The translations under genes were made by a program, and so were the position numbers. This document shows positions 1 to 34,872 of a stretch of DNA of 34,872 nucleotides, piece after piece. The notes under the pieces were generated by a model. The model worked only from the letters and a program-made list of their open reading frames with translations, did no database searches and was not told the DNA's origin. This DNA comes from an uncultured Pelagibacteraceae bacterium (GTDB lineage: Bacteria; Pseudomonadota; Alphaproteobacteria; Pelagibacterales; Pelagibacteraceae). Where the stretch lies: contig CACEBD010000006.1 of NCBI GenBank assembly GCA_902557775.1, positions 1-34,872 of the forward strand, read 5' to 3'. How positions within the stretch are numbered: the first letter of the stretch is position 1; every line of letters begins with the position of its first letter.

Positions 1-831
1 AAATTCTTTCCAAAAAAATTATCTATATGTTTTCAAATGTCAATTTATAGAAAAGAGCATAATTTTTTAACAACAAAAAGACTTAAAAATCTAAATTGTG
101 ATTATTTTTTTACTTATGATAAATGGCACACAAATTATTTTAACTTTATTAAGTCCAAGTTCATCGAGTCAGGATCTGTTAAAGCGAATTTCGAGCAGAT
201 TAATGAGGAAGAAAAAAAATATGAAATATTGTATATTTCTCAATATAGAGAAAAAAGTTATTTAGACCCAATCAGTTATTTCTATCAAAGTAGCACAATA
301 ATGGCAGTAAATAATTATTGGGTATTTAATAAAATCGCCCAATTATGTGCTTCAAAAAAAAAAAAACTTTGTATTGCTTTAGCTTCAAATAGAAAAGAAA
401 AAAAAAATAAAATCCGATTTGAAAACGAATTAAAGTTTTTTAAAGATATAAATGAGAAATTTTATTATGAAAAAATTGATAATTTTCAATTAGCTAATAA
501 ATCTAAACTTATTATTAGCGCAGACTCTACTTTAGGGGTAGAGCTATTATTTTTGGGTTATAAAGTTTTATTTATAAATCCGTTCGGTTTTTTGGGCAAA
601 ACACATATTTTTGAAGGAAAATCAGAGGAAGGAGCTTTTTGGATTAATAACCAAAGTTTAAAAAATTTTGAAGAAAAAGTAGAAAAATTAATAAAATTAT
701 CAAACGACGATTATAAAAATATTATCACTAAAGAAAAAATTGAAGTTAACTATGATTATAATAATTCTAAACTAATTAAAATTATAAAAGATTATAAATA
801 TAAACAAAATACTAAATTAAATGAAAAATAA
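1..831 (+). CDS. Surface-carbohydrate biosynthesis protein (5' partial)
   Basis: The reading frame is open from the first base of the window, so the ATG at 37 is probably internal and the true N-terminus lies upstream. The protein is Lys/Asn/Ile-rich with no obvious membrane segment. It resembles the loosely characterised surface-carbohydrate biosynthesis proteins of LPS clusters, which have a GT-B-like architecture: an aromatic-rich N-terminal stretch ending in a 'Y-D-KWHTNYF' segment, a Gly-Ser turn, and a C-terminal half with 'SADSTLGVELLFLGYKV' that resembles nucleotide-sugar binding loops. Its last 11 bases overlap the next gene, so it belongs to the same operon. A 13-base A tract near 354-366 lies inside the gene. 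Function is inferred from fold resemblance and context only. Confidence 0.6.
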   Translation, partial: KFFPKKLSICFQMSIYRKEHNFLTTKRLKNLNCDYFFTYDKWHTNYFNFIKSKFIESGSVKANFEQINEEEKKYEILYISQYREKSYLDPISYFYQSSTIMAVNNYWVFNKIAQLCASKKKKLCIALASNRKEKKNKIRFENELKFFKDINEKFYYEKIDNFQLANKSKLIISADSTLGVELLFLGYKVLFINPFGFLGKTHIFEGKSEEGAFWINNQSLKNFEEKVEKLIKLSNDDYKNIITKEKIEVNYDYNNSKLIKIIKDYKYKQNTKLNEK

Positions 832-2056
832 GAAAACTTTGGTAATAATTGGTGGCGGTATTTCCGGATGTGTGGCTGCTCTTTTTGCTGCAAAAAAAAA
901 TTATGATGTTCACTTAATTGATAAAGAAACTAAATTGGGTGGAATTTTAAAAGATGTTGCTCAAAAGGACGATATTTATTTTAGAGCTTGTCAGTATATT
1001 AATCCTGAAGCTAGTTGGTATAAAGAAATTCCTTTTAAAGAATTAGATTTACAAGAGTTTTCGCACGAAAAAGGAACCTACACAGATATATTTGATGAAA
1101 TTTCTTTGGAAAGAAATATTGCCGGACCATCTACTAGCGAGAAATTCAGTCCTGAGATAAGAACTTCTGATAAAATTCATGATTTAAATTTTGTAGATAG
1201 AATTGAATTTTATCCAAAAAAAATTCAGAATAAAATTAGAAAATGGTTTATGTCATTTAATATAGACATAAATAAATTATCAGGTAAGTCTGCTACTCCT
1301 TTCGCCGTAGGAAGAATTTTTTTTAGAGGTGATATTAAAAAAATTAAGTTATTAAAAGAAAAATCAAAAACACTTGATGATTTACTTGGTTTAAAAAGAG
1401 ATGAGATGAATTTAGGAAATATTAATGCTTCTCTTCCAAATAATGGATTTGACGAATTTTTTCTAAAGTTCAACAGTATTCTTCTTCAAAATAAAGTGAA
1501 AATTAGTCTAGGTACGATAGCAAAACCAATTTGGGATCACAAAACTTTAAAACTTCTTGTTAAAGGTAAAGAAATAAAGCCAGATAAAATTATATGGACT
1601 GGAAACCCTACAGGTTTAATAAAAAGTTTTGGCTACCCATTACTAGAGTCCTTACACATAAAATCTAAAGATATTTTTTTTGAGCTGAACGATAAAGTAA
1701 AAGAAAATATATATATACAAATTTATTCTTCAAAGCATCCAATAAGTAGAATTTTTTTTTACAACTTAAAAAACAAAGGTAAAGTGACTATCGAGACACT
1801 TGCCTCTGAAATTAATAATGATGAAATTATTGAATTTACTAAAAAAATTATAAAATCATTTAATTACACTTATAAAGTTAAAGAAAACACACTCATAAGC
1901 AACAATCAAAAAAAATATATTTTAATTTCAAAAAAAGACGATGAATTAATAAGGAAATTTATTCAAGAAACTGAAGGAAGTAACCTTATACACGGCAATT
2001 GGCTTGAGCATGGAAGAGACCAAAAAATAGATTTTCTTATTAGGAATTTAAATTAA
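821..2056 (+). CDS. FAD/NAD(P)-binding oxidoreductase, amine oxidase/UGM-like fold
   Basis: 411 aa. The N-terminus has a classic dinucleotide-binding GGGISG motif (residues about 11-16) followed by an acidic beta-2 end and an LGG turn, as in UDP-galactopyranose mutase and protoporphyrinogen oxidase/amine oxidase flavoproteins. The rest lacks hallmarks that would identify the substrate. Such flavoproteins are common in O-antigen clusters, where they act on nucleotide sugars or glycan intermediates in the cytoplasm; a UGM-like ring contraction or a sugar oxidation are both possible. It overlaps the upstream gene by 11 nt and the next gene follows after 7 nt, so co-transcription is likely. Oxidoreductase class is well supported, substrate is not. 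Confidence 0.72.
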   Translation: MKNKKTLVIIGGGISGCVAALFAAKKNYDVHLIDKETKLGGILKDVAQKDDIYFRACQYINPEASWYKEIPFKELDLQEFSHEKGTYTDIFDEISLERNIAGPSTSEKFSPEIRTSDKIHDLNFVDRIEFYPKKIQNKIRKWFMSFNIDINKLSGKSATPFAVGRIFFRGDIKKIKLLKEKSKTLDDLLGLKRDEMNLGNINASLPNNGFDEFFLKFNSILLQNKVKISLGTIAKPIWDHKTLKLLVKGKEIKPDKIIWTGNPTGLIKSFGYPLLESLHIKSKDIFFELNDKVKENIYIQIYSSKHPISRIFFYNLKNKGKVTIETLASEINNDEIIEFTKKIIKSFNYTYKVKENTLISNNQKKYILISKKDDELIRKFIQETEGSNLIHGNWLEHGRDQKIDFLIRNLN

Positions 2057-2063
2057 TAAAGTA

Positions 2064-2711
2064 ATGAAAACCGTAGCAATCATTCCTATCAAATCAAGAT
2101 CAACCCGCGTAAAAGGTAAAAATTTTAAAAAAATTTTCGGAAAACCTCTTTACACTTTTTTATTAGATAAAATAAAAAAATGTCAATTCGAAGAAGTTTA
2201 TGTTGATACTGATAGCGATGAGATTAAGAAATATTGTATAAAAAACCGTATTAAAATTATTAATCGATTACCAAAATTAGCGAAAGATAATGCGAATGGA
2301 AATGATCTTTTAAACTATCACTATAAACTTATTAAGGCTGATTTATACTTTCAACTTTTTATAACATCTCCATTAATCACAATAAAAACAATAAATGATT
2401 GTATTAAAAAATTAAAGAAAAGTAAAAACCACGACTCTATAGTGACTTCAAGAAGAATTTTCACATGGTACTGGTTTGATAATAAGCCGATAAACTACAA
2501 TCCAACTAAATTACCAAGAAGTCAGGACGCAAAACCAGTAATTGTTGAAACTACTGCATTGTATGGAATAAAATCTGAGGCATTAAAAAAAAGAAAATGT
2601 AGAATTGGATATAATCCTTTTTTTTATAATGTGAGTGAAAAAGAAGCAGTAGACTTAGATAATGAAATTGATTTTTTATATTTAAAGAGCTTTTTAAAAA
2701 AGGAGAAATGA
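2064..2711 (+). CDS. Acylneuraminate cytidylyltransferase-like protein (NeuA family)
   Basis: 215 aa, near the normal size for CMP-sugar synthetases. The N-terminus has the nucleotide-binding signature 'PIKSRSTRVKGKNFKKIFGK', equivalent to the R-x-x-S-x-R-x-x-x-K-N motif that binds CTP, and a 'VDTDSDEI' strand follows. A 'TSPLIT' segment matches the family's sugar-binding region. The family transfers CMP from CTP to the anomeric hydroxyl of nonulosonic acids (sialic, legionaminic, pseudaminic, KDO). No NeuB-type synthase is in the window, so the acid sugar must be made by genes further left or the substrate differs. Overlaps the next gene by 4 nt. Confidence 0.82.
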   Translation: MKTVAIIPIKSRSTRVKGKNFKKIFGKPLYTFLLDKIKKCQFEEVYVDTDSDEIKKYCIKNRIKIINRLPKLAKDNANGNDLLNYHYKLIKADLYFQLFITSPLITIKTINDCIKKLKKSKNHDSIVTSRRIFTWYWFDNKPINYNPTKLPRSQDAKPVIVETTALYGIKSEALKKRKCRIGYNPFFYNVSEKEAVDLDNEIDFLYLKSFLKKEK

Positions 2712-3502
2712 AAAAAAAAATTATTTTGATAATTCAAGCTAGATTAACTTCATCAAGATTTCCATCAAAAGTTCTAAAAAAAATAAATAATAAACCTCTA
2801 ATTTTTTTTTTAAATGAGCGACTTAGAAAATGTAAAAATGTGGATAGGATAGTTTTTGCAATACCTAACAATAATAAAAATTTAAGATTAAAAAAATATT
2901 TAGAAAGAAAAAATATTAATTTTTTTTCTGGATCTGAAAATAATGTTCTTGAAAGATATTATTTTGCAAGTAAAAAATTTAATGCAAAAACAATTATTCG
3001 AATTACCGCTGATTGTCCCTTGGCAGATTACAATCTTATTGATCGATTTATAAAAATTTTTAATAAAAGTAAGGTAGATTATTTGAGTAATAATTTAAAC
3101 TACAGCTTCCCTCATGGATTAGACGTTGAAGTTTTTTCTTACAAATCACTGGAAAAAAGTTATTTAAATGCAAAGACAGTTTATGAAAAAGAACACGTCA
3201 CTCCATATATAAGAAAAAATAATAGTTTTAAAAAGGTAAATCTTTTTTTGAATAAAGATTATCATCAAATAAGATTAACTGTCGATTATAAAAAAGATTT
3301 AATCGTTATAAAAAATATATTAAAAGAAATTAAAAACATAAATAAATTTGGTTTAAAAGAAATTATTGAACTATATGAAAAAAAAAAAGAAATTTTTTTT
3401 CCAAATAGTATTTTTAATAAAAAATTTATAAAAAATTTTGCAAAAGAAAAAAAACATTGGATAAGTAAATATTACTCTAAACAAGTTTTGAAACTTTATT
3501 AA
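2708..3502 (+). CDS. SpsF-like cytidylyltransferase
   Basis: 264 aa. It starts with 'IIQARLTSSRFPSKVLKKI', the SpsF version of the nucleotidyltransferase signature. It continues with 'RITADCPL' (around residue 100) and ends its core with an E-K-E-H-V-T-P-Y motif, all typical of the SpsF family in spore-coat and O-antigen clusters. SpsF proteins are annotated as glycosyltransferases but have the CMP-KDO synthetase fold, so CTP-dependent activation of a sugar or sugar acid is the more likely chemistry. It overlaps the upstream NeuA-like gene by 4 nt and is 4 nt from the following SDR gene. Confidence 0.82.
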   Translation: MKKKIILIIQARLTSSRFPSKVLKKINNKPLIFFLNERLRKCKNVDRIVFAIPNNNKNLRLKKYLERKNINFFSGSENNVLERYYFASKKFNAKTIIRITADCPLADYNLIDRFIKIFNKSKVDYLSNNLNYSFPHGLDVEVFSYKSLEKSYLNAKTVYEKEHVTPYIRKNNSFKKVNLFLNKDYHQIRLTVDYKKDLIVIKNILKEIKNINKFGLKEIIELYEKKKEIFFPNSIFNKKFIKNFAKEKKHWISKYYSKQVLKLY

Positions 3503-3506
3503 AAAT

Positions 3507-4373
3507 ATGAAAATAATTGTTTTAGGTGGATCCGGTTTTATTGGCTTTCATGTTGCCAATGCTTTAATGAAAGCAAAGCATACAGTAAAAATTTTTGATA
3601 TTAGAAAAAATAAAAAAATACATAGAAATATAAATTTTTATAAAGGCAACATAAATAATAAAAAGAAACTAATGCTTGCAATGAAAAACTCCGATATTGT
3701 TTTTAATTTTGCTGCATTAGCGGATATAGATATTGCAAGAAATAAACCTTTGGAAACTGTTTACTCAAATATAGCTGGAACTATAAATATTTTAGAGGTT
3801 TGCAAAAAACTAAAAATTAAAAAGTTAATTCATGCGAGTTCTATTTACGCTAATAGTAAAGAGGGTGGATATTATGCAATAAGTAAGCGATCAGCAGAAG
3901 ATTATATAGAGGAATTTTGTAAGTTAAATAAATTGAATTTCACTATTTTAAGGTTTGGATCTATCTATGGAAAAGATGCTGATAAAAACAATGGTATTCA
4001 AAGAATTTTAAATTACTTAGTTAAAAAAAGAGCATTAGTTTATAGGGGACAAAGACAAGCATCAAGAAAGTATATAAATGTAGAGGACGCTGCTATTTGT
4101 TGTGTAAAAACTATAAATAGAAAATTTAATAATAAATATTTAAATATAACTGGAAAGAAAAAAATAAAAATGATTGATTTGTTAAATAAATTATCGAAAG
4201 ACTTTAAAGTAAAAAGAAAAATTAAATTTTTAAACGAAAAAAACACAAGTCACTATAATGTTGCTCCAACACCTTATAAAATAAGGAAAAGCTCAAATTT
4301 ATATATTGCTAAAGAAAAAAATTTTTATTCATGTATAAGTAAACTAATCAGTTTAGAAAAAGGAAAAATTTAG
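3507..4373 (+). CDS. NAD-dependent epimerase/dehydratase (extended SDR)
   Basis: 288 aa. The Rossmann motif GGSGFIG lies at residues 7-13, an 'ASSIYA' strand carries the catalytic Ser region near 110-114, and YAISK at 123-127 supplies the catalytic Tyr and Lys. This is the extended SDR family that epimerises, dehydrates or reduces NDP-sugars. The stop codon is immediately followed by the next ATG at 4374, so translational coupling with the following cytidylyltransferase is likely. The pairing between two CMP-type nucleotidyltransferases suggests it modifies a nucleotide-activated sugar, but the exact reaction cannot be read from the sequence. Confidence 0.85.
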   Translation: MKIIVLGGSGFIGFHVANALMKAKHTVKIFDIRKNKKIHRNINFYKGNINNKKKLMLAMKNSDIVFNFAALADIDIARNKPLETVYSNIAGTINILEVCKKLKIKKLIHASSIYANSKEGGYYAISKRSAEDYIEEFCKLNKLNFTILRFGSIYGKDADKNNGIQRILNYLVKKRALVYRGQRQASRKYINVEDAAICCVKTINRKFNNKYLNITGKKKIKMIDLLNKLSKDFKVKRKIKFLNEKNTSHYNVAPTPYKIRKSSNLYIAKEKNFYSCISKLISLEKGKI

Positions 4374-5099
4374 ATGATAATTGCATTAATGATAGGACGT
4401 AAGGGCAGCTCAGGTTATCCAAATAAAAATCTAATAAAAATTTTTGGTAAACATTTATGCGAGTATCCTTTAATAGCTGTGAAAAAAACGAAAATGATTT
4501 CAAAAATATTTATTTCAACAGATTGTCCTAAAATTAAGAAAATTACTAAAAAATATAATCCAATACTAATTGAAAGACCAAAATATTTAGCAACAAATTC
4601 TGCTTTAGGAGAGGAAGTATTTAGAGATGCATATTATAAGATCAAGAAGAATTTAAATGGTAAAAAAATTAGCTTGATAGTTTTACTAATGGCTAACGCA
4701 GGAACTATTAATGCTAGTTTGATAAAAAAAGGGATTAATATCCTAAAAAAAAATAAAAAGTACGACTCAGCTGTAACAACATCAGTTTATAATATGTGGA
4801 GTCCTATCAGAGCAAGATCTCTTAAAAATGGGTGTCTTGTTCCTTTCGTTCCTTTTAAATTTATGGGAGGAACAAAAATTAATTGTGATCGGGATGCACA
4901 GGGAGAAGTTCATTACGCAGATATGTCTGCGTCAATAGTAAGACCTAAATGTTTAGAAAATTTAAATGAAGGTTTGCTTCCTCAAAAGTGGATGGGTAAA
5001 AAAATTGCTCCTATAAGAAATGATGCTGGATTTGACATTGATTTTGAGTGGCAACTACCACAATTAAAGTATTGGATTAAAACTAATGGATCAAATTAA
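4374..5099 (+). CDS. Acylneuraminate cytidylyltransferase-family protein
   Basis: 241 aa. The N-terminus 'RKGSSGYPNKNLIKIFGK' is the CTP-binding signature of CMP-sugar synthetases and 'FISTDCPKI' is the following conserved strand. It is the third gene of this superfamily in 3 kb and is distinct in sequence from its two neighbours. The C-terminal 'DAGFDIDFEWQ' resembles the conserved end of the family, where Asp residues bind metal and substrate. It starts directly after the SDR stop codon and overlaps the radical SAM gene by 14 nt. Sugar specificity is unknown. Confidence 0.8.
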   Translation: MIIALMIGRKGSSGYPNKNLIKIFGKHLCEYPLIAVKKTKMISKIFISTDCPKIKKITKKYNPILIERPKYLATNSALGEEVFRDAYYKIKKNLNGKKISLIVLLMANAGTINASLIKKGINILKKNKKYDSAVTTSVYNMWSPIRARSLKNGCLVPFVPFKFMGGTKINCDRDAQGEVHYADMSASIVRPKCLENLNEGLLPQKWMGKKIAPIRNDAGFDIDFEWQLPQLKYWIKTNGSN

Positions 5100-6246
5100 A
5101 ACATATAAAAAAAAAGACAGTTTTGTAAAATTAGAAAACAAAAAAAATTTTGCAATAAACTCTTTAAACAAAACAATTATTACAGCGCTTAATAATGAAA
5201 ATATTATTAATTCATTAAATAATGATGAAAAAGATATTATAAAAAGTCTTAAAAAAGATTTTTTAAATAATTCTCAAAAAAATGATCCAAAGATTTTTAC
5301 GCTTAAAGAAAATACAATTGCAGAAATAAATACTTTTTCAGAAAGTAAAGATATAATTAAATATTTAATTAATAGATATAAATATGAGATATTTCCTGTG
5401 ATTAAAAAAATCAGTGATTATCCTCCATTAGTACAAATTGAACCCTCATCTATATGTAATTTCAGATGCGTATTTTGTTTTGAAACAGATAAAACATTTA
5501 CAGATAAAAAAAGTGGACATATGGGAACAATGAAACTTGAATTATTTAAAAAGATAATTGATGAAATCGAAGGTAAAGTACAATTTGTGACTTTGGCCTC
5601 TAGAGGAGAGCCTTTAGTTAGTAAAGAAATTAATGAAATGATTAAATATACATCGGGAAAGTTTTTAAATTTAAAGATTAATACCAACGCTTCATTATTA
5701 ACGGAAGAAAAAATTCATGCAGTATTATCTAGTAACGTTAAAACAATGGTTTTTTCGGCGGATGCCGCTGACTCAGATTTATATAAAAAGTTAAGAGTAA
5801 ATGGAAGTTTGGAAAAAACTATTGCCAATATAAAAAAATTTAAAGAAATTCACAATAAGCATTATGCGAATAACAAGATCATCACTAGAGTATCTGGTGT
5901 AAAATTTAGCAAGGAACAAAATTTTGAGGAAATGAAAAAACTCTGGGGAGATCTGGTCGATCAGGTAGCTTTTGTAGACTATAATCCTTGGGAAAATAGT
6001 TATGAAAAAAAACCTAATGGCTTATCTACCCCATGCTCAGATTTATGGAGAAGGATGTTTATATGGTGGGATGGAAAAATAAATCCTTGTGATGTTGATT
6101 ATAAGTCTAAACTTTCGGTAGGGAATGTCATGAATAAAAAAATTGATTATTTATGGAATTCTGATTTTTATAACAATCTTAGAAAAAAACATTTAGATAA
6201 TAAAAGACAATCAATATCTCCTTGTAATGCTTGCACCGTAATTTAA
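5086..6246 (+). CDS. Radical SAM/SPASM-domain enzyme
   Basis: 386 aa. The [4Fe-4S]-S-adenosylmethionine motif CNFRCVFC (C124, C128, C131) is intact and is followed by a GEP motif near 174-176. The C-terminal region has four more Cys in a SPASM-like spacing ('STPCSDLW', 'KINPCDVD', 'SPCNAC'), which in this family holds auxiliary iron-sulfur clusters; the protein ends right after the last Cys pair. The first 110 residues are charged, lack recognisable motifs and are unusually long. In glycan clusters such enzymes dehydrogenate, epimerise or deaminate sugars, or supply modified building blocks. Next to a HisC-like aminotransferase and a methyltransferase, radical modification followed by amination of a sugar or amino-acid substituent is plausible. 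Confidence 0.85.
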   Translation: MDQIKTYKKKDSFVKLENKKNFAINSLNKTIITALNNENIINSLNNDEKDIIKSLKKDFLNNSQKNDPKIFTLKENTIAEINTFSESKDIIKYLINRYKYEIFPVIKKISDYPPLVQIEPSSICNFRCVFCFETDKTFTDKKSGHMGTMKLELFKKIIDEIEGKVQFVTLASRGEPLVSKEINEMIKYTSGKFLNLKINTNASLLTEEKIHAVLSSNVKTMVFSADAADSDLYKKLRVNGSLEKTIANIKKFKEIHNKHYANNKIITRVSGVKFSKEQNFEEMKKLWGDLVDQVAFVDYNPWENSYEKKPNGLSTPCSDLWRRMFIWWDGKINPCDVDYKSKLSVGNVMNKKIDYLWNSDFYNNLRKKHLDNKRQSISPCNACTVI

Positions 6247-6248
6247 CA

Positions 6249-7283
6249 GTGAAAACCTTTAATTTAGTTAGAAGATCAAAGCCATTGCTAAGCAGCAGGC
6301 ACAAATATTTAAGACTCGACAAGAATGAGAGGGTATCTAATTTTTCTAAAAACTTTATTAACTTATTTAAAAAGAAGTTAAATTCAGAGAGTTTAAACAC
6401 TTATCCAGAAATTTATGAATTTTATAAATTATTATCTAAAAATCATAAGTTAAAAAAAAATCAATTTTTAGGTACAGCAGGTATAGATACAGGATTAAAA
6501 AATAGCATTGAAATATTTGGGCATAAAAAAATAATTATTTTAGATCCAACTTTTGCAATGATAAATGTTTATTGCAAAATTTTAGGAAAAAAAGTTATAA
6601 AAATTGGTTATGATAAAAATTTAAATTTGCAATTTAAAAAATTAGAAAAAAATATTAATAAGCAAGTATCATTAATTATATTATCAAATCCTAATAGTCC
6701 TACTGGAACTGTTCTAGATTTAAAAAATATAAAAAAAATTTTAGTTAAAGCAGCAAAATATAATATTAATGTCGTAATTGATGAAGCCTATTATGGATTT
6801 AGTGCTGTAACAGCTGAACCTTTAATAAAGAGATACAAGAATCTAATTATTCTACGAACTTTTTCTAAAGCCTACGGATTAGCAGGATTAAGAGTTGGTT
6901 ATATCATTTCTACTTCTAAAAATATAAAATTATACAACAATATAAAACCGATGTATGAGGTGAATTCATTGGGAATATTAGCAGCAAACATTTTGCTTAA
7001 AAATCAATCAATTAAAAAAAAATATTTAAAAGAAGTTCAGGAAGGAAAAAAAATTCTGCTGAATTTTTTTTTAAAAAAAAATATTTATTTTTTAAAATCG
7101 GAAGGTAATTTCATCCTATTTAGATTAAAAAAAAATAAAAATAATTATTTTAGTTTATTTAAACAAAATAAAATTATGATTGTTGAAAAATTGAATCATA
7201 TAAATTTAACTGGGCTATCAAGAATTACACTTGCACCTAAGAAAGAAATTTTAAAATTTATAAAAATTTTAAAAAATTATTAA
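6249..7283 (+). CDS. HisC-like PLP aminotransferase
   Basis: 344 aa from the GTG at 6249. A TTG at 6231 in the same frame would overlap the upstream gene, but the GTG two bases after the upstream stop gives the family's usual N-terminus. Fold-type I aminotransferase motifs are present: 'RLDKNE' near the start, NPNSPTG (about residues 147-153), 'IDEAYYGF' with the PLP-ring Asp, and 'SKAYGLAGLRVGY' with the Schiff-base Lys at about 207. These match the histidinol-phosphate aminotransferase subfamily. The location in a glycan island beside a radical SAM enzyme argues against histidine biosynthesis; similar enzymes occur in nucleotide-sugar, amino-acid and phosphonate clusters. It could supply the amine of an aminophosphonate, but no direct evidence supports that. 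Confidence 0.82.
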   Translation: MKTFNLVRRSKPLLSSRHKYLRLDKNERVSNFSKNFINLFKKKLNSESLNTYPEIYEFYKLLSKNHKLKKNQFLGTAGIDTGLKNSIEIFGHKKIIILDPTFAMINVYCKILGKKVIKIGYDKNLNLQFKKLEKNINKQVSLIILSNPNSPTGTVLDLKNIKKILVKAAKYNINVVIDEAYYGFSAVTAEPLIKRYKNLIILRTFSKAYGLAGLRVGYIISTSKNIKLYNNIKPMYEVNSLGILAANILLKNQSIKKKYLKEVQEGKKILLNFFLKKNIYFLKSEGNFILFRLKKNKNNYFSLFKQNKIMIVEKLNHINLTGLSRITLAPKKEILKFIKILKNY

Positions 7284-8008
7284 TGAAAAGTTTAAATAAA
7301 GCTTATAAGAGTTCAGAAATTGTAAAATATTATGCGAGCAATAGAAACAAATGGTCTGATTTTTATAAATCAGAAAGAAAAATAATAAGTCAATTAAGAA
7401 TTAAAAAAAACTCGACTATTCTTGATATTGGAAGCGCTTGTGGAGGATTAGGCGCTGTCTTAAAAAAACGTTTCAAAGTAAAAAATTACACTGGTGTAGA
7501 AATTAATAAACAAGCTTTTGAGTATGCGAAAATAATTAATAAAAAATTCAAATTTATTAATACAGACCTTTTAAATTATCAAAAAAATGAAAAAAAATAC
7601 TCAAAGTTTGATTTTGTTTTTTCGTTAGGGTGCATTGATTGGAATTTTGAAACTGACAGAATGTTAAAAAAGGCTTGGAAACATGTAAAAAGAAAGGGGT
7701 TTTTAATAATAACATTAAGATTAACTGACATACCTAAATTTAAAAAATCTTATCAATTTATAAATTTTTCAAAAAAACTAAGAGGTGAAAAAGCTTGTTA
7801 TCAAGTTTTATATTTTAGAAAATTATTTAAAAAATTAACAAAATTTAATATTTCAAAAATTTTACATAATGGATACTGGGGAAAAGCTAATCCAACTGTA
7901 ATTACGAGACATAAAAAAATTTTTTTTGTAGCAATGGCTTTAAAAAAAAATACTAATAAAAAAAATATTTATAATTTTAAAAGGCTAGAAAAGATTTTTC
8001 TTTTATAA
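7283..8008 (+). CDS. Class I SAM-dependent methyltransferase
   Basis: 241 aa. Motif I 'ILDIGSACGGLG' (residues 46-57) and a downstream 'TGVEIN' acidic strand define a Rossmann-fold methyltransferase. The start shares one base with the preceding stop (TAATG), which indicates translational coupling with the aminotransferase. Methylation of a sugar hydroxyl, an amine made by the aminotransferase, or a capping group are all possible. No transmembrane segment is visible, so it should act in the cytoplasm on a precursor. Confidence 0.82.
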   Translation: MKSLNKAYKSSEIVKYYASNRNKWSDFYKSERKIISQLRIKKNSTILDIGSACGGLGAVLKKRFKVKNYTGVEINKQAFEYAKIINKKFKFINTDLLNYQKNEKKYSKFDFVFSLGCIDWNFETDRMLKKAWKHVKRKGFLIITLRLTDIPKFKKSYQFINFSKKLRGEKACYQVLYFRKLFKKLTKFNISKILHNGYWGKANPTVITRHKKIFFVAMALKKNTNKKNIYNFKRLEKIFLL

Positions 8009-8013
8009 AATAA

Positions 8014-9378
8014 ATGAGTAGTGAATCTATTTTAAAAAAACAAAAAAAAATTTTATTTTTTGTAAATTATTATGTTAAATCAATGAAAAATAAGATCAAT
8101 GTAGCAAATAGCTCTGTTTGTTATTTTCACAATTATGGAAATTATATAAGTTCTTCATATCTTAAGCTTAAGTTTTTAGGGATAAGATATTATGGAAAGT
8201 TTTTTTTTAATTTCCTTAAAAATTTATATTCAATTATTAATACAGAAAATTATGTGTGTATAAAAAGTAGAAAACAAAAAAAATATAAATATTTATTTAT
8301 TTCTCATGTTTCAAGAAAAAATTTTCAAAAAAATGGCTCTTATAATGATATTTATTTTAGTTTAAATTCAAAGAATTATAAGAACACTCTTTTTTTTTTA
8401 AATTCAATAGATGGGTATTCTCCAAAAAGGGTACAGGATAATTTAATTATTTTCAAAAAAAGAGACAAAAATGCTTCAATCGCCTATCTTTTAAAATATT
8501 TTTTAAAATTCATTATTCATAATAAATTTTCGTTACAAAAATTATTTCATTATTTTAATTTTATGACTGAATTTTCAAATAAAATATTTCCTTATTTATA
8601 TGAGACAGTACAAAAAAATAAATTTAAAAAAATTATAATGTTTTATGAAGCTCAACCTTATCAAAACAATTTTATTAACGAACTTAATAAAAAGAAAATC
8701 AAAACAGAAACAATTGGATATTATCATACTGCTCTTTTGCCGCTACATACAAGTTTAGTTTATAGACAAGGTGCACCAAATAAACTTTTCATTTCTGGAC
8801 AAATCCAAAAAAAATACTGTGAAAAAAACTTAGGATGGCCAAAAAATCGTGTTTTTAATATAGATTCTTTAAGATATTCAAAAAAAAAAAATTTAATACC
8901 TAATAATACAATTTTTTTACCTTACGAAATATCTAGATCAAAAGTTATTTTACAAAAACTTAATCTTTTTTTTAAAAAAGCAAAAAATAAATCATTACCC
9001 TTTTTTAACATAAGAAACCATCCAGCAGCAATAAACTCAAAAAAACATCTTAAATTAATGCAATATATAAAAAAGGTCATTAGTGAAAATGAAGAAAAAT
9101 TTTATAAAAACTCAAAAAAAAAATCAATTTTTATTGGATCAACAACATCAATTATTTTAGCCTTAGAAGAAAAAAAAGAAGTTATCCATATTTGTGAAGA
9201 CCCTGTATTTGATTCATTTAATACAGGAATATGGAAAAATATTGCAGTTACCAAGTTAGATAAATTTATTTTTGAATATAGACTAAAAAAGAATACACAT
9301 ATTCTCAAAATAAACAAAGATAATAAGGATAAAGTCAAAAAATATCTTAAAATTAATGTACAAAAGAATATAAGGTAA
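8014..9378 (+). CDS. Uncharacterised surface-carbohydrate biosynthesis protein
   Basis: 454 aa with no family that can be assigned firmly. The N-terminal half is aromatic- and Lys-rich; the C-terminal half has features of GT-B transferases: '[12 protein letters not shown]', '[14 protein letters not shown]', 'NIRNHPAA' and '[19 protein letters not shown]'. This Arg-x-His-Pro plus Gly-Ser-Thr-Thr-Ser pattern recalls polysialyltransferase- or CDP-glycerol glycerophosphotransferase-like nucleotide-sugar binding. It sits 2 nt upstream of the PEP mutase gene, so it could transfer a nucleotide-activated phosphonate or a CMP-sugar. A 12-base A tract occurs near 8880-8891. The transferase assignment is inference. 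Confidence 0.5.
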
Positions 9379-9380
9379 AA

Positions 9381-10688
9381 GTGAACAATAAAAAAAATAA
9401 AAAAAAAGTTTATGTAGGGTTATCGGCTGATATTCTCCACGAAGGACACATTAATATTTTAAAAAAAGCAAAATCTTTAGGTTTTGTCATCGTAGGATTG
9501 CTTACTGATGAAGCAATTACAACTTATAAAAAATTACCCCATTTGACTTATCATCAAAGAGAAATAGTTTTAAAGAATATTAAGATGGTTGATAAAGTTG
9601 TGCAGCAGAATACTTTAGATTACAGACCAAATTTGCGCAAATACAAGCCAGATTTTGTAGTGCATGGTGATGACTGGAAGAATGGAATACAAAAAGAAAC
9701 TCGAAAACAGGTTATTGAAACACTTAAAAAGTGGTCAGCAAAACTAGTTGAGGTTCCATACACAAAAAATATTTCCTCTTCATTAATAAAAGAGAAAATA
9801 ATGGATACAGGCACTACACCTGAAGTGAGACAACTTAAATTTAAAAGATTGATTAATGTAAAAAAGATTGTGAGAATTTTAGAGGCGCACAGCCCATTAA
9901 GTGCAATGATAGTCGAAAATACAAGTTTAATTAAAAAAAATAAGTTTTATGAATTTGATGGGATGTGGTCATCAAGCTTAACAGACTCTGCCTTAAGAGG
10001 AAAACCAGATAATGAGTCTGTTGATATATCTGCAAGAATGAATACTCTAACTGAAATTCTATCTGTTACAACTAAACCAATCATATTTGATGCCGATACA
10101 GGCGGAAGAAATGAACATCTACCCTATACTGTAAAGGCATTAGAAAGAGCAGGAATTTCAGCAATCATCATAGAGGATAAAATAGGATTAAAAAAAAATT
10201 CATTATTTGAAAATCAATCTAATGCTAAACAAGATAACATAAAGAGTTTTTGTAAAAAAATTAAAGTAGCTGTGAACGCTAAAATATCTGACGATTTTAT
10301 GGTCATAGCCAGAATTGAAAGTTTTATATTAGGTAAAAACTTAACTGACGCTTTAAAAAGAGCAGATGAATATTCTAAGGCAGGAGCCGATGCTATACTA
10401 ATCCATAGTAAAGAAAAAAAACCTAACCAAATAATCCAGTTTTCAAAAAAATTTGCCAATAGTAAATTTAAAAAACCAATAGTTGCGGTTCCTTCTACTT
10501 ACTCATCAACTTATGAAAAAACTTTGCAAAATTCTGGGGTCAATGTGATAATTTACGCTAATCACTTGCTAAGAGCCTCATACCCCTCCATGATGAAAGT
10601 AGCTCAAAGTATACTTAAATATGAAAGATCGAAAGAAGCTGAAAAAGATATAATTCCAATCAAAAAGATTATTTCATTAATTAAATAA
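9381..10688 (+). CDS. pepM: Nucleotidyltransferase-phosphoenolpyruvate mutase fusion
   Basis: 435 aa from a GTG start. Residues 1-140 form a cytidylyltransferase domain with HEGH (20-23) and an ISSSLIK motif (131-137). Residues 160-435 are a PEP mutase of the isocitrate lyase superfamily: DADTGG at 237-242 binds Mg, and '[10 protein letters not shown]' at 265-274 is the signature that separates true PEP mutase (EDKxxxxxNS) from related lyases. PEP mutase converts phosphoenolpyruvate to phosphonopyruvate, the committed C-P bond step. The N-terminal domain probably activates a downstream phosphonate with CTP, a fusion known from surface-phosphonate clusters. Decarboxylase and reductase genes follow within 3.1 kb, which makes the pathway assignment strong. 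Confidence 0.93.
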
Positions 10689-10691
10689 ACT

Positions 10692-11480
10692 ATGAACCAA
10701 AAAGAACTTAACGATTATAAAAAAAATGGATATATAATTTTAAAAAATTTTTTTCAAAAGAGAAAAATTGAAAAAATTAGAACCGAAATAATAAAATTAT
10801 CAAAAAAAAAACAAAATAATCATTTTTATTTCGAAACATTAAGTAAAAGTAATAAAAAAGTTCTTAGAAGAATTGAGAGAATAAGTCAGAATTCAAAACT
10901 AATGAAAAGTTTAATAAGTGAGCAAAGACTAAAAATTGTCTTAAAAAAATTTACAGGATTAAAAAGTTTTTTATTTAAAGATAAATTGAATTTTAAATTT
11001 CCTGGTGCAGGAGGCTTTGATCCTCACATAGATGGACACTTTTTGTGGAAAAATCAAAAAAACATAATTAAAAAAGGATGGTCGGTTTACGGAAAAAATT
11101 TTATCAATGTTGTTATTCCTCTAGAAAAATCAACAATCAAAAATGGTTGTATATATTTAGCAAAAAAAGAATATACAAAAAAATATTTAGGTGATAGTTG
11201 GAATACAATTTCAAAAAAATTAATTAAATTCACTCCAAAATTACAAAATAAATTTTTAAAGAAAATAAAATTTAAACCAATGGAGATGAATCAAGGAGAT
11301 ATTATGTTTTTTGATTGGAAAATAGTTCATCATTCAAAAAAAAATAAAAGTAAAAGATCTCGAATGATTTTTTATGCCACATATATTAATTCTAAAAAAT
11401 CAAAAGAAAATGTTATAAAAAAATATTATCTAGACAAGCTTAAAAGCAAAAATGATTTAAAAGATAAATCTTTAATTTAA
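10692..11480 (+). CDS. PhyH-family Fe(II)/2-oxoglutarate oxygenase
   Basis: 262 aa. A facial triad is visible: H112-x-D114 in 'FDPHIDGHF' and a distal His at 213, followed by S-x-x-N-x-S and Arg224, the 2-oxoglutarate anchor of phytanoyl-CoA dioxygenase-like enzymes. This family includes enzymes that hydroxylate phosphonates (for example PhnY-type 2-aminoethylphosphonate hydroxylases), as well as many on other small molecules. The gene lies between pepM and the phosphonopyruvate decarboxylase gene with gaps of 3 and 10 nt, so a role in phosphonate tailoring is likely. It is not the cupin-type MpnS/HEPD enzyme that cleaves hydroxyethylphosphonate. The substrate is inferred from context. Confidence 0.82.
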   Translation: MNQKELNDYKKNGYIILKNFFQKRKIEKIRTEIIKLSKKKQNNHFYFETLSKSNKKVLRRIERISQNSKLMKSLISEQRLKIVLKKFTGLKSFLFKDKLNFKFPGAGGFDPHIDGHFLWKNQKNIIKKGWSVYGKNFINVVIPLEKSTIKNGCIYLAKKEYTKKYLGDSWNTISKKLIKFTPKLQNKFLKKIKFKPMEMNQGDIMFFDWKIVHHSKKNKSKRSRMIFYATYINSKKSKENVIKKYYLDKLKSKNDLKDKSLI

Positions 11481-11490
11481 TATTTGTTCA

Positions 11491-12609
11491 ATGATAAGTG
11501 TAAATAATTTTGTAAAATTTTTAAAAAAAAATGGTATTAATTTTTTTACAGGTGTTCCAGATAGTGTTCTAAAAAATTTATCAATTCTAATTGATAATTT
11601 TACCTCAAAAAATCATATAATAAGCACCAACGAGGGTAGTGCAGTGGCACTTGGTGCTGGTTACTACTTATCCACAAAAAAAATACCTTTAGTTTATATG
11701 CAAAATTCGGGACTTGGAAATGCGGTAAACCCCCTGATATCTCTTGCTCACAAAAATGTTTATTCAATCCCAATGCTTTTATTAATTGGTTGGCGAGGTG
11801 CTCCAGGTACAAAAGATGAAGTTCAACATCAAGAAAAAGGCAAAATTACAAAAAAAATTCTAAATCTTTTAAAAATTAAAAATATTGAAATCAATAATGA
11901 AAAAGATTTTAAAAAACTTAAAAATTTAATTAAACATTCTAAGGAAAAACTAGAACCCGTTGCATGTTTAATTAAAAAAGAAAAGTTTTTTGTTTCCAAA
12001 AAATTAAATGTACAAAAAAAAAAGAAAAACATCTATACTAACGGTTTAGAAAGAGCATATGTGCTCAAACAAATTCTGAAAAATATAAGAAATAATACTG
12101 ATATAATTTCGACTACCGGATTTACATCAAGAGAGATTCATCAATTAAGATTGGAAAAAGGTTTTAAAAAAGGAAAAGACTTTTATATGGTTGGTGCAAT
12201 GGGCCATTCATCAATGGTAACTTTAGGAAATTCAATTTTTAAAAAAAAAACATCAATTTGTTTAGATGGAGATGGTGCAGCACTTATGCATTTAGGTGCC
12301 TTAGTTACGATGAGTAATTATGGAAAAAAAAATTTAAAATACATATTACTAAATAATAGCTCACATGAATCAGTAGGCGGTCAAAAAACATTAGCTTCAA
12401 AAATAGATTTTCATAAGATTTCAAAAGCATTTAAATTTAAAAAGTACTTTATGTCTCAGTCAATAAAAAATTTTAACATCAAACTAAGTAAATTTTTTAA
12501 ATCAAGTGGGCCAAGTTTTTTTGAGATAAAAATCAAAAATAAAAGTATGCAAAATTTAACTAGACCAAAAAATTTAAAGAATATTAAAAGATTATTTCAA
12601 GATGGATAA
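11491..12609 (+). CDS. Phosphonopyruvate decarboxylase
   Basis: 372 aa, the normal length of the family (aepY/ppd genes). The N-terminal 'FFTGVPDSVLKNL' and 'STNEGSAVALGAGYYL' (TPP-activating Glu48) are diagnostic of phosphonopyruvate and sulfopyruvate decarboxylases. GDG at 260-262 with NN at 288-289 makes the C-terminal thiamine-diphosphate/Mg motif. It decarboxylates phosphonopyruvate to phosphonoacetaldehyde and pulls the unfavourable PEP mutase equilibrium forward. The gene overlaps the following dehydrogenase by 8 nt. With PEP mutase in the same operon, sulfopyruvate is a much less likely substrate. Confidence 0.92.
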   Translation: MISVNNFVKFLKKNGINFFTGVPDSVLKNLSILIDNFTSKNHIISTNEGSAVALGAGYYLSTKKIPLVYMQNSGLGNAVNPLISLAHKNVYSIPMLLLIGWRGAPGTKDEVQHQEKGKITKKILNLLKIKNIEINNEKDFKKLKNLIKHSKEKLEPVACLIKKEKFFVSKKLNVQKKKKNIYTNGLERAYVLKQILKNIRNNTDIISTTGFTSREIHQLRLEKGFKKGKDFYMVGAMGHSSMVTLGNSIFKKKTSICLDGDGAALMHLGALVTMSNYGKKNLKYILLNNSSHESVGGQKTLASKIDFHKISKAFKFKKYFMSQSIKNFNIKLSKFFKSSGPSFFEIKIKNKSMQNLTRPKNLKNIKRLFQDG

Positions 12610-13717
12610 TTATAATTTTAAAAATTTTGATGATTTAAAAAAATTTATTGATCAAAAAAAATTTGAAAAAATATTTTTAATAACAGGTAAAAAATCTTAT
12701 TTTAAATCAGGAGCAGAAAAAAAAATCTCTCCTATATTAAGATTTAAAAAAATATACAATTATTTTAAACTTTCACCTTACCCTGAAATTAAAGAATTAA
12801 AAATAATTATTGATTTAATCAATAAATTTAATCCCGATTTAATTTTAGCTATAGGAGGAGGTTCGGTCATAGACTATGCAAAAATAGCAAAACTTAACAT
12901 CGACTCAAAAAATCTTAAAACAAATATTATTGAAGGTTATAAAGCTAAAAAATGTTTTAAATTAGCTGCTATACCAACTACAGCTGGTTCAGGCGCTGAG
13001 GTTACTGAGAATGCTGTCATTTATATAAATAAAAAAAAATATTCTGTTGAAGGCAGAGAAGTTAAACCTGATTATCATTTTTTAATTCCTGAACTTATAG
13101 TTGATTCTGCTAAAACTATAAAATCTTCAGCAGGATTTGATGCAATTTCTCAAGCCATTGAGTCATTAATATCTATTAAATCGAATAAGAGTAGCGTGAT
13201 GTATGCACAAAAATCATTAAGATTGTCATTAGAAAATTTTGAAAATTTTGTAAACAAACCAAACTATAATAATTCTATGAGAATGAGTATTGCAGCAAAT
13301 TTATCAGGCAAGGCAATTAACATTTCCAAAACAACAGCACCACATGCTTTATCATATCCTTTTACAGCATATTTTGACATTCCACATGGTCAAGCGGTTT
13401 CTTTAACACTTAATGAATTCTTAAAATTTAATTATGATAATCACAAAAAATCTGTTTCAACTTTTGATCTTCAAAAAAGGTTCAAATTAATTTTTGATCT
13501 AGCAAAAGTATCTAATATTAATCAAATGAACACTTTTTTGAAAAAAATCAAATCTAATACTGGCTTAGAAAATAATTTTAAAAAATTAGGTATTTCTATT
13601 AAAAGAGATTATTCAAAAATATTATCGGGGGTTAATATTCAAAGACTAAAAAATAATCCAATAGATTTAAATCAAAATGATATAAAAAATATTTTATTAA
13701 AAAAAAATGAAAATTAA
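12602..13717 (+). CDS. Iron-containing alcohol dehydrogenase, likely phosphonoacetaldehyde reductase
   Basis: 371 aa, group III alcohol dehydrogenase fold. NAD(P)-binding GGGSVIDYAK lies at 85-94, TTAGSGAE at 126-133, and metal-site residues include D180, H248 and H262. In many family members the second ligand is His in a D-A-x-x-H-A-I-E motif; here it is Gln (Q184, 'GFDAISQAIES'). It follows PEP mutase and phosphonopyruvate decarboxylase, so the expected reaction is reduction of phosphonoacetaldehyde to 2-hydroxyethylphosphonate, as by PhpC-type enzymes. The 8-nt overlap with the decarboxylase and 11-nt overlap with the next gene support one operon. The reaction is inferred from context plus family. 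Confidence 0.85.
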   Translation: MDNYNFKNFDDLKKFIDQKKFEKIFLITGKKSYFKSGAEKKISPILRFKKIYNYFKLSPYPEIKELKIIIDLINKFNPDLILAIGGGSVIDYAKIAKLNIDSKNLKTNIIEGYKAKKCFKLAAIPTTAGSGAEVTENAVIYINKKKYSVEGREVKPDYHFLIPELIVDSAKTIKSSAGFDAISQAIESLISIKSNKSSVMYAQKSLRLSLENFENFVNKPNYNNSMRMSIAANLSGKAINISKTTAPHALSYPFTAYFDIPHGQAVSLTLNEFLKFNYDNHKKSVSTFDLQKRFKLIFDLAKVSNINQMNTFLKKIKSNTGLENNFKKLGISIKRDYSKILSGVNIQRLKNNPIDLNQNDIKNILLKKNEN

Positions 13718-14228
13718 TAGAAAAAAAGGTATTTTATTTTGGATTACAGGTCTTTCTGGATCAGGAAAAACATCTTTAGCTAAAAAAATCAAAAAAGATA
13801 TATCAAAAAAGTATGGACCGACTATCGTTATTAGTGGCGATAATTTGAGAAAGATTTTTAATCTTAATAAATACGACTATCATTCAAGATTAACCAATAT
13901 GCAAAAATTTTTAAAATTTTCAAAATTTATAACAAATCAAAAAATTAACTTAATATTTGCTGTAGTTGGACTTATTGATAAACCGAAGATATGGGGAAAA
14001 AGAAATATTGATAATTTTGTCGAGATTTTTATTAAAACAAACATTAAAAAAATTTTAAAAAAAAATAAAAAAAAAATTTATAAAAAAAATAAAAATATCG
14101 TTGGCCTTACTATAAAACCTGAATTTCCAAAAAGATATAATATAATTTTACGAAATAATTTTGATAAATCGTTAGAATTATTGTCAAAAGATTTACTTAA
14201 AAAAATATTTTTTCAAATTAAATTATAA
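13707..14228 (+). CDS. Adenylylsulfate kinase-like (CysC-fold) kinase, divergent
   Basis: 173 aa. The P-loop GLSGSGKT (15-22) and 'SGDNLRK' (about 43-49) are those of APS kinases. The usual substrate-binding 'F-I-S-P-Y-R' loop is replaced by 'FAVVGLIDKPKIWGK', a pattern seen in divergent CysC homologues of polysaccharide clusters. One of these, from Campylobacter capsule loci, phosphorylates the 3'-hydroxyl of CDP-phosphoramidate rather than APS. True APS kinase making PAPS for the neighbouring sulfotransferase-fold protein is the simple reading, but no ATP sulfurylase is visible. A 3'-kinase acting on a CMP-phosphonate is an alternative suggested by the overlap with the phosphonate operon. 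The C-terminal half is extremely Lys-rich. Confidence 0.72.
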   Translation: MKINRKKGILFWITGLSGSGKTSLAKKIKKDISKKYGPTIVISGDNLRKIFNLNKYDYHSRLTNMQKFLKFSKFITNQKINLIFAVVGLIDKPKIWGKRNIDNFVEIFIKTNIKKILKKNKKKIYKKNKNIVGLTIKPEFPKRYNIILRNNFDKSLELLSKDLLKKIFFQIKL

Positions 14229-14232
14229 CTTA

Positions 14233-15306
14233 ATGAAAATAATTGTTTTATTAGCTGGAATGACAAGAGGGGGCATTGATCTTTTTCAGAGCTTGTTAGA
14301 CAATCACCCTCAAATATCACAGTTACCAGGAAAATTTTATGTTGATGATTTTTTAAAAAAGATAAATAAAAATTTTACTAGTAATCAAATAGCTGATCTT
14401 TTTATCAAAGAATATAAAGAGTACTTTGACTCAAGATTGAACATAATAGAAAGACATAATAATTTAGGGCCAAAAAAAAATGAATTTTATATTATAGATG
14501 AATACAAATTTAAGAACAAGTTTATAGATTTATTTAAAAATAAAAACTTTGAAAAAAAAAATATAATTTTAAATTTACATTTAGCTTACTCTTTTGCAGC
14601 AGGGGAAAATATTCAAGATAAAAAAATTCTTATTCTACAAATTCATCATTTTTTTAGAATACAAAGTATTGTAGAGCTAGATTTTGATATAATTTGCACA
14701 ATAAGAGATCCCATAGCTTCCCATTCTTCATATGTTAAAAATTTAGCTACATTTAATAAAAAACTTATTAATCCATGGCAATATTATTATCATATTGAAA
14801 GAAACTTTAGTCATATAATTAATCTTAGTAGACTAAATAAAAATATTAATGTTATTAAACTAGAACGTTTACATAAAAACAACTCCGATGTAATGCAAAA
14901 ATTTTGCAAGATATATAAAATTAATTATATTAAAACCTTAAACTCATCAACTTTTCAAGGAAAGCTGTGGTGGGGAGATCAAGTGAGTAAAAATTATCTC
15001 AACGGTATAAATAAAAAATTTGAGAATAAAATTGATTACAGTTTATTTTTTAAAAGTGATATTGAAACTATAGAGTATTTCTTAGAAAATTTTATAAAAT
15101 CATATAATTATACGTTTAAAACTAACAAACAATTTTTTAGAATGAAAAAATATTTACCCTTTAAGGTTGATCAGATCATATTTTTACAAAGTTTAAAAAA
15201 ATTAAATATAAAAAATTTAGCACTATGTATTTATTATTATTTTAAAAGATTAAAGCTATTAAATAAAAAACTTTTAGATATGGCTCAATATCCTTCAGAA
15301 ATTTAA
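14233..15306 (+). CDS. Sulfotransferase-fold protein, atypical P-loop
   Basis: 357 aa. The N-terminus 'LLAGMTRGGIDLFQSLLDNH' aligns by eye with the 5'-phosphosulfate loop of bacterial sulfotransferases (usually G-x-P-R-S-G-T-T), but S-G-T-T is replaced by G-G-I-D. A 3'-phosphate-binding segment 'CTIRDPIASHSSYVKN' is present at about 153-168, with Arg156 and Ser residues in the expected spacing. The family moves a sulfonyl group from PAPS to hydroxyls of sugars. The gene starts 4 nt after the CysC-like kinase, so kinase and transferase probably form a donor/transfer pair. The altered loop could reflect a different donor group. It ends about 24 bp before the rfbF remnant. Confidence 0.68.
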   Translation: MKIIVLLAGMTRGGIDLFQSLLDNHPQISQLPGKFYVDDFLKKINKNFTSNQIADLFIKEYKEYFDSRLNIIERHNNLGPKKNEFYIIDEYKFKNKFIDLFKNKNFEKKNIILNLHLAYSFAAGENIQDKKILILQIHHFFRIQSIVELDFDIICTIRDPIASHSSYVKNLATFNKKLINPWQYYYHIERNFSHIINLSRLNKNINVIKLERLHKNNSDVMQKFCKIYKINYIKTLNSSTFQGKLWWGDQVSKNYLNGINKKFENKIDYSLFFKSDIETIEYFLENFIKSYNYTFKTNKQFFRMKKYLPFKVDQIIFLQSLKKLNIKNLALCIYYYFKRLKLLNKKLLDMAQYPSEI

Positions 15307-15329
15307 AATGGACAATTCAAACTTTCTAA

Positions 15330-15581
15330 ATGTATATAAAAAAAAATTTTAATTGGAAAGTTGCCTTAATAGATACAGGAAAAAACACTATGACAGGGGG
15401 CAGGCTACTAAGATTAAAAAAGATTTTAGAAAATAATACTTTTTTAATGACTTATGGTGACGGTGTTTCAAAGGTTAAGCAGTTATCTACTTTTAAACAT
15501 GGGGGATTTTGGCAATGCATGGACACTAAAAGAGACAAAATTAATCTAGAAAAAATTTACAAGTCAAAAAAGTATTTGTAA
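15330..15581 (+). pseudogene. rfbF: Internally deleted glucose-1-phosphate cytidylyltransferase remnant
   Basis: 83 codons that join two separated pieces of an RfbF protein (normally about 257 aa). Residues 7-47 match the middle of RfbF: 'WKVALIDTGKNTMTGGR' and 'TYGDGVS'. Residues 50-75 match its C-terminal end: 'LSTFKH' and 'GFWQCMDTKRDK'. The N-terminal CTP-binding signature and about 100 central residues are missing, so the product cannot be active. The junction falls near 15465-15482. The stop overlaps the next gene's ATG (TAATG), which preserves the native rfbF-SDR order seen in CDP-deoxysugar clusters. RfbF makes CDP-glucose for 3,6-dideoxyhexoses; this route has apparently been lost here. 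Confidence 0.88.
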
Positions 15582-16495
15582 TGAAAAAAAGTATCTTGAT
15601 AGCAGGGGGCACAGGATTTATTGGTCATCATTTATCTAAAAAATGTATTAAAATGGGTTGGAGAGTAACGAGTATTTCATCAAAAAAGCCGAGAAAAACA
15701 AGAAAAATCAAAAAAGTAATTTATGTAACTTGTAGTCTTATTAATAAAAAAAATATTTATAAAAAAATAAGAAACAACTATGATTATGTTGTTAATCTAA
15801 GCGGACATGTAAATCACAAAAATAAGGAAATTACATTTAACAGTCATTACAAATCAGTCAAAAATTTAGTAGAATTTTTTATTCGTCAAAATAAACCGAT
15901 AAAAAAATTTATTCAAATGGGCAGTAGTGCTGAATATGGAGGCCTCACCAAACCTCAAAAAGAAACAGCTAAATGCGTGGTAAAATCTTTTTACGGAAGG
16001 GCAAAATTAGCATCTACACGTTATTTAATTAAACAACATAAATTAAAAAGATTCCCAGTAACGATTTTTAGATTATACCAAGCTTATGGACCTAATCAGG
16101 ATAATAATAGATTAATACCAATAGTAATTAATGCTTGTAAAAATAATCAAGATTTCAAGTGTTCAGACGGCAATCAATTTAGAGATTTTGTTTATATTGA
16201 TGATATTATAAATGCAATAATTAAAAGTATTAAGATTAGAAACCAAGAGGGGCAAATATTTAATTTAGGATCTGGTAGAGCTTACCAAGTAAAAAAAGTA
16301 ATATCTACAATTTCCAATTTTTTTAAAGGAGGCAAACCACTTTATGGAAAAATTAAATTACGAAAAGATGAATCAAAAATAATATATGCAAATATAGATA
16401 AAATTAAAAAAAATCTTAAGTGGAAACCTAAGGTTAAATTTAAAAATGGATTAAGAAAAACTATGAATTTTTATAAAGAAAATAATGAAATCTGA
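15581..16495 (+). CDS. NAD-dependent epimerase/reductase (extended SDR)
   Basis: 304 aa. GGTGFIG is at 9-15, 'MGSSAEYGG' near 113-121 carries the catalytic Ser, and YGRAK at 138-142 gives the Tyr-Lys pair. The C-terminal half keeps 'RLYQAYGP' and 'RDFVYIDDI', conserved among NDP-sugar epimerases and dehydratases. The start shares a base with the end of the rfbF remnant, so the original job was probably reduction or epimerisation of a CDP-4-keto-deoxyhexose. With rfbF broken, the enzyme may work on another nucleotide sugar or be on its way to loss, although its own frame is intact. Confidence 0.83.
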   Translation: MKKSILIAGGTGFIGHHLSKKCIKMGWRVTSISSKKPRKTRKIKKVIYVTCSLINKKNIYKKIRNNYDYVVNLSGHVNHKNKEITFNSHYKSVKNLVEFFIRQNKPIKKFIQMGSSAEYGGLTKPQKETAKCVVKSFYGRAKLASTRYLIKQHKLKRFPVTIFRLYQAYGPNQDNNRLIPIVINACKNNQDFKCSDGNQFRDFVYIDDIINAIIKSIKIRNQEGQIFNLGSGRAYQVKKVISTISNFFKGGKPLYGKIKLRKDESKIIYANIDKIKKNLKWKPKVKFKNGLRKTMNFYKENNEI

Positions 16496-16601
16496 TCTAG
16501 TTAGTATTATTATGAATTGTCATAATATTGAAAATTAAATTATCTTTTTAAAACTTTTTATGCCAAAATTTATTAAAAAAAGATTATTTATTTACAGTTA
16601 A
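16485..16601 (+). pseudogene. Collapsed GT2 glycosyltransferase remnant
   Basis: The ATG at 16485 opens a 17-codon frame reading 'MKSDLVSIIMNCHN', the N-terminal beta-strand typical of GT2 glycosyltransferases, then stops at 16536-16538. Directly downstream in the same frame lies a second open piece, including 'LFMPKFIKKRLFIYS', that ends at 16599-16601. It could be the original C-terminus, although that end has no diagnostic motif. The central catalytic part with the D-x-D motif is absent. The remnant overlaps the 3' end of the SDR gene by 11 nt, in the style of an intact gene of this operon, and the next gene starts 3 nt after it. The simplest reading is a large internal deletion. Confidence 0.6.
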
Positions 16602-16604
16602 ATA

Positions 16605-17492
16605 ATGAAATTTTTATTGCACCTTGCAAAACATCTTAAATCATTTATTTTTTACCCCTTTAAAACTACTAATTGGTTTGCAAAAGATTTAAAAAAAGAT
16701 ATTTTTTTTAAAAATACAATTTCTAAATACAGATTCGTTTGGTGCGCAGGATTACCAAAGTCAGGAACAACTTTAATTGAAAATATCTTTGATTATTTAC
16801 CTTACGTAAGATTTAACTCATCAATTTTAAGAATATATGACACAAGAAATTTAGATCATGGACATGGTATTTCAGATAAAATGTTTACTAATATTCCTGA
16901 AAACAAATACACATTTTTAAAAACACATACTCACTTTTCAAAAAAATATGAGGATATTGCAATTAAGAAAAATGCAAAAATAATTATTTCAGTTAGAGAT
17001 TTAAGAGACATGTTAATTAGCAGATATTATCATATTAAATCAGATCAAAATCATTGGCTTCATAACAAATTAAAAAATTTAAATTTTTCTGATGGTTTCT
17101 TAATATCTTTAAAAGAAAAACCCCCATCTAGCTCAGAGAATTCATTAACATACTATTATTTTTGGATAAAAAATTGGATTTTAGAAGGAAAGAAAAAGAA
17201 TTATTTAATACTTTGGTTTGAAGAATATAAAAAGGAACCAATAAAATATATTAATAAAATTTTGGAATATACTGATAACAAAAATTTTTCTGCCGAAAAA
17301 ATTTACGATAATATAAAGAATAATAGAAATACCAATAATCTTTCTCAAGGATTAAAAAATTACGGAAGATCTAAGAGTACTTTTAGAAAAGGTGCAGTGG
17401 GCGAGTGGTATAAATTATTTGATAATAAAATTTCTAGTTATTTTTATAATAATATACCAGGAGATATAAAAGATATAGAATTTGATAATTAG
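16605..17492 (+). CDS. Sulfotransferase (PAPS-type)
   Basis: 295 aa with all three classical motifs. The 5'-phosphosulfate loop GLPKSGTT is at 49-56, 'KTHTH' near 106-110 holds the likely catalytic His, and the 3'-phosphate site 'SVRDLRDMLISRYYH' is at 129-143. A late R-K-G-x-x-G-x-W motif (about 261-268) contacts PAPS in cytosolic-type sulfotransferases. It should sulfate a hydroxyl on a sugar or lipid. It is unrelated in detail to the sulfotransferase-fold protein at 14233. The last codons overlap a truncated kinase fragment, and the C-terminus is somewhat short after R-K-G, so the extreme 3' end may have been replaced by a recombination junction. Confidence 0.86.
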   Translation: MKFLLHLAKHLKSFIFYPFKTTNWFAKDLKKDIFFKNTISKYRFVWCAGLPKSGTTLIENIFDYLPYVRFNSSILRIYDTRNLDHGHGISDKMFTNIPENKYTFLKTHTHFSKKYEDIAIKKNAKIIISVRDLRDMLISRYYHIKSDQNHWLHNKLKNLNFSDGFLISLKEKPPSSSENSLTYYYFWIKNWILEGKKKNYLILWFEEYKKEPIKYINKILEYTDNKNFSAEKIYDNIKNNRNTNNLSQGLKNYGRSKSTFRKGAVGEWYKLFDNKISSYFYNNIPGDIKDIEFDN

Positions 17493-17817
17493 AAAAAAAC
17501 ATAATGATTGGGATTTTTCTAATGCAGGAAGAATCAGGCAGGCTGAAAGAATGAGAGATCTTACTGATAATTTTCTCAGAATGGGAAATAACGTAGTAGC
17601 AGATTTTATATGCTCTACACCAGAATTAAGAAAATTGTTTAATCCAAATTTTACTGTATGGGTAAATACAATTGAAAGTAGCAGGTTTAGTGATACAAAT
17701 AAAGTATTCGTAAAACCAACAAAAATTGATATTGAGGTTAAAACAAAATATGCAGATTATTGGGCGCCTATAGATGCAAAAAAAATTAATGAGATAAATC
17801 AAATTCAAATTATTTAA
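17482..17817 (+). pseudogene. N-terminally truncated kinase fragment, paralogue of 20902-21675
   Basis: 111 codons, openable only from a TTG inside the sulfotransferase gene. 'NDWDFSNAGRIRQAERMRDL', 'VADFICSTPE', 'VWVNTIESSRFSDTNKVFV' match the kinase domain of the intact protein at 20902-21675 almost segment by segment. The first 35 or so residues, including the ATP-binding P-loop, are missing, and so is the whole C-terminal nucleotidyltransferase domain. Without a P-loop it cannot be a kinase. It ends 1 nt before the GmhA-like gene. The most likely origin is a recombination that fused the 3' end of the sulfotransferase gene to a second copy of the kinase gene. Confidence 0.75.
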
Positions 17818-17818
17818 A

Positions 17819-18388
17819 ATGGATAAAAAAAACTTTCTTAAAACATATTTTCAAAATCTCGAAAACTTACTCAAATTTTCTGATAATGATATAAAAAATT
17901 TAATCTTAGTAAGTGAATTAATGATTGAAGCTAATAAGAAAAAAAAGAAAACATTAATTTTTGGTAACGGAGGAAGTGCTGCTATTGCGAGTCATTTTAG
18001 TGTTGATGTAACAAAAAATGCTAGGGTGCGGTGTATGAATTTTAATGAATCTGACTTGTTAACTTGTTTTTCGAATGATTTTGGATATGAAAAATGGGTA
18101 GAAAAATCAATTGAGTTTTATTCAGATCCAGATGATATATTAATACTTATTTCTGCAAGTGGTTCATCAAGAAATATGATAAACGCTGCAAAATTTGCAA
18201 GAAAAAATAAAATAAAATCTATTATTACATTTACTGGAAACAACGAAAACAATGAATTAAAAAAACTTGGCGATATTAGTTTTCACGTAAATAGTGCCGC
18301 TTATAATCACATTGAAAATGTTCATCAAATTCTACTCTTATCACTAGTTGATTTAATTATTGGTAAATCAGAGTATTCACCCAATTAA
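17819..18388 (+). CDS. gmhA: Phosphoheptose isomerase (SIS domain)
   Basis: 189 aa, usual length. The SIS-domain phosphate-binding motifs are GNGGSA (49-54) and 'SASGSSRN' (112-119). The C-terminal E-N-V-H (E166 to H169) corresponds to the catalytic Glu/His region of GmhA. The enzyme converts sedoheptulose 7-phosphate to D-glycero-D-manno-heptose 7-phosphate, the first step to ADP- or GDP-heptose for LPS core or capsule. No other heptose genes are in the window, so the rest of the route would lie further left, or the enzyme is a GmhA-family isomerase of a related sugar. Confidence 0.85.
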   Translation: MDKKNFLKTYFQNLENLLKFSDNDIKNLILVSELMIEANKKKKKTLIFGNGGSAAIASHFSVDVTKNARVRCMNFNESDLLTCFSNDFGYEKWVEKSIEFYSDPDDILILISASGSSRNMINAAKFARKNKIKSIITFTGNNENNELKKLGDISFHVNSAAYNHIENVHQILLLSLVDLIIGKSEYSPN

Positions 18389-18426
18389 AATTTCATTAAA
18401 CCGAATTAATCATATCTAATTTATCT

Positions 18427-19326
18427 ATGGAAAATAGTCCTTTAGTTTCTATTTTAATTAATTGTTATAATTCTTCTAATTTTATAGTTCGAGCTGTATC
18501 TAGCGTAATAAATCAAACATATCAAAATTGGGAACTAATTATATGGGATGATGGATCAACAGATGATACAATTAAAATTTTAAAGAATAAATTTAACGAC
18601 AAAAGAATTAAAATTTTTTCGCAAAATACAAATGAAGGTTTAGGCCCTAGTAGAATTAATGCAATAAAGAAAATAAATGGGTCCTTAGTTTCAATTCTTG
18701 ATGCCGATGATTTTTATAATAATCAAAAAATATATAAGCAAGTCGAAGTTTTCAAAATGAATAAAAAAGTTGCGATATGTGCTACATGGGCTAATTTTTA
18801 TGATGAAAGTTTAAATTTGGTTGAAAAATTTGAAAGTGAATTAACAAATGAAGAAATTAAAAGAAGATTATTATTAGTTAATATATTTCCTCACTCCTCT
18901 GTAATGTATAGAAAAGATTTGGCCATTAATTGTGGATGGTATTCTGAACTATATGAATATTCTCAAGATTTTGATTTAACTGTGAAACTGATAAAAAATA
19001 ATGAGTTATACTTAGTAAAAGAGAATTTAACAAATATAACTCAACCATCAGATAGTATGACTAAATCTGAAAAATATAATTTCATCAGAATAAAAGAAAA
19101 TATAAAAATTTTAGAAACTAATTTAAAACATGATAAACTTTCAAATAAAGATTTTAAAAGAATTAAGTCTATAATTGAAACTAACTATTTGAAACTTTCA
19201 ATTAAACAACTTAAAACTGATTTTTTACAATCAATTATTAAAATTTTTTCCATAATTTTTAAAAATCCTTTAATATTTTTCAAATTTAAATTAGTAAGAA
19301 CTCTCTTAGAAAGAAAAAAAAGATGA
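18427..19326 (+). CDS. GT2 family glycosyltransferase
   Basis: 299 aa. The N-terminal 'LVSILINCYN' strand, the UDP-binding D-D-G-S at 41-44, and the D-A-D-D at 92-95 that coordinates metal and sugar nucleotide are typical GT-A/GT2. A later 'YSQDFDLTVKL' segment fits the acceptor-side acidic motif. The C-terminus is basic with a hydrophobic stretch that may associate with the membrane. It should add one sugar to a lipid-linked glycan at the cytoplasmic face. A 38-nt gap separates it from gmhA, and its last 4 nt overlap galE. Confidence 0.88.
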   Translation: MENSPLVSILINCYNSSNFIVRAVSSVINQTYQNWELIIWDDGSTDDTIKILKNKFNDKRIKIFSQNTNEGLGPSRINAIKKINGSLVSILDADDFYNNQKIYKQVEVFKMNKKVAICATWANFYDESLNLVEKFESELTNEEIKRRLLLVNIFPHSSVMYRKDLAINCGWYSELYEYSQDFDLTVKLIKNNELYLVKENLTNITQPSDSMTKSEKYNFIRIKENIKILETNLKHDKLSNKDFKRIKSIIETNYLKLSIKQLKTDFLQSIIKIFSIIFKNPLIFFKFKLVRTLLERKKR

Positions 19327-20306
19327 AAGTTTTAGTCACAGGCGGCGCAGGATATATTGGTAGCCATTTAGTATGGGAATTTTTAGGTAAAAAATGTGAT
19401 ATCTCTATTATTGATAATTTAGAATTTGGAAGTCAGTCTTTAATACCCAAAAATATAGATATATTAGTTGCGGATATTTCTGACGAAAAAAAAATTTTAA
19501 AATTATTACAAAAAAAAAAATTTGACATTGTTATTCACTTAGCCGCTTATACTAAAGTAGCAGAGTCAGTTAGAGATCCAAAAAAATATTATGAAAATAA
19601 TTTTGAAAAATCGAAAAAATTTTTTAATTTTTGTATAAGAAATGGCATAAATAAATTTATTTTTTCATCAACATGCGCTGTTTATGGAAATTCAAATGAT
19701 ATTAATCTTTTTGAGAACTGTAAAAAAAATCCGCTCAATGCTTACTCTGATAGTAAATGGAAAGTGGAGCAATATTTAGAGAAAATTTCTCTAGAAAATA
19801 ATTTATCAATAGTTACTTTGAGATATTTTAACGTTACAGGGGCAGACGATCAGATGAGATGTGGGTTAATTTCAAACCCAGAAAATTTAATCAAGGCTCT
19901 TTGTGAATTTATTTTAGGTAAAAGAAAAAAATTTATTGTAAATGGTCTAGATTATAATACAAAAGACGGTTCCGCAGTAAGAGACTTTATTCATGTTTCT
20001 GACTTGGTTGATTTACATTATCTAGCAGCAGAAAAACTTATAAAGCAAAATAAAAATTTTTATGAAGTTTATAATTGCGGTTATGGCAAAGGTTTTTCCG
20101 TTCTAGAGATAGTGAATGCTTTTGAAAAAATAATAAAAAAAGAAATTAATTATAAAATCGGCAAAAGAAGAGATGGAGATGCTGAGATTGCAGTTGCAAA
20201 TGTAGATAAACTTTTAAAAGAGTTTAATTGGAGTCCTAAAAGGAATAATTTGGATATTATTTTAGAATCTTCTTTGAATTGGGAAAAAAAAATATTAAAT
20301 TTATAA
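19323..20306 (+). CDS. galE: UDP-glucose 4-epimerase-like protein
   Basis: 327 aa. TGGAGYIGSH at 6-15 binds NAD, 'SSTCAVYG' at 115-122 has the catalytic Ser/Thr region, and YSDSK at 141-145 supplies Tyr and Lys. 'RYFNVTGAD' and 'RDFIHVSDL' are GalE hallmarks. It interconverts UDP-glucose and UDP-galactose (or the N-acetyl forms) to supply glycan precursors. It is the last gene of the variable island. Its stop codon (20304-20306) begins just after the centre of a 32-nt perfect palindrome that abuts the tRNA gene. Confidence 0.9.
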   Translation: MKVLVTGGAGYIGSHLVWEFLGKKCDISIIDNLEFGSQSLIPKNIDILVADISDEKKILKLLQKKKFDIVIHLAAYTKVAESVRDPKKYYENNFEKSKKFFNFCIRNGINKFIFSSTCAVYGNSNDINLFENCKKNPLNAYSDSKWKVEQYLEKISLENNLSIVTLRYFNVTGADDQMRCGLISNPENLIKALCEFILGKRKKFIVNGLDYNTKDGSAVRDFIHVSDLVDLHYLAAEKLIKQNKNFYEVYNCGYGKGFSVLEIVNAFEKIIKKEINYKIGKRRDGDAEIAVANVDKLLKEFNWSPKRNNLDIILESSLNWEKKILNL

Positions 20307-20319
20307 ATTTAATATTTTT
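20288..20319. terminator. 32-nt perfect A/T palindrome at the island/core boundary
   Basis: The 16-mer AAAAATATTAAATTTA at 20288-20303 is followed directly by its exact reverse complement at 20304-20319. The second half contains the galE stop and ends at the base before tRNA-Val. The sequence ends in T5. As RNA it could fold into a long A-U stem with a minimal loop, so a weak intrinsic terminator or an RNase processing site 5' of the tRNA are both possible. A cruciform or an AT-rich promoter element cannot be excluded. The palindrome is seen directly; its role is inferred. Confidence 0.5.
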
Positions 20320-20394
20320 GGGCATGTAGTTCAGTGGTAGAACGCTTCGTTGACATCGAAGAGGTCATAAGTTCAATTCTTATCATGCCCACCA
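20320..20394 (+). tRNA. tRNA-Val (anticodon GAC)
   Basis: Full cloverleaf of 75 nt with encoded CCA. The acceptor stem GGGCATG pairs with CATGCCC. The D arm has AGTGGTAGA, the anticodon stem CTTCG/CGAAG holds the loop TTGACAT (anticodon GAC), and the T arm is ATAAG-TTCAATT-CTTAT. GAC reads GUC and GUU valine codons. It lies 13 nt after galE and 63 nt before 5S rRNA, so it probably belongs to the rRNA-side transcript. Confidence 0.95.
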
Positions 20395-20397
20395 AAT

Positions 20398-20432
20398 ATA
20401 AGTAAAATGCGATCAATCAACTGTTTACTTAT
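20398..20432 (+). other. 9-bp RNA stem between tRNA-Val and 5S rRNA
   Basis: ATAAGTAAA at 20398-20406 pairs perfectly with TTTACTTAT at 20424-20432 across a 17-nt loop. There is no following T-run, so it looks more like a processing signal between the tRNA and 5S precursors than a terminator. The role is inferred. Confidence 0.35.
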
Positions 20433-20457
20433 TAATTCAAAAAGATTATAAAACTTT

Positions 20458-20573
<116 letters not shown>

Positions 20574-20583
20574 TTTTAAAATT

Positions 20584-20709
20584 ATGAAAATAGCTAGCTC
20601 ATTAAAATCATTAAAAAAAAGAGACCTTAACTCAAAGCTAGTTAAGCGTAGAGGGAAGCTTTACGTAATAAATAAAAAAAATCCAAAGTTTAAAGCTCGC
20701 CAAGGTTAA
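20584..20709 (+). CDS. rpmJ: 50S ribosomal protein L36
   Basis: 41 aa beginning '[19 protein letters not shown]' and ending 'NPKFKARQG', the alphaproteobacterial form of L36. It has no Cys, so it is the zinc-free type. The ATG lies only 10 nt after the 3' end of 5S rRNA and no Shine-Dalgarno is visible, so it must be translated from the rRNA transcript or from a very short leader left by 5S processing. Confidence 0.93.
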
Positions 20710-20710
20710 A

Positions 20711-20821
20711 ATGAGCGAGGAAGATTTCAAAAAAACTTATAACGGTTTTACAAAGTTTGTTCTTTGGGGAACTCTAGCCGTTGTCTTAATATTAGTAATA
20801 CTTGCAATAACTTTATTATAG
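20711..20821 (+). CDS. aa3-type cytochrome c oxidase subunit IV-like small membrane protein
   Basis: 36 aa. A short cytoplasmic N-terminus 'EEDFKKTYNGFTKFVLWG' is followed by a single hydrophobic helix of about 18 residues at the C-terminus. The Y-x-G-F-x-K-F then W-G pattern leading into the helix is that of the small alphaproteobacterial aa3 oxidase subunit IV family (COX4_pro_2). It starts 1 nt after the rpmJ stop, so the two are co-transcribed. The main oxidase subunits are not in the window. Confidence 0.75.
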   Translation: MSEEDFKKTYNGFTKFVLWGTLAVVLILVILAITLL

Positions 20822-20901
20822 GTCTACTTCTATTAATATTAAGTTGATTAATATAAATAAAAGTGTATCAAAACTTAAATTAAAACAAAAAATATTCTAA
20901 A

Positions 20902-21675
20902 ATGAAAAAAAAAATTTTAATAATGGGTTTACCAGGAGCAGGAAAGACTTATTTAGCAGAAAGACTTGCTCCTTTATTAGACGCTAACTGGCTAAATGCT
21001 GATAAAGTTAGGAAAGAAGCTGATGATTGGGATTTCAGTCCAGAAGGGAGACAAAGACAAGCTAACAGAATGAAAAATTTAGCTGAAAAATCTATAGTCT
21101 CTGGAAAACATGTAATAGCAGACTTTGTTTGCCCCACTCCAAAAACAAGAGATGATTTTCAAGCAGATATAACTATTTGGATGGATACAATTTCCGAAGG
21201 TAGATTTAAAGATACAAATAAAATGTTTGTACCTCCAGAAAAATATGATTTTAGAATTAAAGAAAAAAATGGAGAAATTTGGGCAATGAAGATTTCAGAT
21301 AAAATTCAAGAATATCAATGGGACAACAAAAAACCCACAGCACAGATGCTTGGCAGGTGGCAACCATGGCACATTGGACATCAAAAATTATTTGAAGAAA
21401 TAATAAAAAAAACTGGTCAAGTAAATATTATGGTTAGAGATGTTCAAGGAGTGGGAGATAATCCTTTTGATTTTGATTCTGTAAAAAAAAATATTGAGAG
21501 TGCTTTAGTTGATTTTAAAAAAAGAGTAAAAATTACTTTAGTTCCTAATTTAACAAATATTTGTTACGGAAGAGGAGTTGGTTATAAGATTGAAGAAATA
21601 GTTTTAGACGCAAATACTCAAAAAATTTCAGCTTCTAAAATTAGAGATAAAATGAGACAAGAAGGAAAACTTTAA
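20902..21675 (+). CDS. CysC-like kinase fused to HIGH-motif nucleotidyltransferase
   Basis: 257 aa with two domains. Residues 1-140 are a P-loop kinase (GLPGAGKT at 9-16, 'NADKVRKEADDWDF', 'VIADFVCPTP') related to adenylylsulfate kinases. Residues 145-257 are a cytidylyltransferase-like domain with 'GRWQPWHIGH' (HIGH at 157-160) and a C-terminal ISASKIR (242-248), as in NMN adenylyltransferase-type enzymes. Annotation pipelines often call this adenylylsulfate kinase, but the kinase lacks clear APS-binding residues and the second domain suggests paired phosphorylation and nucleotidylation of one small molecule. It stands alone between cox subunit IV and pntAA, about 70-80 nt from each. A truncated copy of the kinase half lies at 17482-17817. 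Confidence 0.8.
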   Translation: MKKKILIMGLPGAGKTYLAERLAPLLDANWLNADKVRKEADDWDFSPEGRQRQANRMKNLAEKSIVSGKHVIADFVCPTPKTRDDFQADITIWMDTISEGRFKDTNKMFVPPEKYDFRIKEKNGEIWAMKISDKIQEYQWDNKKPTAQMLGRWQPWHIGHQKLFEEIIKKTGQVNIMVRDVQGVGDNPFDFDSVKKNIESALVDFKKRVKITLVPNLTNICYGRGVGYKIEEIVLDANTQKISASKIRDKMRQEGKL

Positions 21676-21676
21676 A

Positions 21677-21703
21677 TTTACATTCAATTACGATAAATAT
21701 AAT
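21677..21703 (+). promoter_or_regulatory. Candidate promoter for pntAA-pntAB-pntB
   Basis: TTTACA at 21677-21682 and a perfect TATAAT at 21698-21703, spaced 15 nt, lie in the 68-nt gap before pntAA. A start about 7 nt further on would leave a leader of some 34 nt. The spacing is shorter than ideal and the region is AT-rich, so this is tentative. Confidence 0.38.
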
Positions 21704-21743
21704 TAACTCACTTTAGAGAAAATTTAAAAGAAAAATAACATTT

Positions 21744-22838
21744 ATGATTGTTGGTTCAATAAAAGAAGACATAATTTCAGAGAAAAGAGTTTCTATCACT
21801 CCTGAGACAGCAAAAAACATAATTAATTTAGGATTGAAAGTGTGTATTGAAAAAAATTACGCTACTCATTTAGGTATCGACGATAACGAATATAAAAAAA
21901 CTGGAGTAGAAATCAAAGATTCCTCAAGTGAAGTTTTAAACTCAAGTAATTTGATTATTAAAGTAAATTGCCCTTCTGAAAATGAAATCAGTTTATTAAA
22001 AGAGAAAACAATTTTAATTGGAATGCTCAACCCGTCAAAAAATAAAGATCAAATAGATAAAATTGTTAAAAAAAAAATAAAAATTTTTTCACTTGAATTA
22101 TTACCTCGTATCACACGAGCTCAGTCCATGGATGTATTATCCTCTCAATCAAATTTAGCTGGATACAGAGCGGTAATAGATTGTGTTGCTGAATTTGAAA
22201 AAGCTGTCCCTATGATGATGACAGCTGCTGGAACCGTACCAGCTGCTAAAGTCTTGGTCATCGGAGCTGGGGTGGCAGGTTTACAAGCAGTTGCGACTGC
22301 AAAAAGATTAGGTGCGATAGTTTCAGCAACTGATGTTAGAGCAGCATCAAAAGAACAAGTTGAAAGCTTGGGCGGAAAATTTTTGACCGTTGATCAAGCA
22401 GAGGATATGGAAACAACCGGAGGATATGCAAAAGAAACCACAGAGGATTATAAAAAAAAACAAGCTGAAATGATGAAGGAAGCACTTAAAAAAAATGATA
22501 TAGTCATTTGCACTGCACTAATTCCAGGTAAACCGGCACCAAGAATATTAACCGAGGATTTAGTGAAATTAATGAAACCTGGATCTATAGTTTACGACAT
22601 GGCAGCAGAACAAGGAGGTAACTCTGCATATTCGGAAGCTGGAAAAATAAATACTATTCAGGGAATAAAAGTAATCGGTGTGAAAAGTTTAATGAATAGC
22701 TTACCACTTACTGCATCTAGTTTATACGCTAAAAACTTGTTTAGCTTCTTAAGAAATTTATATAGTAGAGAAAAAAAAGATTTTAATATTAATTTAGAGG
22801 ATGAGATAATTACAAAATCATTAATAGGGGAAGTTTAA
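21744..22838 (+). CDS. pntAA: NAD(P) transhydrogenase subunit alpha part 1
   Basis: 364 aa, the soluble NAD(H)-binding domain I of the proton-translocating transhydrogenase. 'KVLVIGAGVAGLQAVATAKRL' region (about residues 171-190) is the dinucleotide fold; 'QSNLAGYRAV' and 'PRITRAQSMD' are conserved family segments. It passes hydride between NAD and NADP using the proton gradient, giving NADPH for biosynthesis. This three-gene form (AA, AB, B) is common in alphaproteobacteria. The gene is 2 nt from pntAB. Confidence 0.95.
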   Translation: MIVGSIKEDIISEKRVSITPETAKNIINLGLKVCIEKNYATHLGIDDNEYKKTGVEIKDSSSEVLNSSNLIIKVNCPSENEISLLKEKTILIGMLNPSKNKDQIDKIVKKKIKIFSLELLPRITRAQSMDVLSSQSNLAGYRAVIDCVAEFEKAVPMMMTAAGTVPAAKVLVIGAGVAGLQAVATAKRLGAIVSATDVRAASKEQVESLGGKFLTVDQAEDMETTGGYAKETTEDYKKKQAEMMKEALKKNDIVICTALIPGKPAPRILTEDLVKLMKPGSIVYDMAAEQGGNSAYSEAGKINTIQGIKVIGVKSLMNSLPLTASSLYAKNLFSFLRNLYSREKKDFNINLEDEIITKSLIGEV

Positions 22839-22840
22839 TT

Positions 22841-23152
22841 ATGGAAATAGATCCGTTTATATTTAGATTAAGTATATTTATTTTATCAATCTTTATCGGC
22901 TATTATGTTGTTTGGAGTGTTACACCATCTCTACATACACCTTTAATGTCAGTAACCAATGCAATTTCATCTGTCATAATTGTGGGTGCTATAATAGCTG
23001 CATTAGCTGGATCAACAGAGAGTATTTTTGATATATCAAGTATTTTTGGATTTTTAGCTATTGTATTAGCCGCAATAAATATTTTTGGTGGATTTTTAGT
23101 AACTCAAAGAATGCTTCAAATGTATAAAAAAAAAAAAGATAAAAAGAAATGA
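22841..23152 (+). CDS. pntAB: NAD(P) transhydrogenase subunit alpha part 2
   Basis: 103 aa, membrane part of the alpha subunit with about three hydrophobic helices and a Lys-rich C-terminal tail. 'HTPLMSVTNAISSVI' is the family signature, with conserved His and Asn residues in the proton channel. The stop overlaps the first base of the pntB start by 4 nt. It assembles with pntAA and pntB products in the inner membrane. Confidence 0.95.
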   Translation: MEIDPFIFRLSIFILSIFIGYYVVWSVTPSLHTPLMSVTNAISSVIIVGAIIAALAGSTESIFDISSIFGFLAIVLAAINIFGGFLVTQRMLQMYKKKKDKKK

Positions 23153-24552
23153 TATCCTCAAATTTATCAGCAATTTTTTATTTAATCTCAGGAATATTAT
23201 TTATTCTTGCATTAAGAGGATTGTCTTCCCCGGATACATCCAGACAAGGAAATTATTTCGGGATTGCAGGTATGATAATTGCAATTGTAGTAACATTTTT
23301 ATCAGTTGGAAATTTTTCTAATTCAATAGTTTATGTCGTAATTTTTTTATTAGTAGGCGGAGCTATTGGAGCTTTTATAGCCTTTAGAATCCCAATGACT
23401 GCAATGCCAGAGTTGGTTGCAGGTTTTCATAGTTTAGTCGGATTAGCTGCAGTTTTTGTTGCTATAGCAGCTTTCCAAAATCCTGAAGCTTTCAAGTTAG
23501 GAGTAGTTGGCGGAATTAAACTAGCAAGTTTAATAGAAATGTCTATTGGTGCTGCAGTAGGAGCAATTACCTTTTCAGGATCTATAATAGCTTTTTTAAA
23601 ATTAAGAGGAATAATGTCTGGCTCTCCAATAACTTTTGGTGGTCAACATTTTTTAAATTTGACACTAGGAATAGGAATTTTTGTACTAATTTATTATTTG
23701 TGTATGAGCCAGTCAGCAAATATTTTTTGGACTGTAATAATAATTTCTTTTCTAGTGGGTGTTTTACTAATTATACCTATAGGTGGCGCAGATATGCCTG
23801 TAGTAATTTCAATGTTAAACTCATACTCAGGTTGGGCTGCTGCTGGGATAGGTTTTACATTAGAAAATACTGCTTTAATTATTACAGGAGCACTAGTGGG
23901 TTCTTCAGGAGCAATACTATCATACATAATGTGTAAAGCCATGAATAGATCCTTTGTAAGTGTAATACTTGGAGGTTTTGGTGCAGACAGTTCATCTAAT
24001 ACTACAAAAGAAAAGAAAGATCAAAAACCAGTAAAGAGTGGTAACGCTGAAGATGCAGCTTTTTTAATGAAAAATGCTTCGTCAGTGATTATAGTTCCAG
24101 GTTATGGAATGGCGGTTGCACAAGCCCAACATGCTTTAAGAGAGATGGTAGACAAATTAAAAAAGAACGATATTAAAGTTACATACGCCATACACCCCGT
24201 CGCTGGTAGGATGCCTGGACATATGAACGTTCTATTGGCAGAGGCTAATGTTCCATATGATGAAGTGTTTGAGTTAGAGGATATAAATAATGATTTTGCA
24301 AACTCTGACGTTGCATTTGTGATTGGAGCAAATGATGTGACAAATCCCGTAGCTAAAACAGATCCAAAGAGCCCAATATTTGGAATGCCAGTGCTTGATG
24401 TTGAAAAATGTAAATCTGTTTTATTTGTCAAAAGAAGTTTGTCCCCTGGATATGCTGGAATAGATAATGAATTATTTTATAAAGATAATACTTTAATGTT
24501 GTTTGCAGATGCAAAAAAAATGACAGAGGATATTGTTAAAAATTTAGATTAA
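23149..24552 (+). CDS. pntB: NAD(P) transhydrogenase subunit beta
   Basis: 467 aa. Eight or nine hydrophobic segments fill residues 1-270, including 'PMTAMPELVAGFHSLVGLAA' with the conserved His of the proton path. A short charged linker follows, then a soluble NADP-binding domain III with 'VPGYGMAVAQAQH', 'HPVAGRMPGHMNVLLAEA' and 'GANDVTNP', all diagnostic. It completes the pnt operon; the 83 nt after it separate it from the convergent typA. Confidence 0.95.
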   Translation: MISSNLSAIFYLISGILFILALRGLSSPDTSRQGNYFGIAGMIIAIVVTFLSVGNFSNSIVYVVIFLLVGGAIGAFIAFRIPMTAMPELVAGFHSLVGLAAVFVAIAAFQNPEAFKLGVVGGIKLASLIEMSIGAAVGAITFSGSIIAFLKLRGIMSGSPITFGGQHFLNLTLGIGIFVLIYYLCMSQSANIFWTVIIISFLVGVLLIIPIGGADMPVVISMLNSYSGWAAAGIGFTLENTALIITGALVGSSGAILSYIMCKAMNRSFVSVILGGFGADSSSNTTKEKKDQKPVKSGNAEDAAFLMKNASSVIIVPGYGMAVAQAQHALREMVDKLKKNDIKVTYAIHPVAGRMPGHMNVLLAEANVPYDEVFELEDINNDFANSDVAFVIGANDVTNPVAKTDPKSPIFGMPVLDVEKCKSVLFVKRSLSPGYAGIDNELFYKDNTLMLFADAKKMTEDIVKNLD

Positions 24553-24617
24553 TTAAAACAAAGATATTCTGCGATATAGCTGACTATAAAACAATCAAGT
24601 TTTTTAACTGATAGTAA

Positions 24618-24637
24618 AAAGACGAAATTTAGTCTTT
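24618..24637. terminator. Possible weak bidirectional hairpin between pntB and typA
   Basis: AAAGAC at 24618-24623 pairs with GTCTTT at 24632-24637 around an 8-nt loop, in the 83-nt gap between two convergent genes; it overlaps the first bases of the typA stop. The stem is short and A/T-rich, so confidence is low. Confidence 0.28.
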
Positions 24638-26465
24638 AAGAAGCTTTAGATTTAGCTCTAGATAGCCTTTTTCTTTCGTGAGGATCTAAAATCAACTTTC
24701 TTAATCGGCAGGATTTAGGTGTTATCTCCAATGCTTCATCGGTATTTAATAAACTTAATTGTTCAGCAATAGCCATTTTTCTAACCGGTGTTAAAACAAC
24801 ATTTTCATCAGTATTTTGTGTTCTCATATTTGTTAATTTCTTTCCTTTCATTACATTAATTTCAAGATCTCCAGCTTTTGATGAAATACCCACAATCATT
24901 CCTCCATAAACAGGGTCATTATGAGTAACGAGCATTTCTCCTCTAGCTTGTAAATTAAAAATTGCAAACGCGACTGCCTTACCTGTTTCCATAGATATAA
25001 GAGCGCCATTTCTTCTCCCTTCCATTTCACCAGTGTAATCTCCATATGAATGAAAGATTCTATTTATAACTCCAGTCCCTTTAGTTAAAGTCAAAAATCT
25101 ACTTGTGTAACCCATTAAGCCTCTAGTTGGTGCATTAAAAATTAGTCTTTTCTTATTCTTGCCTGTATCTTTAAGATCAACAAGTTTACCTTTCCTTCTG
25201 TTCATTGAGTCAATGATTTTTGATGAGTATTCTTCATCTAAATCCATAGTGATCTCCTCAAATGGTTCTTGTTTTTTTCCATCATTATCCTCTTTAATTA
25301 ATACTTTTGGAGGACTAACAGTCATCTCAAATCCTTCACGCCTCATTTGGGTCAAAAGAATTTCTAACATTAACTCTCCACGACCACTTATTACAAATGA
25401 GTCTTTGTTAGAATTTTCCTCAAAAGTTATCCCAACATTATTTTCAGCTTCAAGAATTAGCCGTTCCCGAATCTGAGTGCTAGTCAATTTCTTTCCTTCC
25501 GTTCCAGCTAAAGGAGAGCTATTAACTGTTATTGTAATCGACATTGTTGGAGGATCAATCGGTGTTGCACTAATTGGTTTATTTAACTCTAAATCACAAA
25601 TTGTATCTGCTACGTTTGCTTTTTCTAAACCTGCAATTATAACTATATCTCCAGCTTCACCTGTTTGAATTGGTACTTTTTTAGTACCTTCATATCTAAA
25701 TATTTTTGTTAATCTTCCTTCATCAACTTTTTCACCATCAAGATTTATCGCTTTAATTTGTTGATTTGCTTTTGCAGTTCCCTGGGCAATTTTTCCAACT
25801 AAACTTCTACCTAAAAAACTGTCGGCATAAAGTAGAGTAGATAACATGGCAAAAGGCTTATTCTTGTCTAAATTAGTTGGAGAGACATGATTCATTATTA
25901 AATCAAGTAACGGAGTTAAATTCTCCCTAGGAGCATTAATATCATTAATGGCCCAACCTGATCTTCCACTAGCATACAATACTGGAAAATCTAATTGTTC
26001 TTCACTAGCATCTAAACTTACAAAAAGATCAAAAGTTTCGTCTAAAACTTCATTAGCTCTTTGATCGGATTTATCCAATTTATTTATAACCACTATTGGT
26101 TTTAAACCTTGTTTAAGGGCTTTAGCCAATACAAATTTTGTTTGAGGCATTACACCTTCCGAAGAGTCAATTAATAATAACGCTCCATCAGCCATATGCA
26201 AAACTCTTTCTACTTCAGCAGCAAAGTCTCTATGACCAGGAGTATCGATAATATTAATTCTTGAATTTTTCCAATTTATAGATGTAGGCTTTGCTAAAAT
26301 TGTTATACCCCTCTCTTTCTCTAATTCACCAGAGTCTAATATCCGCTCTTCAACATTTTCATTTTCTCTGAATGTACCGCTTTGTTTCATCAAACTATCA
26401 ATCAATGTTGTTTTTCCGTGATCTACATGAGCTATGATAGTTATATTTCTGATTGTATCTGTCAT
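24636..26465 (-). CDS. typA: Translational GTPase TypA/BipA
   Basis: 609 aa, full length. G-domain motifs are complete: AHVDHGKTT (G1), ERGITI (G2), DTPGH (G3) and NKLD (G4), followed by EF-Tu-like domain II and EF-G-like domains III and V, plus the TypA-specific C-terminal domain ending in a basic tail. It acts in ribosome assembly and stress or cold adaptation. The ATG (26465-26463) lies only 2 nt after the CCA end of the upstream initiator tRNA gene, so there is no room for a Shine-Dalgarno outside the tRNA itself. The N-terminal match to other TypA proteins makes a later start unlikely. Confidence 0.96.
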   Translation of the reverse strand: MTDTIRNITIIAHVDHGKTTLIDSLMKQSGTFRENENVEERILDSGELEKERGITILAKPTSINWKNSRINIIDTPGHRDFAAEVERVLHMADGALLLIDSSEGVMPQTKFVLAKALKQGLKPIVVINKLDKSDQRANEVLDETFDLFVSLDASEEQLDFPVLYASGRSGWAINDINAPRENLTPLLDLIMNHVSPTNLDKNKPFAMLSTLLYADSFLGRSLVGKIAQGTAKANQQIKAINLDGEKVDEGRLTKIFRYEGTKKVPIQTGEAGDIVIIAGLEKANVADTICDLELNKPISATPIDPPTMSITITVNSSPLAGTEGKKLTSTQIRERLILEAENNVGITFEENSNKDSFVISGRGELMLEILLTQMRREGFEMTVSPPKVLIKEDNDGKKQEPFEEITMDLDEEYSSKIIDSMNRRKGKLVDLKDTGKNKKRLIFNAPTRGLMGYTSRFLTLTKGTGVINRIFHSYGDYTGEMEGRRNGALISMETGKAVAFAIFNLQARGEMLVTHNDPVYGGMIVGISSKAGDLEINVMKGKKLTNMRTQNTDENVVLTPVRKMAIAEQLSLLNTDEALEITPKSCRLRKLILDPHERKRLSRAKSKAS

Positions 26466-26467
26466 TT

Positions 26468-26544
<77 letters not shown>

Positions 26545-26549
26545 TTAAA

Positions 26550-26753
26550 TTATTTTTTTTTAATATTAATAGCTTGAAGCTTATCCTTTTCTTCCTTGAT
26601 ATCGTAAGAAATTGTTTGTTCTTCTCTTAATATTCTTAATTTTGAATTTTCAAGAGCCGAAACATGTAGAAATATATCTTTTTTAGTTTTATCGTCAGTT
26701 ATAAATCCATAACCTTTTTTGGCGTTAAACCATTTTACTTTACCAGATGGCAT
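26550..26753 (-). CDS. Cold-shock domain protein
   Basis: 67 aa from the ATG at 26753, chosen because GAGG lies about 8 nt upstream and the CspA family begins 'MPSGKVKWFNAKKGYGFI'; a further ATG at 26768 would add five residues. RNP1 'KGYGFI' and RNP2-like 'DIFLHVSA' define an OB-fold that binds single-stranded RNA and DNA. It probably acts as an RNA chaperone. It lies between rpsU and the initiator tRNA in a run of translation genes. Confidence 0.92.
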   Translation of the reverse strand: MPSGKVKWFNAKKGYGFITDDKTKKDIFLHVSALENSKLRILREEQTISYDIKEEKDKLQAINIKKK

Positions 26754-26781
26754 TGTTAATCCTCTCATTTGATTTAATAAG

Positions 26782-26976
26782 TTAATATCTATTTTTTAGT
26801 TTTTGGAGTTTTTTAATTCTTTTAATGTTTTCTGTCTGAACTCTTTTTTTCTTCTCTGATGGTTTTTCATAAGTACTTTTCATTTTCATTACTTTAAAAA
26901 AACCTTCTTTTTGAAGTTTTCTTTTAAGAACTCTTATAGCCTGTTCTACATTGTTATCTTTGACATCTATTTTAAT
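26782..26976 (-). CDS. rpsU: 30S ribosomal protein S21 with apparent ATT start
   Basis: 64 aa. The sequence 'IKIDVKDNNVEQAIRVLKRK', 'EGFFKVMKMKSTYEKPSEKK' is clearly S21 of the alphaproteobacterial type with a basic C-terminal tail. No ATG, GTG or TTG occurs in frame between an upstream stop (26989-26991) and the first Met about 30 codons in, which would delete the conserved N-terminus. A strong GGAGG lies 5 nt before an in-frame ATT at 26974-26976, so ATT is the best start. S21 joins the small subunit last and influences initiation. It lies 51 nt after trcR and before csp. Confidence 0.85.
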   Translation of the reverse strand: MKIDVKDNNVEQAIRVLKRKLQKEGFFKVMKMKSTYEKPSEKKKRVQTENIKRIKKLQKLKNRY

Positions 26977-27011
26977 AAAAACCTCCGGTTAATTTTCATG
27001 GTTGTTATCAT
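26967..27011 (-). other. 14-codon upstream ORF overlapping the rpsU start
   Basis: An ATG at 27011-27009 (and a second in frame at 26999-26997) opens a short frame, 'MITTMKINRRFLLK', that runs through the rpsU Shine-Dalgarno and stops with TAG (26967-26969) eight bases into rpsU. Translation of it could deliver terminating ribosomes to the ATT start. No start-site signal of its own is obvious, so it may be chance. Confidence 0.3.
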
Positions 27012-27027
27012 TTGGTTCTTCTTTTGT

Positions 27028-27609
27028 CTATAGAGCTGCTTGCGCTTTTTTTTCCTCTCTAATTTTAGCTTTTTTCTCTCTTTCAACTCGTCTCTTAGCT
27101 TTTTCTAAACTTTTTTGAAAAGATTCTTGTGAACATAAAGCTAATATTACTGGATCTCGGGCTTTTAAATTTGAAAAATTCCAATAGCTTCTTTTTCTTA
27201 TTAGAGAAACAGTTCCTTTAGTGCTACCAACGAGTTTAGATATTTGACCGTCTGTTAACTCAGGAGCATTTTTACATAACCACAAAATAGCATCGGGTCT
27301 ATCTTGTCTTTTTGATAATGGAGTATATTTAGGTTTTTTTCTTTCTTTGACCTCTACTTTATCTAATTTTTTTAACAACTTTAATTTTTTTGTTGGATCC
27401 TTAGAACAAGTCTCTATTTCTTCACGAGAAAGCTGTCCTGCTAAAATTGGATTATAAGCTTTTATGCCTTTAGCAACGTCTCCGTCTGCAATACCTTTAA
27501 TTTCTAATTCATGCAAATTGCAAAATTCTGCGATTTGTTTAAAAGTTAGAGTGGTATTTTCTACTAACCAAACAGCAGTAGCTTTTGGCATAAATGGTGT
27601 TTCAGTCAT
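27028..27609 (-). CDS. trcR: Cell cycle transcriptional regulator TrcR (DUF1013)
   Basis: 193 aa. The N-terminal 'MPKATAVWLVENTTLTFKQI' and 'LHELEIKGIADGDVAKGI', then 'RPDAILWLCKNAPELTDGQI', are conserved in the alphaproteobacterial DUF1013 family, named TrcR after its role in cell-cycle transcription. Two helix-turn-helix-like segments are visible (about residues 18-45 and 112-145), and the C-terminus is a long basic helix. The start lies 3 nt after the rpmE stop, so rpmE and trcR are co-transcribed. Confidence 0.88.
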   Translation of the reverse strand: MTETPFMPKATAVWLVENTTLTFKQIAEFCNLHELEIKGIADGDVAKGIKAYNPILAGQLSREEIETCSKDPTKKLKLLKKLDKVEVKERKKPKYTPLSKRQDRPDAILWLCKNAPELTDGQISKLVGSTKGTVSLIRKRSYWNFSNLKARDPVILALCSQESFQKSLEKAKRRVEREKKAKIREEKKAQAAL

Positions 27610-27612
27610 AGT

Positions 27613-27837
27613 TTATTTTTTTGTTCTTAGATTACTAAATTTTTTGTTATATTTGCTTACTCTTCCTTTATCTAAAATTTTTTGTGTTCCGCCTGTCCAA
27701 GCATAGTGAGATTTAGGATCAATATCTAACTTGAGTACATCATTTTCTTTACCCCAAGTAGACCTTGTCTCAAACTCAGAGCCATCAGTCATTACAACTT
27801 TTATTTTATGATATTTAGGATGTATGTTTTTTTTCAT
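27613..27837 (-). CDS. rpmE: 50S ribosomal protein L31
   Basis: 74 aa starting '[20 protein letters not shown]', with '[14 protein letters not shown]' and a basic C-terminus. It lacks the Cys residues of zinc-type L31, as is usual in alphaproteobacteria. It sits 28 nt after suhB and 3 nt before trcR on the same strand. Confidence 0.95.
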
Positions 27838-27865
27838 CAGCGGAGTTTTATATTAATAATTGTTT

Positions 27866-28669
27866 TTACTCAATATCTTTTTTATTTATTAATCTTGCAA
27901 ATTCCTCATGAATATCTGAATTTGATGCAATAATATTCTTCTTTACGCTGTTGATTTTATCTTCGTCAAAAAAATTAACAAATCCCCCAGCCTCTTTAAT
28001 TAAAATAATACCAGCAGCTATATCCCAATAATTTAATTCTCTCTGCCAATATCCATCAAATCTACCACAAGCAACATAAGCCATATCAAGAGCAGCACTT
28101 CCAAATTTTCTTACATTAGAAACTTTTTTCGAAACATTTATATATTCTGAAAAAATCTTATCTTTAATATTACTTACATATTTTGGACCACCAGTTACAA
28201 TTAGAGAGTCAGACATCTTCTTTTTATTTGATACTCTAATCCTAGAGTTATTTAAAAAAGCCCCGTTTCCTTTCTCTGCTAAAAACATCTCATTTGTAAT
28301 GGGGTTAAAAATTACTCCACATATAACCTCATTGTTTTCTTCAAAAGCAATTGAAATAGCAAATTGAGGAATACCATTTAAAAAATTTATAGTTCCATCA
28401 ATTGGATCTATAATCCATCTGTTTTGAGTATTGGATTTATTTATGTGTCCAGCTTCCTCTGTAATTATACCATAATCAGGATGAGCTTTTTGAAGTTCAT
28501 CAATAATAATTTTTTCAGTTCTTTTATCTGCAGAAGTTACAAAATCACCTGGAGCTTTAGTCGAGACTTGTAAATTTTCTATTTCTCCAAAATCTCTTAT
28601 TAATGCTTTTGATGCTTTTTGACATGCTTTAATTATTAAATTAATTTTCGGTGAATTTAATCTCATCAA
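27866..28669 (-). CDS. suhB: Inositol monophosphatase family protein (SuhB-like)
   Basis: 267 aa. 'IDPIDGTINFLNGIPQFAIS' (about residues 90-110) and the C-terminal 'ELNYWDIAAGIILIKEAGG' are the two metal-binding motifs of the IMPase family (D-P-x-D-G-T and W-D-x-A-A-G). The upstream Glu of 'ITEEAG' completes the Mg site. It dephosphorylates inositol phosphate or similar sugar phosphates; SuhB also affects rRNA transcription in other bacteria. It overlaps efp by 4 nt, so translation is coupled. Confidence 0.92.
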   Translation of the reverse strand: MMRLNSPKINLIIKACQKASKALIRDFGEIENLQVSTKAPGDFVTSADKRTEKIIIDELQKAHPDYGIITEEAGHINKSNTQNRWIIDPIDGTINFLNGIPQFAISIAFEENNEVICGVIFNPITNEMFLAEKGNGAFLNNSRIRVSNKKKMSDSLIVTGGPKYVSNIKDKIFSEYINVSKKVSNVRKFGSAALDMAYVACGRFDGYWQRELNYWDIAAGIILIKEAGGFVNFFDEDKINSVKKNIIASNSDIHEEFARLINKKDIE

Positions 28670-29229
28670 TTTACTCTTTTTACGTATTCTAATGTTCGAG
28701 TATCAATTATAATTTTTTCTCCACTTTCAATGAATGGTGGAACATTAATTTTTATTCCACAGTCAAGTATTGCAGGCTTGTAAGAGGAAGAAGCAGTTTG
28801 ATTTTTTATTGCAGCATCAGTTGTTGCAATTGTACACTCAATGTTATTTGGCAACTCCATAGATATCGGTTTTTCTTCCATAAATGAAATAGTGACTTCT
28901 AAATTTTCTTTTAACAGTTTAAACTGTTCTCCAGTAATTGTTTTAGGTATTTCTACTTGTTCAAAATTTGAGTTATCCATAAAATGGCAATTATCACCAT
29001 CTATGTATAAAAAATTAAATTTTTTTTCATCAACTTCCGCTTTTTCTACAGTTTCACTTGATCTAAATCTCTCGTTCAATTTTGTTCCCTTAACAACACT
29101 TTTTAATTCTACTTGATTAAAAGCTCCGCCTTTACCCGGTTTAACATGTTGGGTTTTTAGAACATTCCAATAGTCGTTCTTATGTTCTATTATCATTCCA
29201 GGTTTTATTTCGTTAGCAGTAATTTTCAT
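28666..29229 (-). CDS. efp: Elongation factor P
   Basis: 187 aa, full length, with the three beta-barrel domains expected. The loop 'VKPGKGGAF' (Lys33) corresponds to the modified Lys34 of E. coli EF-P, which stimulates peptide-bond formation at polyproline. The C-terminal 'GIKINVPPFIESGEKI' is the domain III signature. It overlaps thiE and suhB by 4 nt at each end. Confidence 0.95.
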   Translation of the reverse strand: MKITANEIKPGMIIEHKNDYWNVLKTQHVKPGKGGAFNQVELKSVVKGTKLNERFRSSETVEKAEVDEKKFNFLYIDGDNCHFMDNSNFEQVEIPKTITGEQFKLLKENLEVTISFMEEKPISMELPNNIECTIATTDAAIKNQTASSSYKPAILDCGIKINVPPFIESGEKIIIDTRTLEYVKRVN

Positions 29230-29828
29230 TTAAATTTTTTAATCGCTTGTTCAGGTTTTAATTTTGGGTTATCCCAAATAAAACTTGATAATGCAATATA
29301 TTTTGCACCAGCGACAATCAATTTTCTGTAATTGATATTATTAATACCACCAATAACTACAATTGGTTTTTTTATATTTTTTTTTGCCCATTTTAAAATA
29401 TTTAAATTTGCTTTTTTAGCACTTGGTTTAAGTCTTGACTTAAAAAATGATCCAAAAGCAATATAATCTGCTTTATTATCAATAGCATTATTTGCAAGGA
29501 TTTTAGAATTATGACATGTAATTCCCAATATCTTTCCTTTAAGTTTTTTTCTTGCAACTTTAAAAGAACCATCAAGTTGACCCATATGACAGCCATCAAC
29601 TTTAATTTTAGAAGCTAAAATAAAATTGTCATTAATGATAAACTTAACCTTATGCTTAGTGGTAATCTTAATAATTCTTTTAGAAAAATTTAGAAGTTTT
29701 TTTTGGCTCAAATTTTTTAATCTTAATTGAAAAAACTTCACATTCTTAAACGACAATACTTTATCTAAACAAGCGAAAAAATTATCATCAATTTTATTAG
29801 GTGAAATTAAATATACTAATTTCTTCAA
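29226..29828 (-). CDS. thiE: Thiamine-phosphate synthase
   Basis: 200 aa, TIM-barrel. 'DGCHMGQLDGS' is the conserved H-x-G-Q-x-D segment, 'GITCHN' follows, 'ADYIAFGSFFKSRLKP' binds the phosphate, and 'PIVVIGGINNIN' ends the barrel. It joins HMP pyrophosphate and thiazole phosphate to thiamine phosphate. SAR11 strains are known to need a pyrimidine precursor but keep late thiamine steps, which fits. The family also contains TenI-like regulators, so some caution is due. Confidence 0.83.
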   Translation of the reverse strand: MKKLVYLISPNKIDDNFFACLDKVLSFKNVKFFQLRLKNLSQKKLLNFSKRIIKITTKHKVKFIINDNFILASKIKVDGCHMGQLDGSFKVARKKLKGKILGITCHNSKILANNAIDNKADYIAFGSFFKSRLKPSAKKANLNILKWAKKNIKKPIVVIGGINNINYRKLIVAGAKYIALSSFIWDNPKLKPEQAIKKFK

Positions 29829-29833
29829 ATGTT

Positions 29834-30850
29834 TTAGGCCGCAAATTCTTTCTCTAATTCTTCAGACCACTCCCCTTTAGATGACAGACCATTCATTTTA
29901 GCTCTATGGTTAAAGGCTTTTTGAATATTTTCTGTATTTTCTTGATTTTTTCCAAATTCCTTTAATGCACTTGCTTGCAAGCCTCTTCCATAAGAGAAAG
30001 TAATTAAAAAATTACTATCATTTATTTTGTTTATTTCATTAAGATTTTTACTAGACTCTATTTCTGACTGCCCGCCAGATAAAAAAGCTATGCCTGGTAC
30101 TTCAGATGGAACATTTTTTTTTAAACAATCTAAAGTTTTTTTTGCAATTTCTTCAGAATTAGATTTATCTTTGCACTCCAAGCCAGGTATAATCATATTA
30201 GGTTTAAGAACAGTTCCTTTCAAATCAACTTTATGTATTTCTAGCTCATTATAACATTCATTAAGTACATTTGTTGTAACTTGATAGCATTTATCAATAT
30301 TGTGTGAACCATCCATCAAAACTTCTGGTTCGACTATCGGCACCATTTTAGCTTCTTGAACTAAAGCAGCGTATCTTGCTAATGTGTGAGCATTAGACTT
30401 AATAGATTGGGCAGATGGAAATTTATCTGAAATTTTATAGACAGCTCTCCATTTAGTAAATCTTGCACCTAAGTCATAATACTCTTTTAATCTTTCGCGT
30501 AATCCATCTAAACCCTCTGTTACAGTTTCATCACTAGATCCGGCAAGAGGTTTAGCACCTTTATCAACTTTTATTCCTGGTAAAGCTCCATGTTTAGAAA
30601 TTAATTCTGGAATTGATGGACCTAAGGTAGTTTTTTGTCTTATTGTTTCATCAAATAAGATTACTCCCCCAATAAAATCCTTCATAGCACTTGAATTAAA
30701 AAGAGTTTGTCTAAAATTAAGTCTATTTTTTTCTATATTTTCGACATTTATACTTTTAAATCTTTTAGCTATTGTTCCAGTGCTTTCATCTGCAGCAAGA
30801 ATACCTTTTCCTTTAGTGCACATTTTTTTAGCAATTTCATTTAATGTCAT
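29834..30850 (-). CDS. Class I fructose-bisphosphate aldolase
   Basis: 338 aa. 'GKGILAADESTGTIAKRF' near the start and 'VDLKGTVLKPNMIIPG' with the Schiff-base Lys (about residue 220) are diagnostic for eukaryote-type class I aldolase. 'PGIAFLSGGQSEIES' follows. It cleaves fructose 1,6-bisphosphate or makes it in gluconeogenesis and needs no metal. It sits 9 nt from pgk and 5 nt from thiE. Confidence 0.94.
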   Translation of the reverse strand: MTLNEIAKKMCTKGKGILAADESTGTIAKRFKSINVENIEKNRLNFRQTLFNSSAMKDFIGGVILFDETIRQKTTLGPSIPELISKHGALPGIKVDKGAKPLAGSSDETVTEGLDGLRERLKEYYDLGARFTKWRAVYKISDKFPSAQSIKSNAHTLARYAALVQEAKMVPIVEPEVLMDGSHNIDKCYQVTTNVLNECYNELEIHKVDLKGTVLKPNMIIPGLECKDKSNSEEIAKKTLDCLKKNVPSEVPGIAFLSGGQSEIESSKNLNEINKINDSNFLITFSYGRGLQASALKEFGKNQENTENIQKAFNHRAKMNGLSSKGEWSEELEKEFAA

Positions 30851-30859
30851 AGCGATTAT

Positions 30860-32050
30860 TTATTTTAAAACACTTATACCAGGCAAGTCTTTTCCTTCTA
30901 AGTACTCTAAAAATGCTCCTCCTGCTGTTGATAAGTGAGAGAAAGTAAGTTTGGCATTACTTTTATTTATTGCTGCGAGAGTATCTCCACCTCCAAGAAT
31001 AGATATTAAAGATTTTTCAATAGTATTTTTAGAGATATTTTCTGCAATCGATAACGTGCCTTTTAAGAAGTTCTTATTTTCAAAATACCCAGCTGGTCCA
31101 TTCCACAAAACAGTATTTGACTCGTCAATCTTTCTTTTAATTTTTTTGATTGTATTGAAGCCAATATCTAAAATTATTTCATTTTCTAGAATCTCATCAA
31201 GATTTTTATTTTTACCAGTTCCTTTAAAGTCTGTTCCTACCATGCAATCTTCAGGTATTAAAATTTCACAATTATGTTCTTCTGCTTTTTTATAAATATT
31301 TGCTATTATCTCTTTTGAATTTTTTTCAATTAAAGATTTACCAACTTTTAAATTCTTATGAAAGAAGAAATTATTAGCCATTGCCCCAACAATTACTATA
31401 TTGTTTACTTTTTTTAAAAGACTAGAAATAACATTAATCTTTGTAGAAATTTTTGATCCTCCGATAATGCAAGTGACTGGTTCCTTTTTATTTTTTATTA
31501 CAAGATTTATTGCCGTTATTTCTTTTTTTAATAACGGACCAGCATAACTTTTTTTTACAAATTTTGTTATACTATGCACAGAAGCTTGTTTTCTATGAGA
31601 GCACGAAAATGCATCATTAATATAAATGTTCCCAAGTTCACCTAACTTTTTCGAAAAATCTTGGTTATCTTCGTTTTCTTCTTTAAAAAATCTTATATTT
31701 TCAATTAATATTACCTCACCCCCTTTTAGGTGAGAAAATTTTTTTTTAGTTTGATCATCAAAAGTTCCTCTAAAAAAATAAACATTAGTTTTAAGCGCAT
31801 CTTTGAGATATTTGTAGATAGGTATTAAAGACAGGTCGGGGACATTAATTCCTTTTGGTCGACCTAAATGACTTATAATTATAATTTTTGCTTTTTTTTC
31901 AATTAGTCTATTTATAAATGGTAAACATAAAATTATTCTTGTATCATCTCTTATAACTTTGTCTTTTATTGGAACATTTAAATCTAATCTAAGAATTATC
32001 TTTTGATCTTTGATTTCTAAATCATCAGGAAAGAAATTTATTTCGCCCAT
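30860..32050 (-). CDS. pgk: Phosphoglycerate kinase
   Basis: 396 aa, full length. 'RLDLNVPI', 'IISHLGRPKG', 'GPLLKKEI' and the nucleotide-binding 'LGGGDTLAAI' near the C-terminus are all present. It transfers phosphate between 1,3-bisphosphoglycerate and ADP. It is 9 nt from tkt; in many alphaproteobacteria a gap (GAPDH) gene lies between these two, but not here. Confidence 0.96.
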   Translation of the reverse strand: MGEINFFPDDLEIKDQKIILRLDLNVPIKDKVIRDDTRIILCLPFINRLIEKKAKIIIISHLGRPKGINVPDLSLIPIYKYLKDALKTNVYFFRGTFDDQTKKKFSHLKGGEVILIENIRFFKEENEDNQDFSKKLGELGNIYINDAFSCSHRKQASVHSITKFVKKSYAGPLLKKEITAINLVIKNKKEPVTCIIGGSKISTKINVISSLLKKVNNIVIVGAMANNFFFHKNLKVGKSLIEKNSKEIIANIYKKAEEHNCEILIPEDCMVGTDFKGTGKNKNLDEILENEIILDIGFNTIKKIKRKIDESNTVLWNGPAGYFENKNFLKGTLSIAENISKNTIEKSLISILGGGDTLAAINKSNAKLTFSHLSTAGGAFLEYLEGKDLPGISVLK

Positions 32051-32059
32051 CGACTTCTA

Positions 32060-34042
32060 TTACTCTCTCAATTTTTTTTGAATAAAATTTGTTATATCTT
32101 CCTCTGATAATTTAAAATGTTTGTAAACTTCTTTGTAAGGAGCACTTTCACCAAATTTATTTATGCCTAAATTGGCACCTTTATTTTTTATATATTTTTG
32201 CCAAGACATTACACTTCCAGCTTCTAATGTGATGATCAATGAGTTTTCTTCTAAAATATCTTTCCGGTAATCTTCAGGTTGTTTATCAAAAAGCTCCATA
32301 CATGGCATTGAAACTACTTTTGAGTGGATATTGTTTTCTTTAAGTTTATCTTGAACTTTTAAGGCTAGTTCTACCTCAGTACCTGAAGCAACCAATGTTA
32401 CATTGCTCTCATGCGAAGTTAAATTAACTACATAGGCTCCTTTTTCACATTTATTCTCTTTAGAATTGCTTGGATTAACGTAAGGAACTTTTTGTCTCGA
32501 TAAAGCAATTGCACTTGGGGTATTTGAACTTTTTAAAGCTATTTCCCAACATTCAAATGTTTCATTAATATCTGCTGGCCTGAAGACATTTAAATTCGGA
32601 ATTGCTCTTAACCCAGTTAGTTGTTCTATAGGTTGGTGAGTAGGACCATCTTCACCAAGACCAATCGAGTCGTGTGAAAAAACATAAATTACCTTAAGAC
32701 CCATTAAAGCAGAGAGTCTTATAGAGGGTTTACAATAATCTGAGAATATTAAAAATGTTCCGCCATAAGGTATTATACCTCCATAAAGTGCTAAACCATT
32801 CATAACCGCTGCCATACCATGTTCTCGAACTCCGTAATGAATATAATTTCCATTGAAATTTTTAGAATTAATAATTTTAGAATTATTTGTTTTTGTATTA
32901 TTAGAACCACTTAAATCTGCAGACCCACCTATTAATTCAGGAAGAAAAGCAGAAATTTTTTCTATAGCGGCCATTGAGCATTGTCGTGTAGCTAAACTTG
33001 GCTTAGATTCAAAATGTTTATCTTTTTCTTGATGAATTAAATTTTCTAAACCGTTCAAATCCAATTTCTCATTAACACTGTTAAGCTCACTTTTAATTTT
33101 AGGATTTTTTTTATTCACTGTTTCAAGCCATTTATTTTCTAGTTGCTCACCCTTGTTACCTATATTTCTCCATTCATCCAGTATTTCTTGTGGCACCTCA
33201 AATGGCTGGTTGTTCCATTTTAGCTTTTTTCTCACTAAAGCTATTTCCTCATCTCCTAAAGGGGAGCCGTGAGAGGAAGCTTTACCAGATTTATTAGGTG
33301 ATCCAAATCCTATTATAGTTTTACAAGATATTATTGTAGGTTTTTTTGATTTTGATGCTTTTGTGATCGCTTTTGAAATTTGTTTTTCATTGTGACCGTT
33401 TACTTCTATGAAACTCCAACCGTACGACTCAAATCTCTTTTTGTAATTATCTGAAACACTAAGCGATGTTGAACCGTCAATTGAAATTTTATTGTTGTCA
33501 AAAAAAACTATTAAATTCTTTAATTTTAGATGACCAGCTAAACTCATTGCTTCATGACTAATTCCCTCCATTAAGTCTCCGTCGCTCGCAATTACATAGG
33601 TTTTGTTATTAATGACAGAAGAACTAAATTTTTTTCTGAATATTTCTTCTGCTATTGCCATACCAACAGCGTTGGCCAATCCTTGACCTAAAGGTCCTGT
33701 GGTGGTTTCAATTCCAGTTCCTTTTTTATACTCTGGATGTCCAGCACAAATAGAATTCAATTGTCTAAAGTTTTTTATGTCTTCAATTGAAATACTTTTA
33801 TAACCGCACAGGTAAAGTAGAGAGTAAAGCAGCATTGAACCATGTCCTGCAGACAAAATAAATCTATCTCTGTTAATCCAATTTGGATTTTTTGGATTAA
33901 ACCTCAGGTGGTATTTAAATAAAACTGTAGCCACATCCGCCATACCCATAGGCATTCCAGGATGACCAGAATTTGCTTTTTGTACAGCATCGATAGATAA
34001 AAACCTTACTGCGTTAGATAATTGATTTAATTTTATGCTCAC
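32060..34042 (-). CDS. tkt: Transketolase
   Basis: 660 aa, full length, starting with GTG at 34042. '[14 protein letters not shown]' near the start, '[19 protein letters not shown]' for TPP and Mg, and '[15 protein letters not shown]' in the pyrimidine-binding domain are canonical. It moves two-carbon units in the pentose phosphate pathway. It is the first gene of a long - strand run; the N-terminal match to E. coli transketolase supports the GTG. Confidence 0.96.
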
Positions 34043-34051
34043 TTTTAATTA

Positions 34052-34080
34052 CGTATATAGACTTAAAGTAAGTATATCAA
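34052..34080 (-). promoter_or_regulatory. Candidate promoter for tkt and downstream - strand genes
   Basis: Read on the - strand, TTGATA (34080-34075) and TATACG (34057-34052) are separated by 17 nt. A start 6-8 nt beyond would fall only a few bases before the tkt GTG, giving a leaderless or nearly leaderless mRNA. No Shine-Dalgarno is seen before the GTG, which agrees with that. The region is AT-rich, so chance matches are possible. Confidence 0.38.
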
Positions 34081-34099
34081 TAATATGATATAAAATATT

Positions 34100-34423
34100 A
34101 TGAGTAAAATTGAGAAGAAAGAAAAAAATTTAAATCTGTTAATCGACAAACTAAACTCAATAACTTTAACTTATTCACAACCTACATATGAATTGGAAAA
34201 AATTAAAACAGAAAAAAATGAAATATTAAGACAAAAAATTGAAATTGAAAAAAAAAATAAAGAACTTCTCAGGGAACATAAGTACTTAAAAGAAAAAATT
34301 ACCAGCTTACAATTAGAGGTAAGAAAAAGATCCGAATTTGAGGAAAACTTTAATCAAGAAATAGAGGAACTCAGTCAAGAAACTGAAAATTTAGTTACTG
34401 AAATTGAAAAATGGCAAACGTAA
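34100..34423 (+). CDS. Coiled-coil protein (DUF4164-like) upstream of zapA
   Basis: 107 aa, almost entirely charged and helical with regular heptads from about residue 25 to the end. Small coiled-coil proteins of this kind lie next to zapA in alphaproteobacteria, and its 13-nt overlap with zapA suggests coupled synthesis. It may work with ZapA at the division site, but the function is unknown. It is divergent from tkt across a 57-nt gap. Confidence 0.7.
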   Translation: MSKIEKKEKNLNLLIDKLNSITLTYSQPTYELEKIKTEKNEILRQKIEIEKKNKELLREHKYLKEKITSLQLEVRKRSEFEENFNQEIEELSQETENLVTEIEKWQT

Positions 34424-34857
34424 ATATAAAGTTTAATAACAAAGACTATTTACTCTCTTGTGATGATGGACAAGAGGAGTCTCTTAAAAAATTAACTAAA
34501 TTCTTAGATAAAAAATATTTTGAGCTCAAGGATAAACTCGGTAATATAGGAGAAAATAAGCTTTTATTAATTACCACGATCCAATTGATTGATGAGTATT
34601 TTGATTTAAAACAAAAAGTGCGTCAACAAAGAGAAAAATTAGATAACATTTCAAGCAAATTTAAGGAAATAAGATCACTAGCAATAGAATATAAAAAAGA
34701 TAAAGATTTTGAGGTGCAAAAACTGAATGAAGAGCAAGAAAATTTAAGAAAAACTATCGAAGAGAGCAATAATCTTTACGAATCTATGCTCGACAAAACG
34801 ACCCAATCTCTTGAAAAGATAATTTCTAATACTGAGTCCATATCTAAAACACAATAG
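34411..34857 (+). CDS. zapA: Cell division protein ZapA
   Basis: 148 aa. 'VNIKFNNKDYLLSCDDGQEE' at the start is the ZapA N-terminal domain, and a long coiled coil fills the rest. ZapA bundles FtsZ filaments and stabilises the Z ring. It is longer than the typical 100-110 aa because of an extended C-terminal helix. It overlaps the DUF4164-like gene by 13 nt and its stop abuts the next ATG. Confidence 0.82.
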   Translation: MANVNIKFNNKDYLLSCDDGQEESLKKLTKFLDKKYFELKDKLGNIGENKLLLITTIQLIDEYFDLKQKVRQQREKLDNISSKFKEIRSLAIEYKKDKDFEVQKLNEEQENLRKTIEESNNLYESMLDKTTQSLEKIISNTESISKTQ

Positions 34858-34872
34858 ATGGATAAAAAGCGG
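34858..34872 (+). CDS. Start of a gene cut by the window end
   Basis: ATG directly after the zapA stop opens 'MDKKR' to the last base. In many proteobacteria the gene after zapA encodes a 5-formyltetrahydrofolate cyclo-ligase, and this N-terminus would be compatible, but five residues are too few to identify it. Confidence 0.35.

Follow-up and report, generated by a model that had tools for sequence, protein, structure and literature searches.

The stretch of DNA analyzed here (the window; 34,872 nucleotides from an uncultured Pelagibacteraceae bacterium) contains a phosphonate operon placed among sugar genes. A 5S rRNA gene (20459..20573, + strand; Rfam RF00001, 93.8 bits), adjoined by a tRNA-Val gene (20320-20394), forms the conserved edge of a hypervariable surface-glycan region, with low-GC glycan genes upstream; toward the other border of such a region, the 23S rRNA, the contig starts within the region. 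The surface-glycan island beside 5S rRNA recognized in an earlier note, made from the sequence alone, thus agrees with HVR2 and its 5S rRNA boundary as described in PMC2217521. The source genome assembly is 82% complete, which bears on every genome-wide absence reported below.

The cassette consists of full-length open frames in a run on the + strand, as seen in the ORF list of the window: a cytidylyltransferase-PEP mutase fusion (pepM, 9381..10688), a PhyH-type Fe(II)/2-oxoglutarate oxygenase (10692..11480), a phosphonopyruvate decarboxylase (Ppd/AepY, 11491..12609), and an iron alcohol dehydrogenase-type reductase (Fe-ADH, 12602..13717). The earlier note had the mutase, decarboxylase, and Fe-ADH following one another with overlaps. 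The succession does not hold, as a complete gene of 262 amino acids, missing from that account, separates the mutase from the decarboxylase; the overlaps are confined to Ppd and Fe-ADH (8 nt) and to Fe-ADH and the APS-kinase-like gene that follows it (11 nt), while gaps of 3 nt and 10 nt separate pepM from PhyH and PhyH from Ppd, respectively. Because the order pepM-Ppd(-Fe-ADH) is found again in many genomes of the order, the gene arrangement is above chance. The comparison set comprised 397 genomes (42 with pepM and 355 others), and cassette content was compared among 41 pepM loci, the window counted in.

The protein families and catalytic motifs can be read directly from the translated genes. 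The mutase domain of the fusion (residues ~154-435; PF13714) scores 372.2 bits against the TIGR02320 cut-off of 319.55 and has the EDK-X5-NS motif, and the N-terminal nucleotidyltransferase domain (residues ~8-140; PF01467) has the HEGH motif, both as previously noted. Together with HxGH and a C-terminal ISSS/ISST motif, this N-terminal domain makes the protein a fusion of the type of Fom1 from the fosfomycin pathway of Streptomyces wedmorensis, in which the cytidylyltransferase (CyTase) is likewise fused N-terminally to PEP mutase. The closest solved relative of the fused domain is the CTP:2-hydroxyethylphosphonate (HEP) domain of Fom1 (5x3d), with 76 of 133 residues identical (57%) in an ungapped alignment and HEGH retained; this domain makes CMP-HEP in fosfomycin biosynthesis, and PF01467 domains are fused to 23.6% of Ppm enzymes (PMC6697681). 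Both domains of the fusion were matched in 41 of the 397 genomes (its own included) and the mutase alone in 1 more. HxGH is replaced by HEAH in L038, the island most closely related to that of the window. Among 71 phage and 357 plasmid records no match to the fusion reached 60% identity; the top long matches, at 48.6% and 46.4%, came from an unannotated phage-collection record and from Segatella copri, respectively.

The decarboxylase scores 379.4 bits against TIGR03297 (cut-off 312.5) and contains the GDG...NN thiamine diphosphate motif, in agreement with its initial identification. The Fe-ADH, also found where it had been placed, matches PF00465 and PF25137. Against the phosphonate-ADH equivalog TIGR03405 it scores 124 bits, far under the cut-off of 423.7, so its assignment as a predicted phosphonoacetaldehyde reductase forming HEP is based on synteny and family. 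Relatives occur in 25 of 41 other stretches, with the operon conserved, and Gln184 is present in 26 of 26 sequences, at a position usually occupied in this family by a metal-binding His.

The genes expected for other end products were searched for in the whole assembly. A SAR11 query for the class V 2-aminoethylphosphonate (AEP) transaminase (AEPT) gave no match in the 82%-complete genome, and TIGR03301 gave a single 27-bit fragment that is not convincing as an AEP transaminase, in a search that also yields matches in 14 of 14 control genomes. A lack of transaminases is thus borne out for class V only, since a class I/II (HisC-like) aminotransferase is encoded at 6231-7283, upstream of the cassette. 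This enzyme could make 2-aminoethylphosphonate, a reading that would account for a PLP aminotransferase in the island and for a 43% identical copy in L038. We consider it very unlikely: the best match is a histidinol-phosphate transaminase model, under the cut-off of that model, the best 25 of 71 matches include no model of an AEP transaminase, a homologue is found in 1 of 41 other stretches, and the Fe-ADH, the expected user of the same aldehyde, is present. Neither MpnS nor PhnJ was found in the genome as assembled, which contains one PhnY-like gene.

The methylphosphonate route through MpnS shares pepM, Ppd, and the reductase up to HEP with the window. MpnS is found near pepM in four related loci (L053, L058, L059, and L064), and with 82% of the genome assembled one could suppose that methylphosphonate is the product and that MpnS lies in the unassembled part. 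All four MpnS loci, however, have a free second CyTase beside pepM whereas the window has the fused domain only, and together with the lack of an MpnS match in the genome this makes the supposition highly improbable.

The distribution of free CyTases follows the type of cassette. The 41 loci include 24 with Fe-ADH only, 10 with AEPT only, 2 with both, and 5 with neither; a second, free CyTase occurs in 15 of 16 loci with AEPT or MpnS versus 0 of 25 others. In the tree, the free CyTases fall mainly in two separate clades and the fusion from the window is placed outside the AEPT-type clade. A Campylobacterales contig encodes a free-type CyTase fused to AEPT, and in L071, a locus where AEPT and the reductase occur together, the reductase gene is overlapped by an additional free CyTase that belongs to the HEP-type branch. 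Based on this distribution, the clades, the AEPT fusion, and the extra CyTase of L071, the comparison suggests that the fused domain serves HEP and that dedicated enzymes activate the other end products. Activation by CTP and the HEP branch itself, both put forward in the earlier note, appear well supported at the level of sequence comparison, because Fom1 is the nearest solved relative, a predicted reductase is in the operon, and class V transaminase and MpnS were not found in the assembly.

The end point of the pathway is a different question, and it depends on the oxygenase gene (PF05721). Its best NCBIfam match is the PhnY-type methylphosphonate hydroxylase NF052437, at 73.9 bits compared to a cut-off of 500. 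The residues H112, D114, H213, and R224, which provide the HxD...H facial triad and the distal Arg, are invariant in 12 of 12 sequences, and the predicted structure (pLDDT 88.3) has the PhyH fold. Relatives are concentrated in genomes with pepM (14 of 42 versus 3 of 355 others), and the gene adjoins pepM in the window, L042, L052, and L069 in differing arrangements. A loop after HxD is present in 7 of 7 HEP-type and 0 of 7 AEPT-type sequences, where 4 of the 14 branch labels were taken from the genome rather than the linked locus. The best tree separates the two types with support 80/83 (unstarred) when G209 is counted among the HEP-type sequences and the distant sequences G234 and G111 are dropped; a first tree test, with G209 (nested among HEP-type sequences) left out and two distant sequences included, rejected the HEP-type sequences as one clade (p-AU 0.0035).

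Because an oxygenase encoded between pepM and ppd tracks both pepM genomes and branch type, the claim of a pathway ending in HEP holds for the branch, but HEP as its end product is doubtful. HEP would be activated with CMP and transferred as such if the oxygenase were a chance neighbor in the operon that tailors glycans, for example a sugar hydroxylase. The core HEP gene set is present, the operon lies among sugar genes, PhyH enzymes also act on amino acids and natural products, and 22 of the 26 loci with Fe-ADH lack an oxygenase of the cluster of the window in the stretch fetched (L050 has a weaker PhyH-profile match ~9 kb from pepM). The concentration of the oxygenase in pepM genomes, its varied arrangements beside pepM, and the difference between HEP and AEPT types argue against such a coincidence, and we regard HEP as the final product as rather unlikely. 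The predicted role of the oxygenase is most likely hydroxylation of HEP at C1, either as the free compound or once it is activated with CMP. A comparable reaction is known from dehydrophos biosynthesis, where the 2-oxoglutarate oxygenase DhpA converts HEP to 1,2-dihydroxyethylphosphonate; the comparison is one of reactions, and dehydrophos is a small molecule.

On balance we lean slightly toward a Fom1-type phosphonate module of the HEP branch in a SAR11 surface-glycan island, in which the oxygenase most likely hydroxylates C1 and the product is CMP-activated and moved to a surface glycan or glycoprotein. Which substrates are used, how the last steps are ordered, and what the product and the acceptor are is inferred as follows. 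The mutase domain would convert PEP to phosphonopyruvate, from which Ppd would form phosphonoacetaldehyde by decarboxylation; reduction of this aldehyde by the Fe-ADH-type enzyme would yield HEP. The oxygenase would then hydroxylate C1 of HEP or CMP-HEP, most likely giving 1,2-dihydroxyethylphosphonate; the fused cytidylyltransferase would form the CMP ester of the phosphonate, and a transferase would pass the activated phosphonate to the surface glycan or glycoprotein.

The fosfomycin pathway has the same first three steps as the cassette, with Fom2 as Ppd and FomC as the reductase to HEP, and continues with the methylase Fom3 and the epoxidase Fom4. Given the same activation domain, the cassette might be thought to make a free, secreted antibiotic of this type, which we hold to be quite improbable. 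None of the 22 island ORFs of at least 90 aa, all of them scanned against one library or more, matched a B12 radical-SAM methylase or a cupin epoxidase, and the sole radical SAM protein is of SPASM type (5086-6246). Unlike the fosfomycin module, the genes of the window include a PhyH-type oxygenase and lie in a glycan island of a SAR11-type bacterium.

Transfer of the phosphonate to a glycan is plausible, and the search for the transferase yielded no protein that could be named. Directly upstream of pepM, the protein encoded at 8014..9378 (+ strand) has no Pfam match; its predicted structure (pLDDT 91.3) matches GT-B-type chains at Z 9-11, and it appears to be a GT-B-like glycosyltransferase. 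Its homologues are no commoner with pepM (3 of 42 genomes versus 24 of 355 others), so it was rejected as the CMP-phosphonate transferase and is considered a gene of the island rather than of phosphonate loci. The profile of its family (25 sequences) gave two chance-level matches to solved structures. A second GT-B-like family (F46; 4 sequences), found near pepM in L047, L053, and L063, gave no match to solved structures, and profile comparisons gave 4.9% (hhalign probability) with the Segatella CDP-glycerol transferase, 13% with the 8014 family, and 2% with the window ORF 1-831.

Most of the cassette is of an already known kind. Acker et al. (2022) reported pepM in SAR11 and Prochlorococcus, with SAR11 pepM amid glycan genes, proposed phosphonylated glycoproteins, and gave the route PnPy-PnAA-HEP (PMC8931226). 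The terms cytidylyl, nucleotidyltransferase, and dioxygenase are absent from the main text of that article, where the fused CyTase, the free-CyTase rule, and PhyH therefore appear not to be discussed. Nucleotidyl activation of phosphonates for cell-surface tailoring is known from the Pnt systems of Rice et al. (2019); the assays of that study concerned AEP-using enzymes of the PF12804 type, in contrast to the PF01467 type of the window, which has no AEP transaminase (PMC6697681). Lockwood et al. (2022) described MpnS in Pelagibacterales; the neighbors named there include glycosyltransferases, and a further one, termed 'adenylyltransferase', is possibly the free cytidylyltransferase of these loci. 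The word cytidylyl is absent from the main text of that article, and a link to PhyH appears not to be drawn (PMC9381506).

While the core is known biology, the oxygenase gene suggests an extra hydroxyl on the phosphonate, and a C1-hydroxylated phosphonate, if real, would be a target for 31P surveys. Methane production in the sea draws on phosphonates, which account for 20-25% of high-molecular-weight dissolved organic phosphorus (PMC8931226, PMC9381506), and SAR11 is one of two groups named as potentially significant producers (PMC8931226). Genomes could be used to map makers of methane precursors and makers of other compounds, provided that the product can be told from the cassette type, namely reductase, transaminase, or MpnS with a cytidylyltransferase particular to each. 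As a tentative extension, possible rather than probable, SAR11 surface-glycan phosphonates might be switched by cassette swaps among HEP, dihydroxyethylphosphonate, methylphosphonate, and AEP with possible C1-hydroxylation or B12-dependent methylation, with one CMP-activating enzyme per product. The window would then represent the 1,2-dihydroxyethylphosphonate type of a serotype-like trait under selection by phages or grazers.

The run continues downstream with an APS-kinase-like P-loop kinase (13707..14228, + strand; PF01583), which overlaps the reductase gene by 11 nt and scores 116.4 bits against the PRK05541 subfamily, just under the cut-off of 127. Its homologues occur in 54 of 397 genomes at E <= 1e-12, genomes without pepM included; at E < 1e-35, a cut-off picked after the list was viewed, 11 of 23 matches are in pepM genomes, an enrichment. 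A role as a phosphonate kinase was set aside, as the gene is common elsewhere and the genome encodes ATP sulfurylase at another place, which makes glycan sulfation the simpler and probable, if uncertain, role. The next gene (14233..15306, + strand) encodes a sulfotransferase-like protein (Sulfotransfer_3, 20.9 bits, under the cut-off) with homologues in L038 (46%) and L056 (26%).

The phosphonate cassette in the window is real and for the most part of a known kind. Its four genes lie on the + strand and encode a cytidylyltransferase domain (CyTase, PF01467) fused to PEP mutase (PepM; 9381-10688; TIGR02320, 372.2 bits against a cut-off of 319.55), a PhyH-family oxygenase of 262 aa (10692-11480), phosphonopyruvate decarboxylase (Ppd; 11491-12609; TIGR03297, 379.4 bits against a cut-off of 312.5), and an iron-alcohol-dehydrogenase-family protein assigned by family scan (Fe-ADH; 12602-13717). 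The earlier note had recognized the mutase, decarboxylase and dehydrogenase, all of which are present, but overlooked the PhyH gene between the first two. In the alignment, all 26 Fe-ADH proteins carry Gln at a position where the family usually has a His metal ligand; judged by eye, a Segatella copri "phosphonoacetaldehyde reductase" has Gln there too.

The best solved relative of the fused CyTase domain is 5x3d (76 of 133 residues identical, gap-free), an entry titled phosphoenolpyruvate phosphomutase that we take to be the N-terminal domain of Fom1. The Fom1 domain is described as converting CTP and 2-hydroxyethylphosphonate (HEP) to CMP-HEP (PMC6697681), which lends direct precedent to the earlier suggestion that HEP is activated by CTP. 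The fusion itself is a known architecture, since 23.6% of PEP mutases are stated in the same source to carry fused PF01467 domains.

Using the fusion as a query against 397 genomes of the order (E <= 1e-30), we obtained matches in 42, of which 41, including the window's own genome, cover both domains and one (G385) covers the mutase only. Stretches around pepM were taken from the 41 other genomes (loci L038-L078) and their ORFs were grouped; the island closest to that of the window is L038. Among the 42 rows, window included, Ppd occurs in 39, Fe-ADH in 26, and a class V 2-aminoethylphosphonate transaminase (AEPT) in 12. When L078, which has no fused pepM, is left out, 24 of the 41 rows have Fe-ADH only, 10 have AEPT only, two have both (L069, which holds two pepM, and L071), and five have neither. 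Contig ends truncate many of the stretches, so that gene absences are soft. In a tree of the full-length fusions, from which L065 was excluded as a long branch, 11 fusions from AEPT loci lie on one side of a branch (support 99/98) and the window lies on the other, where the AEPT locus L074 also falls; a tree of the mutase alone agrees, there with 12 rows (100/98).

A second, free-standing CyTase is found in 15 of the 16 rows that have AEPT or methylphosphonate synthase (MpnS), the exception being L069, compared to none of the 25 others (Fisher's p 2.5e-10, which is overstated because the rows are not independent). MpnS was identified in L053, L058, L059 and L064 through its match to 6b9s (367 bits). 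The free CyTases form two separate clades, one from MpnS loci and one from AEPT loci (100/98 and 100/99). Read most simply, these sequence comparisons assign HEP to the PepM-fused domain and give any other end product an activating enzyme of its own. The HxGH motif of the fused domain is kept in 37 of 42 sequences; it reads HxAH in L038 and L077, while L064 (which has MpnS), L065 and L074 (which has AEPT) lack its first His. Because the fused domain is the only CyTase of the phosphonate cassette in the window and its HEGH is intact, we expect the cassette to activate HEP or a closely derived compound.

The window's genome (82% complete) yielded no match to MpnS or PhnJ and no SAR11-type AEPT, with TIGR03301 matching one 27-bit fragment, in agreement with the earlier statement that a class V transaminase is absent. 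A HisC-like aminotransferase in the island (6231-7283) scores best as histidinol-phosphate transaminase and has a homologue in one of the 41 other stretches (L038, 43%).

Several related loci depart from the common arrangements. The AEPT-type locus L071 (5098-6646, 11204-11596) has two free CyTases, one belonging to the AEPT clade and the other, which overlaps an Fe-ADH gene, grouping with the fused domains of HEP-type loci; the cell possibly makes two phosphonates. In L035, a Campylobacterales contig, an AEPT carries at its N-terminus a fused CyTase of the AEPT-clade type (6783-7628, the fusion being cut by the contig end) directly after CyTase-PepM and Ppd. The CyTase domain of the PepM fusion looks degenerate in L065 (9314), which lacks the first His, and in L062 (9244), which differs at its C-terminal end; neither AEPT nor MpnS was seen in the two fetched stretches, and these are possibly decaying cassettes. 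Seven AEPT-type SAR11 loci (L067, L068, L069, L072, L074, L075, L077) contain a B12-binding radical SAM protein, whose scanned copy (L074) is nearest to Sden_1168/PhpK P-methyltransferases, below cut-off, which suggests a further methylated aminophosphonate.

The best NCBIfam match of the PhyH protein is PhnY-type methylphosphonate hydroxylase, at 74 bits far under the cut-off of 500, and it is the sole PhnY-like match in the window's genome. Its H112, D114, H213 and R224 are invariant across 12 aligned sequences, as fits an active Fe(II)/2-oxoglutarate enzyme, and structural matches of its model (pLDDT 88.3) are PhyH-type hydroxylases. PhyH matches (E <= 1e-8) occur in 17 of the 397 genomes, namely 14 of 42 with pepM versus three of 355 others (p 1.3e-12, uncorrected for relatedness); the three are G209, where a contig end truncates the match, and the distant outliers G234 and G111. 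Among Fe-ADH rows, a PhyH of the window's cluster lies in the fetched stretch of the window, L042, L052 and L069, adjoining a pepM each time, and is absent from the fetched stretches of the other 22; L050 has a weaker PhyH-profile match ~9 kb from pepM, and in genome G176 PhyH and pepM share a contig at a distance of ~25 kb. A loop of ~10 residues after HxD is present in all seven HEP-type PhyH rows and in G209 and in none of the seven AEPT-type rows, where the type of G176, G236, G384 and G114 is taken from the genome's pepM locus and not from a linked locus. The PhyH tree splits by type at a non-significant support of 80/83; a preceding test with another set of rows had rejected this split.

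PhyH is predicted most likely to hydroxylate C1 of the phosphonate. A matching hydroxylation of HEP is carried out by DhpA in dehydrophos biosynthesis. Since Fom3 acts on CMP-HEP, PhyH may by analogy act after CMP activation. 2-Amino-1-hydroxyethylphosphonate has been reported in Bdellovibrio membranes, as cited in PMC12366243. As far as our searches of an open-access library show, the PhyH link and the free-CyTase rule are new; we do not claim priority because Lockwood 2022 (PMC9381506) already lists an "adenylyltransferase" near pepM/mpnS.

The window is the entire contig C6 (34,872 bases) of a 957,653-base genome in 23 contigs. Positions 1-20306 hold consecutive + strand genes with a GC content of 20-28%, among which domain and family scans identify epimerases, CMP-sugar-type cytidylyltransferases, a radical SAM protein, an aminotransferase, glycosyltransferases and sulfotransferases; the island ends at tRNA-Val and 5S rRNA, with genes beyond at ~28-34% GC. 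This layout of low-GC glycan genes up to the 5S is the same as in SAR11 hypervariable region 2, described for HTCC1062 as a 48-kb surface-gene region from 23S to 5S (PMC2217521). The kinase part of the gene at 20902-21675, beyond the 5S, shares 46% identity over 102 aa with a 111-aa ORF on the opposite, island side (17482-17817). Recombination at the edge of the island probably left this ORF behind as a truncated copy.

In L066 and L068, both of the same genus, no more than ~1 kb separates an AEPT-type pepM accompanied by PhyH from the 5S rRNA; the other 39 fetched stretches yielded no 5S. The HEP-type pepM of the window also falls in this variable region, ~10 kb from its 5S, which suggests that close relatives carry different phosphonate cassettes there. 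Further pepM loci are found at other sites, e.g., a few genes or fewer from a PhoR-like sensor kinase (L047, L051, L053, L058, L059; the scanned copy, from L051, is under the PhoR cut-off), followed in four of these five by what by eye is a phosphate-binding-like protein; phosphate-linked control and an insertion hotspot are candidate readings.

SAR11 pepM clusters have been reported among glycan genes, and phosphonylated glycoproteins have been proposed from Prochlorococcus fractionation (PMC8931226). No transferase for the activated phosphonate could be named in the window. The ORF upstream of pepM (8014-9378) has a GT-B-like fold (model pLDDT 91.3; Z up to 11.3 with UDP-GlcNAc 2-epimerases, 10.7 with TarL and 9.5 with polysialyltransferase); considered as the transferase, it was rejected because its family does not occur more often in genomes with pepM than in those without. 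On a Segatella copri plasmid (L131, 7278-12752), PepM with CyTase and an extra N-terminal stretch (669 aa), Ppd and phosphonoacetaldehyde reductase are directly followed by a protein annotated as CDP-glycerol glycerophosphotransferase family, a candidate phosphonate transferase of the chemically right kind, and a GT-B-like family that neighbours pepM in certain SAR11 loci may resemble it.
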